Shown here: positions 1-64,000 of the stretch, in pieces | Layout: every line of letters starts with the position of its first letter | How positions within the stretch are numbered: position 1 is the first letter of the stretch | The notes under the pieces: generated by a model | The model's input: only the letters and a program-made list of their open reading frames with translations | Told to the model about the DNA's origin: nothing | Databases searched by the model: none | Translations under genes and position numbers: made by a program | Origin: Streptomyces sp. TLI_146 | GTDB taxonomy: Bacteria; Actinomycetota; Actinomycetes; Streptomycetales; Streptomycetaceae | DNA length: 64,000 nt | Assembly: GCF_002846415.1 (NCBI RefSeq) | Contig: NZ_PJMX01000001.1 | Coordinates: forward strand, 7,688,001 to 7,752,000 | Direction: 5' to 3'

Positions 1-1732
1 TCGCGCCGTACAGGTCGGTCGCCGCCTTCAGCGTCGCCGTGCGGGCGTCGTGGAAGTCGGTGGTGGAGACCATGTAGCGGGACAGGGCGCGGTAGAAGAT
101 CTGCGTCGCCTTGTCCCGGCCGATGCCGGTCACGGTCGAGCCGTCGTACGTCGGCGAGTCGTAGTCGACGCCGCCGATCGTCTTCTTGCCGCTGCCCTCG
201 GCGAGCAGGTAGTACGCGTGCGAGGAGACACCGGAACCGGCGTGCACCTCGGTGTCGTACGACGCGGGCGACCAGTAGTCGACCGTGCCCTCAAGAGTGT
301 CGAGCGACGGCTTGTCCAGACGGCGCAGGAACGTCTGGGCCAGGCCCAGCTTCTCGCCCATCAGGTAGTTCGGCGGGTTGTTCGGGTTGTTGGTCTGGAA
401 CTCGACCGCGGTGCCGAAGATGTCCGCCAGCGACTCGTTGAGCGAGCCCGCCTCACCGAACTGGTTGTCGTTCGCGTCGACCCGGGTCGGCTGGAGGTTG
501 GCCGTGGCGTCGACGACGCCGTGGCTCAGCTCGTGGCCCGTGACGTCGAGCACGACCAGCGGCTTGGTGAAGGTCTGGCCGTCACCGTCGCCGTAGAGCA
601 TGCAGCCGCAGTCCGAGTACCAGAAGGCGTTGCCGACGTTGGTGCCGAAGTGCACCATCGCGCGGGCGCCGACGCCGTCGTTCTTGATGCCGTTGCGGCC
701 CAGCACCTTCTTGTAGAAGTCGAGGGTGCTGGCGACGCCGAACTGGGCGTCCACGGCGGCCGTCTGACGGCTACTCAGGGCGCTGTTGCCCCAGGTGTTG
801 TTGGTGCTGGTGAACGGCTTGCCCTGGGAGAACTGCACCACCTCGCGGCCGCCCGCGTCGCGCGTCTCGGTGTTGCCGCGCGAGGCGTCCTTGAGCAGGT
901 ACGAGCTGGAGCCGGTCTTCAGCGTGTTCAGCGGGACCTTGCCGACGAACAGCGAGTTGCCGCTGCCGAGCGAGGGGATGCCCGCGGTCTTCGGCGGGTT
1001 GAACGGCCGGGCCGGGGACGCCGTGGCGGCCGCACCGGAGGAGGCGGTCGCACCGGTCAGGGGCGCGACCTTCTCGCCGCGCTGGCGCAGCTTCGCCTTC
1101 AGCTGCGGCGAGACGAACTGGTCGTTGACCGGGGCGTTGCTGAGCACGGCACCGGTGGCGGCGTCGACGACGACCGTGCGGGCGCCGCCCGCCTCGGTGG
1201 TCTTGCTGCCGGTGACCTTGATCTGGTACGCGAGCGCCGTGCGGCCGGCGCGCGCGTCGACGACCAGCTCGGCCGAGCCGGCGTCGCCCTTCGCCACCGA
1301 GGCCGCCTTCGCCTTGGCCTGCTCGGCCGTCAGCTTCGGGGCCTTGGCGGCGACGGCGACCTGCTTGCGGGTGGCCCGGGTCACGTCCAGGTACGCGGAC
1401 TTGGCGTCGAGGTGGACGACCAGGTCGCCGCCGAGGACCGGCAGGCCCTTGTGGGCGCGGACGAACCGGACGTGCTGCTTGCCGTCCGGGTCGATCAGGG
1501 TGTCGGTGGCCGTCAGGGTGTCGTCCTTGGAGACACCGGTGGCGGCCGCGTGCGCGAAGGCGGCGGCGCGCGCCGCGTCCACGGCCGACTGCGCGGACTT
1601 GACGGAGGCGACGGAGGAAGTCCCGGTGGTGGCGGAGGTCGCGACGGCGGTGCCCACGCCCCCTGCCGTGATGGTCGCGGCCGTGGTGACGGCCAGGGCG
1701 ATCGCCAGTCTGCGTATGTGGGGTGTACGCAC
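1..1732 (-). CDS. Secreted M4 neutral zinc metalloprotease, C-terminus off the window
   Basis: This is the first 577 codons of a thermolysin-family (M4) endopeptidase; the gene reads leftwards and only its last residues are missing. The GTG start at 1732 has AAGGA about ten bases upstream. A basic N-terminus (RTPHIRRLAIALAV) and an alanine-rich signal peptide are followed by an FTP/PepSY-type inhibitory propeptide (roughly residues 60-230) and the catalytic domain from about residue 260. HELSH at 521-535 supplies zinc ligands His400 and His404 and catalytic Glu401; the third ligand is the first Glu of NESLADIFG. Members are exported as zymogens and mature by self-cleavage. A paralogue of the same layout lies at 19390-21024. 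Confidence 0.95.
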   Translation of the reverse strand, partial: MRTPHIRRLAIALAVTTAATITAGGVGTAVATSATTGTSSVASVKSAQSAVDAARAAAFAHAAATGVSKDDTLTATDTLIDPDGKQHVRFVRAHKGLPVLGGDLVVHLDAKSAYLDVTRATRKQVAVAAKAPKLTAEQAKAKAASVAKGDAGSAELVVDARAGRTALAYQIKVTGSKTTEAGGARTVVVDAATGAVLSNAPVNDQFVSPQLKAKLRQRGEKVAPLTGATASSGAAATASPARPFNPPKTAGIPSLGSGNSLFVGKVPLNTLKTGSSSYLLKDASRGNTETRDAGGREVVQFSQGKPFTSTNNTWGNSALSSRQTAAVDAQFGVASTLDFYKKVLGRNGIKNDGVGARAMVHFGTNVGNAFWYSDCGCMLYGDGDGQTFTKPLVVLDVTGHELSHGVVDATANLQPTRVDANDNQFGEAGSLNESLADIFGTAVEFQTNNPNNPPNYLMGEKLGLAQTFLRRLDKPSLDTLEGTVDYWSPASYDTEVHAGSGVSSHAYYLLAEGSGKKTIGGVDYDSPTYDGSTVTGIGRDKATQIFYRALSRYMVSTTDFHDARTATLKAATDLYGA

Positions 1733-2161
1733 TATGGAGGGTCCTTATGTGTTGCGGGGGCGGCCGGCTACAACCGCCCGTACGCACGGTGCCCTTGAGC
1801 ACCGCGGGGACTGTGTGGCCCCGAGCGAACCCTGCTACGCCTGACATGTGCATGTAAAGGTGTTTGTTCGGCTTGTGTGCCTTTGGAACTCAGATTTAAC
1901 AATCGTCCCCACCCGACCGAACGGAGGGCGACGGACTGTGTGTTCTCTGTGTTCCTTCTGTGTGCCACTGGTCCAGATGCGCGCACGGCGAGGTTGGTTG
2001 CGCCGCCCGCGCACTGTGCTGGTGATCACAGCGCGGGGACGGTGCTTTTGTCGCGTAGGTGCGGTGGCTTCTCCATGTACGGGGGGAAACGTGCATGTTC
2101 CAGCAGGTCGGCCGGGGTGTGATCCTCTCACCCCGCCGGGGCCGCGGCCGGTGCGGGGGTG
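1733..2161. other. Intergenic stretch of about 430 bases
   Basis: I see no gene here. The left part must carry the promoter of the metalloprotease. CCTGACATGT at 1840-1849, about 110 bases before the start codon, recurs in inverse orientation upstream of the second M4 gene. The 1850-1960 segment is clearly less GC-rich than its surroundings. The right end holds a hairpin that may end the beta-propeller gene. Confidence 0.6.
2113..2135 (-). terminator. Possible terminator hairpin of the YncE-like gene
   Basis: CGGGGTG (2113-2119) and CACCCCG (2129-2135) form a 7-bp stem with a 9-base loop, 27 bases beyond the stop codon of the leftward gene. The stem is short and there is no U-tract, so the assignment is tentative. 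Confidence 0.4.
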
Positions 2162-3448
2162 TCAGCGGGCCGAGGGGCCGGTCCAGTCGGCGGCGACATG
2201 GCCGATGCGCACCCGCTGCGGATGGTCACCGACCGCCACGGACACCGTCTTCTGCCCGGTCGCGAAGTCGATCGCGGTGATCCGGTCCGCCCCGGCCTCG
2301 GAGATGACACAGGACCTGCCGTCCCCGCTCACCGTCGCCCAGTACGGCTTGGAGGCGGGAACCAGCGGGCCTTCTCGCAACGTTGTACGGTCGACGACCG
2401 TCGCGTAGTCGTCCATCGTCCCGGCGACGCAGAGCTTGGCCCCGTCGGGGCTGATCGACAGCCCGTGGTGGCGGGAGTCGTTGACCCAGGTGGTGCGGTC
2501 CTCGCTGGTGGCCGGGTTCTTGGGCAGCGTCTTGGAGCGGGTGATCCGGTCGCCCGCGATGTCGTATTCGAGGAAGCCGTTGAAGAACGACACCTGGAAG
2601 TAGAGCTTCGACTCGTCGGGGGTGAAGACCACGGGCCGCACGGCGTCGGAGAGGTCCTTGCGGCCGAACGCGTCGAGCCGGTCGCGCATGTCGATGGTCC
2701 TGACGGGCTTGAAGGTGTGCGCGTCCACCACGGTGATGTGCCGGTCGCCCTTCGTCCAGTCCAGCCACGGGTCGTCGAGCGCCGTGTTGACGTCCCCGAT
2801 CGCCATGTTCCACAGATACCTGCCGCCGTCGGTGAAGACGTTTTCGTGCGGTTTGTCGCCGGTCGCGAACGAGCCGAGCTGCTTGCCGCTTGCGATGTCG
2901 AGGACGTGCACGGTGTTCGAGGTGGAGGCGGAGACGGCGACCCGGGTGCCGTCGGGGGAGACGGCCATGTGGTCCGAGCGGTAACCCGACACGGGGAAGC
3001 GCCAGTTGATGTGTCCGGTGGCCAGGTCGATGGACACGACGTCGGCGAAGCTGGGCCGGGAGACCACGACGGCGGAGCCGTCGGGCGTGGAGTACATGTC
3101 GTCGACGAACTGGTCGTGGCCCTCGCCCGGTCCCTGTCTGATGCCGAGGAAGTAGGCCAGTTTGATCGGGTTGAGGTAGATCTCGGTCATCCGCTGATCC
3201 TTGTCCGGAATGACATTGATCCGCCCGATCCGGGCCAGGGCGCCGCTGGACTCGACGACGTCGGCGGTGCCGTCCCAGTTGTTGCCCACGAACAGCACCT
3301 CGCGCAGCCCGGTCGCGCCGGAGGACTTCGCCCCGGTCGCGGCGTCGGAGGCCGACGGGGGCGCGGAGGCGGTCGCGGTCGCGGCGGACCCGGCCACGGC
3401 CAGGGTCACCACGGCCGCCAGGGAGCCGAGCGTTCGGTAGAAGGACAT
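2162..3448 (-). CDS. Exported YncE/YVTN-type beta-propeller protein
   Basis: A 428-residue exported protein with repeated YVTN-like blades such as TPDGSAVVVSRPSF, SPDGTRVAVSAST and TPDESKLYFQVSFF, the pattern of seven-blade YncE-type propellers. The ATG at 3448 is chosen because CCGGAG sits six bases upstream and the signal peptide (FYRTLGSLAAVVTLAVAG) starts directly there; a start ten codons upstream has no such site. Such proteins lie in the cell envelope or medium; their ligands are mostly unknown, and nothing in the neighbourhood reveals a partner. It stands alone between two hairpins. I can support the fold and export but not a biochemical role. Confidence 0.85.
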   Translation of the reverse strand: MSFYRTLGSLAAVVTLAVAGSAATATASAPPSASDAATGAKSSGATGLREVLFVGNNWDGTADVVESSGALARIGRINVIPDKDQRMTEIYLNPIKLAYFLGIRQGPGEGHDQFVDDMYSTPDGSAVVVSRPSFADVVSIDLATGHINWRFPVSGYRSDHMAVSPDGTRVAVSASTSNTVHVLDIASGKQLGSFATGDKPHENVFTDGGRYLWNMAIGDVNTALDDPWLDWTKGDRHITVVDAHTFKPVRTIDMRDRLDAFGRKDLSDAVRPVVFTPDESKLYFQVSFFNGFLEYDIAGDRITRSKTLPKNPATSEDRTTWVNDSRHHGLSISPDGAKLCVAGTMDDYATVVDRTTLREGPLVPASKPYWATVSGDGRSCVISEAGADRITAIDFATGQKTVSVAVGDHPQRVRIGHVAADWTGPSAR

Positions 3449-3564
3449 CGTCACTCCGGATGATCTTGTGGGGGGCATGACAATCGCGGTGCGCGGTGGC
3501 TACGGGACGGTAATGAGCGGCGCCCGACAAGACAAGAGCCATGACGAGGGCGTCCGGACATGCA

Positions 3565-3603
3565 CGAACCGCCGCCCACCCGCGAAGGGTGGACGGCGGT
3601 TCG
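3565..3603 (-). terminator. Terminator of the GATase/ThuA-like gene
   Basis: Arms 3565-3580 and 3587-3603 pair almost perfectly (CGAACCGCCG with CGGCGGTTCG, then CCACCC with GGGTGG, one mismatch) around a 5-base loop. The hairpin begins 19 bases past the stop of the leftward gene and has no U-tract, as is usual in Streptomyces. Confidence 0.78.
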
Positions 3604-3621
3604 TATGACGCGACCCCGGGG

Positions 3622-5091
3622 TCAGCTCACGTCGAGCGCCGTGTCGTCGATGACGAACGACGTCTGGAGCTGGGAGCCCTCGGTGCCGGTGAACTTCACG
3701 GTGACCGTCTGCCCGGCGTACGCGCCGAGGTCGAAGGTCCGCTGCGTGTAGCCACTGGCGGCGTTGAGGTTGGAGTACGTGGCGAGGGTGGACAGCACCG
3801 TTCCGCTGCCGTTGACCACCTGCGCCTTCAGTGTGTCGTAGGCCGTCGTCGTGCTCGTCTCGGCCGTGTCGACGTGCAGGTAGAAGCTGAGCTTCGCGCT
3901 GGTGCAGCCCGCCGGGATCGTCACCGACTGGGAGAGCGTGTCGGTGCGGGCCGAGCCGTAGCCGTTCAGCCATGCCTTGTACGTGCCGGTGCGCGCGGCC
4001 TCGCCGGAGTCGTCGGTGATCACACCGCTGGTGCCCGACCACGCCGAGGTGCCGGACTCGAAGCCGGGGTCGGCGAGCAGTTGGGCGGCGGTGCAGGTGC
4101 CGCCGGTCCCGCCACCGTCTCCACCGCTGCCCGAGCCCGCGGCGCCCGCGAGCCACTCCGTACCGTTAAGGGCGAGGGCCGCGTCCGTGCCGGCCGGGTC
4201 GTTCCAGCCGTCGTAGAGGGTGTTGCCCGACTGGCCGGTGCCGTCGTCGATGGGCGAGCTGTCACCCCAGAACGCCACCCGGCCGCTGCCGAAGGTGCTG
4301 GTCGCGAAGAACGCGCCGGTGTTGCCCGAGGAGCCCGTGCGGTACACCAGACCCTTGACGGCCGGGTTGTCCGCGGGCTTCAGGGTGGCCGTGGTGCCGT
4401 TGCGGATGATGCTGCCGGTGACCTTGCCGAAGGAGCCGTTGAGCACCGGGTCCGTCGTGCTGGAGACGGCCCTCGGGTTGTCGGTGCCGATGTTGAGCGA
4501 GTCGATGGAGAACCCGAACGGGTCGGTGCTGTCCACGCTGTTGTTGGTCATCAGGTCGTTGAGGACCTCGACCGCGTCGGCGCCGTCGTTGTTGCGGTCC
4601 GAGTTGATGTGGTCGGAGATCATGAAGAGACCTCCGCCGTTCTGGACGAACTTCATGACTGCGGTCTTCTCGGACGCCGAGAGCAGCACGTTGGGTTCGG
4701 GCAGCACGAACGTGTCGAAGTTCTGCAGGTCGAGCGCCGACGACGTGCCGTAGGTGATCGTGTTGCCGGAAGGCAGCGTCTTCAGCGAGTAGCCGCCGGT
4801 CTTCTGGAGCGCGACGCCCCAGGAGGACAGTGCGCCGGTCCAGTCCTTCTCGGTCGTGGGGCTGGCCTTCTGGCCCAGCGGGTCCGGCTGGCTCGTACCG
4901 ATGATCCAGTCGGCGTTGCCGGCGGTCTCGGCCTTCGAGTTGTCGAACAGCACGCGGTGCGGGGTGGTGGCCGCGGCCGCCGGGGGAGCGGTGACGGCCA
5001 GCGCGGCGGTACCGGCGCCGAACACGGCGAACGCGGTGAGCGCGGTCGCGAGTCTCTGCCGTGATCTTGGGGAACTCCGGGGTCGGAGCAT
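3622..5091 (-). CDS. Exported GATase/ThuA-like protein with C-terminal carbohydrate-binding-like domain
   Basis: A 489-residue exported protein. The ATG at 5091 follows GGAGG by seven bases and opens a twin-arginine-like signal ([18 protein letters not shown]). The first domain (about residues 40-330) begins [18 protein letters not shown] and contains [14 protein letters not shown] and [12 protein letters not shown], resembling the flavodoxin-like fold of ThuA/GATase-like hydrolases. A glycine-rich linker ([13 protein letters not shown]) leads to a C-terminal beta-sandwich (from [19 protein letters not shown]) of the kind attached to secreted Streptomyces hydrolases, probably a substrate-binding module. 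I infer an exported enzyme or binding protein acting on a polymer; no catalytic residues can be assigned with confidence. Confidence 0.75.
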
Positions 5092-5279
5092 CCTGCTACC
5101 TCCATGAGGGGTGGGGGAGAGGCGGTGCGGGCGCCCAGTCTGCGCGCGTAGAACGGCAGTTGGGGTACCGCCGGACGACACGCATTTGAACGGTACATGG
5201 CGAGATCGCATCGGTGCAGTGTCCGGGCGGGACCGATGTGAACCGGCCACGGTCGACCGCGCCGTACCCGGGCGTGCGA

Positions 5280-5310
5280 AGGCCCCCGCCGGCCGTGCCG
5301 ACGGGGGCCT
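5280..5310 (-). terminator. Terminator of the BNR-repeat gene
   Basis: AGGCCCCCG (5280-5288) pairs with CGGGGGCCT (5302-5310) over a 13-base loop that can itself extend the stem (CGGC with GCCG). It lies 16 bases beyond the stop of the leftward BNR gene. Confidence 0.72.
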
Positions 5311-5325
5311 GACGATTCGTCAAAT

Positions 5326-7551
5326 CTACTGTTCGGTACGGAGACTGTAGAAGCCGCGGCCGAAGGTGGCCGCCACCAGGCGGTGGTGGACCTGGTCGTA
5401 TGTGATGTCCGACACCGGCACCAGCGGCAGCCCGCCGCCGAGCCGCCGCCACCCGCCCCGGCCGCTCACGAACACACCCTGGTCGGTGGCGGCATAGAGC
5501 GTGTTCCGGCCGCCGATCACCACGTCGTTCACCGGGGCCTGGGGAAGGTTTCCGGACAGATCGCTCCAACTCGCGCCCGCGTCCCGGGTCCGCAGCAGAT
5601 GCGGCTGCGAGGAGCCCGACCGGTACCCGGAGAGCGAGACGTACGCCGTCGACGGGTCGTCCGGGTCCACCGCGATCCGGGTCACCCACGGCTGCCCGGA
5701 GAGGACCCGGGCCCAGTGCGCGCCGAGGTCGCGGGTCACCCACACCCGCCCGTCGTCCGTGCCCGCCCAGACGGTGTGCCCGTCACGCGCGGCCGCGACC
5801 GTGGTGATCGTGCCGTAGGGGTATGTGTCGTGGCCCGGGCCGCCGGTGAGGTCGGGGCTGATGGGCTGCCAGGTGGCGCCGCCGTCGGTGGACCGGTTGA
5901 GGCGGTTGCCGCCGTAGTACAGGACGTTCGGGTCCACCGGGTCGAACTGGACGGGGGTGAGCCAGTTGCGCCGGTCGGCGGTGGTGGAGTCGGTGTACTC
6001 GGTGAGGGTGGCGCCGCCGTCCGTCGAGCGGAAGCAGTTCCCGTACTGGTAGCAGGCGTACACCCGGTTGACGTCGGTGGGATCGATCAGGTTCTGCAGC
6101 CCGTCGCCGCCCAGGTACTCGTTGAAGCGGTCGCCGCCCCAGGACCGCAGGGAGCCGTTGTCCTGGGCTCCGCCGGAGATCCGTTCGGTGTCCTGCGGGG
6201 TCGCCGCCACGGTGTAGAGCTGGGTCCACGGCTCGTACACCGCCTTGGTCCAGCCGCCGTCGCCCCGTGCGTCGGAGCGGTAGACACCGCCGTCGTTGCC
6301 GAGGTAGACGCGGCCGGGTGTGCGCGGGTCCCAGAGCATGACGTGCTGGTCGGCGTGGACGGTGTCCTGCTCCGTCCAGGTGGTCCCGCCGTCCTTGGTG
6401 GTGAGCAGGTCCACCCCGGCCACATGGACGTGCCGGGCGTCGGTGGGGTCGACCCACACCTTGCCGAACCACCACGAGTAGCTGGACTGGGACTCCTTGA
6501 GAGCCGCGTTGTCCGGCAGCCTCGCCCAGGTGTCGCCGCCGTCGGCCGAGGTGAGGAAGGAGCCGAAGGTGCCGTCGGTGGCGCCGACCATGGCGTAGAG
6601 GCGACCGGGCTCGGAGGCGGCGATGCCGAGGCCGATGCGCCCCGAGTCGGCCGTGGGCAGCCCGCCGCCGAGGCGCCGCCAGTGGGCGCCGCCGTCGTCC
6701 GAGCGGTAGACGCCGGAGCCCGTACCGCCGTAGGTGCGTCTGTCCGGCTCGCGCCGGTGGTCCCACAGCACGGCGTAGACCCGGTCGGGGTCCACCGGGT
6801 CGCGCTGGACGTCGACGGCTCCGGTGAACGCGTTGGGCACGTCGAGCACCCGCCGCCAGGAGCCGCCCGCGTTCTCCGAGAGGTACACGCCCCGGTCGCC
6901 GCCCGGGTTGTAGAGCGAGCCGGTCGCCGCGGCGAGCACCCGGCGCGGTCTGCGCGGGTCCACGGCCAGCGCGCCGACGGCCGCCGAGTCCCGCAGCCCG
7001 ACCGCCCGCCAGCTGCGGCCCTGGTCGGTGGAGCGGTAGACGCCGGTGCCCTCGTACGTGACGCTGCCGCCGCCCGGGTTGGGCTCGCCGGTTCCGGCGT
7101 AGAGCGTGCCGTCGGGAGCGGCGGCGAGCGCGCCCATGGCCTGGGTGCCGCGCTCGGGCCACGCGGGGGTGAACGTCCTGCCCGCGTCGGCCGAGCGCCA
7201 CACCCCGCCGCTGGCGGCGGCCGCGTACAGGGTGTCGGCGTGGTGCGGGTCGAGGGCCAGCGAGACGACCCGGCCGCCGATGTTGGTGGGCCCGACGGGC
7301 TGCCAGCCGCCGCCGGTCGCGGGCAGTGCGGCGGCCTGCGCGGCGGCGGTGTCGTAGGCGTGCCGGGGCAGCGGCTGCCCCGGTATCGCCTTCTGCAGAT
7401 AGCTGTATTCGGCGGGGGCGGCCGGACCGCCCTCGTCGTCCTCCTCCTGGGCCCCGGCACCGGCGGCCGGGCCTCCCGGGACCAGCAGTCCCGCGATCGC
7501 CAGGAGGGCGACCGCGGCCGTACGCATCCCTCTCGATCTCCCTGTACGCAT
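5326..7551 (-). CDS. Exported BNR/sortilin-type beta-propeller protein
   Basis: A 741-residue exported protein made of many Asp-box/BNR blades: VYRSTDQGRSW, VYRSDDGGAHW, FLTSADGGDTW, NRSTDGGATW, LLRTRDAGASW. This is the repeat type of sortilin/VPS10 propellers and of GH74 xyloglucanases. The ATG at 7551 has AAGGAG seven bases upstream; the signal peptide (TAAVALLAIAGLLVPGG) follows within 20 residues. Two consecutive propellers fit the length. Streptomyces homologues are annotated as glycosyl hydrolases, but I cannot point to the GH74 catalytic aspartates, so a binding role is equally possible. It is followed by its own terminator and shares the region 7552-7888 with the divergent ribose operon. 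Confidence 0.82.
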   Translation of the reverse strand: MRTGRSRGMRTAAVALLAIAGLLVPGGPAAGAGAQEEDDEGGPAAPAEYSYLQKAIPGQPLPRHAYDTAAAQAAALPATGGGWQPVGPTNIGGRVVSLALDPHHADTLYAAAASGGVWRSADAGRTFTPAWPERGTQAMGALAAAPDGTLYAGTGEPNPGGGSVTYEGTGVYRSTDQGRSWRAVGLRDSAAVGALAVDPRRPRRVLAAATGSLYNPGGDRGVYLSENAGGSWRRVLDVPNAFTGAVDVQRDPVDPDRVYAVLWDHRREPDRRTYGGTGSGVYRSDDGGAHWRRLGGGLPTADSGRIGLGIAASEPGRLYAMVGATDGTFGSFLTSADGGDTWARLPDNAALKESQSSYSWWFGKVWVDPTDARHVHVAGVDLLTTKDGGTTWTEQDTVHADQHVMLWDPRTPGRVYLGNDGGVYRSDARGDGGWTKAVYEPWTQLYTVAATPQDTERISGGAQDNGSLRSWGGDRFNEYLGGDGLQNLIDPTDVNRVYACYQYGNCFRSTDGGATLTEYTDSTTADRRNWLTPVQFDPVDPNVLYYGGNRLNRSTDGGATWQPISPDLTGGPGHDTYPYGTITTVAAARDGHTVWAGTDDGRVWVTRDLGAHWARVLSGQPWVTRIAVDPDDPSTAYVSLSGYRSGSSQPHLLRTRDAGASWSDLSGNLPQAPVNDVVIGGRNTLYAATDQGVFVSGRGGWRRLGGGLPLVPVSDITYDQVHHRLVAATFGRGFYSLRTEQ

Positions 7552-7813
7552 GGACGGCTCCTTACGCGGCCGGTGCGACCGGCGCGCGACGAGTGGAAGA
7601 GCTTTTCCGGCACGTAACAGGGGAAGAGTGTTCATCAACTGCCGCAGAGGCACCAGTAGTTGGGGCGTATGAGGGGTCTTGGCCCGCCGCCGGGCCGCCG
7701 AAGCGGAAGCCGCTTCCCGGGCCTCGCCGCCCCCCACCCGCCTCGCCGCTCATCTGAGCGCAGCTTCATCACGATCGGATCTCGGAGCGCGGGCAGGGGC
7801 TTGTCCGGGCGCC

Positions 7814-7849
7814 TGTAATCGATTCCAATCCTCCGTGTAATCGATTCCA
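7814..7849 (+). promoter_or_regulatory. Two tandem LacI-family operators in front of the ribose operon
   Basis: TGTAATCGATTCCA occurs twice without change, at 7814-7827 and 7836-7849, start to start 22 bases, i.e. two helical turns. Each is a near-palindrome centred on ATCGAT, the classical LacI-family half-site arrangement. The second ends 40 bases before the regulator start, so autoregulation and control of the whole rbs operon are expected. The sites are AT-rich islands in GC-rich DNA. The rest of 7552-7888 holds nothing else that I recognise; it must also carry the leftward promoter of the BNR gene. Confidence 0.85.
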
Positions 7850-7888
7850 CGGGGCTCGTACCGGGCTCACCAGGAGGTGGTGCGGCGC

Positions 7889-8905
7889 ATGGCGAGCATC
7901 AAGGACGTGGCGGCCCGCGCGGGTGTCTCCGTCGCCACGGTCTCCCGTGTCCTCAACAGCCACCCGTCCGTCAGCCCCGAGGCGCGCGCCCGCGTCCTCG
8001 CCGCCGTCGACGCGCTCGGCTACCGGCCCAACGCCGTGGCCAGGTCGCTGCGCACCGACCAGACCCGCACCCTCGGCCTGGTCATCAGCGATGTGCTCAA
8101 CCCGTACTTCACCGAACTGGCCCGCTCCGTCGAGGAGGAGGCCCGCGCGCTCGGCTACAGCGTCATCATCGGCAACGCCGACGAGCGGCCCGAGCTCCAG
8201 GACCACCACGTCCGCACGCTCCTCGACCGCCGGATCGACGGGCTGCTCGTCTCGCCCACCGACGGCGGCTCCCCGCTGATGCTGGACGCGGCCCGCGCGG
8301 GCACCCCCATGGTCTTCGTCGACCGCTGGATCCCCGGCGTGGACGTCCCCGTCGTACGCGCCGACGGCCGCGCCGCCATCCGCGACCTGGTCGCCCATCT
8401 GTACGGCCTGGGCCACCGCAGGCTCGCCATCATCGCGGGCCCGGCCGCCACCACCACCGGCAGCGAGCGCGTCGAGGCCTTCCGGGACGCCCTGCGCGAA
8501 CACCGCCTGGCGCTGCCCGAGGCCTGTATCGGCCACGGCGACTTCCAGGCCGACAGCGGCCGCCGCAGCACCGAGGCCTTCCTCGCGCTCCCCGAGCCGC
8601 CCGAAGTCGTCTTCGCCGCCGACAACCTGATGGCGCTCGGCGCGCTCGACGCGATCCGGGCGCACGGACTGCGCGTGCCGCACGACATCGGGCTCGCCGC
8701 GTTCGACGACATCCCGTGGTTCGTCCACACCGATCCGCCGATCACCGCGATCGCGCAGCCCACCAAAGAGCTGGGCCGGGCCGCCGTCCGCGCCCTGGTC
8801 GACCGGATCGAGGGGCGGCCCCCGCAGTCCGTCACCCTGCCCGCACGCCTGGTCGCCCGCAGCTCCTGCGGCGAGCACGCCCCGACCCGTAGGAGCAAGC
8901 CGTGA
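7889..8905 (+). CDS. rbsR: LacI-family repressor of the ribose operon
   Basis: 338 residues. The N-terminal helix-turn-helix SIKDVAARAGVSVATVSRVL is diagnostic of the LacI family, and the remainder is a periplasmic-binding-protein-like sensor domain (LGLVISDVLNPYFTELARS, LVSPTDGG, FAADNLMALGAL, FDDIPWFVHTDPPITAIAQP). The ATG at 7889 has AGGAGG at 7872-7877; GTG codons further upstream are too close to that site. The gene heads the operon and its stop overlaps the start of the ATPase gene by GTGA. By context the inducer is ribose or a derivative; this is inferred from the kinase and pyranase downstream. Confidence 0.9.
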   Translation: MASIKDVAARAGVSVATVSRVLNSHPSVSPEARARVLAAVDALGYRPNAVARSLRTDQTRTLGLVISDVLNPYFTELARSVEEEARALGYSVIIGNADERPELQDHHVRTLLDRRIDGLLVSPTDGGSPLMLDAARAGTPMVFVDRWIPGVDVPVVRADGRAAIRDLVAHLYGLGHRRLAIIAGPAATTTGSERVEAFRDALREHRLALPEACIGHGDFQADSGRRSTEAFLALPEPPEVVFAADNLMALGALDAIRAHGLRVPHDIGLAAFDDIPWFVHTDPPITAIAQPTKELGRAAVRALVDRIEGRPPQSVTLPARLVARSSCGEHAPTRRSKP

Positions 8906-10440
8906 GCGCTTCCCCCGACCTGCTGCGCGTCGAAGGCATACGCAAGGCCTTCCCCGGCGTGGTCGCGCTCGACGGCGTCGACTTCGAGCTGCGCCGCGGC
9001 GAGGTGCACGTCCTGCTCGGCGAGAACGGCGCGGGCAAGAGCACCTTGATCAAGATGCTCTCCGGCGCCCACCGCCCCGACAGCGGCCGCATCCTCGTCG
9101 ACGGGCGCGAAGTGCGCGTCCACGGCGCCCAGGACGCCGAACGCCTCGGCATCGCCACCATCCACCAGGAGTTCAACCTCGTCCCCGACCTCACGGTCGC
9201 CGAGAACATCTTCCTCGGCCGTCAGCCGCGCCGCTTCGGGCTGATCGACCGCAAGCGGATGGAGGCGGACGCCGCCGTGCTCCTGGAGCGGGTCGGCGTG
9301 GATGTCGCTCCCCACGCGCGCGTACGTGAACTGGGCATCGCCCGGCTCCAGATGGTCGAGATCGCCAAGGCGCTCAGCCTCGACGCGCGCGTGCTCGTCA
9401 TGGACGAGCCGACCGCCGTCCTCACCTCCGAGGAGGTCGACAAGCTCTTCACCATCGTCCGCTCGCTGCGGGCGGACGGGGTGGGCGTCGTCTTCATCAC
9501 CCACCACCTCGAAGAGATCGCCGCCCTCGGCGACCGCGTCACCGTGCTGCGCGACGGAAAGAGCGTCGGCCGGGTACCGGCCTCCACCCCCGAGGACGAA
9601 CTCGTCCGGCTGATGGTGGGACGCGGCATCGACCAGCAGTACCCCCGCGAACGCCCGGATGTCGGTGCCCCGTTGCTGTCGGTGCGCGGCCTCACCCGCC
9701 ACGGCGTCTTCCACGACGTCGGCTTCGAGGTGCGCGCCGGTGAGGTCGTCGGCCTCGCGGGGCTGGTCGGCGCGGGCCGCACCGAGGTCGCCCGCGCGGT
9801 CTTCGGCGCCGACCGCTACGACAGCGGAACCGTGGAGGTGCAGGGCGCACGCCTGCCCCGGCACGACGTGAACGCCGCCATGGGCGCCGGGATCGGCCTC
9901 GTCCCCGAGGACCGCAAGGGCCAGGGGCTCCTGCTGGACGCCTCCGTACAGGAGAACCTCGGCCTGGTCACCCTGCGTTCGGCCACCCGCGCCGGGCTCG
10001 TGGACCGCGAGGGACAGCGGGTGGCCGCCGCACGGATCGCCGAGCAGCTGGGCGTACGGATGGCCGGACTCGGCCAGCAGGTGCGCACCCTGTCCGGCGG
10101 CAACCAGCAGAAGGTCGTGATGGGCAAATGGCTGCTGGCCGAGACGAAGGTGCTCATCCTGGACGAGCCGACCCGTGGCATCGACGTCGGCGCCAAGGTC
10201 GAGATCTACCAGCTCATCAACGAACTGACCGCCTCCGGGCACGCCGTCCTGATGATCTCCAGCGATCTGCCGGAGGTGCTCGGCATGAGTGACCGGGTGC
10301 TGGTCATGGCCCAGGGACGGATCGCCGGTGAACTCCCGGCACACCGGGCGACCCAGGAAGCGGTCATGGAACTCGCCGTCGGCGCCGCCCCCGCGGCCGC
10401 CCCGGCACCGCACGAAGAGGAGGGCTCCCGTGGCCACTGA
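8902..10440 (+). CDS. rbsA: Ribose-type ABC transporter ATP-binding protein, two fused nucleotide-binding domains
   Basis: 512 residues with the duplicated ATPase architecture of RbsA/MglA/XylG. The first domain has Walker A GENGAGKST (about residues 40-48) and Walker B VLVMDEPTA; the second has a degenerate P-loop (LAGLVGAGRTEV) and the signature LSGGNQQKV (about residue 397) with LILDEPTRGID. The GTG start overlaps the regulator stop (GTGA, 8902-8905). It works on the cytoplasmic face with the permease-binding protein fusion encoded next. The C-terminus carries an Ala/Pro-rich tail not needed for catalysis. Confidence 0.93.
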   Translation: MSASPDLLRVEGIRKAFPGVVALDGVDFELRRGEVHVLLGENGAGKSTLIKMLSGAHRPDSGRILVDGREVRVHGAQDAERLGIATIHQEFNLVPDLTVAENIFLGRQPRRFGLIDRKRMEADAAVLLERVGVDVAPHARVRELGIARLQMVEIAKALSLDARVLVMDEPTAVLTSEEVDKLFTIVRSLRADGVGVVFITHHLEEIAALGDRVTVLRDGKSVGRVPASTPEDELVRLMVGRGIDQQYPRERPDVGAPLLSVRGLTRHGVFHDVGFEVRAGEVVGLAGLVGAGRTEVARAVFGADRYDSGTVEVQGARLPRHDVNAAMGAGIGLVPEDRKGQGLLLDASVQENLGLVTLRSATRAGLVDREGQRVAAARIAEQLGVRMAGLGQQVRTLSGGNQQKVVMGKWLLAETKVLILDEPTRGIDVGAKVEIYQLINELTASGHAVLMISSDLPEVLGMSDRVLVMAQGRIAGELPAHRATQEAVMELAVGAAPAAAPAPHEEEGSRGH

Positions 10441-12382
10441 CACGCTCCGGAACACCACGGGCGCGAGCGGCGCCCTCGCGGTCCGCCGGCTGCTGCTCGA
10501 CAACGGGGCGCTGAGCGCCCTGGTGGTCCTGGCGGTGGCGATGTCGCTGCTCTCCGGCGACTTCCTGACCACGCAGAACCTGCTCAACGTCGGCGTCCAG
10601 GCCGCCGTCACCGTGATCCTCGCCTTCGGCGTCACCTTCGTCATCGTCTCGGCCGGCATCGACCTCTCCGTCGGCTCGGTCGCCGCGCTCAGCGCGACCG
10701 TGCTCGCGTGGACGGCGACGAAGCAGGGCCTGCCGGTGTGGCTCGCGGTCGTCCTCGCCATCGGTACGGGACTGGCCTGCGGCGTCGTCAACGGCGCCCT
10801 CGTCTCGTACGGCAAACTCCCGCCGTTCATCGCCACCCTGGCCATGCTCTCGGTCGGCCGCGGACTCTCCCTGGTCATCTCGCAGGGCAGCCCGATCGCC
10901 TTCCCCGAGTCCGTCTCCAAGGTCGGCGACACCCTCGGCGGCCACCTGCCGGTCCCGGTGATCGTGATGGTCGTCATGGGCCTGCTCACCGCCCTGATCC
11001 TGTCCCGTACGTACATCGGGCGCTCCATGTACGCGATCGGCGGCAACGAGGAGGCGGCCCGGCTCTCCGGGCTTCGGGTCAAGCGGCAGAAGATCGCGAT
11101 CTACGCGCTCTCCGGCCTCTTCGCCGCCGTCGCGGGCATCGTGCTCGCCTCCCGGCTGGTCTCCGCGCAGCCGCAGGCCGCCCAGGGCTACGAGCTCGAC
11201 GCGATCGCGGCCGTCGTCATCGGCGGCGCAAGCCTGTCCGGCGGCGTCGGCAAGGCGTCCGGCACCCTCATCGGCGCGCTGATCCTCGCCGTGCTGCGCA
11301 ACGGCCTCAACCTGCTGTCGGTCTCCGCCTTCTGGCAGCAGGTCGTCATCGGTGTCGTCATCGCGCTCGCGGTGCTGCTCGACACGGCGCGCCGCCGCGC
11401 CGGGGCCGCACCGGGGGCGGCCGCGACGGGAGCGGGCGGCGGCTTCGGCGGCAGGCGGGGCGCGGCGAAACTCGCGGTCGCGGCCGTCGCGCTGGCTGCG
11501 GTCCTGGGCGCCCTGTCGTTCGTGAACACCGGCTCGTCCGGCGCGTCCACCAAGGTGGGCATGTCGCTCTCCACCCTCAACAACCCGTTCTTCGTGCAGA
11601 TGGCGGCCGGGGCCAAGGCGGAGGCGAAGGCGGCCGGAGTCGACCTCACGGTCACCGACGCCCAGAACGACGCCTCCCAACAGGCCAACCAGATCCAGAA
11701 CTTCACCGGCGCCGGGGTGAAGTCGATCATCGTCAACCCGGTCGACTCGGACGCCGTCGGGCCGTCCGTGCGCGGCGCCAACAAGGCGGACATCCCGGTG
11801 GTCGCCGCCGACCGGGGCGTCAACAAGGCCGAGACCGCCACCCTGGTCGCCTCCGACAACGTCGCGGGCGGCAGGCTCGCCGCCAAGACCCTCGCCGACA
11901 AGCTCGGCGGCAAGGGCAGCATCGTCGTCCTCCAGGGCACCGCGGGCACCTCCGCGAGCCGCGAGCGCGGCCAGGGCTTCGCCGAGGGCATCAAGGCGTA
12001 CCCCGGCATCACGGTCGTCGCCCGCCAGCCCGCCGACTTCGACCGCACCAAGGGCCTGGACGTCATGACCAACCTGCTCCAGTCGCACGCCGACGTCACC
12101 GGAGTCTTCGCCGAGAACGACGAGATGGCACTCGGCGCGATCAAGGCGCTGGGCGCCAAGGCGGGCACATCGGTCGCCGTGGTCGGCTTCGACGGTACGC
12201 CCGATGGCCTGAAGGCGGTCGCAGCGGGCACGCTGTACGCGTCGGTCGCGCAGCAGCCCGCCGAACTCGGCCGCATCGCCGTCCGCAACGCGGTACAAGC
12301 GGCCAATGGCGACGCGGTCCAGAGCACCGTGAAGGTCCCGGTCAAGGTCGTCACCCGGCAGAACGTCGCCGACTTCTCCTGA
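10430..12382 (+). CDS. rbsCB: Fused ribose-type ABC permease and substrate-binding protein
   Basis: 650 residues joining two usually separate proteins. Residues 1 to about 325 are an RbsC-type permease (GIDLSVGSVAALS, GGNEEAARLSGLRV, LDAIAAVVIGGASLSGGVG). A Gly/Ala-rich linker and an extra hydrophobic helix (AKLAVAAVALAAVLGAL, about 345-362) lead to an RbsB-type binding protein from about residue 376 (LSTLNNPFFVQMAAGAK, NPVDSDAV, GFAEGIKAYPGI, VVGFDGTPDGLKAV) that lacks its own lipobox. The extra helix would place the receptor outside the membrane. The GTG at 10430 overlaps the ATPase end by 11 bases behind GAGGAGGG. I infer a tethered receptor. Such fusions are known in actinomycete ribose operons. 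Confidence 0.92.
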   Translation: MATDTLRNTTGASGALAVRRLLLDNGALSALVVLAVAMSLLSGDFLTTQNLLNVGVQAAVTVILAFGVTFVIVSAGIDLSVGSVAALSATVLAWTATKQGLPVWLAVVLAIGTGLACGVVNGALVSYGKLPPFIATLAMLSVGRGLSLVISQGSPIAFPESVSKVGDTLGGHLPVPVIVMVVMGLLTALILSRTYIGRSMYAIGGNEEAARLSGLRVKRQKIAIYALSGLFAAVAGIVLASRLVSAQPQAAQGYELDAIAAVVIGGASLSGGVGKASGTLIGALILAVLRNGLNLLSVSAFWQQVVIGVVIALAVLLDTARRRAGAAPGAAATGAGGGFGGRRGAAKLAVAAVALAAVLGALSFVNTGSSGASTKVGMSLSTLNNPFFVQMAAGAKAEAKAAGVDLTVTDAQNDASQQANQIQNFTGAGVKSIIVNPVDSDAVGPSVRGANKADIPVVAADRGVNKAETATLVASDNVAGGRLAAKTLADKLGGKGSIVVLQGTAGTSASRERGQGFAEGIKAYPGITVVARQPADFDRTKGLDVMTNLLQSHADVTGVFAENDEMALGAIKALGAKAGTSVAVVGFDGTPDGLKAVAAGTLYASVAQQPAELGRIAVRNAVQAANGDAVQSTVKVPVKVVTRQNVADFS

Positions 12383-12434
12383 CGGTCCACCCGCCAGTCA
12401 GCCCCACCCGCCCCTCAGCGAAAGCAGGACAGGG

Positions 12435-13340
12435 ATGTACGACTACGACCTCCTGGTCGTCGGGTCCGCCAACGCCGACCTCGTCATCGGCGTCGACCGG
12501 CGGCCCGGTCCCGGCGAGACGGTCCTCGGCTCGGACCTGGCGGTCCACCCGGGCGGCAAGGGCGCCAACCAGGCAGTGGCCGCCGCCCGCCTGGGGGCGC
12601 GCGCCGCGCTCCTCGCGCGCGTGGGCGACGACGGGTACGGACGGCTGCTGCTCGACTCCCAGCGGGCGGCGGGCGTCGACACCGTCGGCATGCTCGTCGG
12701 CGGGGCGCCCACCGGGGTCGCGCTGATCACGGTGGACCCGTCGGGCGACAACAGCATCGTGGTCTCGCCCGGCGCCAACGCCCGCCTCACCCCCCAGGAC
12801 GTACGCGCCGCCGCCAGCCTCTTCCAGGCGTCGCGGGTGGTCTCCGCGCAGCTGGAGATCCCGTTGGAGACGGTGGTCGAGACGGTCCGCAGCCTCGCGT
12901 TCGACAGCCGGTTCGTCCTCAACCCGTCGCCGGCCGGGCCGCTGCCCGCCGAGGTCCTCGCGGCCTGCGACCCGCTGATCGTCAACGAGCACGAGGCACG
13001 CTTCCTGCTGGGCTCCTCGGCGGGCCCCGAACCCGAGGACTGGGCGCGGGCGCTGCTCCTGCGCGGTCCGCGCTCGGTGGTCATCACCCTGGGCGCGGCG
13101 GGCGCCCTGGTCGCGGCCGGCAGCACGAGCTCGTTCGTCCGCGTGGAGAGCCCACGGGTCGACGCGGTCGACACCACCGGCGCGGGCGACGCCTTCACCG
13201 CCGCCCTAGCGTGGCGGCTGAGCCTGCGCGAGAGCCTGGCGGAGGCCGCCGCCTTCGCCGCGCGGGTCGGCGCGGCCGCCGTCACCCGGCAGGGGGCGCA
13301 GGAGTCGTTCCCCACCGCCGAGGAGGTCTTCGCCCGGTGA
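12435..13340 (+). CDS. rbsK: Ribokinase
   Basis: 301 residues of the PfkB/ribokinase family: phosphorylates ribose to ribose 5-phosphate in the cytoplasm. Visible signatures are GSANADLVIGVDRRPGPGE at the N-terminus, the sugar-binding GGKGANQAVAAARLGA, and DTTGAGDAFTAALAW near residue 246 with the catalytic Asp (about 252). The length is normal for the family. It lies 52 bases after the transporter fusion with AGGACAGGG just before the ATG, and its stop overlaps the pyranase start, so it is translated in the rbs operon. Confidence 0.95.
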   Translation: MYDYDLLVVGSANADLVIGVDRRPGPGETVLGSDLAVHPGGKGANQAVAAARLGARAALLARVGDDGYGRLLLDSQRAAGVDTVGMLVGGAPTGVALITVDPSGDNSIVVSPGANARLTPQDVRAAASLFQASRVVSAQLEIPLETVVETVRSLAFDSRFVLNPSPAGPLPAEVLAACDPLIVNEHEARFLLGSSAGPEPEDWARALLLRGPRSVVITLGAAGALVAAGSTSSFVRVESPRVDAVDTTGAGDAFTAALAWRLSLRESLAEAAAFAARVGAAAVTRQGAQESFPTAEEVFAR

Positions 13341-13726
13341 AGAGGACCGGCATCCTCAACCGTCATCTGTCGGGCGCGCTGGCCGAGTTGGGGCACGGCG
13401 ACGGGGTCCTGGTGTGCGACGCGGGCATGCCCATCCCGCCCGGCCCGCGCGTGGTCGACCTGGCCTTCCGGGCCGGGGTGCCGTCGTTCGCCGAGGTCCT
13501 GGACGGACTCCTCGCCGAGCTGGTGGTGGAGGGCGCGACCGCCGCGCACGAGGTCCACGAGGCGAACCCGCCCACCGCGCGCCTGCTGGCCGCGCACTTC
13601 CCCCGCCTCGAACTGGTCGCGCACGACGAGCTGAAGGCGCGTTCGTCGGGGGCGCGGCTGGTGGTGCGGACGGGGGAGGCGCGGCCGTACGCGAATGTGC
13701 TGCTGAGGTGCGGAGTGTTCTTCTAG
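13337..13726 (+). CDS. rbsD: D-ribose pyranase
   Basis: 129 residues, the usual RbsD size. Interconverts the pyranose and furanose ring forms of ribose so that ribokinase receives its substrate. ILNRHLSGALAELGHGDGV contains the conserved His20, and CDAGMPIPPGPRVVDLAF and RTGEARPYANVLLRCGVFF are family hallmarks. The GTG start at 13337 overlaps the ribokinase stop (GTGA). It is the last gene of the operon; I see no strong terminator in the 150 bases that follow. Confidence 0.93.
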   Translation: MKRTGILNRHLSGALAELGHGDGVLVCDAGMPIPPGPRVVDLAFRAGVPSFAEVLDGLLAELVVEGATAAHEVHEANPPTARLLAAHFPRLELVAHDELKARSSGARLVVRTGEARPYANVLLRCGVFF

Positions 13727-13876
13727 GCGCCGGCTGCGCAGATCCCACATCGGTTATCGGCCATACGTGTACATATCCCGGAAGGCGCCCCCTCGCGCCC
13801 CTTACCGTGATCCCCGTGCGTCGACCGGCGCAGCACCACACGGCCCACGGGGGCCTCGGGCCAGGGAGTTGCGGGA

Positions 13877-14557
13877 ATGAATCGACGGTTGGGCACCCTC
13901 GCGGCGGTCGGCGCGCTGACCCTGGGCGCGACCGGCGCGGGCACGGCGGCGGCGTCGGCCCCCTCCTCGACCGGGTCCGGCCACACCACCGCGACGGCCG
14001 AGATCTTCGCCACCGACAACACGGCCACCATCACCGACCCCGCCGACCCCCGCCTCAAGGCGCGCCTGGTCCGCTTCGACCACGAGGTCCGCGAGGTCAT
14101 CCGCACCCAGGGCGCGAAGGCCGGGCGCTCGACGCTCCTGGACGGCGTCTTCTGGTCGTCCGACCTCAAGCAGGCGACGTACGAGCGCTCGCGCGAGTTC
14201 GACGTCAACCACGTCAGCGCGGCCGGGCTGCACCACATCGCGGACGTCATCCGCAAGCAGTACAAGCAGGAGTCCGTCCTGACGTTCCGCCACCTCCCGC
14301 GTACCTCGCCCGAGACCAACGCGGTCGACATCGAGGCGACCGGAGTGACCTCGCGCAAGCTGCACGACGCCCTCCTGGCGGACCCCGAGGCCCGCGACGA
14401 ACTCGGCGGCGGCTCGGTGACCGCCCGCGACGGCCGCCTCATCCTGATCGCCCCCGTCGCCGACCTCCCCCTCGCCAAGAAGTTCGTGGGCGAGCTGGGC
14501 GTGGACTGGAACAAGGCGCAGGTGCGGTACGGGGCCGAGGAGTTCGTCGGGGGGTAG
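13877..14557 (+). CDS. Exported protein of unknown function
   Basis: 226 residues with a clear Sec signal (NRRLGTLAAVGALTLGATGAG, cleavage near AAASA). The mature part has no motif I can name; it is charged, without transmembrane helices and with a single tryptophan-rich turn (LLDGVFWSSDLKQATYERSR). The ATG is preceded by GGGAG. Similar short exported proteins are common in Streptomyces and usually lack assigned function. It converges with the L,D-transpeptidase-like gene, sharing a hairpin. I can support expression-worthy coding and export only. Confidence 0.75.
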   Translation: MNRRLGTLAAVGALTLGATGAGTAAASAPSSTGSGHTTATAEIFATDNTATITDPADPRLKARLVRFDHEVREVIRTQGAKAGRSTLLDGVFWSSDLKQATYERSREFDVNHVSAAGLHHIADVIRKQYKQESVLTFRHLPRTSPETNAVDIEATGVTSRKLHDALLADPEARDELGGGSVTARDGRLILIAPVADLPLAKKFVGELGVDWNKAQVRYGAEEFVGG

Positions 14558-14564
14558 CGTGCCG

Positions 14565-14596
14565 GGGCCCTCGCCGACATCGGTCGACGAGGGCCC
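14565..14596. terminator. Shared terminator of two converging genes
   Basis: GGGCCCTCG (14565-14573) pairs with CGAGGGCCC (14588-14596); inside, CGAC (14575-14578) pairs with GTCG (14583-14586). It sits between the stop codons at 14557 and 14609 and can serve both strands. Confidence 0.75.
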
Positions 14597-14608
14597 GGGT
14601 CATACCGG

Positions 14609-15262
14609 TTACGAGACGTACAGCTTCCCGGGGTGCGGGTAGTTGGACCGGTAGCCGGCCAGATCACGGGCGTCGGACGGCTTGAGCTTTATGCAGCCGT
14701 TCGACTTGTAGTCGCTGTTGCCGTCCCAGCGGTAGGGCTCGGTGCTGCCCTGCTTGCCGTTGGGGAGCATCTCGCTGTGGACGAAGAGCGCGTCCCGGTT
14801 CGTTCCACCCGGCTTGCACCGGTGCTCGCCGACGTACCAGGCGAGGCCGTGGATGCCGTGCGGCCCGCCGTCCTTGTGGGCCTCGAACGAGCGGATCTTG
14901 TAGTCGCCGCTCGGCAGCACGCCCCTGTTCTTGAGGCACGAGTTCGTGCTGCCCGTCCCCGACCCGGCGCGCCAGGTCTTCACCGTGTACGTGCGGACCT
15001 TGTCAGGGTTGATCACCTGGACGTAGACCAGGCTCAGCCGGGAGTTGGAGGTGTCCTTGCGGTTGATCTTGAAGGAGAGGTAGGTGTAGCTGCGGGACGC
15101 GGCGGCCTTGGTGGTGGCACCGGTGGCCGACACGGCCGACTGCTGCTGCGGGGCCTTGGCGGGCGTCGGCGCGGCGTGCGCCGGCAGGACGCCGATCCCG
15201 GTGACGGCCATCGCGACGACGGCGCCGTACGCGAACTTGGACTTCCCCCGTACCGTGGTCAT
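14609..15262 (-). CDS. Exported YkuD-type L,D-transpeptidase-like protein
   Basis: 217 residues with a signal peptide (KFAYGAVVAMAVTGIGVLPAHA). The C-terminal half has the YkuD signature: His in LFVHSEMLPNG followed by SNGCIKLKPSDA with the nucleophile Cys190. Enzymes of this fold cross-link peptidoglycan through the third residues of stem peptides. The common motif is S/T-HGC; here it reads SNGC, so the His before Gly is replaced by Asn, which may alter activity. The ATG at 15262 with AAAGGA upstream is preferred over an in-frame start 29 codons earlier that lacks a site and precedes the signal peptide. Confidence 0.8.
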   Translation of the reverse strand: MTTVRGKSKFAYGAVVAMAVTGIGVLPAHAAPTPAKAPQQQSAVSATGATTKAAASRSYTYLSFKINRKDTSNSRLSLVYVQVINPDKVRTYTVKTWRAGSGTGSTNSCLKNRGVLPSGDYKIRSFEAHKDGGPHGIHGLAWYVGEHRCKPGGTNRDALFVHSEMLPNGKQGSTEPYRWDGNSDYKSNGCIKLKPSDARDLAGYRSNYPHPGKLYVS

Positions 15263-15349
15263 GGAATCGTTCCTTTCCTGAGTGGTCCCCGGAGGACTCA
15301 TGTCCTCGGTGTGCGGAACACCATAGGAACCACGGCCACCGCTCGGCAT

Positions 15350-16288
15350 TCACCGTGGGATTGAACCCATATGAACTTCGGTGGCAGCTCCGGAAGGCGG
15401 CTCATACCTGGGCGGTAGGCCGCTCGCGGTAGCCGGGGCATGCCCGGCGGGCGGCGCCGTGGGGTCCGCGCCGGCCAGGAACGCCGTGGCCTGTGCCTCG
15501 ATGTGGACGGCGCCCAGCGCTCCCGCCCAGCGGGCGATCTCGCGGGCCAGCGCCTCGGCGCCCGCCGTGTCGCCGGTGGTACGGGCGAGGACCGCGAGCA
15601 GCATCTGCTGCGAGAGCGTGCCCGGGACCAGACCGGCCCGCGCCCCCAACTCGGCGGCCCGCTCCCAGCGTTCGCGCGCCCGCACAGGGTCACCGGCGTC
15701 GTGGTCATGGTCGCCGAGGTGGCGCAGGGCCTCCCGGGCCAGGCGGTCGTCGCCGTGTCCGGCGGCTTTCAGGGCGGCCGCGTAATGCGCGGGCGCGGCG
15801 TCGCGCTCGGCGAACAGGTTGTCCGCGATCAGACCGAGGTACATCTCGGCCCACCCCGCCCGTACGGCATCCGGCGCCCGCTCGCGCAGCGACGCGGCCC
15901 GGCGTCGGACCTCGGCGAGCTCCTGCGCGTCCTTGCCCTCCGGTCCGAGCCGGAAGCTTCCGCCGACGAAGATCTGGCCCGCGTAGTCGTGCCGCAACCG
16001 CAGGAACGCCAGGTCCCAGCGGCCGTCGGCATCGAGGTCGGCGGCGACCTCCTCCGCGACGGCCAGCCGCTTCGCCGCCAGACCGGTCCCGCCGAACCAG
16101 TCGCTCTCCAGGGCGACTTCGACCGCCGCCAGGGCGATCCGCGCCCGGCTCTCCTCGTCCCTGGGCGCCGTCGCATCGAGGAGACCCGCCGCCCGGCGCC
16201 ACCGCCCGCCCCGTGCCAGCTCCAGCGCGGCCGCGATCACCTCGTCGACCGGGACCCGACTCCTCTTGTCCATCTCGGTGTTCGTCAT
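15350..16288 (-). CDS. Helical-repeat (TPR-like) protein divergent from a MarR regulator
   Basis: 312 residues, almost wholly alpha-helical and alanine-rich with TPR-like spacing (AAALELARGGRWRRAAGLLD, ARERWERAAELGARAGLV, LAREALRHLGDHDHDAGD). No signal peptide or membrane segment, so it is cytoplasmic. Function unknown; such proteins usually mediate protein contacts. The ATG at 16288 lacks a good ribosome site; a second ATG five codons later is possible. It is divergent from the MarR gene at 16379 with a symmetrical AT-rich operator candidate between them, so the MarR protein probably controls it. Confidence 0.7.
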   Translation of the reverse strand: MTNTEMDKRSRVPVDEVIAAALELARGGRWRRAAGLLDATAPRDEESRARIALAAVEVALESDWFGGTGLAAKRLAVAEEVAADLDADGRWDLAFLRLRHDYAGQIFVGGSFRLGPEGKDAQELAEVRRRAASLRERAPDAVRAGWAEMYLGLIADNLFAERDAAPAHYAAALKAAGHGDDRLAREALRHLGDHDHDAGDPVRARERWERAAELGARAGLVPGTLSQQMLLAVLARTTGDTAGAEALAREIARWAGALGAVHIEAQATAFLAGADPTAPPAGHAPATASGLPPRYEPPSGAATEVHMGSIPR

Positions 16289-16298
16289 GGCGAGGAAG

Positions 16299-16333
16299 GT
16301 AGTTATCCGAAAAACTATCCACAAGAAAACTAC
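16299..16333. promoter_or_regulatory. Operator candidate between the MarR and helical-repeat genes
   Basis: Three AACTA-type half-sites occur in 35 bases: GTAGTT at 16299-16304, AACTA at 16313-16317 and AACTAC at 16328-16333. The first two form TAGTT-N8-AACTA, and the outer two form GTAGTT-N23-AACTAC. The segment is strikingly AT-rich and lies in the 90-base divergent promoter region, as expected for MarR autoregulation. Confidence 0.65.
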
Positions 16334-16378
16334 TTGGGCGTAAAGCCGTGAAGCATCGAGACGGACGGAGGAATTGCC

Positions 16379-16885
16379 GTGCTGGAGGACTCGGCCGACC
16401 GGCAGGTGGCGCGCTGGGCGCGGGAGTTGGATCCGTACGACCCGGTGAAGGAGGCGATCGTGATGCGGCTGGCGATCCTGGGGCGGCACCTCGCCCGGAC
16501 CCGCCGGGAGACCCTGGACTCCGACGGGCTCAGGCACGGGGAGTTCAAGATGCTCCTGATGCTCCGCCGCCAGGGCCCGCCGTACACCACGAGCCCGTCC
16601 CGGCTGGCCGATCTCCTCGGCCTCACCCGGGGCGCGCTGTCGTCCCGGCTCGGGCCGCTGGAGCAGGCCGGGCTGCTCACCCGGACGACCGACGCGACCG
16701 ACCGCCGCCGCGTCCACGTACAGCTGACCGAGGCCGGGCACGAGGCGCTGCGGGGGCATCTCGACGCCGAGGGGCGGGGCGAGGACGCCCTGCTGTCGGT
16801 GCTCGACGACGAGGAGAGGCGCGCCCTCGCCGGTCTGCTGCGCAAGCTGGTCGTGGGCGTCGAGTCCGGGCCCGGGGCGGCCTGA
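16379..16885 (+). CDS. MarR-family transcriptional regulator
   Basis: 168 residues with the winged helix of the MarR family: FKMLLMLRRQGPPYTTSPSR, LADLLGLTRGALSSRLGPLE (recognition helix) and TTDATDRRRVHVQLTEAGHE (wing). N-terminal and C-terminal helices for dimerisation are present. The GTG at 16379 follows GGAGG by seven bases. Ligand unknown. By divergence and the symmetrical operator candidate it probably represses itself and the helical-repeat gene. Confidence 0.88.
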   Translation: MLEDSADRQVARWARELDPYDPVKEAIVMRLAILGRHLARTRRETLDSDGLRHGEFKMLLMLRRQGPPYTTSPSRLADLLGLTRGALSSRLGPLEQAGLLTRTTDATDRRRVHVQLTEAGHEALRGHLDAEGRGEDALLSVLDDEERRALAGLLRKLVVGVESGPGAA

Positions 16886-16987
16886 CGCGCCCCGTCACCC
16901 TGACCGAACCGGCCGGTCACGCCGTGTGACCACGTGCGCACCGCTCGCCCCGCCGCTCACAGTGCGGCCCTGGGGCCGCCGGATTGG

Positions 16988-17000
16988 CCACTTTAAGTGG
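16988..17000. promoter_or_regulatory. Perfect 13-base palindrome of unknown role
   Basis: CCACTTTAAGTGG has perfect 6-base arms around a central T. It lies in the 265-base gap between the convergent MarR and dioxygenase genes, where a promoter is not expected. A binding site for a regulator or a relic are both possible. Confidence 0.35.
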
Positions 17001-17052
17001 TCGCACAACCCGTGCATTTCGCGGAAGTACGGCGCAAGCTGGAATCGGAGCC

Positions 17053-17080
17053 GGGCCGTCTATCCCCGAGCAGACGGCCC
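17053..17080 (+). terminator. Terminator reading rightwards after the MarR gene
   Basis: GGGCCGTCT (17053-17061) and AGACGGCCC (17072-17080) pair perfectly over a 10-base loop and are followed by CGCTCTCTTT, a weak pyrimidine tract on the plus strand. Confidence 0.6.
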
Positions 17081-17090
17081 CGCTCTCTTT

Positions 17091-17123
17091 GGGGCGCCGC
17101 CGACCGCGGGAGGACGGCGCCCC
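17091..17123 (-). terminator. Terminator of the dioxygenase gene
   Basis: GGGGCGCCG (17091-17099) and CGGCGCCCC (17115-17123) pair perfectly over a 15-base loop, 27 bases beyond the stop of the leftward gene. Confidence 0.58.
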
Positions 17124-17150
17124 GAAAACGCGCCCGCGTACGGGCTCCGC

Positions 17151-18161
17151 TCAGCCCACCAGCTCCGGGTGGTGCAGCCGGGCCACCTGCGGATGGGCCC
17201 GCAGCCACCCCTTCAGCTCATTGCGGCCGTACTCGGCGTGCAGCGGGTTGTCCGCGCTGTGCGCCACGCCCGGCGCGTGCGCCAGGTAGTCGCCGGGGAC
17301 CGTGTCGACACGGGCGTCCAGACGCGGGTTGTAGAAGAACGGCACCGAGTACCGCTCCACCGCTCCGGGCGGCGAGACCACCCGGTGGTCGGTCGCGGAG
17401 AGGTAGCCCTGCGTCGCGATCTCCAGGAGCTCGCCGAGGTTGACGACGAAGGCGCCGGGCAGCGGCGGCACGTCCACGAAGCCGTCCCCGAGCCGGACTT
17501 GGAGCCCGCCCACGGAGTCCTGGAGCAGCAGCGTGAGGAACCCGTAGTCCTTGTGGGCGCCGACGCCCTGGCCGTCGCCCTCCGGCGCGCTGCCGGGGTA
17601 GCGGATCAGCTTGGTGTGCAGATGCGGGCGCTCGGCGAAGGCGGCGTCGAAGAAGTCGGCCGGGGCGCCGATCGAGGCGAGCAGCTCCTGGAGCAGCCGG
17701 TGCGCGACGGCCGCGAGCCGGTCCTGCCAGTCCAGCACGACGGTGCGCAGCTCGGGCAGCGCGTCGGGCCACTGGTTCGGCCCCTCCAGCCAGCGGTACG
17801 CCGGGTCGCCCGGCCCCACCTCGGGCGCGGGCCGCTCGGCCCCGACGTCCAGCTGGTCGCGCCAGTCCGAACGCCCGCCCGTCAGCTCGTGGCCGATGCG
17901 CGTGTAGCCACGGAAGTGGGGCGAGCGCAGATTGCTCAGGGCGAGCCGTTCGGCCTCGGGCAGTGCGAAGAACTCCCTGGTCAGCCGCAATATACGGGCG
18001 ACCTCGGCGTCCTCGATGCCATGCCCGGTGAGATGGAAGAACCCGGTGTCGCGAGCCGCTCGGTGCAGCCCCTCGCGGAAGGCGTCACGCGTGGCCGGGT
18101 CGTCGGCCTGCGAGAGGTCGACCACGGGGAGTGAGGTGGAAAGCAGGGTGGTGCTGGACAT
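17151..18161 (-). CDS. Isopenicillin-N-synthase-like Fe(II)/2-oxoglutarate-dependent dioxygenase
   Basis: 336 residues, the full length of the family. The double-stranded beta-helix carries the iron ligands His203 and Asp205 (GAHKDYGFLTLLLQDSVGG) and His259 (SATDHRVVSP), and the RYSVPFF motif whose Arg and Ser bind 2-oxoglutarate in most members. The N-terminal DIOX_N part starts LPVVDLSQADDPATRDAF and contains TGFFHLTGHGI. Cytosolic oxidase; the substrate is unknown, and no antibiotic cluster surrounds it. The ATG at 18161 is chosen because homology begins there. The upstream 270 bases hold a Cys-containing leader peptide and alternative hairpins, suggesting control by amino acid or sulfur supply. 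Confidence 0.9.
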   Translation of the reverse strand: MSSTTLLSTSLPVVDLSQADDPATRDAFREGLHRAARDTGFFHLTGHGIEDAEVARILRLTREFFALPEAERLALSNLRSPHFRGYTRIGHELTGGRSDWRDQLDVGAERPAPEVGPGDPAYRWLEGPNQWPDALPELRTVVLDWQDRLAAVAHRLLQELLASIGAPADFFDAAFAERPHLHTKLIRYPGSAPEGDGQGVGAHKDYGFLTLLLQDSVGGLQVRLGDGFVDVPPLPGAFVVNLGELLEIATQGYLSATDHRVVSPPGAVERYSVPFFYNPRLDARVDTVPGDYLAHAPGVAHSADNPLHAEYGRNELKGWLRAHPQVARLHHPELVG

Positions 18162-18176
18162 GAGCGGGTTCCGTTT

Positions 18177-18281
18177 CCGTTCCGGGATGTACGGAGGTCC
18201 TGTTCCCGGGGTTGGCGGGAGGGACGGCCGGAACGGATCGGCGTATGGGTACGCCGGAACCGGAGGGACCGCGACAGGACC
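18177..18281 (-). promoter_or_regulatory. Attenuator-like alternative RNA helices before the dioxygenase
   Basis: Two inverted repeats interlock: CCGTTCCGG (18177-18185) with CCGGAACGG (18228-18236), and GGTCCTGT (18196-18203) with ACAGGACC (18274-18281). Because one arm of each lies inside the other, both helices cannot form together in a simple fold. The arm nearest the gene ends 16 bases before the start codon, so the first helix may hide the ribosome site. The leader peptide stop is 72 bases upstream of the set. Confidence 0.5.
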
Positions 18282-18352
18282 GTTGGCAGAAGGGCGAGGG
18301 CCGGGGCGGGCGGAAAGCCGGGCCGGGGCCGTGGCCGCGAAGGCCGCGAGGG

Positions 18353-18427
18353 TCAGTCCTGCGGGCGACAGCTCATGCTGGTGACGCGCACGTAGTCCAC
18401 GTGTCGTCGCATCACCAGAAGAGTCAT
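18353..18427 (-). CDS. 24-residue Cys-containing leader peptide
   Basis: ATG at 18427, TGA at 18355-18353, 24 codons. The product contains MRRHVDYVRV and ends SMSCRPQD. Streptomyces genomes carry many annotated putative leader peptides with the pattern RRHVDLxR...C-R in front of sulfur and cysteine genes; this one matches that pattern, including a single Cys codon four codons before the stop. It lies about 190 bases upstream of the dioxygenase on the same strand. I infer that ribosome stalling at the Cys codon adjusts the downstream helices. The ribosome site is weak (GGGGGCG at distance), which leaves doubt. Confidence 0.6.
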   Translation of the reverse strand: MTLLVMRRHVDYVRVTSMSCRPQD

Positions 18428-18562
18428 GCCATGAGGGTACGCCCCCGGCGCCCGCTCGCGGAGGAGACCTTCCCCACACCTCTGCTTCACGCCCGGTTCA
18501 GGTACCGGACGCATTGATCCCCCGGGAACGGACCCGGGTGCCCCGGACGCGCGGTCGCCCGG

Positions 18563-18937
18563 CTAGCGGACCATCCCCTGCTTCCTCGCCTGGCGTCCCG
18601 CCGCGCCGTCGCGGCAGCCCTCCACCCAAAGGCCGGGGTTGTAGCCCGCCTTCACCCCGCCCCGCCCGGCCGACCGCCACCGCTCGCAGCCGCCCTTGAG
18701 CAGCATGCGGGCCTCGGCGCCCGTCCGGTCGTAGTGGCGCGCGCGGGAACCCGCGATGAACCCCGACTCGTACGCGATGTCATCGGCCCACGGTGGCCGG
18801 TCGTTGTACTCCCGGATGAGGTACGAAGCCGCTGTCAGCAGCAGGGTGACGGCGGCGGCGATCGCGCCGACCCTCTTCAGCCGCGCGCGGGCCGGGGTGC
18901 GGTGCGCGCCGATGTCGTGATGCCCCAACAAGACCAT
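18563..18937 (-). CDS. Small membrane-anchored protein of unknown function
   Basis: 124 residues: a short basic N-terminus, one transmembrane helix (VGAIAAAVTLLLTAASYLI, about residues 23-41) and an outside domain with two Cys and aromatic residues (YESGFIAGSRARHYDRTGAE, GGCERW, GYNPGLWVEGCRDG). The two Cys could form a disulfide. No family recognised. The ATG at 18937 has a poor ribosome site, so the start is uncertain. It precedes the dioxygenase leader on the same strand, about 135 bases away, but I see no functional link. Confidence 0.6.
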   Translation of the reverse strand: MVLLGHHDIGAHRTPARARLKRVGAIAAAVTLLLTAASYLIREYNDRPPWADDIAYESGFIAGSRARHYDRTGAEARMLLKGGCERWRSAGRGGVKAGYNPGLWVEGCRDGAAGRQARKQGMVR

Positions 18938-19128
18938 GACCGCACCATGTCAGCCGGGACCTTTCCCGGATGTTTCGGCGAAGGCCACCGGCGGGATTCC
19001 GGGGGCGGGCCCGCTGATCCGATCGGGGCAACCCCCAGCCTGCCTACCGCGCCCGGCGTCCCCGGTTGGCGAGAGTCGTACGCGATCAGCCGCACACGCC
19101 GGCCCCCCCACCAGCCAAGGGACTCCCT

Positions 19129-19323
19129 ATGCTCCGTCGCCTCGCCGTCGTCCTCGTCAGCCTCTCCGCCGCGGCCTGCCTCACCGCCGGAACGGCGGCG
19201 GCCGCCGCCCCCTCCGACGAACCCCGGGAGCTGACGCCCCGTGAGCAGGCGGGCCTCGCGTTCGCGGGCCAGGTGCTCGGCAGCTTCCTCGGTGGTTCGC
19301 CGCTGCGCGGCGCGGGCCTCTGA
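19129..19323 (+). CDS. Small exported peptide of unknown function
   Basis: 64 residues. A typical signal peptide (LRRLAVVLVSLSAAACLTAG, cleavage near AAAAA) leaves a mature peptide of about 35 residues with an acidic start (PSDEPRELTPREQ) and a hydrophobic Gly-rich end (AGQVLGSFLGGSPLRGAGL). The ATG follows AAGGGA by six bases. It is bounded by a 15-bp perfect terminator. The amphipathic tail could interact with membranes, but nothing more can be said. A small gene of this kind is easily missed; codon usage and the good ribosome site support it. Confidence 0.65.
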   Translation: MLRRLAVVLVSLSAAACLTAGTAAAAAPSDEPRELTPREQAGLAFAGQVLGSFLGGSPLRGAGL

Positions 19324-19332
19324 CAGCGCGAG

Positions 19333-19367
19333 GCGGGCGCCCACCCCTCCAAGGGGTGGGCGCCCGC
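19333..19367. terminator. Strong bidirectional terminator
   Basis: A 15-bp perfect stem: GCGGGCGCCCACCCC (19333-19347) with its complement at 19353-19367 around a 5-base loop. TGACAG (19321-19326) and CTGTCA (19367-19372) can extend it. It separates the small exported peptide gene from the converging metalloprotease. Confidence 0.87.
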
Positions 19368-19389
19368 TGTCACGCGTTCCGCAGCCGGA

Positions 19390-21024
19390 TCAGCTCACGC
19401 TGACCGCGGCCCAGGCCGCGTCGACCGCCTTGTACTCGGCGCTGCTCGCGCCGTAGAGCGCGCTCGCCGCGCTGAGCGTGGCGGTGCGGGCGCCCTTGTA
19501 GTCGGTCGTCGACGTCATGTACGTGGTGAGCGCCTTGTACCAGATCTGGACGGCCTTGTCGCGGCCGATGCCGGTGACCGTGGAGCCGTTCGCCGTGGGG
19601 GAGTTGTAGCTGACGCCGTTGATGGTCTTGGCGCCGCTGCCCTCCGAGAGCAGGTAGAAGAAGTGGTTGGCCGGGCCCGACGAGTAGTGCACGTCGAGGT
19701 TGCCGAGGCCGGAGTACCAGCTGTCCTTGGAGCCGCCGTCCTTGCTCGGCTTGTCCATGTACCGCAGCGGCGTGCCGTCGCCGTTGATGTTGATCTTCTC
19801 GCCGATGAGGTAGTCGCCGACGTCGGTGGAGTTGTTGGCGTAGAACTCCACCGAGGTGCCGAAGATGTCCGAGGTCGCCTCGTTGAGGCCGCCGGACTCA
19901 CCGCTGTAGTTCAGGTTGGCGGTGGCCGCCGTCAGACCGTGCGACATCTCGTGCCCGGCCACGTCCAGCGAGGTCAGCGGGGCGGCGTTGCCGGACCCGT
20001 CGCCGTACGTCATGCAGAAGCAGCCGTCGTCCCAGAACGCGTTGACGTAGTTCTTGCCGTAGTGCACCCGGCTGTAGGACGCCACGCCGTCGTTCTTGAT
20101 GCCGTTGCGGCCCAGCACGTTCTTGTAGAAGTCCCAGGTGACCCCCGCGCCGTAGTGCGCGTCGACGGCCGCGGTCTGGGTGTTGGAGGCCAGCCCGTTG
20201 CCCCACACGTCGTCCGCGTCGGTCAGGAGGGTGCCCTTGCCCGCGGTCTTGTGGGCCAGGTCGTACGTCTTGTGGGCGCCCCGGGCGGAGTCGTTGAGCT
20301 GGTAGGTCGACCCGGAGAGCGTGGTGCCGAGGGTCACCTTGCCGCTGTACTCGCTGTTGCCCGTACCGGTCTTGACGGCCTGCCACTCGGAGAGCTTCTT
20401 GCCGGTGTTGGCGTCCGTGACGACGTGCAGCTGGCTCGGCGTGCCGTCGTCCTGGAAGCCGCCGACGACCGTCTCGTAGGCGAGCACCGGGGTGCCGCTC
20501 GCGGCCCAGATCACCTTGCGGGGTGCCTGGTCGGCGGTGGGCTTCTGGGCGCCCGCTCCCTTGGCGGCGGTGAGCGCCTTCTGCTGGACGGTGGCCGCGC
20601 CGAGCGCGGGGGTCGTGGAGGCGACCTTGACGGCGGCTCTGGTCGCCCGGGTCACGCCCGCCGGCTTGCCCGCCTTGGTCTCGTGCACGACGAGGTCGCC
20701 GCCGAGGACGGGCAGTCCGGCGTAGGTGCGCTCGTAACGGGTGTGGACGGTGCCGTCGGCGTCCTTGATCACATCGCGGACGACCAGCTTCTCCTGGGCG
20801 CCGAGGCCCAGTTCACCGGCGGCCTTGGCGGTGGTGGCGTTCGCCTCGCGGATCAGCTCGGCCCGCTGGGAGGCGGAGAGGCGGAGCGGCTGCGCGGAAG
20901 GACCGTCGGCCGTGGGGGAGGCGCCGGCGGATCCGGTGGACAGGCCGGTGAGGCCTGCGGCGAGCAGCGCGGCAGCGGCGACGGAGCCGCCGACGCGCGT
21001 AGAACGCGATATACGAGAGGTCAC
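19390..21024 (-). CDS. Secreted M4 neutral zinc metalloprotease, complete
   Basis: 544 residues. A GTG at 21024 behind AAAGGGA opens a signal peptide (SRISRSTRVGGSVAAAALLA), then an FTP/PepSY propeptide (LPVLGGDLVVHETKAGKPAG is typical) and the catalytic domain from about residue 230. HEMSH at 19939-19953 gives His358, Glu359 and His362; GGLNEATSDIFG supplies the third zinc ligand. The C-terminal helical domain (SNPT-like SYNSPTANGSTVTGIGRDKA) is complete, and there is no added binding module. It is a paralogue of the protease at the left edge; both lie alone and leftward. Acts outside the cell on proteins after self-processing. Confidence 0.95.
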   Translation of the reverse strand: MTSRISRSTRVGGSVAAAALLAAGLTGLSTGSAGASPTADGPSAQPLRLSASQRAELIREANATTAKAAGELGLGAQEKLVVRDVIKDADGTVHTRYERTYAGLPVLGGDLVVHETKAGKPAGVTRATRAAVKVASTTPALGAATVQQKALTAAKGAGAQKPTADQAPRKVIWAASGTPVLAYETVVGGFQDDGTPSQLHVVTDANTGKKLSEWQAVKTGTGNSEYSGKVTLGTTLSGSTYQLNDSARGAHKTYDLAHKTAGKGTLLTDADDVWGNGLASNTQTAAVDAHYGAGVTWDFYKNVLGRNGIKNDGVASYSRVHYGKNYVNAFWDDGCFCMTYGDGSGNAAPLTSLDVAGHEMSHGLTAATANLNYSGESGGLNEATSDIFGTSVEFYANNSTDVGDYLIGEKININGDGTPLRYMDKPSKDGGSKDSWYSGLGNLDVHYSSGPANHFFYLLSEGSGAKTINGVSYNSPTANGSTVTGIGRDKAVQIWYKALTTYMTSTTDYKGARTATLSAASALYGASSAEYKAVDAAWAAVSVS

Positions 21025-21131
21025 GCGAGCGTCCCTTTCTGAGGGGGGAGGTGTGGGGGGTGCGGGTGCCACGTGCGACCACAGCGTTGCAGGTGAGACG
21101 CGTACATGTCAGGAAGGTGTCGACGGAATGA

Positions 21132-21186
21132 CCGGAAAGCATCTTCGGGGCGGTGGGTCGAGGCGGAAGGGGAAGGTGCTTTCCGG
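21132..21186. promoter_or_regulatory. Long inverted repeat upstream of the second M4 protease
   Basis: Arms of 15 bases, CCGGAAAGCATCTTC (21132-21146) and GAAGGTGCTTTCCGG (21172-21186), pair with one mismatch around 25 bases. They lie about 110-160 bases upstream of the protease start in the 360-base gap 21025-21384 that holds no gene. A regulator site or a transcript structure are both possible. ACATGTCAGG at 21104-21113 is nearer to the gene. Confidence 0.45.
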
Positions 21187-21346
21187 CCAAGGAATTTCAG
21201 GAGTGCCTGGTGGTCGGGCGTCAAGCTGTGAACCGGCTGTGACTTTCCGTGGTGGCTGGAAAGTGACCTTCGATGTGAAGGCGGGTGCGGCCGTGAGGGA
21301 GGGGCCTGGACGTGCGGCCGCGCGCGTGGCTACTGTCTTCTGCACC

Positions 21347-21364
21347 TACTCAAAAAATTGAGTA
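21347..21364 (+). promoter_or_regulatory. Palindromic operator candidate of the SnoaL-like gene
   Basis: TACTCAA-AAAA-TTGAGTA is a perfect 7-4-7 palindrome ending 20 bases before the start codon. Such A/T-rich palindromes in the initiation region are typical of MarR, HxlR or TetR sites; no regulator of its own is adjacent. Confidence 0.65.
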
Positions 21365-21384
21365 TGCAAGGGGAGAGGTGGCTG

Positions 21385-21783
21385 ATGGCGATGAGCGCCT
21401 TCCGCAAAGCCGTGGAGTCCGGCGACCACGCCGCGATCGAGGAACTGCTCGCGGAGAACGTGGTGTTCACCAGTCCGGTGGCGTTCAAGCCGTACCCGGG
21501 CAGGGCCATCACGGCCGCAATCCTGCGGGGTGTGGGCCGGGTCTTCACCGACTTCCGCTATGTACGGGAGATCGTCGGCGCCGACGGCCGTGACCAGGCG
21601 CTGGTCTTCACGGCCAAGGTCGGCGGACTGGAGGTCAACGGCTGCGACTTCCTCCACTTCGACGAGGACGGGCTCATCGACGACTTCACGGTGATGGTCC
21701 GTCCGCTGTCCGGCGCGAACGCCCTGGCCGAGGCCATGGGGGCCCAGTTCGACCGCATCCGCGCGGAGGTGGCGGCGGGCTGA
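21385..21783 (+). CDS. SnoaL-like / NTF2-fold protein
   Basis: 132 residues of the NTF2-like fold: AFRKAVESGDHAAIEELLAE, VVFTSPVAFKPYPGRAI, NGCDFLHFDEDGLIDDFTVM. Family members are small polyketide cyclases, isomerases or ligand-binding proteins of the cytoplasm; no catalytic residue can be assigned. The ATG at 21385 behind GGGGAGAGG is preferred to the TTG at 21358, which lies inside the palindrome. It is a single gene, bounded by a strong terminator shared with ohr. The palindrome overlapping its promoter suggests induction by a small molecule. Confidence 0.82.
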   Translation: MAMSAFRKAVESGDHAAIEELLAENVVFTSPVAFKPYPGRAITAAILRGVGRVFTDFRYVREIVGADGRDQALVFTAKVGGLEVNGCDFLHFDEDGLIDDFTVMVRPLSGANALAEAMGAQFDRIRAEVAAG

Positions 21784-21818
21784 GCGCCTGTCTTCGAACG
21801 CCCGCGCCGCGCACGACG

Positions 21819-21858
21819 AAGCCCGGGCCCACGAGGTGTCCCTCGTGGGCCCGGGCTT
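21819..21858. terminator. Very strong bidirectional terminator
   Basis: An 18-bp perfect stem (21819-21836 with 21841-21858; core GCCCGGGCCCACGAGG) and a 4-base loop, followed by TTTTTC on the plus strand. It separates the converging SnoaL-like and ohr genes. Confidence 0.93.
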
Positions 21859-21875
21859 TTTCGTCGCGGGAGCCG

Positions 21876-22286
<411 letters not shown>

Positions 22287-22342
22287 GGGATGCCTCTTCT
22301 TCCGTCCGGTGGTGAGCGGCGTCCGCTCTCCTCTGCGCTAAA

Positions 22343-22373
22343 GAGTTGCACACAACTAAATTGTGCGCAACTC
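22343..22373. promoter_or_regulatory. OhrR operator
   Basis: GAGTTGCACACAA (22343-22355) and TTGTGCGCAACTC (22361-22373) are 13-base arms with one mismatch around CTAAA, placed in the ohr-ohrR divergent promoter region. The sequence resembles known actinomycete OhrR sites with TTGTGCGCAA half-sites. Confidence 0.85.
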
Positions 22374-22402
22374 AATGACGGGCGACAAGCTACCCTGGTG
22401 TC

Positions 22403-22888
22403 ATGAGCTCCTCGTCGACCCCCGCCGCCGCGTCGCACCCGCCCCTGGCGTCCGACGTGGATCTGCTCCGCCTGGACCACCAGGTCTGCTTCTCCCTGCA
22501 CGCCGCGTCGCGCGCCTTCGGCGGCGTCTACCGGGACGCGCTCAAGGACCTGGGCCTGACCTATCCGCAGTACCTGGTGATGCTGGTGCTGTGGGAGCAC
22601 GGCCCGCAGCCCGTCAAGGTGATCGGCGAGCGGCTGCGGCTCGACTCGGGCACGCTCTCGCCTCTCCTGAAGCGGCTGGAGACGGCGGGTCTGGTGACCC
22701 GTGAGCGCAGCGCCGAGGACGAGCGCTCGGTGACGGTCCGGCTCACCGAAGAAGGCTCCGACCTGCGGGAGCGTGCGCTGCCCGTACCCCTGAAGATCCT
22801 TTCGGCCACGGGTCTGTCGGTGACGGAGGTCCTGGCGCTCCAGCAGCTCCTGGGGCGGATCACCAACGCCCTGGACCAGGCGCACTGA
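22403..22888 (+). CDS. ohrR: OhrR, peroxide-sensing MarR-family repressor
   Basis: 161 residues. The motif LDHQVCFSLHAASRAFGGVY carries the reactive Cys29 of OhrR, and YPQYLVMLVLWE, LRLDSGTLSPLLKRLE and the wing RSAEDERSVTVRLTEEG are family-typical. Oxidation of the Cys by organic hydroperoxide releases DNA and derepresses ohr. No second C-terminal Cys is seen, so it is of the one-Cys type that relies on a low-molecular thiol such as mycothiol (inference). Divergent from ohr with a clear operator between. Confidence 0.94.
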   Translation: MSSSSTPAAASHPPLASDVDLLRLDHQVCFSLHAASRAFGGVYRDALKDLGLTYPQYLVMLVLWEHGPQPVKVIGERLRLDSGTLSPLLKRLETAGLVTRERSAEDERSVTVRLTEEGSDLRERALPVPLKILSATGLSVTEVLALQQLLGRITNALDQAH

Positions 22889-22893
22889 AAGAG

Positions 22894-22924
22894 CCGGGCC
22901 GCGCCCCGGCGGGGAGCGGCCCGG
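22894..22924. terminator. Terminator between ohrR and the sugar-binding lipoprotein
   Basis: CCGGGCCGC (22894-22902) pairs with GCGGCCCGG (22916-22924) over 13 bases. It lies between the converging stop codons at 22888 and 22934. Confidence 0.7.
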
Positions 22925-22933
22925 GCGCCGCGG

Positions 22934-24046
22934 CTACTTCAGGCCCATCTCGGCGCAGGCGTCCTTGACGTTGGGCGTGCAGATCTCGGAGGTCGCGTAG
23001 ACGCCGTCGCGGATGACCGTCTCCTTGATGTTGGCCTTGGTGAGGGCCACGACCGGGATGATCATCGAGGGGATGGCCTTCTTCGTGGGGGAGTCGACCG
23101 TGGTCTTGGTGATGATGGTCAGCGGCTGCCCCTTGGCCAGCGCCACGGCCATCTGCGCGGCGACGGGGCCCTCTTGGACGTAGGGCTTGTAGACGCTCAT
23201 GAACTGCTCGCCCATGACGATGCGCTGCACACCGGCGAGTTCGGCGTCCTGGCCGGTGACCGGGGGGATCTTGGGCAGGCCGGCGGCCTTGAGGGCGGTG
23301 ATGATGCCGCCGGCCATGCCGTCGTTGGCGGAGTAGACGCCGACGATCTTGTCCTTGCCCAGGGCCGAGATCGCGCCTTCCATGTTGGCGTTGGCGTTCT
23401 CCGGCTTCCACTCCTTGGTGTCGTACTCCTTGCCGATGGTCACCTTGCCGTCGAGCTCGGCGTGCGCGCCCTTCTTGAACAGCGCGGCGTTCGGGTCGGT
23501 GATCGCACCGTTCATCATCACGATCTGGCCGTCCTTGGCCTTCGTGCCCAGCGCGTCGACCAGGGCCTTGCCCTGCACATGGCCGACCTGCTCGTTGTCG
23601 AACGAGGTGTACGCGTCGATCGGACCCTCGGCCAGACGGTCGAAGGCGACGACCGGGATGCCCCGGTCCTTGGCCTTCTTGACCGCGCCCGCGATCGCCT
23701 TCGAGTCCACCGCGTCGACGATCAGCGCGTCGACCTTGTTGGTGATCATCGTGTCGACCTGCTGGGCCTGGACCGTGGCGTCCTGCTTGGCGTTGGCGTA
23801 GATCACCTGACCCTTGCCCGCCGTGAGCTCCTTGACCATCTTCTCGATGAGCGGCTTGTCGAACTTCTCGTAACGCGCGGTCTGGTTCTCCGGGAGCAGC
23901 AGACCGATCTTGAGTGCGCCGCCCTTCCTCGCCCCCGAGACCTTGCCGGTGTCCCCGGACTCCTTGGCGCTTCCGCAGGCGGCGAGAGAGACGGCCATCG
24001 CGGTGGCGGTCACGGACACGGCGGCACGACGCATACGGGTGTTCAT
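22934..24046 (-). CDS. Orphan sugar ABC transporter substrate-binding lipoprotein, XylF-like
   Basis: 370 residues. A lipoprotein signal with lipobox LAAC (Cys24) anchors it outside the membrane. The two-lobe fold of the xylose/ribose group is shown by KIGLLLPENQTARYEKFDKP, QVDTMITNKVDALIVDAVDS, GVYSANDGMAGGIITALKAAG and PPVTGQDAELAGVQRIVMGE. The ATG follows AGGGAGGT by six bases. No ATPase or permease gene is adjacent, so it must share a transporter encoded elsewhere or act as a receptor. Its promoter region (24047-24268) is AT-rich around 24150-24200. Confidence 0.92.
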   Translation of the reverse strand: MNTRMRRAAVSVTATAMAVSLAACGSAKESGDTGKVSGARKGGALKIGLLLPENQTARYEKFDKPLIEKMVKELTAGKGQVIYANAKQDATVQAQQVDTMITNKVDALIVDAVDSKAIAGAVKKAKDRGIPVVAFDRLAEGPIDAYTSFDNEQVGHVQGKALVDALGTKAKDGQIVMMNGAITDPNAALFKKGAHAELDGKVTIGKEYDTKEWKPENANANMEGAISALGKDKIVGVYSANDGMAGGIITALKAAGLPKIPPVTGQDAELAGVQRIVMGEQFMSVYKPYVQEGPVAAQMAVALAKGQPLTIITKTTVDSPTKKAIPSMIIPVVALTKANIKETVIRDGVYATSEICTPNVKDACAEMGLK

Positions 24047-24155
24047 CGAGAGACCTCCCTGACATGGCCACGTCCTCGCGGCCGAGGTGGCTGGAAGTCA
24101 ACTGGGAGGTGCAGGAGGCGTCAAGGAGTTGAGGGTGACCGAGACCGCAATGAGT

Positions 24156-24202
24156 CTTTCCGTTGATTAGTCGAACAGGCAACAACTCTGAGCTGCGGAA
24201 AG
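24156..24202 (-). promoter_or_regulatory. Possible operator region of the sugar-binding lipoprotein
   Basis: CTTTCCG (24156-24162) and CGGAAAG (24196-24202) form a widely spaced inverted repeat in an unusually AT-rich segment 110-155 bases upstream of the lipoprotein start. This is likely the promoter region; the exact boxes cannot be fixed by eye. Confidence 0.3.
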
Positions 24203-24250
24203 GTGGTTGGACCGGCCGCGCGGACGCGGCGCCTCCGGCACCCGCGGCCC

Positions 24251-24276
24251 GCCCTTCACGCGAGCCCTTCACGCGA
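24251..24276. repeat. 13-bp tandem duplication across the TetR stop codon
   Basis: GCCCTTCACGCGA is present twice in tandem, at 24251-24263 and 24264-24276. The right copy contains the last codons and the TGA of the leftward TetR gene (24271-24269); the left copy repeats the stop in the same relative position. Confidence 0.9.
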
Positions 24277-24982
24277 GCCGGAACGCGTCCGCCAGAGCGT
24301 CGGCCTGAGCCATGAGCAGCGTCCGGGTCCGGTGGCCGATCCCGCCGTACTGGCCCGACACCGCGAGGCTCACCGTGCCGTGCAGCTGCGACCAGGCGAG
24401 CACCGCGCCCGCCAGCGCCGTCCCGGCCGCGGTGTCGCGCGCGGGGCGCCCGGTGTGCTCCCAGACCCACGCGGCCAGCGAGACGTCCTCCCGTACCCAC
24501 TGGGCCATCTCCTCGACCACCGGGCGGAACGCCTCAGGGGGATCCCCGGCGGCGAAGACCGCGAGGAAGGGGCCGAGCGCGGCCCGTGCGCGCTCCAGGG
24601 TGTCCGGCGGCGCGGCATAGCCCGGCACCGGGTTCCCCTGGATCAGCAGATAGCGGTGCGGCTGCGCGGTGGCCCAGTCCAGGAAGGCGTCGGCCAGCGC
24701 GTGCAGCGCGGTACGGGCGTCGGTGGCGCCGCTGCCCCCGGCGTGCGCGACGGCGTGCGCCAGATCGTCGTAGGCGTCGCGCATCAGATCGCCGAGCAGC
24801 TCGTCGCGGCTGGCGAAGTAGCGGTAGAGCGCGGGTCCGGAGAGCCCCATGTCCTTGGCGATCCGGGTCAGCGCCACAGCCTGGGCGCCTCCCTCGGCGA
24901 GCTGTTCCAGCGCCGCCGCCTTGATGTCGGCGCGGGTCTGCTCCCGGTAGCGGGCCCGGGGACTCTTCACGTCGGCGGTCAT
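24269..24982 (-). CDS. TetR-family regulator divergent from an efflux pump
   Basis: 237 residues. The N-terminal helix-turn-helix reads ADIKAAALEQLAEGGAQAVA, LTRIAKDMGLSGPALYRYFA, SRDELLGDLMRDAYDD, typical TetR; the C-terminal part is the WHG-type ligand domain (RYLLIQGNPVPGYAAPPDTL, LAWSQLHGTVSLAVSGQY). The ATG at 24982 follows AGGAGG by five bases. Divergent from the MFS gene at 25220 with a 17-base near-palindrome between, so it likely represses that pump and responds to its substrate. Its stop lies in a short tandem duplication. Confidence 0.9.
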   Translation of the reverse strand: MTADVKSPRARYREQTRADIKAAALEQLAEGGAQAVALTRIAKDMGLSGPALYRYFASRDELLGDLMRDAYDDLAHAVAHAGGSGATDARTALHALADAFLDWATAQPHRYLLIQGNPVPGYAAPPDTLERARAALGPFLAVFAAGDPPEAFRPVVEEMAQWVREDVSLAAWVWEHTGRPARDTAAGTALAGAVLAWSQLHGTVSLAVSGQYGGIGHRTRTLLMAQADALADAFRLA

Positions 24983-25167
24983 GGGTCCTCCTGCGTGCAC
25001 CGGTGTTCCCGTGCGGCGCGGCGGCCGGACGCGGTGCCCTTGCGGCGGTCCCCTCCTCCCATGATCACTCCCGTGAGTGCGGATCGCAATGGCTACGGGC
25101 CGTAACAAGGCCCAACCATGGCGGCGCGGGAGGGCGCGGGCGGTGTGCGCGCTGGGCCATCATTCGG

Positions 25168-25184
25168 ATGCGTACCGTCCGTAT
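25168..25184 (+). promoter_or_regulatory. TetR operator candidate before the efflux pump
   Basis: ATGCGTACCGTCCGTAT matches its own reverse complement at 12 of 17 positions, symmetric around the central base (AT-CG-AC-N-GT-CG-AT). It lies 36 bases before the GTG start of the MFS gene. Confidence 0.5.
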
Positions 25185-25219
25185 GAGCGAGCGCGCGAGC
25201 GTGAGAAAGAAGGCCGCCG

Positions 25220-26689
25220 GTGGCTCCGCATTCCGAAAGCGGTCGCGACAGCGCGCCGGGCCGCGCCGCCGCGACCGCCGCCGAGCCCCTGTCCGACCGC
25301 GGCCGCTGGCGGGCGCTCGCGGTGTGTCTGGTGGCGGGCTTCATGACGCTGCTCGACGTGTCGATCGTCAATGTGGCCCTGCCGTCGATCCGCGTGGCGC
25401 TGGACGCCCCGGAGGCCGATCTGCAGTGGGTGCTCTCCGGGTACGCGCTCGCCTTCGGTCTGTTCCTGGTCCCGGCCGGGCGGATCGGCGACGCCCGGGG
25501 CCGACGCGCGGTGTTCATGACCGGGCTCGCCCTGTTCGTCGTCGCCTCGGCGGCCTGCGGGGCGGCGCAGTCCAGCCTGTGGCTGGTGGCGGCCCGCGCC
25601 GTCCAGGGCCTGGCCGGAGGGCTGATCTCGCCCCAGATCTCGGCCCTGATCCAGCAGATGTTCTCCGGCGCCGAACGCGGCCGCGCCTTCGGGATGCTCG
25701 GCAGCGTCATCGGCATCTCCACGGCCGTGGGCCCGCTCCTCGGCGGGCTGCTCATCCACGCGGCGGGCCCGCACGAGGGCTGGCGCTGGGTGTTCTACGT
25801 CAACGTGCCCATCGGCATCGCCTGTCTGGTGCTGGCCCGGCGCCTCCTCCCCGACACCCCGTCCGCCCGCCGCATCCCGCTGCGCGCCCTCGATCCGGTC
25901 GGTGTGCTGCTGCTCGGCGCCGGGGTCCTGGCGCTGCTCCTGCCGTTCGTCCAGGCACAGCAGTGGCACGGCCCGGAGAAGTGGCTGCTCCTGGTCGTCT
26001 CCGCCGCGCTGCTCACGGCGTTCGTGGCGTGGGAGCGGCGTCAGCGCGCGCGTGGTGCGTCCCCGGTCGTCGACCTGGCCCTGTTCCGTGAGCGCAGCTA
26101 CTGGCTGGGCTGCGCCCTGATCCTGCTCTACTTCGGCGGATTCACCTCGATCTTCTTCATCACCGCGCTCTACCTCCAGGCCGGGCTGCACCTGAGCGCG
26201 CTGCTCGCGGGCCTCGCCATCACCCCGTTCGCGGTGGGCTCCGGCGTCGCCGCCACCATCGGCGGCCGCCTGGTCGCCCGCTTCGGCCGCCGGCTGGTCG
26301 CGGTGGGCCTGGTCATGGTCGCCACCGGCCTCGGCGCCACGGCGCTCGCCGTCCATCTGGCACCGGGCAGGTCGGCGGCGTGGGCGATGACGGCCCCGCT
26401 GCTGCTCGCCGGACTCGGCAGCGGCCTGGTCATCGCCCCCAACCAGACGCTGACGCTCTCCCAGGTCCCGGTCCGCTCGGCGGGCAGCGCGGGCGGCACC
26501 CTCCAGACCGGCCAGCGCGTCGGCTCGGCCGTCGGGATCGCGGCCGTCGGCGCGGTCTTCTTCGCCCAACTGGGGCGCGACGGCTGGGCCACGGCGTACG
26601 ACCACGGGCTGCTGGTGTCGATCGCGTTCGTGCTCGGCGCGCTGCTGCTCGCGCTCGGTGACCTGAAGGCCGGTATCGGGGAGAGGTGA
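25220..26689 (+). CDS. DHA2-type (EmrB/QacA) MFS drug exporter
   Basis: 489 residues with about 14 transmembrane helices, the DHA2 size. LLDVSIVNVALPSI is the motif D1 of 14-helix drug:H+ antiporters, GRIGDARGRRAVFMTGL motif A, and GLISPQISALIQQMF / IGISTAVGPLLGGLL motif C. It would export toxic compounds using the proton gradient. The GTG at 25220 follows AAGAAGG. Divergent from the TetR regulator gene. Only 12 bases separate its end from the converging hypothetical gene. Confidence 0.92.
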   Translation: MAPHSESGRDSAPGRAAATAAEPLSDRGRWRALAVCLVAGFMTLLDVSIVNVALPSIRVALDAPEADLQWVLSGYALAFGLFLVPAGRIGDARGRRAVFMTGLALFVVASAACGAAQSSLWLVAARAVQGLAGGLISPQISALIQQMFSGAERGRAFGMLGSVIGISTAVGPLLGGLLIHAAGPHEGWRWVFYVNVPIGIACLVLARRLLPDTPSARRIPLRALDPVGVLLLGAGVLALLLPFVQAQQWHGPEKWLLLVVSAALLTAFVAWERRQRARGASPVVDLALFRERSYWLGCALILLYFGGFTSIFFITALYLQAGLHLSALLAGLAITPFAVGSGVAATIGGRLVARFGRRLVAVGLVMVATGLGATALAVHLAPGRSAAWAMTAPLLLAGLGSGLVIAPNQTLTLSQVPVRSAGSAGGTLQTGQRVGSAVGIAAVGAVFFAQLGRDGWATAYDHGLLVSIAFVLGALLLALGDLKAGIGER

Positions 26690-26701
26690 CCGGCCCCCCG
26701 C

Positions 26702-27703
26702 TCAGGCCGTCCCCTTCGCCACCCGAACGGCCCGGCGCCAGGCCGAGTCGACCGAGAGCAGGGCCGCCGGGGCGAGATCGGCCGGTACGTCGGGCAGGAA
26801 TCCGGTGCCGAGGAGGGCGCCGGAGCCGTCCGCCGCGACGGGCCGCGCGAGGCCGCGCGCCGCCGCACCCCGTCGGCCCGTCCAGTGCTCGCGGGCCTCG
26901 TCCCGTACGTCGACCAGGGCCTGGAGGCGGTCGACCGGGGGCGGGGCGAAGAGGCCGCCCGCCGCACGTGTCTGCTCCTGCCACCGGTCCTGCCAGAACT
27001 CGACCGTCCAGCCCGGCCAGCGCGACGCCATCTCGTACGCCCCGGCCTGCGCGTCGAGCAGCCACCAGCCCACCCGGCGCCGCGCCGGGTCGACATGCAG
27101 CCCGGACAGCACGGCGAGCTCGCAACGGCCGTGTTCCGGCGCCGAGTCGAGGCGCTCCAGCAGGGCGGGGCCCTCGGCGACGGGGTGGTCCCCGGTGGCG
27201 GCCAGGAGGTGGCAGCGGCCGGTGCCCACGGTGACGACCGTGGCGAGCGGATCGTCCTCGGCCAGCTCCTCGTCGCCCGGCGCGAGCGTCACGCCCGTGT
27301 GCACCTCGCCCAGCGGATCGCGTACCACGCCCGGGTCCAGGCCCAGGTAGGCGCGGGGTTCCGCCGGGCCGTCGTAGGTCCAGCGCACCTGCCAGCCGGG
27401 CCAGGCGTGGCGCAACAGGTCCAGGGCCGCGGCCCGGTGGCGCAGACAGGTGGTCGGCCCGTCCGAGACGAAGACGAGCAGCACCCGGCGGTGCGGATCG
27501 ACCAGGACCGCGCCCTCGCAGTGGACGTCGTCGCGCCAGCCGTGCCGCGCCGGGTCGTGGGCGCGCAGGAACGGCAGGACGACGTCGGGGCCCGCCAGCA
27601 GGTCGAGATCGAGCCCGGCCGCGCCGAGCCGGGACTCGTACAGCTCGTACCGTTCGTGGTCGCCGTCCTCGGGAACGACGGCGAAGGTTGCCCAGTCGGC
27701 CAT
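26702..27703 (-). CDS. Conserved hypothetical protein
   Basis: 333 residues, cytoplasmic, rich in Trp (WPGWQVRWTYDG, RWPGWTVEFWQDRWQEQTRA) and with an internal duplication: both halves contain a WPGW-V-W/F segment after a stretch resembling HVDPARRRVGWWLLDAQAGA or VDPHRRVLLVFVSDGPTT. I do not recognise a family with known function. The ATG at 27703 is accepted because the N-terminus ADWATFAVVPEDGDHERYEL is conserved-looking; no strong ribosome site. It converges with the MFS gene and is divergent from the phosphatase. Confidence 0.7.
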   Translation of the reverse strand: MADWATFAVVPEDGDHERYELYESRLGAAGLDLDLLAGPDVVLPFLRAHDPARHGWRDDVHCEGAVLVDPHRRVLLVFVSDGPTTCLRHRAAALDLLRHAWPGWQVRWTYDGPAEPRAYLGLDPGVVRDPLGEVHTGVTLAPGDEELAEDDPLATVVTVGTGRCHLLAATGDHPVAEGPALLERLDSAPEHGRCELAVLSGLHVDPARRRVGWWLLDAQAGAYEMASRWPGWTVEFWQDRWQEQTRAAGGLFAPPPVDRLQALVDVRDEAREHWTGRRGAAARGLARPVAADGSGALLGTGFLPDVPADLAPAALLSVDSAWRRAVRVAKGTA

Positions 27704-27813
27704 GGCGAGAGGATCTCAACCCGGTGCGGCCCCCCACCAGTCCATACTTGGCTGTGCGCGCAGTGATCCACACCACGGCCCGCACCGCCGCGACGGCCGT
27801 AGGGTGCGGTCCC

Positions 27814-28569
27814 GTGAACAGACACATCGAGTTCGAGCGGCTGCACAACTTCCGTGACCTGGGCGGCTATCGCACCGAGGACGGCCTGGCGGTGCGATGG
27901 GGGCGGCTGTACCGCTCCGACTCGCTCGGCAAGCTCGCGGGCGAGGACTGGGAACGGTTCCTGGGCCTGGGCGTCCGCACCGTCATCGACCTGCGCTACC
28001 CGTGGGAGATCGAGGGCAAGGGCCGCGTCCCCGAGCACGCCTCGCTGGCGTACCGCAACCTCAGCATCGAGCATCGCCCGTACGACCAGGCGAGCCTCGG
28101 CGCGGACGTGGAGACCGGCCGGTTCCTCGCCGACCGCTTCCTGGAAGTCGCCCACGACGGGGTCGAGGAGCTGCGCGAGGCGCTGCGGACGATCGCGGCG
28201 CCCGACAGCGGGCCGCTCGTCTTCCACTGCGCCTCCGGCAAGGACCGCACGGGTCTGCTGGCGGCGCTCGTGCTGGCGCTGCTCGGGGTCCCCGAGGGCG
28301 TCATCGTCGAGGACTTCACCCTCACCGAGCTCGCCACGGACCGCCTGATCGCCGACTGGCGGGCCGCCAACCCCGGCCGCGAGATCACCTGGCCGGGCTA
28401 CGGCCGCGCCCCCGCCGCCATCATGCGGCTCTTCCTCGCCGACCTGAGTGCGCGGCACGGGTCGGTGCGCGGGTACGCGACCGAACTGCTCGGAGTGGAC
28501 GAGGAGTTGGTGGCCGCCCTGCGTGCCGGACTGCTGGAACCGGCGGTCGAGCCCGCCCCCGCCCCGTAA
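27814..28569 (+). CDS. Tyrosine/dual-specificity-type protein phosphatase
   Basis: 251 residues of the Y_phosphatase3 (MptpB/LMW-unrelated) family. FERLHNFRDLGGYRTEDG and GRLYRSDSLGKL open the fold; the P-loop HCASGKDRTGLLAAL carries the nucleophile Cys139 and Arg145 and the Lys of the HCxxGKDR subtype, which also hydrolyses phosphoinositides in some members. FTLTE and PAAIMRLFLADLSARHGSVR match the C-terminal helices. No signal peptide. The GTG at 27814 is chosen because homology begins at NRHIEFERL; AGGG lies eight bases upstream. It is monocistronic by distance. Confidence 0.88.
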   Translation: MNRHIEFERLHNFRDLGGYRTEDGLAVRWGRLYRSDSLGKLAGEDWERFLGLGVRTVIDLRYPWEIEGKGRVPEHASLAYRNLSIEHRPYDQASLGADVETGRFLADRFLEVAHDGVEELREALRTIAAPDSGPLVFHCASGKDRTGLLAALVLALLGVPEGVIVEDFTLTELATDRLIADWRAANPGREITWPGYGRAPAAIMRLFLADLSARHGSVRGYATELLGVDEELVAALRAGLLEPAVEPAPAP

Positions 28570-28664
28570 CCGAGGCGCGGGGACGCGGCCACGGGGAGCA
28601 CTTCTGTCCGCAACGCGCCACGCCTATGGTGGGTCGTCACCCGTGTCCGGCCAGAGGGGAACTG

Positions 28665-29681
28665 ATGGTGCGTAGGACCAGGATCATCCGGCACACCGCC
28701 GCGTTCGCGGCCGCCCTGCTGTTCGGCGCGGGGTTCGCCCCGGCCGCCGCCGCTGCCGAGGGCGGCCCGGCCGGGGCGAACCCGGCCGCCGCCCTCGACG
28801 CCTACTGGAGCCCCGCCCGGATGGCGGCCGCGCTCCCCGGTGACGCGGGCAAGGGCGCCGGGGCCGGGCCGTCGGCGCGGGCCGTGTCGCCCAGGCAGTC
28901 CACGGAGTCCACGCAGTCCACGGATCCCACCGAGGACGGGCCCCGGCCCGGCGAGTACATCCCGCCCAGCAGGAGCTTCGACGGCATCCCGCAGGCGGGC
29001 ACCTTCTTCTGGACCGACGCCAACGGCACCGGGCGCACCTGCAGCGGCTCGGTGGTCCGCAGCCCCGGCCACGACCTGGTGCTGAGCGCCGGGCACTGCC
29101 TGAAGGGCTACGCGGGGCCCTCGCCCCGGCGCCATCTCGCCTTCGTGCCGCAGTACCACGACGGGCTCAAGCCGTTCGGTGTCTTCCCCGTGGCGGCCGA
29201 CGGGGTCTACGTGCCACAGGAGTACTACGACCTGGGCGAGCACGCCGGAGCCGCGTACGACTTCGGCTTCGCGGTCACCCAGCCCAACCAGGACGGCACC
29301 CGGCTCCAGGACGCGGTGGGCGGCGTGCGCCTGCTCACCGGCACGGGCTACTACCACCTTCCGGTGCGCATGATCGGCTATCCGGGCAACGCGCAGAAGC
29401 CGCTGGAGTGCTGGAGCTGGACCACCAAGTGGGTCAGCGACGACCCGGCCGACCCGGGCACCTTCCCGCGCATCGCCTGCGACGCCTTCGTCGGCGGGAC
29501 CAGCGGCGGCCCGATGCTGGTGCCGCGGCCGGACGGCTGGGCGGTGATCGGGGTCATCGGCGGCTACCACACCGGCGGCAACACCCCCCAGGTCTCCTAC
29601 AGCGCCTACTTCGGCGCCGCCACCCGGGACCTCTACCGCGCCGCGGTCACCGGCGCCCCGCCGACGGGTCCGGCAGCCTGA
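28665..29681 (+). CDS. Secreted trypsin-like (S1) serine protease
   Basis: 338 residues with a signal peptide (IIRHTAAFAAALLFGAGFAP), a pro-region of about 75 residues ending in a short repeat (STESTQSTDPTE, from imperfect 9-base DNA repeats) and a chymotrypsin-fold domain. The catalytic triad is visible: His144 (LSAGHCLKG), Asp199 (AAYDFGFAV) and Ser280 (GGTSGGPM). TFFWTDANGTGRTCSGSVV is the start of the mature enzyme. The ATG follows GAGGGGA by five bases. Related to V8/glutamyl-endopeptidase-like trypsins of actinomycetes; substrate specificity cannot be read from the sequence. Confidence 0.92.
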   Translation: MVRRTRIIRHTAAFAAALLFGAGFAPAAAAAEGGPAGANPAAALDAYWSPARMAAALPGDAGKGAGAGPSARAVSPRQSTESTQSTDPTEDGPRPGEYIPPSRSFDGIPQAGTFFWTDANGTGRTCSGSVVRSPGHDLVLSAGHCLKGYAGPSPRRHLAFVPQYHDGLKPFGVFPVAADGVYVPQEYYDLGEHAGAAYDFGFAVTQPNQDGTRLQDAVGGVRLLTGTGYYHLPVRMIGYPGNAQKPLECWSWTTKWVSDDPADPGTFPRIACDAFVGGTSGGPMLVPRPDGWAVIGVIGGYHTGGNTPQVSYSAYFGAATRDLYRAAVTGAPPTGPAA

Positions 29682-29702
29682 TCCCCGTCGGACACCCGAC
29701 GG

Positions 29703-29996
29703 TCAGCGTCCGAGAGCCGACAGGCCCTTGCGCAGATCGTCCCGGTCCATGACCGGTGTGTAGGAGACCTTGGCGCCGAGTTCCAGGAAGAACGGCTCCG
29801 AGAACTTCGGCATGCTCGACGAATCCGTCATGTCGAACACGATGAACGCCGTACGGCAGCCGTTCTGGGAGGTGAAGTAGGCAGCTTCGGGGTGGAGCGC
29901 CTCCAGCGCGGATTCCATGGTCTTCTGGAGCGTGCCGTTCCTGATGGCCTCGTTGGCCTTCTCCGTGTCCATTTCGACCTTCAACAGTGTGCGCAC
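29703..29996 (-). CDS. Small conserved protein, probable dimeric alpha/beta-barrel
   Basis: 97 residues: VRTLLKVEMDTEKANEAIRN, MESALEALHPEAAYFTSQNG, CRTAFIVFDMTDSSSMPKF, SEPFFLELGAKVSYTPVM. The pattern of two beta-alpha-beta units and length resemble DUF3303/muconolactone-isomerase-type ferredoxin-like folds, known in many Streptomyces without assigned role. The GTG at 29996 has GGAAGGGG eight bases upstream; a GTG three codons earlier would sit directly on that site. Divergent from the sigma-CAP gene with about 270 bases between, and only 21 bases from the end of the serine protease gene, which it meets head-on. Confidence 0.75.
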   Translation of the reverse strand: MRTLLKVEMDTEKANEAIRNGTLQKTMESALEALHPEAAYFTSQNGCRTAFIVFDMTDSSSMPKFSEPFFLELGAKVSYTPVMDRDDLRKGLSALGR

Positions 29997-30264
29997 GAAA
30001 CTCACCCCTTCCCGACCGGGTGGGTGCTCGCTCTTCGGCGCACCGGTCACTCCCGGCCGCATCCACCTCAAGCGTCTCGCTTAACCGCCGGTACCACAAC
30101 GCGAGGGATCCCGCACGGCGGCCGGAAGGCTCATTCGGACGGGTGCATTCCGGGGTGCGCGGGCCGTCGTACAAAATGAGGGCCGAGTTCCCGTTATCCC
30201 CGTGTCCGCCAGGGGTCTCCGAACGACGGGAGCGTACGGACGACGCCAGCGGGTGAGGGAGCAG

Positions 30265-31746
30265 ATGCACAGGGACAGTACGTCCATGCCGGAGCTGGTG
30301 GGCGCCGCGCGGACCGGCGACGCACGGGCCCAGGAGCGGCTGGTCTCCGACTACCTCCCGCTCGTCTACAACGTGGTCGGCCGCGCCATGGACGGGCACG
30401 CCGACGTCGACGACGTCGTGCAGGAGACCATGTTCCACGCCCTGGAGGGGCTCGACGGGCTGCGCGAGCCGTCCCGGTTCCGGTCCTGGCTGATCGCCAT
30501 CGCGATGAACCAGATACGCCACCGCTGGCGGGCCCAGCAGTACACGACCGCGACGCCCCCCGAGCAGCTGGCCGAGGCGGCCGAGCCGGAACCGGACTTC
30601 GTGGACCTCACCATCCTGCGCCTGGGACTGTCCGGGCAGCGCCGCGAGGTGGCCGAGGCGACCCGCTGGCTCGACGAGAGCGACCGCGAACTGCTCGCCC
30701 TGTGGTGGCAGGAGGCGGCGGGCGAGCTCACCCGCGCCGAGCTCGCCGAGGCGATGGCCCTCACCCCGCAGCACGCCGCCGTACGCGTCCAGCGCATGAA
30801 GGCCCAGCTGGAGGTCGGCCGGATCGTGGTGCGGGCGCTCGCCGCCCGGCCGCTCTGCGACGAGCTGGCCCGGACCGTCGCCGGGTGGGACGGCCGCCCC
30901 GCCCCCGTGTGGCGCAAGCGGATCGCCCGCCACACCCGCGACTGCCGTACCTGCTCGGGCCGGGGCGCGGGCCTGGTGCCCGCCGAGGGCCTGCTCGCCG
31001 GTCTCGCCCTGCTCGTGCCGTTGTACGGGGCCGCCCGCTTCGTCCCAGGCGCCCGCCTCGCCCCGGTCGCGTCCACGGCGCCGCTGCCGGGGAGCCCCGC
31101 CCCGGGCCCGGCCACCCCGGCGAAGCCGCGCGCGTACGTGGTCGGGGGCGCCCTCGCCGTCGCCGTCGTCCTCGGGATCCTGGCCGTCCTGCTGTGGCCC
31201 GACCCGCGTCCCGAGGCGAAGCCCGCCGCACCCGTGGTGCCGCGGGCCACCGTGACGTCCGCCGCGCCGACCCCCTCCGCCACTCCCGTACCGCAGCCGA
31301 CGAAGGCGAGCCCGTCGCCCAAGGCGACCCCCAAGCCCGTCCGGCCCACGCCGACCGCCGCCACCCCCGAGCAGCGGCTGCTGCGGCTGGTCAACAGCCG
31401 CCGTGGCGCGGCCGGTTGCGCACCGCTGCGCATGGACCCCCGGCTGACGACGGCGGCGGTCCGGCACGCCCGGGACATGGTGGCCCGCCACTACTACGAC
31501 CACGCGAGCCCCGAGGGGCAGCACGCCGACGCCCGGATGCGGGCCACCGGGTACGCCGTGGGGGCCTGGGCGGAGAACCTGGACCGGGGGACGGCCGACC
31601 CGGCCGCGATCGTCGACGACTGGACGGACGGCGCGATCCACCAGCAGAACATGCTCGACTGCTCATACCGGGACACGGGCGTGGCCGCGGTGCCCGGCCC
31701 CGACGGCACGGTGTGGGTGCAGGACTTCGCGGGTTCGCCGTCCTGA
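30265..31746 (+). CDS. Sigma factor fused to zinc finger, membrane helix and extracytoplasmic CAP domain
   Basis: 493 residues in one polypeptide. Region 2 of a sigma-70/ECF factor spans about residues 8-95 (RLVSDYLPLVYNVVGRAM, DVDDVVQETMFHALEGL, FRSWLIAIAMNQIRHRWR) and region 4 about 130-190 (LTRAELAEAMALTPQHAAVR). Next comes an anti-sigma-like zinc motif, HTRDCRTC, His223-x3-Cys227-x2-Cys230. A transmembrane helix (about 292-313, YVVGGALAVAVVLGILAVLL), a Pro/Thr linker and a CAP/SCP-PR1 domain (about 369-491: HYYDHASPEGQHADARM, AENLDRG) follow outside. I infer a one-protein signal device: the outer domain senses, the zinc finger restrains the sigma part. ATG 30265 follows GAGGGA; earlier GTGs are possible. 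Confidence 0.88.
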   Translation: MHRDSTSMPELVGAARTGDARAQERLVSDYLPLVYNVVGRAMDGHADVDDVVQETMFHALEGLDGLREPSRFRSWLIAIAMNQIRHRWRAQQYTTATPPEQLAEAAEPEPDFVDLTILRLGLSGQRREVAEATRWLDESDRELLALWWQEAAGELTRAELAEAMALTPQHAAVRVQRMKAQLEVGRIVVRALAARPLCDELARTVAGWDGRPAPVWRKRIARHTRDCRTCSGRGAGLVPAEGLLAGLALLVPLYGAARFVPGARLAPVASTAPLPGSPAPGPATPAKPRAYVVGGALAVAVVLGILAVLLWPDPRPEAKPAAPVVPRATVTSAAPTPSATPVPQPTKASPSPKATPKPVRPTPTAATPEQRLLRLVNSRRGAAGCAPLRMDPRLTTAAVRHARDMVARHYYDHASPEGQHADARMRATGYAVGAWAENLDRGTADPAAIVDDWTDGAIHQQNMLDCSYRDTGVAAVPGPDGTVWVQDFAGSPS

Positions 31747-31773
31747 GTCGGCCCACACCGCGCCGGGCTCGGC

Positions 31774-32625
31774 TCAGCTGCCGAAGTTCTGCACCCACCA
31801 CGGGCCGTTGCCGCTCAGGTTCACGCCCACGCCGATGTCCTTGAAGCCGCAGTCCAGGAGGTTGGCGCGGTGGCCCGGGCTCTTCATCCAGTCGCGCATC
31901 GCGTCGGCCGGGCTCTTCGGACCCCGGTGGATGTTCTCGCCCCACTTGTGCCAGTCGTATCCGGCGGCGCTCATACGGTCGCCCGCGTTGCGCCCCTCCG
32001 GGCTGTTGTGCTCGTAGTAGTTGCGCGCCGCCATGTCGTCGGCGTGCGCCTGGGCCGACGCGTTGAGGCGGCGGTCGGCCTTGAAGGGCGAGCAACCCGC
32101 CTTGGCGCGCTCGGCGTTGGCGAGATCCACGACCTGCTGGACGTACGCGGCGGCGGTGCCGGTCGGGGCGTTGTCGGTACGCGGCGGCGCGGTCCTGCGG
32201 GGCGCCTGGCCACCACCCGCGTGCCCCTTGGTCGTCGTGGTGCCCGTGCCCGTCCCCGCGCCGGTGCCCGGGTGCGTGGAGCCGGACGCGGGGGCGGTCC
32301 GGGTGGGCTTCGGCTTGGGGGACGCGGTCTTCGTGGGGGCGTCGGAGCGTATCGGCGAGGGCGAGGCGGACGGGGTGGCGGCGGCCGGGCCGGCGCCGGT
32401 GTCCAGGGGGTGCCCGGCGGGCGGGGCCGCCTGGGTGCGGACGGCCTCGGCGGGGTCGTCGGAGTGCGGCCACAGAAGCGCTCCGGCGACGGCGGCGACC
32501 GCCACGGTCCCGGCCACCGCGGTGCCGACGGCCTGCCGGGACCGCTGCCGGTGAGCGCGTCGGCGCCCGGCCCGGCCCTCGCTCGCCGCGGGCCGTACGT
32601 GGGGGTGGTCGTCGTGGTGCTGCAT
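31774..32625 (-). CDS. Membrane-anchored CAP/SCP-domain protein
   Basis: 283 residues: basic cytoplasmic N-terminus (GRAGRRRAHRQRSRQ), one transmembrane helix (AVGTAVAGTVAVAAVAGALL, about 31-50), a long Pro/Thr/Ser-rich wall-spanning linker (TKTASPKPKPTRTAP, GTGAGTGTGTTTTKG) and a C-terminal CAP domain (about 160-282: VQQVVDLANAERAKAGC, ARNYYEHNSPEGRNAGDRM, GENIHRGPKSP, GHRANLLDCGFKDIGVGV). The ATG at 32625 follows GGAG. It converges with the sigma-CAP fusion, whose CAP domain has the same order of motifs, so the two likely work at the same place. CAP domains bind sterols, lipids or glycans in other organisms; the ligand here is unknown. Confidence 0.88.
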   Translation of the reverse strand: MQHHDDHPHVRPAASEGRAGRRRAHRQRSRQAVGTAVAGTVAVAAVAGALLWPHSDDPAEAVRTQAAPPAGHPLDTGAGPAAATPSASPSPIRSDAPTKTASPKPKPTRTAPASGSTHPGTGAGTGTGTTTTKGHAGGGQAPRRTAPPRTDNAPTGTAAAYVQQVVDLANAERAKAGCSPFKADRRLNASAQAHADDMAARNYYEHNSPEGRNAGDRMSAAGYDWHKWGENIHRGPKSPADAMRDWMKSPGHRANLLDCGFKDIGVGVNLSGNGPWWVQNFGS

Positions 32626-32734
32626 GGTGCTCCGCTCTCTGTCCGGTGCTGCCGGGGTGTCCGGCACCTGGGAGAGCCGGGGGCGGCGGAGCCATAACAG
32701 TTTCTCCGGGCGTGACCTGGGCCACAAGCAACCG

Positions 32735-33790
32735 TCAGGCGCGCAGGACCGCGGGTTCCGGCCCGGCGGTGTCGGCGGTCGACGCGTTGAGCAGGCCGAT
32801 CCCGGCCGCGGTGGGGGTGTGCAGGACGGCGTTGCGGTCCCGGGCCGTGCTCACCAGTCCCGCCGACCGCAGCACCGTGGCGTGTTCGCTCGCGCTCGCC
32901 GGCGAGATGCCCGCGCGGGAGGCGAGCTGACTGGTCGTCAGGCCGGGGTGCTCGGCGATCGCGCACAGCACGGTCGCCCGGGTACGGCCGAGAAGTGCCG
33001 CCAGGGAGCGCGGTGTCCCGGTCAGGGCGCCCGCGGTCACCGTCGCGGGCAGGGGGAACCACGGTGTGCGGTCGTGGCCGATGGGGAAGCTGATCCAGGG
33101 CTGCGGCCCGGCGTCTTCGAAGACGGGGAACGCCGAGCCGAAGAGCGTGGGGATGAGCAGCAGGCCCCGCCCTTCGAGATACAGATCGCCCTCGTGGCCG
33201 GAGGCCATGGTCAGTTCGAGCACCGGTGGGTTCCAGCGCACCCGGCGCGGGTTGAGCCCCTGGAGCAGCCGCTCCACCCCGCCCTCGGCGAGCTGGCGCA
33301 TCCGCATCGCCCGGTCGGTGTCCGCGAGTTGTCCGATCCGGGGCCAGTACGGCGCGACGAGCTGCTCGTAGGTGTCCTCGAAGACGTCGACCAGCTCCCG
33401 TACGAAGAGCGGGTCCTCGGCGAGGCGGCCCGCCCACGGGGGAATCCGCCGGACCCGGCCCGCCCACTGGTCGACCTGTTCGCGTATCCGCGGCGCCGGG
33501 GTGGCGCGCACCCTCTCCCACAACTCCTGGGCGCTGCCGGGCTCCGCCGGCAGGAGGAACTCCAGCGACCAGCCCTTGACGGGCACCGCCTCGAAGGCGA
33601 GCCGGGCCCGGGGCGCCAGCCGGGCGAACGACTCGCGCCGCCACGCGTCGAAGCGCACCGGGTGCGCGGACTCCCGCAACACCCGCAGGGCGACGTCCAG
33701 TTCGAGCAGCGGACGCGGTCCCTCCGCCAGCCGGGTGCGGGCGAGGTCGTCGGCCGTGAAGTGTATGCGCAGCGTCACGCGCCCGAGCAT
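32735..33790 (-). CDS. ArsR-type regulator with large N-terminal sensor domain (DUF5937-like)
   Basis: 351 residues. The C-terminal 90 residues are an ArsR winged helix (LLGRTRATVLCAIAEHPGLT, TSQLASRAGISPASASEHAT, VLRSAGLVSTARDRN). The N-terminal 250 residues begin LRIHFTADDLARTRLAEGPR, the signature of a Streptomyces-rich domain of unknown ligand. No metal-binding Cys pair is present. The ATG at 33790 follows GGAGG closely; a GTG four codons later is an alternative. A perfect 10-base inverted repeat lies 11-36 bases upstream of the start, so autoregulation is likely. Confidence 0.85.
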   Translation of the reverse strand: MLGRVTLRIHFTADDLARTRLAEGPRPLLELDVALRVLRESAHPVRFDAWRRESFARLAPRARLAFEAVPVKGWSLEFLLPAEPGSAQELWERVRATPAPRIREQVDQWAGRVRRIPPWAGRLAEDPLFVRELVDVFEDTYEQLVAPYWPRIGQLADTDRAMRMRQLAEGGVERLLQGLNPRRVRWNPPVLELTMASGHEGDLYLEGRGLLLIPTLFGSAFPVFEDAGPQPWISFPIGHDRTPWFPLPATVTAGALTGTPRSLAALLGRTRATVLCAIAEHPGLTTSQLASRAGISPASASEHATVLRSAGLVSTARDRNAVLHTPTAAGIGLLNASTADTAGPEPAVLRA

Positions 33791-33800
33791 CGCCCTCCGC

Positions 33801-33826
33801 CGTGTTTCGGACCAGCCCGAAACACG
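33801..33826 (-). promoter_or_regulatory. Operator of the ArsR-type regulator
   Basis: CGTGTTTCGG (33801-33810) and CCGAAACACG (33817-33826) are perfect 10-base arms around ACCAGC. They end 11 bases from the start codon of the leftward regulator, overlapping where promoter and 5' leader must lie. Confidence 0.75.
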
Positions 33827-33953
33827 TCACCTCCGCGCCGAGGGGGCTGTCACGGTGGAGGTGCGCAACAACGGGGGAGTGCCGGCTGGTCCACACCGGA
33901 AGTACGGGGGGCGGTGGACCGGCCGGCACTTGCGTGACCGCGCGGCATCCTCG

Positions 33954-35408
33954 TCATACCGAACGGCTCGGCGGCGCCGCGCCCCTGGACAGGTGCGCCG
34001 CCTCACCGTCCCACCAGCAGTCCCCCACCGCCGCCACCCCCGCCCGGATCGCCCGCTCGCCCACGTTGCCGAACCCCAGCACCAGCCGGGGCGGGGCCGT
34101 CGCGCCCGTCGAGCGGCACGGGCTCATGCCGTACAGGCCGACGGACCGCTCGCGCGCGGCGGCGATCACGGCGCCCTCCTCGGCCGCGCCGTCGAGGTGC
34201 GCGACCGCGTGGAAGCCCGCCGCGAGGCCGCTCACCTCGACCCCGGGCGCGTGCTCGGCGAGGGCGTCGAGCAGGGCGGTGCGACGCGCCGCGTACGTGG
34301 TGCGCATCCGGCGCAGATGCCGGTCGAAGCGGCCGGACTCGATCAGCCGCGCGAGGGCGAGCTGGTCCAGGGTGGGGGAGCCGCGGTCGCTCAGCCGCTT
34401 GTGCTCGACGATGTCCTCGGCGAGCGCGGGCGGGCAGAGCAGCCAGCCGATGCGCAGCGCGGGCGCCAGGGACTTGCTGACCGTGCCGATGGAGACCACC
34501 CGGTCCGCGGCGAGCCCCTGCACCGCCCCCACCGGCTCGCGGTCGTAGCGGAACTCCGCGTCGTAGTCGTCCTCGACGACATATGCGTCCCGGCGCACCG
34601 CCCAGGCGATGAGCTCGCGCCGCCGCCCGGGGGAGAGCACCACCCCGGTCGGCCACTGGTGGGCGGGGGTGAGCACCACCGCGCGGGCGTCCGTCGCGGC
34701 CAATGCCCGCACGTCGACGCCGTGGGCGTCGACCGGCACCGGGACCGCCGCGAGCCCGGCCGAGGCCGCCGCCGCGGACACCGTGGCGGGTGAACCCGGG
34801 TCCTCGTACGCCACGGTGCGCACCCCCGCGCGGGCGAGGGCCCGCAGCGTCAGGCCCAGGCCCTGCGCGTAGCCGGAGCAGACGACCATGCGCTCCGGGT
34901 CGGCCGCCGCGGCCCGCACCCGGCGCGCGTATCCGGCCAGCACCTCGCGCAGGACGGAACTGCCGCGCGGGTCCCCGTAGTCGAGCGCCGCCGTCGGCAT
35001 GGCGCGCCCGGCCTCCCGCAGCGCCCACAGCCAGTCGTCGAGGGGGAAGGTGCCCAGGTCGGGCACGCCCCAGCGGAAGTCGGCCAGCAGGCCGGGACCG
35101 GTCCCGGACGGCGGGGCGGGCGCCGGTGGGGTGTGCGCGCCGGCCGCGACCCGAGTCGCGGCGCCGACCCGGGTCACCAGGTATCCCTCGGCCTGGAGCT
35201 GGGCGTAGCACTCCTGCACCAGGCCCCGCGACACCCCGAGCCCCAGGGCGAGTTCACGCGAGGACGGCAGCCGCTCGCCGACCCGGAGCCGCCCCGAGCG
35301 GATCGCCTCGCGCACCTGCCGCTCCACCTGCGCGCGCAGTTGCTCGCCGCTCTCGCGGTCGAGCGAGAGCAGCAGACCGGGGGTGCGACCGGACCACTGG
35401 ACAGTCAT
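33954..35408 (-). CDS. MocR/PdxR-type GntR regulator with aminotransferase-like domain
   Basis: 484 residues. The GntR winged helix (LRVGERLPSSRELALGLGVS, RGLVQECYAQLQAEGYLVTR) occupies residues 15-85; a fold-type I aminotransferase-like domain follows with the PLP lysine Lys312 in GTVSKSLAPALRIGW, the Asp in VVEDDYDAEFRYD and SGYAQGLGLTLRAL. Such proteins sense pyridoxal phosphate or amino compounds; they seldom catalyse. The ATG is at 35408. It is divergent from an MFS exporter with 47 bases between, which is probably its target. Confidence 0.9.
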   Translation of the reverse strand: MTVQWSGRTPGLLLSLDRESGEQLRAQVERQVREAIRSGRLRVGERLPSSRELALGLGVSRGLVQECYAQLQAEGYLVTRVGAATRVAAGAHTPPAPAPPSGTGPGLLADFRWGVPDLGTFPLDDWLWALREAGRAMPTAALDYGDPRGSSVLREVLAGYARRVRAAAADPERMVVCSGYAQGLGLTLRALARAGVRTVAYEDPGSPATVSAAAASAGLAAVPVPVDAHGVDVRALAATDARAVVLTPAHQWPTGVVLSPGRRRELIAWAVRRDAYVVEDDYDAEFRYDREPVGAVQGLAADRVVSIGTVSKSLAPALRIGWLLCPPALAEDIVEHKRLSDRGSPTLDQLALARLIESGRFDRHLRRMRTTYAARRTALLDALAEHAPGVEVSGLAAGFHAVAHLDGAAEEGAVIAAARERSVGLYGMSPCRSTGATAPPRLVLGFGNVGERAIRAGVAAVGDCWWDGEAAHLSRGAAPPSRSV

Positions 35409-35421
35409 GGAATTGGAGCTT

Positions 35422-35435
35422 ACCGGTGCTCCGGT
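35422..35435. promoter_or_regulatory. Small palindrome between the MocR and MFS genes
   Basis: ACCGG-TGCT-CCGGT, 5-base arms, lies in the middle of the 47-base divergent region. MocR proteins often bind direct or inverted repeats here; this is only a candidate. Confidence 0.35.
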
Positions 35436-35455
35436 CGGCCCCTAGCGTCGCTCCC

Positions 35456-36649
35456 ATGACGACCTCCTCGCCCTCCCGCACACCGGCCGCCCCCACTCGA
35501 CCGCCGCTTCTGACCCGGGCGTTGGCCCTCCGCTTCGTCAGCATGGTCGGCGCCTCGGCCAGCCTCTTCCTGCTGCTGTCCGCCGTACCGCTGTACGCGC
35601 GCGAGTCCGGCGCGGGCGGTGACACGGCGGGCCTGGCCACCGGCGCGCTGATGCTGGCCACGGTGCTCGGCGAGCTGGGCGCGCCCCGGCTCGTCGCCCG
35701 CTTCGGCTACCGGGCGGCGCTGGCGGCGGGACTGTTCCTGCTGGGTGCGCCCGCCCTGGTGCTGACCGCCTCCGGGACCATGGCGTGGATCGTGGCGGTG
35801 TGCTTCCTGCGCGGCCTCGGTTTCGCGCTCACCCTGGTCGCCGGCGGTGCGCTGACCGCCTCGCTGATCCCGGCCGAGCGCCGGGGCGAGGGGCTCGCGC
35901 TGGTCGGTGTGGTGGGCGGGGTGCCGAACCTGGTGGCGCTGCCGCTGGGCGTCTGGCTCGGCGCGCACGTCGGATACGGGACGGTCTCGGTCATCGCCGG
36001 GGCCGTCGCGCTGGTCGCGATCGCGTCCGTACCGGGGCTGCCCGACCGGGAGTTGATGTGCGGCGAGTCGGTGGGCGTGCTCGCGGGGCTGCGCACCGGC
36101 GCCCTGGTCCGGCCCGGCACGGTCTTCGCCGCGACGGCCGTGGCGGCGGGCATCGTCGTCACCTTCGTCCCGCTCGCCGTTCCGTCGTCGATGGGCGCGG
36201 TGGCGACGGCGGCCCTGTTCGTGCAGCCCGCCGTGTCGACGGCGGGCCGCTGGTGGGCTGGCCGCCTCGGCGACCGGCACGGCGCCGCGCGGCTCGTCCT
36301 GCCCGGTCTGCTCCTGTCGGCCGCCGGGGTGCTGATGACCGCGCTGATCCGCACGCCCGTCGCCGTGCTGGGCGGGGTGGCCCTGTTCGGCGCGGGCTTC
36401 GGCATCGCCCAGAACGCCACCCTCACGCTGATGTACGCACGGGTCTCCACGGCGAGTTACGGCACGGTCAGCGCGCTGTGGAACCTGGCGTACGACGGCG
36501 GGATGGGCGTCGGCGCGGTGGGGTTCGGGGTGCTCGCCGACCGTACCGGCTACTCCTCGGCGTTCGTGCTCACCGCCGCGCTGATGCTGGTCGCGGCCGT
36601 CCCGGCGGTGCGTGACCGCCGTACCGACCCTGCTACGCGCCGCCCGTGA
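35456..36649 (+). CDS. MFS transporter, probable exporter controlled by MocR
   Basis: 397 residues with about 12 transmembrane helices (ALRFVSMVGASASLFLLLSA, GALMLATVLGELGAPRLV, GLGFALTLVAGGALTASLIP, ALFGAGFGIAQNATLTLMYA). ELGAPRLVARFGYRAAL fits motif A. The first residues are Pro/Ser/Thr-rich and cytoplasmic. The ATG at 35456 has no clear ribosome site, so translation may be leaderless or weak. It is divergent from the MocR gene, and its last 17 bases overlap the converging LysR gene (36633-36649). Substrate unknown; arabinose-efflux-like DHA1 type is most likely. Confidence 0.87.
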   Translation: MTTSSPSRTPAAPTRPPLLTRALALRFVSMVGASASLFLLLSAVPLYARESGAGGDTAGLATGALMLATVLGELGAPRLVARFGYRAALAAGLFLLGAPALVLTASGTMAWIVAVCFLRGLGFALTLVAGGALTASLIPAERRGEGLALVGVVGGVPNLVALPLGVWLGAHVGYGTVSVIAGAVALVAIASVPGLPDRELMCGESVGVLAGLRTGALVRPGTVFAATAVAAGIVVTFVPLAVPSSMGAVATAALFVQPAVSTAGRWWAGRLGDRHGAARLVLPGLLLSAAGVLMTALIRTPVAVLGGVALFGAGFGIAQNATLTLMYARVSTASYGTVSALWNLAYDGGMGVGAVGFGVLADRTGYSSAFVLTAALMLVAAVPAVRDRRTDPATRRP

Positions 36650-37526
36650 GGCTGTCCACGACCGTGCCCGCGAACTCCTGGGCGAGCGGGCCCAGCGCGT
36701 CCCACTGGCGCACCGCCCAGCCCGCCGCCAGCGGGGGCAGCATCGGCAGGGGCACGAAGCGCAGGGCGCCCTGGCCGGACGTGGTCCAGCCGGGCAGCGC
36801 CGGCACCACGGCGTGGCCGAGCCCGAGCTCGGCCAGCAGGATGGCGGTGTCCCAGTCGGTCACGCTGGTGGTCGACGCCAACGTGATGTCAAGACCGGCC
36901 AGTTGGACGTCCAGGTGGTGCCGGGACCTGGAGTTGGCGGGCAGCTGGATATGGCGGATCTCGACCAGGTCCGCCACCTCGATGCTGCTCTTTCGGGCCA
37001 GGGGGTCGTCCGCGTGGACGGCCAGGACCCAGGGCAGCTCGATGACCGGGCGCTGCTCGATGCCCCGCGCGGGGGTGCCGGTGGTGATCCAGGCGAGGTC
37101 GGACTCGCCCGCGGCGAGGGCGTTGAAGCAGCCCCGGCTGGAGTTCTCGGTACGGAACTCCAGCTTGACGTGGGGGTGGGCGCGCCGGAAGCGCACCACC
37201 GCGTCGGACATGAAGTGGCGCACGGTGGTGGCTCCGGTGGTGATCCGGACGGTCCCGCCGTCGCCCTCCCTCAGCTCGCGGAGCTGACGCAGCGCCAGTT
37301 CTATGTGGCCGATGCCCTGGGCCGCGGCCTGTTGCAGGATGCGCCCGGCCTGGGTGGGGGCGACGCCCCGGGGCCGCCGCTCCAGAAGGGGCAGGCCGAG
37401 CTCGGCCTCCAGGCGCTTGACGTGCTGGCTGACCGCCGACTGCGTACGGGACAGATCGCGTGCCACGGCGCTGAGATTGCCGCTCTCACAGGCGGCGACG
37501 AAGACACGGAGGTCGTCGAGAGTCAT
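36633..37526 (-). CDS. LysR-family regulator next to the molybdenum hydroxylase genes
   Basis: 297 residues. The LysR helix-turn-helix (LDDLRVFVAACESGNLSAVA, RDLSRTQSAVSQHVKRLEAE, LGLPLLERRPRGVAPTQAG) is followed by the two-lobe inducer domain (GTVRITTGATTVRHFMSDAV, DLAWITTGTPARGIEQ, LLAELGLGHAVVPALPGW). The ATG at 37526 is preferred to a TTG three codons upstream. Divergent from the oxidoreductase operon, separated by 290 bases; LysR regulators usually activate the divergent neighbour with a small inducer. Its 3' end overlaps the converging MFS gene by 17 bases. Confidence 0.9.
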   Translation of the reverse strand: MTLDDLRVFVAACESGNLSAVARDLSRTQSAVSQHVKRLEAELGLPLLERRPRGVAPTQAGRILQQAAAQGIGHIELALRQLRELREGDGGTVRITTGATTVRHFMSDAVVRFRRAHPHVKLEFRTENSSRGCFNALAAGESDLAWITTGTPARGIEQRPVIELPWVLAVHADDPLARKSSIEVADLVEIRHIQLPANSRSRHHLDVQLAGLDITLASTTSVTDWDTAILLAELGLGHAVVPALPGWTTSGQGALRFVPLPMLPPLAAGWAVRQWDALGPLAQEFAGTVVDSLTGGA

Positions 37527-37723
37527 GAACCCCAAGGTATTGCTTGGATCTTTGAAAGAAAACCAGAGGATTGACTTGGGTAGGCGTCGTCACAAGGATT
37601 TGTGTCCGGGGCGGCAACCCGTCCGTGGGCGCCGCCGGGGATCCGGACCCGGGCGGCGTGGTCCACGGCGGGTGCCGACCCCTCCGCTGTCCCGAGTGAA
37701 CTGACGGCCCACCAGATCACGTC

Positions 37724-37750
37724 ACACCAGGCCTGTTTCACGCCTGGTGT
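37724..37750 (+). promoter_or_regulatory. Inverted repeat in front of the molybdenum hydroxylase operon
   Basis: ACACCAGGC (37724-37732) and GCCTGGTGT (37742-37750) are perfect 9-base arms around nine bases, ending 65 bases before the start codon. It may be the LysR site or another operator. An AT-rich TTGGATCTTTGAAAG segment near 37545-37559 adjoins the LysR start. Confidence 0.5.
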
Positions 37751-37815
37751 TACTCATGAGAAATGTGTGACCCTCTGACACGGCGCAGACGGCGCAGGTG
37801 ACGAAGGGACAGTCG

Positions 37816-40152
37816 ATGGCAGGCTCGGGTCGTCCGGAGCAGCAGGACGGGGCCGTCGCCCCCGAGCCGGGACGGCGGCGGTTCCTGGGATATGTGCTCG
37901 CGGCCTCGACGCTGACGGTGGCCGCGCAGCTCGGCGAGGCGGTGGTCGCACCCGCCCGGGCCGAGGCGGCGATCCCTTCGCTGCCCGGTCCGTCCGAGAT
38001 CTACGACCTCAACGACATGCTCACGGACGCCGCCCTGGCGACGTCCGGCCTGATCACGATCGAGGTCCACGACGACGGCACGGCCTCCTTCGTGCTGCCG
38101 CGCGCCGAGGTGGGCCAGGGTGTCACCACGTCCTCCGCGATGCTGATCGCGGAGGAGCTGGACCTGCCGCTCGACCGGGTCCGGGTGAGTCTGGCCGACG
38201 CCCGGCCGGAGCTGGTCTTCAACCAGATGACCGGTGCGTCGAACACCACCATCTCCACCTACACCCCGATCCGGGTGGCCGCCGCGACCGCCCGGGCGCG
38301 GCTCGTGGAGGCGGCCGCCGCCGAGTTCGGCGAGGCCGCCTCGACGCTGACCACCCGGGCCGGGGTCGTCACCTCCCCGCGCGGGAGGAGCGCCACGTAC
38401 GGCGAACTGGCGGTGAAGGCCGCGAGCCGCGCCACCGTCCGCATCCCGGTCACGCTGAAGAAGCCCGCGCAGTTCGGCGTCATCGGCACCCCGCGCAGCC
38501 GCATCGACGCGCTCGCCGCGGTCACCGGGCGCAAGCAGTTCGCCATGGACGTCAGCGTGCCGGGCGCGCTGCCCACGATGGTGTGCCGCCCGCCGACGAT
38601 CAACGGGACGGTACGGTCGGTGGAGAACCGGGCGGACGTCCTCGCGATGCCCGGCGTCACCGACGTCGTCACCGTTCCGACCGGAGTCGCCGTGCGCGGG
38701 CGGACGTTCGGCCAGTGCATCGACGCCGTACGGGCGCTGCGTGTGTCCTGGGGGCCCGGCACCGAGGAGGGCGCGTCCGACGCCACCGTCCTCAAGGAGC
38801 TGCGCGCGGCCGAACTGCCGCTGGTGGTCCCGGCCCTCGACCCCCTGGTCCACTCCGTGGACGCGCGGTTCACCTTCCACTTCGCCAGCAACAGCGCCCT
38901 GGAACCCAACTGCGCGGTGGCGGACGTCAGAAGCGACCGCGCCGAGATCTGGGCGTCGCTGAAGACCCCGATCACCGCGCAGGAGACCATCGCGCTCAAG
39001 CTCGGCCTGCCGCTGTCCGCCGTCAAGGTGCACGTCACCGAGGGCGGCGGTTCCTTCGGCCGCAAGCTGTTCTTCGACGCGGCACTGGAGGCGGCCCAGA
39101 TATCGAAGGCGATGGGCAAGCCCGTCAAACTGATGTGGCACCGCACGGACGACTTCCGCCAGGGCCGCACCCACCCGATGTCCACCTCCCGGGTCCGGGC
39201 TACGTACGCACTGGGCGAGGTCCTCTCGTACGAGCAGCGGCACACCTCGGTGGCCACCGACTTCGGGCACGGGCTCGGCGAGATCATCACGTCCATGGCG
39301 GCCAAGCTGCCCGTCGGCGATCTCGCCTTCTCGGAGACGATCTTCGAGCTCACCACGCAGAGTCCCTACCACTTCGGCGTCACCACCCAGCTGCTCAGCG
39401 AGGTCGACAAGGGCTTCAACACCGGCAGCATGCGCAACATCTACTCGCCCAACGTGCGCTGCGCCCAGGAACTCGTCGTCGACCAGCTGGCGGCCAGGAT
39501 GGGCAAGGACGCCTACCGGTTCCGCCGCCAGTTCCTCAAGGCGGACCGCGCCAGGGCCGTCCTGGACAAGGTCGCGGAGGTGGGCGAGTGGGGCCGGAGC
39601 ATGCCCTCGGGCACCGCGCAGGGCATCGCCCTCCACCCCGAATACCACGGGTTCGTCGCCGTCCTCGCCGAGATCGACTGCCGCCCGGAGACGACCGGGC
39701 GCCAGATCCCCGACGCGTACACCGGTCCGAGGGTCACCCGGGTCGTGTGCGCCGTCGACGTGGGCCTGGCCGTCAACCCGCGCGGCCTGGAGGCCCAGAT
39801 GATGGGCGGCATCATGGACGGCATCGCCATCACGCTCAGCTCCGGCCTCCATCTGAAGGACGGGCACTTCCTCGAAGGCAGCTGGGACAACTACTTCTAC
39901 ACCCGGCAGTGGAACACCCCGCCCGAGCTGGAGATCATCGTGATGCCGCCCACCGGCGACAAGCCGGGCGGCGCGGGGGAACTGGCCGTGGCGGGCGCGA
40001 TGGCGGCGGTCGCCTGCGCCTACGGCCGGGCCACCGGCACCATGCCCACCACCTTCCCCCTCAACCACGACGGCCCGCTCGGCTTCGAACCCCTGCCGAC
40101 CGTCCCCCCGATCCCCGCGTCCCCCACCGACGGCCTCAGCCGCGCCTACTAG
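37816..40152 (+). CDS. Molybdopterin-binding large subunit of a two-component hydroxylase, Tat-exported
   Basis: 778 residues of the xanthine dehydrogenase superfamily, closest in layout to isoquinoline 1-oxidoreductase beta subunit (IorB). A twin-arginine signal (GRRRFLGYVLAASTLTVAAQ) shows export of the folded cofactor-loaded enzyme. Visible motifs: RAEVGQGVTTSSAMLIAEEL, ALEPNCAVADV, GGGSFGRKLFFDAALEAAQ (pterin loop) and GDKPGGAGELAVAGAMAAVA near the C-terminus with the catalytic Glu. The ATG at 37816 follows AAGGGA. It is paired with the iron-sulfur subunit nine bases downstream. No FAD subunit is encoded, so electrons go to a quinone or cytochrome rather than NAD (inference). Substrate unknown, probably an N-heteroaromatic or aldehyde. 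Confidence 0.9.
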   Translation: MAGSGRPEQQDGAVAPEPGRRRFLGYVLAASTLTVAAQLGEAVVAPARAEAAIPSLPGPSEIYDLNDMLTDAALATSGLITIEVHDDGTASFVLPRAEVGQGVTTSSAMLIAEELDLPLDRVRVSLADARPELVFNQMTGASNTTISTYTPIRVAAATARARLVEAAAAEFGEAASTLTTRAGVVTSPRGRSATYGELAVKAASRATVRIPVTLKKPAQFGVIGTPRSRIDALAAVTGRKQFAMDVSVPGALPTMVCRPPTINGTVRSVENRADVLAMPGVTDVVTVPTGVAVRGRTFGQCIDAVRALRVSWGPGTEEGASDATVLKELRAAELPLVVPALDPLVHSVDARFTFHFASNSALEPNCAVADVRSDRAEIWASLKTPITAQETIALKLGLPLSAVKVHVTEGGGSFGRKLFFDAALEAAQISKAMGKPVKLMWHRTDDFRQGRTHPMSTSRVRATYALGEVLSYEQRHTSVATDFGHGLGEIITSMAAKLPVGDLAFSETIFELTTQSPYHFGVTTQLLSEVDKGFNTGSMRNIYSPNVRCAQELVVDQLAARMGKDAYRFRRQFLKADRARAVLDKVAEVGEWGRSMPSGTAQGIALHPEYHGFVAVLAEIDCRPETTGRQIPDAYTGPRVTRVVCAVDVGLAVNPRGLEAQMMGGIMDGIAITLSSGLHLKDGHFLEGSWDNYFYTRQWNTPPELEIIVMPPTGDKPGGAGELAVAGAMAAVACAYGRATGTMPTTFPLNHDGPLGFEPLPTVPPIPASPTDGLSRAY

Positions 40153-40160
40153 GAGCATCC

Positions 40161-40637
40161 GTGCCTCAGCACACCTTCATCCTCAACGGCAAGCCGGTGT
40201 CGGTGGACGTCGAGGACGACGTCCGGCTGCTCTGGGTGCTGCGCGACGTCCTCGGCGTGACCGGGCCGAAGTACGGCTGCGGCCTCGGCGTCTGCCAGGC
40301 CTGCACCAGCCACATCAACGGCAAGGCGTTCAACCCCTGTTCGGTGCGGGTCAAGGACGTCCGGCCGACCGACGAGGTCACCACCATCGAGGGCCTGCCC
40401 GCCACCGTCGGCAAGGACCTGCACCCCATGCAGGAGGCCTGGCTGGAGTACGACGTGGCCCAGTGCGGCTACTGCCAGCCCGGCCAGATCATGGCCGCCG
40501 TCGCCAAGGTCCACCAGGCCCGCGCCGCCGGCCACGAGATGGGCGACGCGGACTTCGACGAGATCCGCAACATCTGCCGCTGCGGTACGTACCACCGTAT
40601 CCGCGAGGCCATCAGGGCGGGTGCGAAGAACTTCTGA
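40161..40637 (+). CDS. [2Fe-2S] subunit of the molybdenum hydroxylase
   Basis: 158 residues with both iron-sulfur sites of the family: plant-type cluster Cys40, Cys45, Cys48 and Cys60 (YGCGLGVCQACTSHI) and the helical-domain cluster Cys102, Cys105, Cys139 and Cys141 (QCGYCQPGQI, NICRCGTYHRI). It carries electrons from the molybdenum site. The GTG at 40161 follows AGGAG that overlaps the preceding stop codon, so translation is coupled. No own signal peptide: it would be co-exported with the large subunit by the Tat system. Confidence 0.93.
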   Translation: MPQHTFILNGKPVSVDVEDDVRLLWVLRDVLGVTGPKYGCGLGVCQACTSHINGKAFNPCSVRVKDVRPTDEVTTIEGLPATVGKDLHPMQEAWLEYDVAQCGYCQPGQIMAAVAKVHQARAAGHEMGDADFDEIRNICRCGTYHRIREAIRAGAKNF

Positions 40638-40737
40638 GGCGCGGCGCGGCGCGAGAGCTCTGACATGTTCAGCGCAGGTGGGCGCTACGATCAGCGCCAC
40701 GAGGGCCCGGCCAGGCCCGGAATGCGCGGGAGAACAC

Positions 40738-43700
40738 GTGAAGTTCGGGCTGCTCGGTCCGCTGTCCGTCCAGGACGACCAGGGAGTCGAGCGGACACCC
40801 GCGTCGCCCAAGGGGCGGGCCCTGCTGACCGCACTGCTGCTCACGCCGGGCCGTGCGGTCTCGCCGGCCCGGCTGGAGAACGCGCTGTGGGGCGAGCACC
40901 CGCCGGCCACCGCCCGCGCCTCGCTCCACAACCACCTGCTGCGGCTGCGCCGTTCGCTGGGCGAGGAGACCCGGATCCGGGCGGTGCCCGGCGGGATGCT
41001 CCTGGACGTCGAGGACGGCGAGCTGGACACCAGCGTCTTCACCGAGCGCCTCGACGCGGCCCGCGCCGCGCGCTCCAAGGAGGACTGGGACGCCGTCGTA
41101 CGGGAGGCGGACGCCGCGCTCGCGCTGTGGCGCGGCACCCCGCTCGACGAGTTCCCCGAGCTCGCCGAGGACGAGGGGGCCCGGATCAGGCAGTGGCAGG
41201 AGGCCCGGACGCAGGTCCTGGAGTGGCGCTGCGACGCGGAGCTGCGGCGCGGCCGCCACGAGGGACTGCTGCCCGAACTGTCCCGTCTGGTGGTCGAGTT
41301 CCCGCTGCGCGAGGCCTTCCACGTACAGCTCATGCGGGTGCTGCACCGCAGCGGACGGCGGGCCGAGGCGCTGGCCGCCTACCACCGGCTGCGCCGCACC
41401 CTGATCGACGAGATGGGCGTCGAGCCGGGCCCCGACGCGGCCGCCGCCTACCAGGACATCCTGGTGGACGACGCCCCGGCGCCGACCGGGGCCCCGCAGG
41501 CCGACGCCGTACCGACGTCCCTGCCCCGCGACGTCGCCGCCTTCACCGGCCGCGAGCGCGAGGTCGAGGACCTGGTCGCGGCGGTACGCGCCGGAACCGC
41601 CGGGGGCGTGGTCGGGATCCACGCCGTCGACGGCATGCCGGGAGTGGGCAAGACCGCGTTCGCCGTCCACGTCGCCCACCGCCTCGCGGCCGACTTCCCT
41701 GACGGCAGCCTGTTCCTGTCGCTGCACGCGCACACGCACGGAACGCCGCCCGTCGACCTCGGCACCGCGCTGACCAGCCTGCTGCTCGCCCTGGGGACCC
41801 CTCCCCAGCGCATCCCGGCCGACCTGTCCGCGCGCGCCGGACTGTGGCGCGCCACGCTCGCGGGAGGGCGCTACCTCGTCCTCCTCGACGACGCCAGCGG
41901 CAGCGCACAGGTAGAGCCGCTGCTGCCGGGGACGCCCGGGTCGCTGGTCCTGATCACCAGCAGGCGGCGGCTGGTCGCGCTCGCGGACGCGGTGCCGGTC
42001 ACCCTGGACGTCCTGCCCGAGGACCGGGCCGTACGGCTCCTCGTGGCCACGGCCGGGCGCGCGGACCTGACGGCCGAGAGCCCCGGCTGCGCCGAACTGG
42101 CCCGGCTCTGCGGACACCTGCCGCTCGCCCTGCACCTCACCGCCGCGCGGCTGCGCCACCACCGCGCGTGGAGCGCCGAGGACGTGATCGCCGACCTGGC
42201 CGCCGCGAGCGGCCGCCTCACGGCGCTCAGCTCCGAGAACGTCTCCGTACGGGCCGCCTTCGAGCTCTCCTGCCGCGACCTCTCCCCGGACCAGCTACTC
42301 CTCTTCCGCCGCCTCGGACGGCAGCCGGGGCTCGACTTCGACGCGTACGCGGTCGCCGCGCTCCACGGCACGGACCTGCCGACGGCCCGCCGCCTCCTGG
42401 AGGAGCTGGAGGACCACCACCTCGTCGAGGAACCGTCGCGCGGCCGCTACCGGATGCACGACCTGGTACGTGACTACGCGCGCGCCCTCACCGACGCCGA
42501 TCACGACACCGGATGCCGCGCCGACGCGGAGCGGGCCGTGGCACGCCAGCTGGGCTACTACCTGCACGCGGCCCTCGCCGCCAGCCGCTCCTTCGCCCGC
42601 TACGACACCCCGGCCCTCCTTCCCCGCACTCCCGCCCCGGCGGCCCTGCCACCGGTCGCTGACGAGGAGCGGGCGCTCGCCTGGATGCGGGCCGAACACG
42701 CCAATCTGAGCGCGGCGGTCGCCCACGCGGCCCGCCACGGCCACGGCGAGCACGCCGTGCACCTCCCGGCCGCCATGGCGGAGTTCATGCGCACCCAGGG
42801 CTACTGGGGCGACGCCCTCGTGCTGCACCGGACGGCCCTCGGCGCGGCCCTCCTGACCGAGGACCCGCTCGGCCGTGCCGTCGCGCTGCGCAACACCGCG
42901 GTCATCGAGACGCTCCAGGCGGAGTTCGCCCAGGCCGAGAGCGACCTGCTGGCCGCCCTCGACCTCTTCCGCGGCCTGCGCGACCGGGGCCGTGAGGCCA
43001 TCGCGCTCCACGACCTCTCCTCCGTCCTGCGCCGCACCGGACGCTACGAGGAGGCGGAGAGCTCCCTGCGCCACTGCCTGCGCCTGTTCGGGGAGGTCCG
43101 GGACGCGCGCGGCCAGGCCCAGGTGCTCATCGAGCTGGGCCACGTCCAGCAGCTCACCGGACGCTTCACGGAGGCGGCCGACAGCATGGGACGCGCACTC
43201 GAACTGCACCGCGCCCTCGACAATCGCCTAGGCCAGGCCAACGCGCTCACCGCGCTCGGCGACGTACGCAAGTCGACCGGCGCGTACGCGGAGGCCGTCT
43301 CCTGCCACCGCCGGGCCCTGGCGCTCTTCCGGGACCTGGGCAACGAACTGGGCGAGGCGAACGTGCTGAGCGACCTCGGTGACGTCCTGCGCCTGACCGG
43401 GGCGTACGAAGAGGCGCTGGAGAGCGTCGGGCGGGCGTCGCGCCTCTACCGCAGCCTCGGCGCCCGCCTGGGCGCGGCCAACGCGCTCGCGCACCTGGGC
43501 AGGATCAAACAGCGCACGGGCCGCCTGACGGAGGCGGAGAAGGACCTCCAGGAGGCGCTCGACACCGTCCGCTCCCTCAACAGCCGCATGGGGCAGGCCT
43601 ATGTGCTGATGTATCTGGCCGAGGGCCGGATCCTGAGCGGCTGCCACACCTATGCCCTGGAGAACGCCACCGCGAGCGTGGAGCTGTGCCGTGAGCTCGG

Positions 43701-43998
43701 GGACCTGGGCGGCGAGGCCGAGGCGCTCAACACCCTCGGCGCGGCCCAGCGGGCGGTCGCGGCCCCCGCCGACGCACTCGACTCCCACCGGCGCGCCCTC
43801 GATCTGGCCCGCGAGGTCCGGTCCCCGTACGAGGAGGCCCGCGCCCTCGAAGGCCTCGGCGAGAGCCTGTACGAAGTGGACCGACCTGACGAGGCCGCCG
43901 CCCGTCTGACCCAGGCCCTGGAACTCACCCGCACCCTCCAAGTCCCGGACGCCCAGCGCATCGAGGCCCGGCTGGCGCGGGGGCGGCGCCCGCTCTGA
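40738..43998 (+). CDS. AfsR/SARP-type transcriptional regulator with NB-ARC and TPR domains
   Basis: 1086 residues. Domains in order: OmpR-like winged helix (1-95: FGLLGPLSVQDDQGVERTP, SLHNHLLRLRRSLGEETRIR), bacterial activation domain BTAD (about 100-245: PLREAFHVQLMRVLHRSGRR), NB-ARC ATPase (about 265-520; Walker A GMPGVGKTAF near 298-307, LVLLDDASGSAQVE), a helical hinge, then 9-10 TPR units (about 700-1075: LIELGHVQQLTGRFTEAADS, LGDVRKSTGAYAEAVSCHRR). Related to AfsR and antibiotic pathway activators. The GTG at 40738 follows GGGAGA. No biosynthetic cluster adjoins it, so its targets lie elsewhere or next door (inference). An inverted repeat GGCGCT-N6-AGCGCC (40681-40698) lies just upstream. 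Confidence 0.92.
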   Translation: MKFGLLGPLSVQDDQGVERTPASPKGRALLTALLLTPGRAVSPARLENALWGEHPPATARASLHNHLLRLRRSLGEETRIRAVPGGMLLDVEDGELDTSVFTERLDAARAARSKEDWDAVVREADAALALWRGTPLDEFPELAEDEGARIRQWQEARTQVLEWRCDAELRRGRHEGLLPELSRLVVEFPLREAFHVQLMRVLHRSGRRAEALAAYHRLRRTLIDEMGVEPGPDAAAAYQDILVDDAPAPTGAPQADAVPTSLPRDVAAFTGREREVEDLVAAVRAGTAGGVVGIHAVDGMPGVGKTAFAVHVAHRLAADFPDGSLFLSLHAHTHGTPPVDLGTALTSLLLALGTPPQRIPADLSARAGLWRATLAGGRYLVLLDDASGSAQVEPLLPGTPGSLVLITSRRRLVALADAVPVTLDVLPEDRAVRLLVATAGRADLTAESPGCAELARLCGHLPLALHLTAARLRHHRAWSAEDVIADLAAASGRLTALSSENVSVRAAFELSCRDLSPDQLLLFRRLGRQPGLDFDAYAVAALHGTDLPTARRLLEELEDHHLVEEPSRGRYRMHDLVRDYARALTDADHDTGCRADAERAVARQLGYYLHAALAASRSFARYDTPALLPRTPAPAALPPVADEERALAWMRAEHANLSAAVAHAARHGHGEHAVHLPAAMAEFMRTQGYWGDALVLHRTALGAALLTEDPLGRAVALRNTAVIETLQAEFAQAESDLLAALDLFRGLRDRGREAIALHDLSSVLRRTGRYEEAESSLRHCLRLFGEVRDARGQAQVLIELGHVQQLTGRFTEAADSMGRALELHRALDNRLGQANALTALGDVRKSTGAYAEAVSCHRRALALFRDLGNELGEANVLSDLGDVLRLTGAYEEALESVGRASRLYRSLGARLGAANALAHLGRIKQRTGRLTEAEKDLQEALDTVRSLNSRMGQAYVLMYLAEGRILSGCHTYALENATASVELCRELGDLGGEAEALNTLGAAQRAVAAPADALDSHRRALDLAREVRSPYEEARALEGLGESLYEVDRPDEAAARLTQALELTRTLQVPDAQRIEARLARGRRPL

Positions 43999-44044
43999 GC
44001 GGCGTTGCCCCGTCTCGCGCGTTCGGCTGCGTCGACCGCGGTGG

Positions 44045-44063
44045 GCGCCCCGGCCAGGGGCGC
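44045..44063 (+). terminator. Possible terminator of the SARP-type gene
   Basis: GCGCCCC (44045-44051) pairs with GGGGCGC (44057-44063) over a 5-base loop, 47 bases past the stop codon. Confidence 0.4.
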
Positions 44064-44234
44064 GGCGGTCCCGGCGGTGATCTTGTCTGTTCGATCTCGC
44101 TCGGGTCGGTCCGCTCCTCGTCAAGCGTTGATCACGATTTGGCAAATTTGGAACCCTTGCATCGGCTTTGTCCATCCCCGGAGGCGGAACACGACCGTCG
44201 TGCCCCGAGGGGCAGAAGCAAGCCGGAGCCACAG

Positions 44235-45344
44235 ATGTCGCACGCGTCCACCAAGACCAGGAACGGGGCCGAGACCTATGAGTCCCGGGGCCGCCGCCGC
44301 GCCTCCAAGGCCCGGCGATGGCTCGTCGCCGTGGTCTGCGTGGGGCTGCTCGGGGCGATTGCCTGGCCGGTCATGAGCTACTTCGAGATACCGCCGTTCA
44401 CGGACAAGGGCGACCCCATCTCGTACGGCAAGATCGACAACAAGCCCGGCGCCCAGCAGAAGCCCGCGGACTCCAAGACGCTGATGCCGACCGGACCGGC
44501 CGCCGACTTCAAGATCTCCAGCACCCTTGGCAACGGCACGCACGTGGGCGTCGTGAAGATCACCGGCAAGAAGTCCGGCTTCACGGGCAAGGTGTGGGTC
44601 TGGGCGCCGAAGGAGTACGACGACCCGAAGTACGAGAAGAGCGGCTTCCCCGTCCTGATCGCGCTCCCGGGCGGCCCCGGCTTCCCCAACAACTACTGGA
44701 TGGACAACAACCTCAAGCTGGAGTCGTCCATCTCCAAGTGGGCCGAGGAGGGCAAGGGAAAACCGTTCCTGCTGGCCATGCCGGTGCTGAACCCCAAGCC
44801 CGACGACGGCGGGCTCTACTGGGACGGCAGCGACATCCCCGGCCAGCCCAAGATGGGCACCTGGCTGACCGAGGACGTGCCCGACCTCATGCGGCAGAAC
44901 TTCCGCACGATCAAGTCGCGCGACGGCTGGGCCTTCATGGGCTCCTCCTCCGGCGGCTTCGCCGGTCTGAAGGCCGTGCTGAAGCACCCCGACAAGTTCA
45001 AGGCCGTCATCGCCTCCGGTCCCGACATCGTCCCGGACTCGCGCTTGTGGAACGGCCACCCCAAGGAGAAGGCGGAGAACAACCCCGAGGTGCTCTCCAA
45101 GCAGCTGATCGCCGCCAAGGGGCCGGATGTGTACCTCGCCTTCCAGTACGGCACGAAGGAGACGTCCGTCATCCCCAAGGTGAACAAGTACATCGCCACC
45201 TACGGGAACAAGGGGCCGATCCACACCCACCTCGAAGTCATCCAGGGCGGGCGGCACAACGCCGTGACGTATGTGAAGGGGATGGACGCGAGCAGCATGC
45301 AGTGGATCAGCGAACAGATCGAGGGGCCGACGCCGTCGCCGTAG
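44235..45344 (+). CDS. Membrane-anchored esterase-D-type alpha/beta hydrolase
   Basis: 369 residues. A basic N-terminus (SRGRRRASKARR) and one transmembrane helix (WLVAVVCVGLLGAIAWPVM, about 33-51) place the rest outside. The alpha/beta hydrolase fold of the esterase D / mycolyltransferase-like group is visible: VKITGKKSGFTGKVWVWAPK, FPVLIALPGGPGFPNNYW, the nucleophile Ser238 in MGSSSGGFAG, and GGRHNAVTY with the catalytic His. The ATG at 44235 follows GGAG. Related actinomycete proteins are annotated as putative esterases; the natural substrate is unknown. The preceding 236 bases hold the SARP terminator and an AT-rich ATTTGGCAAATTTGG near 44134, probably the promoter. Confidence 0.88.
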   Translation: MSHASTKTRNGAETYESRGRRRASKARRWLVAVVCVGLLGAIAWPVMSYFEIPPFTDKGDPISYGKIDNKPGAQQKPADSKTLMPTGPAADFKISSTLGNGTHVGVVKITGKKSGFTGKVWVWAPKEYDDPKYEKSGFPVLIALPGGPGFPNNYWMDNNLKLESSISKWAEEGKGKPFLLAMPVLNPKPDDGGLYWDGSDIPGQPKMGTWLTEDVPDLMRQNFRTIKSRDGWAFMGSSSGGFAGLKAVLKHPDKFKAVIASGPDIVPDSRLWNGHPKEKAENNPEVLSKQLIAAKGPDVYLAFQYGTKETSVIPKVNKYIATYGNKGPIHTHLEVIQGGRHNAVTYVKGMDASSMQWISEQIEGPTPSP

Positions 45345-45408
45345 GGGGCGGGTTTCGCTGTGGGGGTCCCTGCCTTCGCCGTAGCGGTCCGGCCCCATTG
45401 AGGGTCTG

Positions 45409-45435
45409 TTAGGTAAGCCTAACCTTATGTATAAT
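45409..45435 (+). promoter_or_regulatory. Iron box overlapping the promoter of the small exported protein
   Basis: TTAGGTAAGCCTAACCTTA (45409-45427) matches the DmdR/IdeR/DtxR consensus TTAGGTTAGGCTAACCTAA at 16 of 19 positions, with both conserved TTAGGT and CTAACCT halves. A TATAAT -10 box follows at 45430-45435. The operator thus covers the -35 to spacer region and would shut transcription off when iron is plentiful. Confidence 0.85.
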
Positions 45436-45490
45436 GATCTCGTATCGCCGCACGTCACAGCACGTCGTGCACGTCCGTGAAAGGGATCCG

Positions 45491-45949
45491 ATGTCGTTAC
45501 GCATGCTCGCATCCGGCGCCGCCGCTCTGGCGGTCGCCGCGTCGACGGTCGCGCTCGCCCAGCCGTCCGCCCAGGCCGCCGCAGTCCCGCAGGGCACCCC
45601 GATCACCAAGGTTCTCGACTGGCGGGCCGGTCACGGGGACGCCACGGCCGCCGGGACCAGATGGCTGGAGCAGGGGACCGCGCCGTACGACCGCCCGCTC
45701 GTGGTCAAGGGCGAGCTCCGCAACACGGGGACCGGCTGCTCCTCGGTGTGGATCGCATGGCAGCGCGACTTCGTGAGCTACCCGCCGGAGAAGCAGGCCA
45801 CCCAGTGCGGCCCCGGTGCCGCGCCCATCGCGTACCGCAAGAGCGCACCGGGCACGCTCTCCAGTGCCACCCTCTTCGTGTGCAGGGGCGAGCGGGACAC
45901 CCAGGACTGCGGCGACCGGGTTCTGATGACCAACTGGGGCCTGGGCTGA
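45491..45949 (+). CDS. Small exported four-cysteine protein under iron control
   Basis: 152 residues. A signal peptide (LRMLASGAAALAVAASTVAL, cleavage after AQAA) leaves a mature protein of about 120 residues with four Cys (TGCSSVW, ATQCGPG, LFVCRGE, DCGDRV), enough for two disulfides, and several Trp. No family known to me. The ATG at 45491 follows AAAGGG by six bases. Codon 3 is TTA (45497-45499), the rare leucine codon read by the bldA tRNA. The iron box just upstream predicts expression under iron starvation. Neither siderophore genes nor transporters are adjacent, so its role in iron is unknown. Confidence 0.8.
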   Translation: MSLRMLASGAAALAVAASTVALAQPSAQAAAVPQGTPITKVLDWRAGHGDATAAGTRWLEQGTAPYDRPLVVKGELRNTGTGCSSVWIAWQRDFVSYPPEKQATQCGPGAAPIAYRKSAPGTLSSATLFVCRGERDTQDCGDRVLMTNWGLG

Positions 45950-46002
45950 CGCTCCGGCCGCCCTGCGGACGTACTGCTGGAACGCGTCGTCCTGTGTTTC
46001 CT

Positions 46003-46019
46003 TCCTGCCTTCGGCAGGA
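46003..46019 (+). terminator. Small hairpin after the iron-regulated gene
   Basis: TCCTGCC-TTC-GGCAGGA forms a perfect 7-bp stem with a 3-base loop, 54 bases past the stop. It could end transcription or be an RNA element; too short to be sure. Confidence 0.35.
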
Positions 46020-46207
46020 GGAGGACGCATGCCGGAGGGGCGCCCGGTCGAAGCCGGTATGCGGGAGGGGGTCCCGCAAAGGGGCTCCCTCCGCAATGCT
46101 GTCTCCGGTGGCGGGTACCGTCCGTCCCTGTCTCTCCTGGAGCCGAGGGCGGATCGGCCCCGGGCGCGCCGGCGCCCGACAACACCCCGCGCACACCGGA
46201 GCGGCCC

Positions 46208-46762
46208 ATGGAACGCGCAGGCCCGGAAGAGCGGCGCCGTCGCCGTGCCCTCGCCGGTCATCTGCTGCGGTCGGCGGCCTCGGTGGTCCTGCTGACGTCG
46301 CTGTACTACCTGGCCCCGCTGGACCGGGGAGTCGGCGTCGGCACCGCCGTGGCGCTCGCGCTGGGCCTTGTCCTCTTCGGCTGCCTCACGGTCTGGCAGA
46401 TCGCCGCCATCACCCATGCGGAGTATCCGCGGCTGCGGGCGATCGAGGCGCTGGCCACCGGCGTGCCGCTCTTCCTCGTGCTGTTCTCCGCCACGTACTT
46501 CCTGCTCGCCGACGACCGGCCGGCGTCGTTCTCGGAGCCGCTGAGCCGGACCGGCGCCCTGTACTTCACGGTCACGGTCTTCGCGACCGTCGGCTTCGGC
46601 GACATCGCACCCGCCACCGACACCAGCCGTGCGCTCACCACCGCGCAGATGATCCTGGACCTGATCGTGGTGGGCGTCATCGCCAAGGCCCTCTTCGGCG
46701 CGGTCCAGGTCGGGCTGCGCCGCAGGGACGCGGGCCCCGAGGACCCGGAGGAGGAGCCGTGA
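46208..46762 (+). CDS. Two-helix-pore potassium channel
   Basis: 184 residues with four hydrophobic segments, the last two framing a pore loop: TGALYFTVTVFATVGFGDIA. The selectivity filter TVGFGD is at residues 127-132, as in Kv/KcsA-type channels. The N-terminus is strongly basic (EERRRRRALAGHLL), the C-terminus acidic. The ATG follows GGAG. It lets potassium pass through the cytoplasmic membrane, probably as a tetramer. No RCK/TrkA regulatory domain is attached. The gene stands alone; GAGGAGG at 46018-46024 further upstream serves a short open frame I do not accept as a gene. Confidence 0.9.
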   Translation: MERAGPEERRRRRALAGHLLRSAASVVLLTSLYYLAPLDRGVGVGTAVALALGLVLFGCLTVWQIAAITHAEYPRLRAIEALATGVPLFLVLFSATYFLLADDRPASFSEPLSRTGALYFTVTVFATVGFGDIAPATDTSRALTTAQMILDLIVVGVIAKALFGAVQVGLRRRDAGPEDPEEEP

Positions 46763-46817
46763 GTGTCTCCGGACGTACGGGTCGCTGACGAGGACGGCTG
46801 CCCAACTCGCCCGGCAC

Positions 46818-46866
46818 GCAAGCCGTCTGCTCATCCGATGGGCAAGTCGTCTGCCGCATCGGGTGG
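46818..46866. repeat. Imperfect 24-25-bp tandem repeat
   Basis: GCAAGCCGTCTGC-TCATCCGATGG (46818-46841) is followed directly by GCAAGTCGTCTGC-CGCATCGGGTGG (46842-46866), about 80% identical. It lies in the leader or promoter region of the peptidoglycan-binding protein gene, between that gene and the potassium channel. Confidence 0.6.
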
Positions 46867-46956
46867 AGAGCCGTTCCGCCTACCGCTCTGGTTGCAGGGG
46901 AGATCTCAACCCCCTGTGTGACGCCGCACGGCAACCCCGCTCCCTATGTTGGCCTT

Positions 46957-46985
46957 CCGGCGGCGGCGAACCGGCACGCCGCCGG
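46957..46985 (+). other. Hairpin in the leader of the peptidoglycan-binding protein gene
   Basis: CCGGCGGCG (46957-46965) pairs with CGCCGCCGG (46977-46985) over 11 bases, 56 bases before the start codon; CAGGGG/CCCCTG near 46896-46917 can form another. The leader could be a regulatory RNA, but I do not find a known riboswitch consensus. Confidence 0.35.
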
Positions 46986-47040
46986 AGTACGGCGACACGC
47001 GTCGCGCCACGCGCGGTCGCCCCCATCCACGGGAGACCCC

Positions 47041-47394
47041 ATGAAACAGGTACGGATCCTCGTCGTCGCGCTGCTCAGCGCCGGAGTGCTGGGCGGCGCG
47101 GGCATGCTCGCCCCGGCCGATGCGGCCACGTCCGCCACCCGGGCGACGAGCGCCGCCGGATGTGCCCAGACCCGGCCGTTCCTCTCGCAGGGCGACCGGG
47201 GCACCTGTGTCAGGTACCTCCAGCAGAAGCTCACCGACCAGGGCATCAGCACCCGCGTCGACGGTGTCTTCGGCAGCGGGACGACCAAGTCGGTGAAGAG
47301 CTTCCAGTACCTCTGCGGCTACCGCGGCCACGAGGTGGACGGACTGGTCGGGCCCCGCACCTGGGCGGGTCTGCTGGACCACGCCTGCGTGTGA
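47041..47394 (+). CDS. Exported peptidoglycan-binding domain protein
   Basis: 117 residues: a signal peptide (QVRILVVALLSAGVLGGAGM) and a single PG_binding_1 domain (LSQGDRGTCVRYLQQKLTDQ, RVDGVFGSGTTKSVKSFQYL, VDGLVGPRTWAGLL). No catalytic module is attached. Three Cys besides one near the C-terminus may pair. Such small proteins bind the cell wall outside the membrane and may recruit or inhibit wall hydrolases (inference). The ATG at 47041 follows GGGAGA. Its stop codon is the first of three in a 20-bp tandem repeat. Confidence 0.88.
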   Translation: MKQVRILVVALLSAGVLGGAGMLAPADAATSATRATSAAGCAQTRPFLSQGDRGTCVRYLQQKLTDQGISTRVDGVFGSGTTKSVKSFQYLCGYRGHEVDGLVGPRTWAGLLDHACV

Positions 47395-47444
47395 GGATCG
47401 GTCCCTGCGTGTGAGGATCGACCCCTGCGGATGAGGATCGGCCC
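47385..47444. repeat. 20-bp tandem repeat, three copies, across a stop codon
   Basis: CTGCGTGTGAGGATCGGTCC (47385-47404), CTGCGTGTGAGGATCGACCC (47405-47424) and CTGCGGATGAGGATCGGCCC (47425-47444). The first copy includes the last codons and TGA of the peptidoglycan-binding protein gene; each further copy repeats the TGA. Confidence 0.93.
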
Positions 47445-47615
47445 GACATCGCAGGTCAGCGCTGCCCCGCCCACCCCAGGGTGTACATCCATGGGGCCAC
47501 TGCCCAGCGCGAAGTTCGGTCGAGGGGTTGATGTGGTGACGTCCGGGCTTCCGGCACTCTTACGGACATGCTGAGCGACCGACATCACCTGACGGTACGT
47601 CAAAAATCCAGAAGC

Positions 47616-50105
47616 ATGCGGAGACTGGGGTCCGTGGTGGCCGCTCTCTGCCTGACCTCCGGCACCGCCGCGCTGTTACCGGCGCCCGCGTCCGCCGCGC
47701 CGGCACCGGACGGCAAATGGGTGGACAGCAAACGGGTGGACGACCACGGCTACACCGCGCAGATCCGCCGCACCGAGTACGGCATCCCGCACGTCCTGGC
47801 CCACGACTACGGCGGCTTGGGGTACGGATACGGCTACGCGTTCGCGCAGGACAACCTGTGCCAACTCGCCGACCAGGTCATGACGTTGCGGGGCGACCGC
47901 TCCAGATACCTCGGCCCGACGGGGACGACCGCCGACGACACGCCCAACCTGGCGAGCGACACCTACCACCAGGGACTGCGGCAGGCAGGTACGGTCCGGC
48001 GGCTGCTCGACCGCCCGGCGCCGCTCGGCCCGACGCCCGAGCTGCGCCGGATGGTCGAGGGGTACGCCGCCGGGTACAACCGGTATCTGCGCGACACCGG
48101 CGCCGCTCACCTGCCGGACCCGACGTGCAAGGGCCAGCCCTGGGTCGGCCCGATCAACGCCATGGACATCTGGAACCTCGTCTACGACGTCAACGGCGCC
48201 TTCGGCGCGACGGCGCTCAAGCAGGCCATCGCCACCGCGACCCCGCCGACAGGGGCCGGGGGCAAGGCCGCCCCGAAGCCACGACGGGCAGCAACGGCAG
48301 CAACAGCAGCAGCGGCAGCCACAGGAGCGCCCAGCGTCGCCGCGAGCGGTTCGGCCTCGGTGCCCGCGCGGGAAATTCCCTCACCCCCGTCCACCCGCAA
48401 GGGCCCCCGCCGCGACGACCTCGGCAGCAACGGCTGGGCGCTCGGCCGTGACGCGACCCGTGGCCGCGACGGCATGCTGCTGGCCAACCCGCACCTGGCC
48501 TGGATCGGCGGGTACCGCTTCTACCAGGTGCAGTTGACGATCCCGGGCGTCATCGACGTCGCGGGCGCGAGCATCTACGGCACCCCGCTCGTCGAGATCG
48601 GCCACAACCGCACCCTGGCCTGGACGCACACCACGAGCAACGCCGACCACGCCTCGCTCTACCGCCTCGCCCTCGCACCCGGCGACCCGACGAGCTACCT
48701 GGTCGACGGCAAGGCCGTGCCGATGACCCGCAGGACCGTTCCGGTCACGGTCCGGGGCGCCGACGGCAAGGTGTCCACCGTCTCCAGCACCCTCCACACC
48801 TCCCGGTACGGCCCGGTCCTCGCCGAGGGCTGGACGCGCACCGAGGCGTACGCACTGAGGGACGCCAACGCGGACAACCTGCGCTCGATGAACGAGTGGC
48901 TGGCGATCGGCAGGGCGCGGTCCGTGGCCCAGCTCAAGCAGGCCCACCAGACGTACCAGGGCATCCCGTGGACGTACACGATCGCCACGGACACCGCCGG
49001 TACCGCGTACTTCAACGACTCCTCCGCCGTGCCCCACGTCGCCGACGACCAGCTCAAGCGGTGTGCCCTGCCGGGCGGGGGCGGCGAGGATCTGGTCGGT
49101 GTGCTCGACGGTTCGACCTCGGCCTGCGACTGGGGCAGCGACCCCGACGCGGTGGTGCCGGGCATCTTCGGCCCCGGCCACCAGCCCCGGCTGACCCGGA
49201 CCGACTATGTGGCCAACTCCAACAACGACTCGACGCTGACCAACCCCGCCGAGCCGCTGGCCGGTTACCCGCGGATGTACCGCGCCGGAGTTCCCCTCGG
49301 GCCGCGCGCCCAGCTCGGGCTCCAGATGATCGCGGGCCGGCGCGACGGCTCCGACGGACTCGGCGCTCCCGGCTTCACCCTGTCCACGTTGCAGGCGAGC
49401 ATGCTCGGCGACCGCAACTACACGGCGGAGCTGGGCCGCGACGACGCGGTCGCGATGTGCCGCGCGCACCCCGTCCTGACCGCCACCGACGGCACCGAGG
49501 TGGATGTGCGCGCCGCCTGTGACGTCCTGGCGGCCTGGGACACCCGCGACGACCCCGACAGCCGCGGCGCCGTGTTGTGGAAGGCGTTCCGCACCCGAGT
49601 GGACGGCCCGCACGCCTGGTGGCGCGTTCCGTACGACCCGGCCCAGCCGCTCACCACCCCGCGCGGGCTCAACGGCGACGAGCCGCAGGTGCGGCGCGCG
49701 CTGGCCGACGCCGTCCGCCAGCTGGCCGCCGACCAGGTGCCGCTGGACGCGCCGATAGGCAGTGTGCAGCGCTGGGCGGGGATTCCGCTGCCCGGCTGCT
49801 CCGGAGGCGAGGGCTGCTTCAACGTCGTGGACGCGTCACCCACGTCGGGCAGCGGCGGCGCCACACGCCCGAGCTCCCCGGACGACTACGCGTCGGGCTC
49901 CAGCTTCATCATGGCCACGGAGCTGACGGCCCAGGGGCCGCGCACCCGGACGATCCTCACCTACGGGCAGTCCGTCAACCCCGAATCGCCGCACTACACC
50001 GACCAGACCGTCCTCTTCTCGCACAAGCGCTGGGTCACGGAACGGTTCACCGAGGCGGAGATAGCGTCCGACCCCCAGCTGCGGACCATAACCCTGCGGG
50101 GCTGA
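47616..50105 (+). CDS. Secreted Ntn-hydrolase of the penicillin acylase / AhlM family
   Basis: 829 residues. Signal peptide (LGSVVAALCLTSGTAALLPA), alpha chain with RRTEYGIPHVLAHDYGGLGY, an Ala-rich spacer (about 215-260), and the beta chain beginning at the autocatalytic nucleophile Ser271 in DLGSNGWALGRDATR. NPHLAWIGGYRFYQVQL, the oxyanion and Asn region NSNNDSTLTNPAEPL complete the site. Family enzymes from Streptomyces (AhlM type) cleave acyl chains from penicillin V, acyl-homoserine lactones or lipopeptides. The ATG at 47616 is preferred as it begins the signal peptide; AGAAG is close. Codon 21 is TTA (47676-47678), suggesting bldA-dependent synthesis. A 10-bp tandem duplication covers the stop. 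Confidence 0.9.
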   Translation: MRRLGSVVAALCLTSGTAALLPAPASAAPAPDGKWVDSKRVDDHGYTAQIRRTEYGIPHVLAHDYGGLGYGYGYAFAQDNLCQLADQVMTLRGDRSRYLGPTGTTADDTPNLASDTYHQGLRQAGTVRRLLDRPAPLGPTPELRRMVEGYAAGYNRYLRDTGAAHLPDPTCKGQPWVGPINAMDIWNLVYDVNGAFGATALKQAIATATPPTGAGGKAAPKPRRAATAATAAAAATGAPSVAASGSASVPAREIPSPPSTRKGPRRDDLGSNGWALGRDATRGRDGMLLANPHLAWIGGYRFYQVQLTIPGVIDVAGASIYGTPLVEIGHNRTLAWTHTTSNADHASLYRLALAPGDPTSYLVDGKAVPMTRRTVPVTVRGADGKVSTVSSTLHTSRYGPVLAEGWTRTEAYALRDANADNLRSMNEWLAIGRARSVAQLKQAHQTYQGIPWTYTIATDTAGTAYFNDSSAVPHVADDQLKRCALPGGGGEDLVGVLDGSTSACDWGSDPDAVVPGIFGPGHQPRLTRTDYVANSNNDSTLTNPAEPLAGYPRMYRAGVPLGPRAQLGLQMIAGRRDGSDGLGAPGFTLSTLQASMLGDRNYTAELGRDDAVAMCRAHPVLTATDGTEVDVRAACDVLAAWDTRDDPDSRGAVLWKAFRTRVDGPHAWWRVPYDPAQPLTTPRGLNGDEPQVRRALADAVRQLAADQVPLDAPIGSVQRWAGIPLPGCSGGEGCFNVVDASPTSGSGGATRPSSPDDYASGSSFIMATELTAQGPRTRTILTYGQSVNPESPHYTDQTVLFSHKRWVTERFTEAEIASDPQLRTITLRG

Positions 50106-50120
50106 CCGGGGCTGACCGGG
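50101..50120. repeat. 10-bp tandem duplication across the acylase stop codon
   Basis: GCTGACCGGG is repeated exactly at 50101-50110 and 50111-50120; the first copy holds the TGA stop (50103-50105). Confidence 0.85.
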
Positions 50121-50229
50121 GCGGTGGGCGCCGGTGCCATGAACGCGTCGGGGCGACCCGTACGGCCCACGCCATCCCCAGAGTTGGGGATACCGGGGCC
50201 GGGGGACGCCTCCTAGTCTGAGCGAGGCG

Positions 50230-50261
50230 GGAACGTCCCCCGCCCGAACGGGGGACGTTCC
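50230..50261 (+). terminator. Strong hairpin before the radical SAM gene
   Basis: GGAACGTCCCCCG (50230-50242) pairs perfectly with CGGGGGACGTTCC (50249-50261), 13 bp with a 6-base loop. It is 125 bases past the acylase stop and only 36 bases before the radical SAM start, so it may end the acylase transcript or be a structure in the leader of the next gene. Confidence 0.6.
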
Positions 50262-50297
50262 GGCGTCGAGGCCGCGAGCGGACACGGGGAGCATGCG

Positions 50298-51362
50298 ATG
50301 GAGCGCGCGAACAACGTTGCCGATGGTCCCCAGTCCGTCATCTGGGACATCACGTACGCCTGTCCGCTGCGCTGCACCCACTGCTACTCGGAGTCGGGCA
50401 GGCGGCCGACGCGCCAGGTCGGCCACGACGACATGCTCCGCATCGCCGACGCGATCATCTCCCTGGGCCCCCTCCAGGTCACCCTCGCCGGGGGTGAACC
50501 GCTCCTGGTCAAGGGGGTGTTCGAAGTCGCGGAGCGGCTGACGCGGGCCGGTATCTCGGTGCTCGTGTACACCGGCGGCTGGAACTTCCAGCCGTGGATG
50601 ACCGAAGAGCTGGCGCGCGTGTGCGGGCGGGTCGTGGTGAGTGTCGACGGCCCCGCGCCCGAGGTGCACGACCGGATCCGCGGCAGGGCGGGTTCGTTCG
50701 AGCGGGCGATGCGGGCGCTGGCACTGCTGGAGGCCGCAGCGCGGGAGCGGGACGGGCGCGGTGAGCGCCCGCTCCCGTTCGCCATCGACTGTGTGGTCGT
50801 ACGGAGCAACGTCGACCGGCTGGAGGAGTTCTGCACGGACGTCGTCCCCCGGTTCCCGCACCTGAGCTCGCTCGACTTCGGGGCCGCCGTGCCGTCCGGG
50901 CTCGGCAGCCGCACCGGATACGCCGAGCACGAACTTCTCTCGGACGAACAGCTCGTCGAGCTGGGCGGTGAGGAGCGGCGCGCGCGGCTTCAGGCGCTCG
51001 CCCCGGCCACCGTCCGGGTCGGCACGTCGACCAACTTCTCGTTGCAGATGAACCCCGAACAGGTGGCGCGCGGGCTCGACTTCCAGTCGGTGCAGATCGA
51101 GCCCGACGGGCAGGTCCGGGCCATGCTCATCTACGAGGGCACGGTCGGCAGTCTGCTGGAGGAGCCGCCCGCCGAGCTGTGGCGGCGTGCGGTGGAGCGG
51201 TGGACCGACCCGTTCGTGACCGAGGCGCTCTCCGGCGCGGGCGCGGGCACCATGCGCGGCTGGGCCGAGGCCGTGCGGCGTATCGACTACCACTTCGGCT
51301 CCGACGAGGTCCGCGCCCGCATCGACCGCCGCCCGGTGTTCACCGCGCCGACCGCAGGCTGA
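50298..51362 (+). CDS. Radical SAM protein without auxiliary cluster
   Basis: 354 residues. The radical SAM signature CPLRCTHC gives Cys22, Cys26 and Cys29 for the [4Fe-4S] cluster; LAGGEPLL is the SAM-binding GGE motif and VVVSVDGPAPEVHDRIRG follows the barrel pattern. The C-terminal part has the layout of SPASM/PqqE-like enzymes (QIEPDGQVRAMLIYEGTVGS) but lacks the Cys residues for a second cluster. The ATG follows GGGGAG. Relatives modify peptides or heme, yet I find no precursor peptide nearby. It has its own leader with a strong hairpin. Substrate unknown. Confidence 0.87.
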   Translation: MERANNVADGPQSVIWDITYACPLRCTHCYSESGRRPTRQVGHDDMLRIADAIISLGPLQVTLAGGEPLLVKGVFEVAERLTRAGISVLVYTGGWNFQPWMTEELARVCGRVVVSVDGPAPEVHDRIRGRAGSFERAMRALALLEAAARERDGRGERPLPFAIDCVVVRSNVDRLEEFCTDVVPRFPHLSSLDFGAAVPSGLGSRTGYAEHELLSDEQLVELGGEERRARLQALAPATVRVGTSTNFSLQMNPEQVARGLDFQSVQIEPDGQVRAMLIYEGTVGSLLEEPPAELWRRAVERWTDPFVTEALSGAGAGTMRGWAEAVRRIDYHFGSDEVRARIDRRPVFTAPTAG

Positions 51363-51424
51363 GAGGCGTCCTCGGCGATGATCACGGCTGGGAGGGTTTG
51401 CCCGCGATCGCGTCGTAGACCTTC

Positions 51425-51691
51425 TCACGCAGCCGACGGCGCCAGCCCTCGCGTTCCCCACACAGCCGCCCCCAGGACGACGCTGTCGACGGAGAGCCTG
51501 CCCTCCTCGGACCAGTAGACGTCGCGCAGATGCGGGATGAGGGCGAACTCGTCCAGGACGAGGGCCGTGCCGATCCCGCAGACGGCGGCCTCGATCTCGG
51601 CCCGGATCATCCGCACGCCGAACCGGATGAAGAGGAACGCCCCGAGGAACCCGAGCAGCAGGAACAGCAGGGGCTGCTTGCCCGGGTCCAT
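51425..51691 (-). pseudogene. Integral membrane protein gene with internal deletion and frameshifted end
   Basis: The 88-codon frame begins like a conserved Streptomyces membrane protein (DPGKQPLLFLLLGFLGAFLF, RFGVRMIRAEIE) and then jumps to the distal part VCGIGTALVLDEFALIPHLR, DVYWSEEGRLSVDSV. As I remember the family, a central region with a tryptophan and paired histidines lies between these parts and is missing here; the end then runs out of frame, while a shifted frame continues WRRRLREKVYDAIAGKPSQP to about 51365. The ribosome site CGGGAG is intact. I call it a decayed gene. The family recollection is from memory, not a search. Confidence 0.65.
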
Positions 51692-51714
51692 GATCTCCCG
51701 CCGGTACCAGTCGC

Positions 51715-51822
51715 CCAGGACAGCCAGCGCTCGCGGTCGGTGAAGAACGAGAACACGGCGGCGGGGCTCGCGGCGATGTGCCGCTCGACCGCGACCGTGT
51801 TCCTGCTGGCGGCGTCGCCCAT
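51715..51822 (-). pseudogene. N-terminal fragment of an SRPBCC (AHSA1/START) protein gene
   Basis: From the ATG at 51822 (GGAAGGG upstream) about 36 codons read like the start of an SRPBCC protein: GDAASRNTVAVERHIAASPA, AVFSFFTDRERWLSW. Beyond that the frame loses all family features (ATGTGGRSWTRAS) and enters the next pseudogene. Full-length members have about 140-170 residues. A deletion has therefore removed most of the gene. Confidence 0.65.
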
Positions 51823-51878
51823 GCGTCGGCCCTTCCTCGTGCCCGTCGCGCCGGGCCGGGAGAAGCGATTGGTCCCGT

Positions 51879-51926
51879 CCGGCGCAGCGTAACCAGGCCC
51901 GCGTGCGTCAGCACCTTGAGCCGTGG
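51879..51926 (-). pseudogene. Fragment of an ArsR-type regulator gene
   Basis: One minus-strand frame reads PRLKVLTHAGLVTLRR, which is the recognition helix and wing entry of ArsR regulators (usual form SRHLKVLRDAGLV). Nothing of the family is left on either side. ArsR and SRPBCC genes are commonly paired in this order, which supports reading it as a remnant rather than chance. Confidence 0.5.
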
Positions 51927-52095
51927 CGGTGGGTGCCCCTTCGGCGCACGCCCGGCCGACCTCGCGGTGCGTCAGGCCCGGCTCTGCTTCGTCCGGACCC
52001 GGCCGAGCCGTTTCGCTCCCTCGTCGAGTCCGGCGTGGAATGTGATCTGTAATACCCCTGTCCACGACCAGACTTGCAGGTGGGGCGGGTCGCAC

Positions 52096-52288
52096 CTACG
52101 GTTGGCGAGCCGTGGTGTTCGGGAAGACCGGTGCAAGACCGGAGCGGCCCTCGCCACTGTGATCGGGCCCCATGTCGTTCAGGCCATGAACGGCTTCGGG
52201 TAGCCCGCCCCGTAGTGCCACTGGTGGCCGTGAGGCCGCTGGGAAGGCAGGGGCGGCGCGACACCCGGAAGCCAGGAGACCGGCCACG
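52096..52288 (+). ncRNA. Cobalamin riboswitch
   Basis: The conserved core is plain: GGTGCAAGACCGGAGCGG (near 52130-52147), the GCCACTGT element at 52153-52160, and the B12 box AAGCCAGGAGACC at 52269-52281 followed by GGCC. The RNA ends about 45 bases before the start codon of the NicO transporter. Binding of adenosyl- or methylcobalamin is expected to block translation or transcription of that gene. Confidence 0.93.
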
Positions 52289-52330
52289 GCATCTCGCGTA
52301 ATGATCCACGAGGTGCTGGAGCGTGAACGA

Positions 52331-53470
52331 ATGACCCTGCCCACCCCTGCCGCCACATTCCACTGGCGGCGCGAGGACACCGTGCGCACCGCCTGGCTGC
52401 TGGCGGTGATCGCCGCCCTGCACGTGGTGGCGTTCGGCATCCTCTTCCTGCTCGTCGTGCCCGAGCACTACGAGGTCGGCTCGAAGACGTTCGGCCTGGG
52501 CCTCGGCGTCACCGCCTACACCCTCGGCATGCGGCACGCCTTCGACGCCGACCACATCGCGGCGATTGACAACACCACCCGCAAGCTGATGGCCGACGGC
52601 AAACGCCCGGTGTCGGTCGGCTTCTGGTTCGCGCTCGGGCACTCCAGCGTCGTGGTCGTCATGGCGGCCCTGGTCGCCGGGGGCGCGCAGCTCGCGGGCA
52701 CCCTGATGAACGACGACTCACAGACCCACCAGACGCTCGGCATCGTCGGCACGACCGTCTCCGGATCGTTCCTGTACCTCATCGCCGCGCTCAACCTCCT
52801 CGCCCTCGCCGGCATCCTGCGGGTCTTCCGGGCCATGCGCGCGGGCACGTACGACGAGGCCGAGCTGGAACAGCACCTGGACTCACGGGGGTTCATGAAC
52901 CGCCTCCTGGGCCGCTTCACCAAGTCGATCACCCGGCCCGGCCAGATGTACCCGCTGGGCTTCCTCTTCGGGCTCGGCTTCGACACCGCCACCGAGGTCA
53001 CCCTGATGGTGATGGCCGGCTCGGGCGCGGCCGCCGGGCTGCCCTGGTACGCGGTGCTGTGCCTGCCGCTGCTCTTCGCGGCGGGAATGAGCCTGTTCGA
53101 CACCATCGACGGCACCTTCATGAACTTCGCCTACCAGTGGGCCTTCTCCAACCCGGTGCGCAAGGTGTTCTACAACCTCACCATCACCGGGCTCTCCATC
53201 GCGGTGGCCTTCCTGATCGGCACGATCGAGCTGGTGGGGGTCCTGCACGACAAGCTCGACCTGCGCGACGGCGCGACCGGCTGGATCGCGGGCCTCGACC
53301 TGGACAACGTGGGCTTCATCATCGTCGGCCTGTTCGTCGCGGTGTGGGCCGCGGCCCTGGCGTACTGGCGGCTGGCCAAGGTCGAGCAGCGGTGGGCGGG
53401 GCGCGTCCCCCCGCGGCCCGCCGAAGTGCCCGGCCAGGCCGCATCCGAGCCGGTCCCGGACGTCACCTGA
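52331..53470 (+). CDS. NicO/HoxN-type cobalt or nickel transporter under B12 control
   Basis: 379 residues with about eight transmembrane helices. Signature motifs: RHAFDADHIAAIDNTTRKL (helix II metal site), FWFALGHSSVVVVMAALV and LGFLFGLGFDTATEVTLMVM. It takes up Co2+ or Ni2+; the cobalamin riboswitch upstream points to cobalt for B12 synthesis. The ATG at 52331 follows GGAG by eight bases; an in-frame ATG at 52301 has no ribosome site. No cobalamin synthesis genes are adjacent. The last codons lie in a 16-bp triplication shared with the converging gene. Confidence 0.93.
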   Translation: MTLPTPAATFHWRREDTVRTAWLLAVIAALHVVAFGILFLLVVPEHYEVGSKTFGLGLGVTAYTLGMRHAFDADHIAAIDNTTRKLMADGKRPVSVGFWFALGHSSVVVVMAALVAGGAQLAGTLMNDDSQTHQTLGIVGTTVSGSFLYLIAALNLLALAGILRVFRAMRAGTYDEAELEQHLDSRGFMNRLLGRFTKSITRPGQMYPLGFLFGLGFDTATEVTLMVMAGSGAAAGLPWYAVLCLPLLFAAGMSLFDTIDGTFMNFAYQWAFSNPVRKVFYNLTITGLSIAVAFLIGTIELVGVLHDKLDLRDGATGWIAGLDLDNVGFIIVGLFVAVWAAALAYWRLAKVEQRWAGRVPPRPAEVPGQAASEPVPDVT

Positions 53471-53508
53471 AGGCCGCGTCACCTGAAGGCCGCGTCACCT
53501 GAAGGCCG
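53461..53508. repeat. 16-bp perfect triplication joining two converging genes
   Basis: CGTCACCTGAAGGCCG occurs three times without change (53461-53476, 53477-53492, 53493-53508). The first copy contains the TGA of the transporter (53468-53470); the third contains the stop of the leftward NmrA-like gene (53497-53495). Every copy offers a stop in both directions. Confidence 0.97.
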
Positions 53509-54334
53509 CCACGTTGTCCGCCGCCCAGGCGCTGAACGGACGCGGCGCCCGGCCCAGGACCCGCTCCACGTCCGGGCTCACCCGCCGCTCCTCGGGCGTG
53601 GGTTCGCCGAGGATGCCGAGCGTGGCCTCGACCACCGGCTCCGGCATGAAGCGGGTGAGCAGCTCCCGTGCCTCGGCCGGGCTCTGCTCGACGAAGCGCA
53701 CCGGCGCCCCCAGCGCCTCCCCGATCGCGCGGGTCTGCTCGCGCGGCGAGAGCGGGGCCGGTCCGGTGAGTTCGTACGTCCGGCCCGTGTGGCTCCCGTC
53801 GCGCAGGGCCGCGGCGGCGACCGCGGCGATGTCGGCCGGGTCGATGACGGGCAGGGCGACATCGCCGAAGGGCGCCGTGACCGTCCGCTCGGAGCGGATC
53901 GAGGCCGCCCACATATAGGCGTTGGAGGCGAATCCGCTGGGCCGCAGGACCGTCCACGTCAGGCCCGACTCCCGTACGGCGTCCTCGAAGGCGCGCAGCC
54001 GGGTGTGTGCGGGGGAGTGCGGGCGGGTGGCGGTGGCCTGCGACGACTGGAGGACGACCCGGCGCACCCCGGCGGCCCGCGCCGTGTCGAGGATGGCGTA
54101 CGGGTCGAGGCCCTCGCCGTCGCCGGGGACGAGGAGGTACAGCGCGTCGGCCCCGTCGAGGGCGGGCTTGAGGCTCTCGGGCCGGGCCGGATCGGCCTGC
54201 TGGAACTCCACGTTGCCCGGCATCAACCCGGCCGGGACGCGACGGGAGACCGCTGTCACCCACTCGCCCGACGAGGCGAGGGTCCGAACAAGGTGCCGTC
54301 CGACGTTCCCGGTTGCTCCGGTCACCACGATCAT
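53495..54334 (-). CDS. NmrA-like NAD(P)-binding oxidoreductase or sensor
   Basis: 279 residues. Rossmann motif VVTGATGNVGRHLVRTLASS at the N-terminus, then NVEFQQADPARPESLKPALD, GADALYLLVPGDGEG, GVRRVVLQSSQATA and LTWTVLRPSGFASNAYMW. This is the atypical short-chain group (NmrA/QOR2/TMR), which reduces quinones or senses NADP; the catalytic Tyr-x3-Lys is absent. The ATG follows AGGGAGAG. Divergent from the WYL regulator with an inverted repeat between, so it is probably regulated by it. Confidence 0.9.
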   Translation of the reverse strand: MIVVTGATGNVGRHLVRTLASSGEWVTAVSRRVPAGLMPGNVEFQQADPARPESLKPALDGADALYLLVPGDGEGLDPYAILDTARAAGVRRVVLQSSQATATRPHSPAHTRLRAFEDAVRESGLTWTVLRPSGFASNAYMWAASIRSERTVTAPFGDVALPVIDPADIAAVAAAALRDGSHTGRTYELTGPAPLSPREQTRAIGEALGAPVRFVEQSPAEARELLTRFMPEPVVEATLGILGEPTPEERRVSPDVERVLGRAPRPFSAWAADNVAAFR

Positions 54335-54407
54335 GATCTCTCCCTGAGGGTGTCTGAGGCGCGGCACGTGATCCGTCCGCGCTCGATCTGCACTCATCCT
54401 GGAAGCC

Positions 54408-54432
54408 AAACTGGCCATCTCTTGTCCAGTTT
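54408..54432. promoter_or_regulatory. Operator candidate of the WYL regulator
   Basis: AAACTGG (54408-54414) and CCAGTTT (54426-54432) form a perfect 7-base inverted repeat with an 11-base spacer in the divergent promoter region of the NmrA-like and WYL genes. Confidence 0.7.
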
Positions 54433-54451
54433 CAGAAAGAGAATGATCGGC

Positions 54452-55438
54452 ATGAGAGCCGATCGTCTGGTGGCGACCCTGTTGTTCCTGCAGACACGCG
54501 GACGCGTGACCGCGCGCGAGGTGGCGGCGGAGCTGGAGGTGTCCGAGCGCACCGCGCGCCGCGACCTGGAGGCGCTGGCGGCCGCCGGCATCCCGGTGTA
54601 CTCCCAGCACGGGCGGGGCGGCGGCTGGTCCCTGGTCGGCGGGGCCCGTACCGACCTCACCGGTCTGACGGCCGCCGAGATCCGTGCGATGTTCCTGGTC
54701 GCGGGGCCGTCGGCGGCCACGCCCGAACTGCGCACGGCGCTGCGCAAGTTGGTCCGGGCGCTGCCCGCGCCGCTCCGGCCCGACGCCGAGGCCGCGTCGA
54801 AGGCCGGTGTCACGGACGGCACGGACTGGTGGCGCCTGCCCGTCACCGCGGGCACGCCCCAGCTGGACGCGCTGCAAGGGGCGGTGGTGGACGGCCTGCG
54901 GATCCGCCTCGGATACGCCCGCCCCGGCAGCCCGGCCGGTATGCGCACGGTCGACCCCCTGGGCCTGGTCACCAAGGCGGGAGTCCCGTATCTCGTGGCC
55001 GGTACGGACAAGGGGGGAGGCGAGCAGCCGGTGGCCGGATCCGGCCACGACGGTCTGCGTATCTTCCGGCTCGACCGGATCACCTCGGTCGAGGTGACCG
55101 CGGACCCCGTCGTGCGGCCGGAGGGCTTCGATCTGGCCTCGGCCTGGCGGGCCCTGGCCGCGCCGATGGAGGAGCGGATGCGCGGCGCGACCGTACGGGG
55201 GCGGGCCGATCCCACGGCCGGGCGCGTCCTGGCGGTCCTGTTCGGCGGCCGACTGCGCCTGGGCGGCGAACGGGCCGACGGATGGCTGGAGATGGAGATC
55301 GACGGCCCGTCCCCGGAGGTCGTGGCCGCGCAACTGGCCGGTCTCGGGGCGCGGGTGGAGGTCCTGGAACCGCCGGAGGCCCGCGAGCGGCTCGCGGAAC
55401 TGGGGGCCGAACTCGCCGGGCTCTACGGCGAGGGGTAG
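54452..55438 (+). CDS. YafY-type HTH_11/WYL-domain regulator
   Basis: 328 residues. N-terminal HTH (RADRLVATLLFLQTRGRVTA, REVAAELEVSERTARRDLEA), a WYL-family ligand domain (LRIRLGYARPGSPAGMRTVD, PLGLVTKAGVPYLVAGTDKG) and a WCX C-terminal part (GWLEMEIDGPSPEVVAAQLA). WYL proteins bind nucleic acids, nucleotides or small molecules. The ATG at 54452 starts the usual MRADRL; another ATG three codons earlier is possible since AAAGAGA lies before both. Divergent from the NmrA-like gene, its likely target. Confidence 0.9.
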   Translation: MRADRLVATLLFLQTRGRVTAREVAAELEVSERTARRDLEALAAAGIPVYSQHGRGGGWSLVGGARTDLTGLTAAEIRAMFLVAGPSAATPELRTALRKLVRALPAPLRPDAEAASKAGVTDGTDWWRLPVTAGTPQLDALQGAVVDGLRIRLGYARPGSPAGMRTVDPLGLVTKAGVPYLVAGTDKGGGEQPVAGSGHDGLRIFRLDRITSVEVTADPVVRPEGFDLASAWRALAAPMEERMRGATVRGRADPTAGRVLAVLFGGRLRLGGERADGWLEMEIDGPSPEVVAAQLAGLGARVEVLEPPEARERLAELGAELAGLYGEG

Positions 55439-55445
55439 CGGGTGC

Positions 55446-55485
55446 GGCGACGGGCCGGAACGGAGATCCGCTCCGGCCCGTCGCC
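55446..55485. terminator. Strong bidirectional terminator
   Basis: GGCGACGGGCCGGA and TCCGGCCCGTCGCC (outer ends 55446 and 55485) pair perfectly; after one mismatch CGGA and TCCG continue the stem. It sits between the converging WYL and aldehyde dehydrogenase genes. Confidence 0.85.
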
Positions 55486-55490
55486 GTCGG

Positions 55491-56801
55491 TCACCCGGCG
55501 GCCAGCACCGCCTTGCGGTGGCTGAACGTCTCGATGGAGTAGCGGCCGTGGTAGTTGCCCATGCCGCTCTCGCCGACGCCGCCGAACGGCAGGTCGGAGA
55601 CGGTGAGATGGGCCAGCGGCAGACCGAGGCCGAGGCCGCCCGACGAGGTCTCGGCGGCCAGGCGCTCGCGGGTGGTCGTGGACTCGGTGAAGGCGTACAG
55701 GGCCAGCGGCTTGTCGCGGTCGTTGATGAAGCCGATGGCCTCGTCCAGGTCCGCCACCGTGACGATGGGCAGGATCGGCCCGAAGATCTCCTCCCGCATC
55801 ACCGGCGACTTGGGGTCGACGTCGGCGAGGACGGTCGGCGCGAGGTACTTGGTGGCGCGGTCGCCCCGGCCACCGGTGACGACCCGGCCCGAGTCGAGCA
55901 GCGCGCTCAGCCGGTCGAAGTGGCGCTCGTTGACGATGCGGCCGTACTCGGCGGAGGCCTGCGGGTCGGCTCCGTACAGGGCCTCCACGGCCCGGGCCAG
56001 CGCCGGTTCGAGGGCGCGGGCGGTCTCCGGGTCGGTGAGGACGTAGTCGGGCGCGACACAGGTCTGGCCCGCGTTGAGGAACTTGCCCGCGGCCAGCCGG
56101 GCCGCGACCGTGTCGAGGTCGGCGTCCCGGTCGACGAACACCGGGGACTTGCCGCCCAGTTCGAGGGTGACCGGGGTGAGGTGCTGGACGGCGGCGGCCA
56201 TGACGATACGGCCGACGGTGCCGTTGCCGGTGTAGAAGATGTGGTCGAACCGCTCGGCCAGCAGCGCCGTGGTCTCCGGGATGCCGCCTTCCACCACGGC
56301 CACCGCGTCCGGGTCGAGATACTCGGGCAGCAGCCGCGCCAGCACGGCGGAGGTGGCCGGAGCCAGCTCGCTGGGCTTGACCACGACCGCGTTCCCCGCG
56401 GCCAGGGCGCCGATCATCGGGGTGAGCAGCAGCTGCGCCGGATAGTTCCAGGGCGCGATGACCAGGACCACGCCCAGCGGGTCGTACTGCGTCCAGGCCG
56501 TCGCCCCGCCCAGGTGCTCCGGGACGGGCGCGGGCTCGGGGCGCAGCCACTGCGCGAGGTGGTCCAGGGTGTGGTCGATCTCCCGGACGGTGAAGCCGAT
56601 CTCGGTGCGCTGGACCTCGGCCGGGCTCTTGCCGAGGTCCGCGCGGAGCGACTCCACCAGGTCCGCACCGCGCTCGGTGAGCATCTCGCGCAGGCGTCGC
56701 AGCTGGGTGGTGCGCCACTCGACGGGCTTGGTGCGGCCGGTGCGGAAGGTGGCGCGCAGCCGGGCCACGGTGTCGGCGGGCTGCTCCTGGATGGGGTTCA
56801 T
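55491..56801 (-). CDS. Aldehyde dehydrogenase, class 3 type
   Basis: 436 residues, the short length of class 3/fatty aldehyde and coniferyl aldehyde dehydrogenases. Motifs: VLVIAPWNYPAQLLLTPMIG, AAGNAVVVKPSELAPATSAV, YTGNGTVGRIVMAAA, the general-base Glu in TLELGGKSPVFV, catalytic Cys248 in NAGQTCVAPDYVL and EEIFGPILPI. Oxidises aldehydes to acids with NAD(P) in the cytoplasm. The ATG at 56801 follows GAGG. The upstream 420 bases hold the promoter; no partner gene is adjacent. Confidence 0.94.
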   Translation of the reverse strand: MNPIQEQPADTVARLRATFRTGRTKPVEWRTTQLRRLREMLTERGADLVESLRADLGKSPAEVQRTEIGFTVREIDHTLDHLAQWLRPEPAPVPEHLGGATAWTQYDPLGVVLVIAPWNYPAQLLLTPMIGALAAGNAVVVKPSELAPATSAVLARLLPEYLDPDAVAVVEGGIPETTALLAERFDHIFYTGNGTVGRIVMAAAVQHLTPVTLELGGKSPVFVDRDADLDTVAARLAAGKFLNAGQTCVAPDYVLTDPETARALEPALARAVEALYGADPQASAEYGRIVNERHFDRLSALLDSGRVVTGGRGDRATKYLAPTVLADVDPKSPVMREEIFGPILPIVTVADLDEAIGFINDRDKPLALYAFTESTTTRERLAAETSSGGLGLGLPLAHLTVSDLPFGGVGESGMGNYHGRYSIETFSHRKAVLAAG

Positions 56802-57222
56802 GGTGCCTCGCTGCTGGGGGGCGGACCCGTCGGTCCGCGCTGTCGTCGGGGTCGAGCCTCGATCAGCTCGATGCATATGCCAACAGTTGAGGTTGGAAAA
56901 TAAATTCCCGGGGGCGCGCGATTTCCTCGCGGGAGTTTCGTGGCTGCGCGGAGCGACGAGCCGGGACGGTGCGTGGCGACCGGAGGGGCGGGTGTGCAGC
57001 GGATCCGGCGGCTCATCTTCCGTATGGGGCGGGCTCGTGCGGCACTTCCGTGGATTCACCTCGCATATACGAGAAGTTTCCTACCGACCAGTAGACATCG
57101 GGTCACCGGCTGATCATTCTTGGCCGTGCGCATGCCAATCCCGTGCCGAACGGGCCGATCGCCACGGCCCGACGGATCCCCCACGGGCTCCCACCATCGC
57201 GACAGAGGAGCACCAACCCCCC
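56802..57222. other. Divergent promoter region of about 420 bases
   Basis: No gene seen between the aldehyde dehydrogenase and the HAD phosphatase. An AT-rich stretch at 56885-56910 with CCAAC-N7-GTTGG (56880-56896) probably marks the leftward promoter and an operator. CTACCGACCAGTAG near 57079-57092 is a 10-of-14 near-palindrome of a kind bound by TetR regulators and may serve the rightward gene. Confidence 0.45.
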
Positions 57223-57882
57223 ATGCACCGCACTGCTTGGACGACGCGCACGGCCGTCACGGTGGCCGCAGCGGCGACCGCCCTCATCGCCGCGCCGACC
57301 GCCTCCCAGGCGGCCCCCGCCGCGGCCCCGCACTCCGTCGTGGCCCAGGCCTCCGCCTCCGGCGGGATCGCCGCGCTCAAGGGCGTCGACTACGGGACCT
57401 GGCAGCGTGACGTCCAGTCCGTCGTGGACACCGCCCGCCCGTACCTCAAGGCGCGCATCGCCGCCTCGCCCGCGGGCGAGAAGCCGGCGATCGTCCTGGA
57501 CATCGACAACACCACGCTGGAGACGGACTTCCACCACTTCTGGACGTTCCCGACCCCGGCCATCCAGTCCATGCGGGACATGGTGCGCGAGGCGAGCGCC
57601 CAGGGCGTCGCCGTCTTCTTCGTGACGGCCCGCCCCGGCATCATCGAGTCCCTCACCGCGTACAACCTCAAGGCGGTCGGCTACCCCGTCACCGGTCTCT
57701 ACGTACGGGATCTGCCGGACCTGTTCCACGAGGTCAGCACGTACAAGACGGAGAAGCGGGCCGAGATCGAGGCGCGCGGCTACACGGTCGTCGCCAACTT
57801 CGGCAACAACACGACCGACCTGGTCGGCGGTCACGCCGAGCGCACCTTCAAGCTCCCGGACTACGACGGCAAGCTGTCCTGA
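57223..57882 (+). CDS. Exported HAD-superfamily acid phosphatase (class B-like)
   Basis: 219 residues. A signal peptide (TAWTTRTAVTVAAAATALIA, ending ASQAA) precedes a HAD-IIIB domain: IVLDIDNTTLETDFHHFW with nucleophile Asp93 and general acid Asp95, VFFVTARPGI (motif II), YKTEKRAEIEARGYTVVANF (motif III Lys) and GNNTTDLVGGHAERTFKLPD (motif IV, Asn where the usual Asp stands). It removes phosphate from organic esters outside the cell. GAGGAG lies twelve bases before the ATG, a longish spacing. Single gene, ended by a strong hairpin. Confidence 0.9.
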   Translation: MHRTAWTTRTAVTVAAAATALIAAPTASQAAPAAAPHSVVAQASASGGIAALKGVDYGTWQRDVQSVVDTARPYLKARIAASPAGEKPAIVLDIDNTTLETDFHHFWTFPTPAIQSMRDMVREASAQGVAVFFVTARPGIIESLTAYNLKAVGYPVTGLYVRDLPDLFHEVSTYKTEKRAEIEARGYTVVANFGNNTTDLVGGHAERTFKLPDYDGKLS

Positions 57883-57899
57883 CCGGTCGGTGACACGGC

Positions 57900-57935
57900 G
57901 ACGGCGCCCCGCGGCCACTGCCGCGGGGCGCCGTC
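57900..57935. terminator. Strong bidirectional terminator
   Basis: GACGGCGCCCCGCGG (57900-57914) pairs perfectly with its complement at 57921-57935 over a 6-base loop, between the converging phosphatase and flavoprotein genes. Confidence 0.87.
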
Positions 57936-57950
57936 CTGCGTATCAGGCCG

Positions 57951-59267
57951 TCAGCCGAGCACCGGGAAGTTGCTGCGGAAGACGCCGCGCGGGTCACGGT
58001 CGCGCTTGACCTGCTGGAGCCTGGCCAGCGCCTCGGGCTTGAAGGCAGCGGCGGCGGTGTCGCCGGGGGAGAGGTACGTGTAGGGCTTGCGGCCGCTGAT
58101 GTACGGGGCGACCGACTGGACCAGCGCCTCCTGGCGGGCGGCGATCTCGGCGCCGCGCTCCGGCGTGAACGGCAGCCCGAACATGGACAGCGTGTACGGC
58201 TCGGTCAGCGGGCCCTGCGGGTTCTCCGTCGGCGCGGCGAAGGCGCCGCCCAGGTGCCGGATGTGCACACCGAAGAGCGGGTCGACCGGCTCCGCGAGCA
58301 GCGCGGCCGCGACCTTGTCGTCCAGGTCGGTGAGCAGTTCGGCGCGGGTCGCGCTGGGCCCCGGCTCGGTCGGCTCGCCGGTGATCTCGCCCAGCTCGGC
58401 CACCGGCAGCACGGCCCGGGTGTCGGTGTTCGCGCCCTCGATCGCGTCGAGCGCACCGAGCAGCGCCCGGCCCTCGGCCTCCTCGCCGAGGAAGGTGCTG
58501 TCGACGGTGACCAGCGAGGGGCCGTTGGGGATCTGGAGGAGGTTGATCCACGCGGTCAGCTCGTCCGGGGCGTTGGAGGTGATCTCGCGGAAGGCCTCCA
58601 GGACGCGGGGCGCCTGGCTGCCGTGCCAGACCACCCGGCCGCCGAACAGGGCGGGCGCGGGGTGCAGGTCGTACTCGATGGCCGTGACCAGGGCGTAGTC
58701 GCCGCCGCCGCCGCGCAGCGCCCAGAAGAGCTCGGCGTCGGAGTCGGCGGTCACCCGGGTCTGGGTGCCGTCGGCGGTGACCACCTCGAAGGCGGTGACG
58801 CTGTCGGCGGCCCAGCCGTACTTGCGCCCGAACCAGCTGAGCCCGCCGCCGAGCGTGTAGCCGACCACGCTGACCAGCGGGGAGCTGCCCGGCAGCCCGG
58901 TCAGACCGAGCGGCCCGGCCACGGCCTGGACCTGGCCGCCCAGGACGCCCGCGCCGACGCGCGCGCTGCGGGCGGCGGCGTCGACGTGCAGCTCGTCGAG
59001 CTTGCCGGTGCGGAGCAGGATCACTCCCTCCACGTCACCGCTGGCGCCCCGGCCGCCGGGCTGGGGCGCGACGACGAGTCCGGCGGCCGCCGCGTAGCGC
59101 ACCACGGCCGAGACGTCGTCGGCGTCGGCGGCCTCGACGACCGCCGATACGGGCTGCTGGACCGAGAGGTTCCACGGCTGTCGTGCCTGGTCGAAGTCGT
59201 CGTCGCCGGTCAGCAGGACACGTCCGCGCATCTGGGAACGCAGTTCGGCGAGAGCGCTCGTGGTCAT
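57951..59267 (-). CDS. BBE-like FAD-binding oxidoreductase lacking the flavin-linking His
   Basis: 438 residues of the PCMH/berberine-bridge-enzyme family: VSAVVEAADADDVSAVVRYA, VAPQPGGRGASGD, LVSVVGYTLGGGLSWFGRKY, ALRGGGGDYALVTAIEYDL and the C-terminal DPRGVFRSNFPV. In most relatives the loop is GGH and its His is covalently bound to FAD; here residue 73 is Arg (GGRGAS), so the flavin is probably held non-covalently. Such enzymes oxidise sugars, alkaloids or polyketides. The ATG at 59267 follows AGGGAAG. No signal peptide. Upstream lies the MITE-like element. Confidence 0.88.
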   Translation of the reverse strand: MTTSALAELRSQMRGRVLLTGDDDFDQARQPWNLSVQQPVSAVVEAADADDVSAVVRYAAAAGLVVAPQPGGRGASGDVEGVILLRTGKLDELHVDAAARSARVGAGVLGGQVQAVAGPLGLTGLPGSSPLVSVVGYTLGGGLSWFGRKYGWAADSVTAFEVVTADGTQTRVTADSDAELFWALRGGGGDYALVTAIEYDLHPAPALFGGRVVWHGSQAPRVLEAFREITSNAPDELTAWINLLQIPNGPSLVTVDSTFLGEEAEGRALLGALDAIEGANTDTRAVLPVAELGEITGEPTEPGPSATRAELLTDLDDKVAAALLAEPVDPLFGVHIRHLGGAFAAPTENPQGPLTEPYTLSMFGLPFTPERGAEIAARQEALVQSVAPYISGRKPYTYLSPGDTAAAAFKPEALARLQQVKRDRDPRGVFRSNFPVLG

Positions 59268-59423
59268 GGTTCTTCCCTACTTCCTCGTTCTGCGTGTGCC
59301 CCCGGAACCGCACCGGCCGGCTTTCGCGATCACTTCCCTGACGGAATCGAACAGGGAAATGTGACGAGAGGAGCGAGGGAATGTGGCGCGCGGGACCGGC
59401 GGAGGTGGTCCCGCGCGCTGGTC

Positions 59424-59615
59424 CTAGGGCCTGTCCGGTGGGTCCGGTCGGCACGTGGGGGTCTGGCACGCCCATCTGCGGCGTTGTCGTCAATCGCCGA
59501 CGCTCCGCGTCGACTCAATCCTCCGCCTTGCAGCTGGACGCACCAGACCCCCACTCACCAGCGCCGAAAACGCCCCCCGCGCCGAGGCCGACCGGACCCA
59601 CCGGACAGGCCCTAG
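59424..59615. mobile_element. 192-bp MITE-like element with 29-bp perfect terminal inverted repeats
   Basis: Ends 59424-59452 and 59587-59615 are perfect reverse complements over 29 bases (outer sequence CTAGGGCCTGTCCGGTGG). Inside, GTGGGGGTCTGG (59455-59466) and CCAGACCCCCAC (59543-59554) form a second inverted pair, and the centre (near 59480-59535, GTCAATCGCCGACGCTCC) has no reading frame. CTAG at both outer ends may be a 4-bp target duplication or part of the repeat. No transposase is encoded, so mobility would need help in trans. I believe near-identical sequences recur in Streptomyces genomes, but this is unverified. Confidence 0.8.
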
Positions 59616-59908
59616 ACCCCCTCGAGCCCGGCCGCGTCGTCCTCCGGGGCGGGCGGCGCGAGCGGCCGCAGCCACAGCCAGACCAGGAAGAACAGCCCCA
59701 GGGCCAGCATCCCGAGCCCCGTCCAGAGGTTGATGTTGACGCCCTCGGCCTTCTTCAGATCGGCGTCGGAGGCGTTGATCCCGGCTATGGTGACGATCAC
59801 TCCGTACAGGGTGAAGAGACCGCCGATGATCCGGCGGATGTCGAAGAGCCGGGCCGCGGTGGCGGACTTCTTCTCCAGCTCGGAGACTTCGCGTTGCAGT
59901 TCAGACAT
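59612..59908 (-). CDS. Small two-helix membrane protein, partner of the symporter
   Basis: 98 residues: a coiled N-terminus (SELQREVSELEKKSATAARL), two transmembrane helices (IIGGLFTLYGVIVTIAGI and LWTGLGMLALGLFFLVWLWL) and an acidic tail (PEDDAAGLEGV). It follows the sodium:solute symporter by 15 bases on the same strand, so it is co-transcribed and may be an accessory subunit. GGAGG precedes the ATG at 59908. Its TAG stop (59614-59612) is the outer CTAG of the MITE-like element; the original C-terminus may have been longer. Confidence 0.82.
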   Translation of the reverse strand: MSELQREVSELEKKSATAARLFDIRRIIGGLFTLYGVIVTIAGINASDADLKKAEGVNINLWTGLGMLALGLFFLVWLWLRPLAPPAPEDDAAGLEGV

Positions 59909-59923
59909 GGTCCGGGCCTCCGA

Positions 59924-61594
59924 TCAGAGCGAGTAGGGCAGGTAGCAGAGCGCGGCGAGGACCACCGCTCCCCAGCCGAGCAGGGCGGGCCTGCGGTACC
60001 AGGCGCCGTCGCCCTCGGCGGGCGGCTCCTCAAGGCCGGGCGAGACCGTCCCGTACACCAGACCGGCGAGCTCGGCCTCGGGCTTGGGGGCGGTGAAGAG
60101 CGTCACCACGACCATGACGATCGCGCCCGCGGCGAAGCCGACGATCGCGGAGACGAAGTTGGCGCCCTGGTCGGTGGGGATGGAGACGACGCCCTGCTTG
60201 TAGATCCAGAAGTAGTTGACCATCGCGGCCGTGGTGCCCGCGAGCAGCCCCCAGACACCGGACTTCATGGACGCCCGCTTCCAGAACATCCCGATGACGA
60301 AGACCACGAACATCGGCACGTTGAAGAAGGAGAACAGCGTCTGGAGGTACCCCATGATGTTGGAGAAGGACGAGGCGATGAACGCCGTCCCGATGGAGGC
60401 GAGCACACCGATCGCCGTGATGACCCGCCCGAAGCGCAGGTAGTACGCGTCCGGCTGCCCCTTCTTCACGTACTTGGACCATATGTCGTACGTGAAGACG
60501 GTGTTGAACGACGACACATTGGCCGCCATGCCCGCCATGAAGGCGGCGAGCAGCCCGGTGACGGCGATGCCGAGCACGCCGTTGGGCAGCAGCTCCTGCA
60601 TCAGATACGGGATGGCGTCGTTGTACGTGAGGTCGGAGCCCGGGGTGCCGATCTTCGGCACCAGGGCGGCGGCGACCAGTCCCGGGATCATCACCAGGAA
60701 GACGATGAACATCTTCGGGAAGGCGGCGATCAGCGGGGTGCGCTGGGCCGCGCTGAGGTTCTTGGCCGAGAGGGCGCGCTGGACCTCGGCGAAGTTGGTG
60801 GTCCAGTAGCCGAAGGAGAGCACGAACCCGAGACCCAGGATGATCGTCAGCCAGTTGGCGCCGAGCGGGTTGCTCTGCCCGATGCCGGTGCCGCCCCAGG
60901 CGGTGAGGTAGTTGTGGCCGTGCGCCGCCTCCAGGTCGTCGCTGAGCGCGCCCCAGCCGCCGACCCGCTTGAGGCCGAGGACGACCAGCGGGATGAGCGC
61001 GGCGAGGATCACGAAGAACTGGAGCACCTCGTTGTAGATGGCCGAGGAGAGCCCGCCGACGGTGATGTACGCGAGCACGAAGAGCCCGGCGACGACGATG
61101 GCCACCCACTGCGGCCAGCCGAGCAGCGCCTCCACCACGATCGACAGGGCGTAGAGGTTGACGCCCGCGATCAGGATCGCGGCGAAGGCGAACAGCGCGG
61201 AGCTGAGCAGGTGCGCGGAGGCGTCGAACCGCTGGAGCAGGAACTCCGGCACCGAGCGGACCTTCGAGCGGTAGTAGAACGGCATCATCACCAGGCCGAG
61301 GAAGACCATGGCCGGGATGGCGCCGATCCAGTACCAGTGGACGACCGCGACGCCGTACTGGGCGCCGGTCGCGGCCATCCCGAGGATCTCGGTCGCGCCC
61401 AGGTTGGCCGCGACGAACGCGAGCCCGGTCACCCAGGCGGGCAGGGACCGCCCGGAGAGGAAGAAGTCGAGGCTGGTCCTCACGCTCGCGCGGGCGGCGA
61501 AGCCGATCCCCAGAACGACGACGAAGTAGATCGCCAGAATCGTGTAGTCGAGCCCGTTGGTGGGGAGCCGGAGCCCTTCGGCCAGAGATTGCAT
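59924..61594 (-). CDS. Sodium:solute symporter (SSS/SGLT family)
   Basis: 556 residues with about 13-14 transmembrane helices. Family marks: FFLSGRSLPAWVTGLAFVAA, NLGATEILGMAATGAQYGVA, YITVGGLSSAIYNEVLQFFV and TGLLAAFMAGMAANVSSFNT with the sodium-site Ser/Thr. Close in layout to VSGLT-type sugar transporters of actinomycetes. The ATG at 61594 is chosen because the first helix begins soon after; no strong ribosome site is seen. The 377-base upstream gap (61595-61971) holds an AT-rich stretch with repeated TTTTGTT/TTTGTTT words at 61664-61687, a possible site for a DeoR-type regulator, one of which ends at 63780. Substrate likely a sugar. Confidence 0.93.
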   Translation of the reverse strand: MQSLAEGLRLPTNGLDYTILAIYFVVVLGIGFAARASVRTSLDFFLSGRSLPAWVTGLAFVAANLGATEILGMAATGAQYGVAVVHWYWIGAIPAMVFLGLVMMPFYYRSKVRSVPEFLLQRFDASAHLLSSALFAFAAILIAGVNLYALSIVVEALLGWPQWVAIVVAGLFVLAYITVGGLSSAIYNEVLQFFVILAALIPLVVLGLKRVGGWGALSDDLEAAHGHNYLTAWGGTGIGQSNPLGANWLTIILGLGFVLSFGYWTTNFAEVQRALSAKNLSAAQRTPLIAAFPKMFIVFLVMIPGLVAAALVPKIGTPGSDLTYNDAIPYLMQELLPNGVLGIAVTGLLAAFMAGMAANVSSFNTVFTYDIWSKYVKKGQPDAYYLRFGRVITAIGVLASIGTAFIASSFSNIMGYLQTLFSFFNVPMFVVFVIGMFWKRASMKSGVWGLLAGTTAAMVNYFWIYKQGVVSIPTDQGANFVSAIVGFAAGAIVMVVVTLFTAPKPEAELAGLVYGTVSPGLEEPPAEGDGAWYRRPALLGWGAVVLAALCYLPYSL

Positions 61595-61971
61595 ACGTAC
61601 CCGCTTCGTCGCGCGAACTGATCCGAACCGGAACCTACGCCTCGACGAGCAGAAACTGAACAGTTTTGTTGGAAGTTTTTGTTTGATTGTGGTGGAGGGT
61701 GAGAGGGGTGGCGGCCGTCGGCCCGGTGCCCGCCCGGCGGCCTGTCCGGAACGAGCCCGTGGAGGGGTGGGGTCCGGGCCCTGCCGGTGACAGCGAGGGG
61801 ATGCGGTGCCAGAGTGTCCGCCACGGAACTGTTCGGGACTCCGGCCGGAACCCCGTCCCTGTCCCGGCGCGCGCCCACGGCGGCGCCGGACCCCTTGGAG
61901 CACATCTCACCTCGGCATGCCCTGACCTGCGCGCATCGCGCCGCGCCCTGGGGCCGGAGAAGGGGAACACG
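61595..61971. other. Divergent promoter region of about 377 bases
   Basis: No gene. At 61660-61692 the sequence drops to very low GC with GTTTTGTTGG and TTTTTGTTTG in direct repetition, probably an operator of the leftward symporter promoter. The remainder is ordinary GC-rich DNA leading to the rightward propeller gene. Confidence 0.5.
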
Positions 61972-63096
61972 ATGGGTTCATGGCAGTGGAACGACCAGCA
62001 GCGGCCCACCGCCGCGGTCGGCGTCCGAGCCACCGCGGGCGCCGTCACCATGAAGGACGACCCACAGGCCGCCCAGCGGCCGTACGTCTTCGTCCGCGGC
62101 TACGACTCGCGGCTGCACGTCAACTGGTGGGACGGCAAGGCCTGGCACTGGAGCGACCAGGGGACGCCGGCCGGGCGCACCGTCATCGAGAAGGTCGGCG
62201 CCGTCACGGTCAAGGACAGCCCGAACGCGCCCCAGCGGCCGTACGCCTTCGTGATCGGCGACGACTCGAAGCTGTACGTGAACTGGTGGGACGGCAGCAA
62301 GTGGAACTGGAGCGACCAGGGAGCGCCGGGCGGGCGCCGGGTCCGTGAGGGCGTCGGGGTCGTCAGCGTCCAGGACAACCCGAGCGCGCCGCAGCGGCCG
62401 TACGTCTTCGTCCTCACCGACGACTTCCGCCTCTGGGTCAACTGGTGGGACGGCAAGGCGTGGAACTGGAGCGACCAGGGCACCCCGCCGAGCCGCGTCA
62501 TCTCGCGTCCGCTCGGCGTCACCACCATGCGCGACAACCCGAACGCCTTCACCCGGCCGTACGCGTTCGTCATCACCGACGACTCCCGTGTCTGGGTCAA
62601 CTGGTGGGACGGGAGCAAGTGGAACTGGAGCGACCAGGGCGCGCCCAGCGGGCAGCCGGTGAAGAAGGGCGCGGGCGTCGTCACCGTCCAGGACAGCCCG
62701 CGGGCGGTCGAGCGGCCCTACGCCTTCGTCCAGGGCTACGACTCGAAGCTGTACGTCAACTGGTGGGACGGCGGCAAGTGGAACTGGAGCGACCAGGGCG
62801 CGCCCAGTGGTCGCCTCATCCTCGACTCCGTCGGCGTGGTCACGATGCGGGACGACCCCAACGCGTTCACCCGCCCGTACGCCTTCGTGATCGGCGACGA
62901 CTCCAAGCTGTACGTGAACTGGTGGGACGGCGGCAAGTGGAACTGGGCCGCGCAGGGCACCCCGCCCGGACGCGTCGGCGAGCGCCCCGGCGAGGCCCTC
63001 ACGGTTCAGGACAACGCGAACGCCGCCGAGCGCCCGTACGCGTTCGTGGTCACCGACGACTCCGACCTGTGGGTCGACTGGTGGTCGCTGCCGTAG
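61972..63096 (+). CDS. Seven-blade beta-propeller, lectin-like, cytoplasmic or non-classically exported
   Basis: 374 residues made of a 53-residue unit: six full copies and a seventh, shorter copy at the C-terminus. Each unit has RPYAFVIGDDSKLYVNWWDG followed by KWNWSDQGAPSGR. The missing end of copy seven is supplied by the N-terminus (SWQWNDQQRP), so the ring closes by strand exchange. Seven such blades recall PLL-type fucose lectins and DUF346 repeats. No signal peptide. The ATG follows AAGGGG. Likely a glycan-binding protein with seven sites; the ligand is unknown. Copies are very similar also at DNA level, which points to recent expansion or gene conversion. Confidence 0.85.
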   Translation: MGSWQWNDQQRPTAAVGVRATAGAVTMKDDPQAAQRPYVFVRGYDSRLHVNWWDGKAWHWSDQGTPAGRTVIEKVGAVTVKDSPNAPQRPYAFVIGDDSKLYVNWWDGSKWNWSDQGAPGGRRVREGVGVVSVQDNPSAPQRPYVFVLTDDFRLWVNWWDGKAWNWSDQGTPPSRVISRPLGVTTMRDNPNAFTRPYAFVITDDSRVWVNWWDGSKWNWSDQGAPSGQPVKKGAGVVTVQDSPRAVERPYAFVQGYDSKLYVNWWDGGKWNWSDQGAPSGRLILDSVGVVTMRDDPNAFTRPYAFVIGDDSKLYVNWWDGGKWNWAAQGTPPGRVGERPGEALTVQDNANAAERPYAFVVTDDSDLWVDWWSLP

Positions 63097-63102
63097 GGCG
63101 CG

Positions 63103-63783
63103 TCACGGTGCGGGACGCGGGTCCTCCCCAGGCCGGAACGGGCCGTCCAGGGTTGCCCATTGGAGCAGCATGACGGTCTTGGCGTCGGCGATCTCCCCGC
63201 CGCGGACCATGTCCAGGGCCTTGGCGAAGGGGAGTTCCACCACGGCGATGTCCTCGCCCTCGGCCGCCACCCCGCCTCCCTGGGCGGTGGCGGTGGCCGG
63301 GCCGTAGGGGGCGGCGAAGAAGTGCAGCCGTTCGGTGACCGAGCCGGGGCTCATGTAGACGGCGAAGACCGGCTCGGGGGTCCCGACGGTGTGGCCCGTC
63401 TCCTCGGCCGCCTCCCGCCGGATGGCCTCCTCGGGGCTGTCGCCGTCGAGCAGTCCGGCGGCGGTCTCCAGGAGCATGCCGTCGGGGTGCCCGTTGACGT
63501 ACGCGGGCAGCCGGAACTGGCGTGTCAGCAGGACGGTCCGGCGCTCGGCGGAGTAGAGGAGGATCGTCGCGCCGTCGCCCCGGTCGTACGTCTCGCGCTG
63601 CTCGCGGCTCCAATGGCCGTCGCTGTGGCGGTAGTCGAAGGTGGTCTTGCGCAGGACGTACCAGTCGCAGGAGAGCACCTCGACGTCGGTGATCCGCACC
63701 TGCGGGTTGCCGGTCAGATCGCGGCCGTGCCGGTCCAGGCCGGTGCGGCCGCGGCGGTCGGGGGTGTCGATGCCGGCCGTCAT
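63103..63783 (-). CDS. NUDIX hydrolase, nucleotide-sugar pyrophosphatase type
   Basis: 226 residues. The Nudix box GLLDGDSPEEAIRREAAEETG (the 23-residue helix-loop-helix) carries the Mg-binding Glu residues; TILLYSAERRTVLLTRQFRL, PDGMLLETAAG and FFAAPYG match the ADP-ribose/GDP-mannose pyrophosphatase (NudK/YffH) group. It cleaves nucleoside diphosphates linked to another moiety. The ATG at 63783 overlaps the stop of the DeoR gene (ATGA), so the two are translated together. Confidence 0.9.
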   Translation of the reverse strand: MTAGIDTPDRRGRTGLDRHGRDLTGNPQVRITDVEVLSCDWYVLRKTTFDYRHSDGHWSREQRETYDRGDGATILLYSAERRTVLLTRQFRLPAYVNGHPDGMLLETAAGLLDGDSPEEAIRREAAEETGHTVGTPEPVFAVYMSPGSVTERLHFFAAPYGPATATAQGGGVAAEGEDIAVVELPFAKALDMVRGGEIADAKTVMLLQWATLDGPFRPGEDPRPAP

Positions 63784-64000
63784 CGGGCGAGCACCGTCTC
63801 GACGCCCGCGTCCCGCAGCGCCTTCAGCGTCGCCGGGCCGCCGGGGTGGGTGGCGGGGTCCTCGGCCGCGGCGTCGGTGACGAAGGTGTCCACCGCGTCG
63901 AGCGGGGCGACCTGTCCGAACGCGCGGACGCCGAGCTTGGTCGCGTCGGCCACCCCGACCGTGCGGGCGGCCTGGGCGAGCCCGGCCTGCTTGACCGCCG
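63780..64000 (-). CDS. DeoR-family regulator, C-terminal part only
   Basis: The last 73 codons of a gene that enters from the right edge. GVADATKLGVRAFGQVAPLD, AVDTFVTDAAAEDP and TLKALRDAGVETVLAR match the end of the DeoR/GlpR sugar-phosphate sensing domain (conserved D.TKxG...TD). The DNA-binding part lies outside the window. It overlaps the NUDIX gene by four bases and may control the sugar symporter nearby (inference). Confidence 0.82.
   Translation of the reverse strand, partial: AVKQAGLAQAARTVGVADATKLGVRAFGQVAPLDAVDTFVTDAAAEDPATHPGGPATLKALRDAGVETVLAR

Follow-up and report, generated by a model that had tools for sequence, protein, structure and literature searches.

An ECF sigma factor fused to a CAP domain in Streptomyces, and a promoter-like element in common with a neighbouring CAP gene

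The 64,000-nucleotide stretch of Streptomyces sp. TLI_146 DNA analysed here (the window) contains a gene that joins an ECF sigma factor, an invariant set of zinc ligands, a transmembrane (TM) helix and a CAP domain in one chain. In relatives this sigma/zinc module bears other heads. The fusion is linked to a stand-alone CAP gene, and the two genes have a promoter-like element in common. We consider it rather probable that the fusion is an autoregulated sigma factor tethered to the membrane, with its CAP head as the gate for a CAP protein. The features of the locus are collected in Table 1.

Table 1. Features of the fusion gene and the converging CAP gene (positions in the window)
Feature	Position	Strand	Basis or remark
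Promoter-like element of fusion, CGTTATC-N16-GTCTCC	30192..30220	+	contig 7718192-7718220; last block ends 44 nt before ATG
ECF sigma / zinc-finger / TM / CAP fusion gene	30265..31746	+	493 aa; ORF, family comparison
Sigma region 2 (residues 26-92)	30340..30540	+	Pfam PF04542 Sigma70_r2, E 3.7e-15
Sigma region 4 (about residues 132-183)	30658..30813	+	TIGR02937 span; helices in AF2 model
ZAS-like zinc motif, C198-x24-H223-x3-C227-x2-C230	30856..30954	+	invariant in 75/75 aligned members
Conserved hydrophobic helix LVPxEGLLAGLAL (residues 237-250)	30973..31014	+	alignment, hydropathy, AF2 model
TM helix (about residues 291-311)	31135..31197	+	hydropathy 2.88; one clear TM
Pro/Ser/Thr-rich linker	31198..31365	+	sequence; low pLDDT in AF2 model
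Outer CAP head (residues 373-488), probable orientation	31381..31728	+	PF00188, E 1.5e-20
Partner gene, membrane-anchored CAP protein (283 aa), no sigma part	31774..32625	-	converges on fusion
Partner CAP domain (residues 167-281)	31783..32127	-	PF00188, E 6.6e-25
Partner TM (about residues 33-52)	32470..32529	-	by eye from sequence
Promoter-like element of partner, TGTTATG-N16-CTCTCC	32671..32699	-	contig 7720671-7720699; last block ends 45 nt before ATG

Domain structure of the fusion protein

The fusion is encoded by a single frame without internal stops. The initial annotation had read sigma regions 2 and 4, the motif HTRDCRTC, a TM helix, a Pro/Thr linker and a CAP domain in this frame, and the ORF, TIGR02937, Pfam and hydropathy all agree with that reading. 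The HMM domain search that it proposed assigned residues 22-183 to the sigma70-ECF model TIGR02937 (E 6.8e-21, 74.6 bits against a cut-off of 42.9), which makes the protein an ECF sigma factor, and also found Sigma70_r2 and CAP. Structure searches covered residues 6-98 and 364-491, on either side of the zinc segment, and matched region 2 to 4lup_A (Z 14.0, rmsd 1.9, 91 aligned). For Sigma70_r4, the Pfam search of the fusion gave no significant match, and only sub-threshold HTH models.

HTRDCRTC forms residues 223-230, and with the addition of Cys198 the motif becomes C-x24-H-x3-C-x2-C. The ZAS motif has the consensus (H/C)-x24/25-H-x3-C-x2-C, to which the fusion conforms. For the conservation count of 75 rows, seven members with truncations or frameshifts were set aside (L032, L048, L053, L055, L061, L066, and L083); the same CHCC ligands are kept in all 88 rows of a second set. 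This invariance bears out the earlier proposal of a built-in zinc-finger segment of the anti-sigma type, and the segment is a putative built-in inhibitor of the sigma part. Pfam zf-HC2 (PF13490) did not match the sigma/zinc part of the fusion at E up to 10, and the fusion is absent from the eight zf-HC2 matches found in its own genome. An AlphaFold model had been suggested as a check of the contacts between sigma part and zinc segment. The AF2 model, made with an alignment of 57 sequences picked from the window protein and 73 others, has a pTM of 0.44 and gave no usable evidence on these contacts.

The hydrophobic helix at residues 237-250 is a candidate anti-sigma helix, or else a second membrane helix; as a second TM it would place the CAP domain inside. 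The clear TM helix is probably oriented N-in/C-out, judging from a charge pattern that is present in 74 of the 75 aligned members. Cys385 and Cys466 of the CAP head are lost only as a pair in the 75-row alignment. Both results agree with the outward-facing CAP domain of the initial annotation. The cysteine argument depends on one clade, of five rows.

Profile and fold place the head in the CAP superfamily: it scores 74.6 bits against PF00188 (cut-off 21.1), and its structure matches that of BB0689 (4d53_A, Z 20.0, rmsd 1.7, 125 aligned). His413, Glu437 and His459 are invariant (75/75). TIGR02909 spore_YkwD also matches the head, below its cut-off.

Distribution of the module and exchange of heads

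Of 61 Streptomyces genomes, 47 have the sigma/zinc module, with 75 copies in total, and in 74 of the copies the chain runs on past the zinc motif for 185 aa or more; the fusion of sigma and CAP parts is therefore no chance join. The initial annotation had asked for such a survey and had named a frameshift, or sigma and CAP parts that are always separate, as grounds for abandoning its reading. A frameshift or an assembly join of two genes is ruled out, the fused form being the rule across the family. Relatives are encoded in 288 stretches of GTDB species genomes, of which the best 80 were kept, and a search of the phylum, in which six candidates were scored per genome, gave at least 11 of 396.

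The heads on this one module are exchangeable. Among 84 distinct copies there are 52 with a CAP domain, 12 with an unnamed domain, nine with AbfB, four with a β-helix, one with a glycosyl hydrolase core, and six that are unclassified, namely L150 (inverted), L174 (the frame leaves CAP), L185 (no head), L202 (contig end), L211 (masked) and L229, which has neither TM nor head and stops 57 aa past the zinc motif. CAP and AbfB heads were assigned by blastp and the others by eye, L226 being taken as a β-helix by its likeness to L225; Pfam was run on 10 copies, on L114 and L127, and on one C-terminus. The genome of the window itself encodes a second CAP-headed copy elsewhere, 41.7% identical to the fusion, and a third copy with an AbfB head. 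CAP domains occur in all 61 of the Streptomyces genomes sampled.

The adjoining CAP gene

The gene that converges on the fusion has the layout expected from the initial annotation, that is TM, linker and CAP domain with no sigma part. Within flanks of up to 5 kb, a stand-alone CAP gene is linked at 17 of the 21 assessable loci of the clade to which the window's fusion belongs (the window clade), and at 0 of 64 loci of other clades; the Fisher test of this linkage took 55 of these 64. The linked loci comprise 11 convergent, five divergent and one tandem arrangement, and the four loci lacking a linked CAP gene are L023, L054, L241 and L242. The count leaves out L053/L237 (one contig), where the match is the fusion's own CAP type, inverted, as well as L032 and L048, which lie at contig ends. 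Together with the promoter element, which most of the partners examined have in common with the fusion (see below), the linkage upholds the tie between the two genes that was originally claimed.

Birth of the partner by local duplication of the fused CAP is unsupported. In the CAP tree, one clade (support 0.998) that is separate from the partners holds the window clade's fused heads, other than those of L241 and L242, so that a ligand shared by the two does not follow from close descent. The tip labelled L061_partner is L061's own CAP, read in a different frame; the tree does not contain the true partner of L061.

A promoter-like element before both genes

The element common to fusion and partner is what is new here, and from its sequence it would be a promoter with -35 YGTTRTS, a 16-bp spacer, and -10 STCTCC. 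Within one mismatch it is found in 18 of 23 fusion upstreams of the window clade (shuffle mean 0.02) and in 12 of 16 partner upstreams (shuffle mean 0). There are 16 partner upstreams and not 17 because that of L009 lies off the contig. Among partner upstreams unseen when the pattern was written, 10 of 15 match exactly. The partners of L058, L236 and L240 have no element, and that of L062 has a 17-bp spacer. The element is also absent at L054, L241 and L242, three of the four loci without a linked CAP gene. In other clades, GTTAT-N18-TCTCC occurs in 51 of 64 upstreams, the best dyad in shuffles reaching 4-5; the stretch examined at the AbfB-headed copy L114 has no element (best, four mismatches).

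The relaxed pattern YGTTRTS-N16-STCTCC has three matches in the window's own genome, two of which are the fusion and partner upstreams. It was derived from the window clade, both window elements included, and over 61 genomes it is noisy, with about 226 matches against about 50 for the control, including matches in genomes without the module. The exact core has no match in this genome; the fusion element is one of two places with one mismatch, and the partner element one of 57 with two, making 59 places against 18 for the reversed control. Our confidence in the mechanism proposed below is slightly tempered, and another regulator as reader of the element becomes slightly more likely, since the relaxed pattern was fitted to the window clade and the exact core fails to single out the partner.

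Across 150 genomes the exact core has 74 matches, against 0 for the reversed control. All but one of the 74 precede just four kinds of gene: 45 of this sigma family, 14 PATR-like, 10 alginate-lyase-like and four stand-alone CAP genes, the exception being a C1 peptidase. The four CAP genes group with the two types of linked partner, with support values of 0.994 and 1.0. The PATR-like and alginate-lyase-like targets are two secreted families, with 24 matches between them. Pfam was run on the downstream genes at L325, L326, L318 and L305, and the others were sorted by likeness; L325 has an alginate lyase (41 bits, cut-off 22.2), and L326 a PATR match of 25.1 bits, below the cut-off of 27.

PATR-like or lyase-like genes driven by the motif occur in seven genomes; out of the 61 genomes, 10 have an unnamed-head copy, and these include all seven (Fisher 2.8e-7). 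The exact core occurs in 32 of the 47 genomes with the module and in none of the 14 without it, a co-occurrence that is partly built in, because 45 of the 74 matches precede module genes themselves. Each of the 14 PATR-like targets (14/14) has a GTG as its first start codon, 5-6 nt after the GTCTCC block, a spacing that fits a -10 element of a leaderless gene. Comparison of the unnamed head with its targets, lyase-like and PATR-like, showed no homology, so the sharing of a fold by sensor and product holds for CAP only.

Proposed mechanism

We propose that the fusion would signal across the membrane as one protein. The cytoplasmic ECF sigma factor would be held inactive by its built-in ZAS-type segment and tethered to the membrane, with the CAP head as outer sensor. 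Binding of a ligand by the head, or a change in the envelope, would alter or cut the tether, and the sigma factor would then become available to RNA polymerase. It would read the element before its own gene, giving positive autoregulation, and also the element before the adjoining membrane-anchored CAP gene, sensing head and product being of one fold.

Recognition of the element by the sigma part is suggested by their association, and given that the element precedes both genes, a transcription factor or another sigma factor might instead read it and control both, the fusion then being no more than a target. We think this quite unlikely, given that the unnamed-head copies predict which genomes have motif-driven lyase-like and PATR-like genes, that, among the 61 genomes, the exact core was found only where the module is also present (in part by construction), and that the spacing of GTG from GTCTCC is that of a -10-like block. 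The head could also be an anchor or a wall effector and no sensor; control of the sigma factor would then lie in how much of it is present, in its phosphorylation or in the general activity of proteases. No ligand for this type of CAP emerged from our analysis, and phosphorylation is reported for SCO4117, a related ECF52 protein (PMC5826349). However, the replacement of CAP by AbfB, a β-helix, a glycosyl hydrolase core or the unnamed domain on the same module fits sensing, as does the correspondence between one type of head and its type of regulon, and we regard the anchor or effector role as unlikely.

We think it somewhat unlikely that the sigma factor stays on its tether throughout and is switched there, through a change in the conformation of the zinc segment. 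Conformational activation is described for other ECF extensions, but proteolysis is the published expectation for ECF48/52/53 (both PMC8999054).

More tentatively, the family may be one of plug-in sensors, in which the outer head predicts the regulon (CAP with membrane CAP proteins, the unnamed domain with lyase-like and PATR-like genes) through one promoter code. CAP sensor and CAP product may then bind the same ligand, the stand-alone CAP protein titrating the signal in a homeostatic loop. To our knowledge, the role of bacterial CAP domains is largely unknown. Here a CAP domain is seemingly wired, through one polypeptide and one promoter, to the making of another CAP protein; such wiring would offer a genetic read-out of what a CAP domain detects, and the promoter code makes the whole head-swapped sigma family testable.

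Comparison with known systems

Fused sigma/zinc-finger/TM proteins of built-in anti-sigma design have already been described as ECF48/52/53 (PMC8999054, PMC5826349), and the fusion is of this design, with sigma factor, zinc finger, one or two TM helices and an outer domain in one chain. The published accounts of these groups, in the parts that describe them (PMC8999054, PMC5826349, PMC10766802), do not mention a CAP head. A literature search, which covered papers other than the main ECF classification papers, found no sigma factor with such a head.

The ECF52 protein SCO4117 of Streptomyces coelicolor resembles the fusion in having an ECF sigma factor, zinc finger, TM, proline-rich linker and outer domain in one chain, whereas its reported motif CSGYN-17-SRHA differs from the element described here (PMC5826349). 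The head of the fusion is CAP, with no NPCBM by Pfam. An ECF52-like protein with an NPCBM head (L127) is encoded in the same genome, and blastp with the fusion's sigma part gives no match to it at E 1e-3. ECF53 also has a fused zinc finger and TM, and some ECF52/53 proteins carry glycosyl hydrolase or carbohydrate-binding domains (PMC8999054, PMC10766802). The fusion family likewise has a glycosyl hydrolase core, AbfB and β-helices among its heads, and may be the ECF53 group.

In the SigI/RsgI systems of Clostridium thermocellum, an autoregulated sigma factor is paired with a membrane anti-sigma factor that has an outer sensory module, and the promoters lie before secreted enzymes (PMC6056542, PMC12203970). 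The proposed fusion system would work alike in its autoregulation and outer sensory module. However, SigI and RsgI are separate proteins of one operon, while in the fusion a single 493-aa frame encodes both the ECF sigma factor and the ZAS-type motif, with no anti-sigma part set apart as an rsgI gene. The CAP fold is common to the fusion, the YkwD-type CAP/SCP proteins and BB0689 of Borrelia burgdorferi; in the fusion, this fold is joined to a sigma factor.

The fusion gene and its converging neighbour

The initial annotation described one frame that joins an ECF sigma factor, a zinc motif, a transmembrane (TM) helix, a linker and a CAP domain, facing a converging CAP gene. Both the frames and the domain matches bear this out. 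The source Streptomyces genome comprises 8.95 Mb in 2 contigs. By eye, a plausible ribosome-binding site is located 5' of the fusion ATG, and the gene upstream (28400-29681, + strand) encodes a secreted trypsin-like protease. The partner protein consists of a short basic N-terminus, a TM helix, a linker and a CAP domain.

Features of the fusion and partner genes, and loci of two target classes of the exact core
Feature	Position or loci	Strand	Remarks
Fusion frame	30265-31746	+	493 residues
ECF sigma domain of fusion	residues 22-183		TIGR02937
Zinc motif of fusion	Cys198...His223-x3-Cys227-x2-Cys230		
Conserved hydrophobic helix of fusion	residues 237-250		then variable stretch
TM helix of fusion	about residues 291-311		then Pro/Ser/Thr linker
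CAP domain of fusion	residues 373-488		
Partner gene	31774-32625	-	converging on fusion; 283-residue protein
PATR-like targets	L246, L251, L253, L258, L269, L307, L312, L314, L319, L322, L324, L326, L327, L329		
Alginate-lyase-like targets	L255, L261, L273, L275, L306, L309, L317, L320, L325, L328		

Structure searches match ECF sigma factors and CAP proteins. AlphaFold predicts the sigma-plus-zinc part and the CAP head confidently, with disordered linkers (mean pLDDT 77.9, pTM 0.44; the model was read for separate domains, not interdomain contacts). In an alignment of 75 members, from which 7 truncated or frameshifted members were excluded, C198, H223, C227 and C230 are invariant, as are the CAP residues H413, E437 and H459. 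The C-x24-H-x3-C-x2-C spacing matches that of the zinc-binding anti-sigma (ZAS) domain; the Pfam zf-HC2 model gave no match to the zinc segment.

The 20 residues before the TM helix are more positive in net charge than those after it in 74/75 members (means +7.5 vs -1.7). CAP cysteines 385 and 466 are both present in 70 rows, both missing in 5 and never single; the 5 rows belong to one clade, so that the loss counts as one event. The charge pattern and the paired cysteines favour a topology with the N-terminus inside and CAP outside. The helix at 237-250 is hydropathic enough for a second TM helix, but is conserved as strongly as the sigma part (Pro239 invariant, Glu241 in 69/75), and for this reason we prefer to read it as a candidate anti-sigma helix.

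A family with exchangeable heads

The fusion is a member of a family and not an accident. Relatives are encoded in 288 stretches of GTDB species genomes, of which the best 80 were used; this search also gave the S. melanogenes fusion protein, 95% identical to that in the window. Among 61 Streptomyces genomes, this one included, 47 carry the sigma and zinc-motif module, in 75 copies (frames of at least 440 aa, measured stop to stop). At least 185 aa follow the zinc motif in 74 of these; the sole exception (L229) has intact zinc ligands and stops 57 aa after the motif, without TM helix or head. In a phylum sample the module was found in at least 11 of 396 genomes, ten of them from Streptomyces and the other carrying a headless distant relative, a lower bound for which few candidates were scored. 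The distant relative outside Streptomyces (L185/L234, 36% identical) has zinc ligands and a hydrophobic stretch, and a tail that is merely Ser/Thr/Pro-rich.

The outer head is exchangeable. The 84 distinct module copies (88 rows minus 4 duplicates) bear CAP (52), AbfB (9), an unnamed head (12), beta-helix (4) or a glycosyl hydrolase core (1), with 6 left unclassified (masked, cut, frameshifted, inverted or headless copies). The present genome itself encodes another fusion with a CAP head (L004, which shares 41.7% identity with that of the window), a third module copy with an AbfB head (L114), and an ECF52-like protein with a carbohydrate-binding NPCBM head (L127). The unnamed head is a conserved C-terminal domain of about 150 aa (HRGDSVTLSGQGYVLVRWQI...) in L209, L210, L212-L219, L183 and L189; two members were run against Pfam, and neither gave a significant match. 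On one contig (L053 and L237), the CAP part of the fusion is encoded on the other strand, immediately past the linker, an inversion or misassembly.

Head types mostly track clades in a FastTree tree of the sigma module, which has 158 tips and takes L127 as its root. Copies with a CAP head fall into a single group of 128 tips (support 0.884), beside which the AbfB-headed L196 branches. The window clade has 24 tips (0.809), 23 of them grouping at 0.955.

Linkage to a stand-alone CAP gene

Within the window clade, a stand-alone CAP gene, of one of two CAP types, is found near the fusion at 17 of 21 assessable loci (two loci at contig ends and one with its own CAP inverted were dropped), the exceptions being L023, L054, L241 and L242. 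Gene order is convergent in 11, divergent in 5 and tandem upstream in 1. In other clades it was found at 0/64 loci, in flanks of up to 5 kb. Conservation of the neighbourhood while gene order changes points to a functional tie between the two genes.

A shared promoter-like element

A two-block element, YGTTRTS-N16-STCTCC, was derived from aligned fusion upstreams together with the window partner upstream. With at most one mismatch it occurs in 18/23 fusion upstreams (shuffle mean 0.02) and 12/16 partner upstreams (shuffle mean 0) of the window clade, and it matches exactly in 10 of the 15 partner upstreams not used for writing it. At L062 it precedes both genes, with a 17 bp spacer. The other CAP clade has GTTAT-N18-TCTCC, of identical geometry, in 51/64 upstreams; the best shuffle dyad reached 5.

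Both window genes have 44-45 nt between the last block and the ATG. The relaxed pattern YGTTRTS-N16-STCTCC has three matches in this genome (one each ahead of the fusion and the partner, and a third within a frame on the small contig that is RHS-like by eye) against one match for the reversed control, a count that is partly circular, the pattern having been drawn to cover both window elements. The exact core, TGTTATC-N16-GTCTCC, has no match here. Its near-matches number 59, vs 18 for the reversed control; the fusion element is among 2 sites with one mismatch and the partner element among 57 with two.

Across 150 genomes the exact core gave 74 matches in 63 genomes, and its reversed control none. 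The genes behind it are of the sigma family (45; 26 read from loci, 19 assigned by coordinates of module copies), stand-alone CAP (4), PATR-like (14), alginate-lyase-like (10) and a C1 peptidase (1). The last, a single case (L318), is papain-like and begins about 110 nt downstream. Three of the CAP genes cluster with the window partner type (0.994) and one with the second type (1.0); those of genomes G018, G060 and G039 lie on different contigs from the module copies, and the fourth genome, G480, was outside the module search. PATR-like targets are secreted and contain a PATR-like repeat, which scored 25.1 bits, below cut-off, in the single protein tested. The lyase-like ones carry TAT-type signals, and the one run against Pfam scored 41 bits for alginate lyase. 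One lyase-like gene (L261, genome G304) lies directly before the unnamed-head fusion L183.

The family's own sigma factors are likely to be the readers of this element. The exact core occurs in 32/47 genomes with the module and in 0/14 sampled genomes without it, although this co-occurrence is in part circular, most matches being located ahead of the module genes themselves. An unnamed-head copy is present in 10/61 genomes, and in 7/7 of those with motif-driven PATR-like or lyase-like genes (Fisher 2.8e-7), which supports such reading and suggests that head type predicts the output genes. Against it, the element is absent from the stretch examined upstream of L114 and upstream of L054, L241 and L242, and the relaxed pattern is noisy, with about 226 matches vs about 50 for the control summed over 61 genomes. 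In 14/14 PATR-like genes the first start codon is a GTG 5-6 nt past the GTCTCC block. This fits a -10 role for that block and leaderless transcripts, probably read by this sigma family, and would fix the direction of the element.

Proposed mechanism and comparison with known systems

The most likely mechanism is a tethered, CAP-gated sigma factor. The zinc segment would silence the membrane-tethered sigma factor; on sensing of an envelope or extracellular cue by the CAP head, the sigma factor would be freed or rearranged, and would drive its own gene and that of the membrane CAP protein. This CAP protein could act as the response itself, as a co-receptor or as a feedback arm that titrates the signal.

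The fused sigma/zinc-finger/TM design has already been described for ECF48/52/53, where proteolytic release is the expectation (PMC8999054), as has been proposed for SCO4117 (PMC5826349), and some ECF52/53 members bear glycosyl hydrolase or carbohydrate-binding domains (PMC10766802). The present family may belong to ECF53. In the parts of the ECF48/52/53 descriptions compared, a set outside which the main ECF classification papers lie, we found no mention of CAP heads, the shared element or a CAP partner. RsgI systems (PMC6056542, PMC12203970) work like the fusion family but with two proteins.
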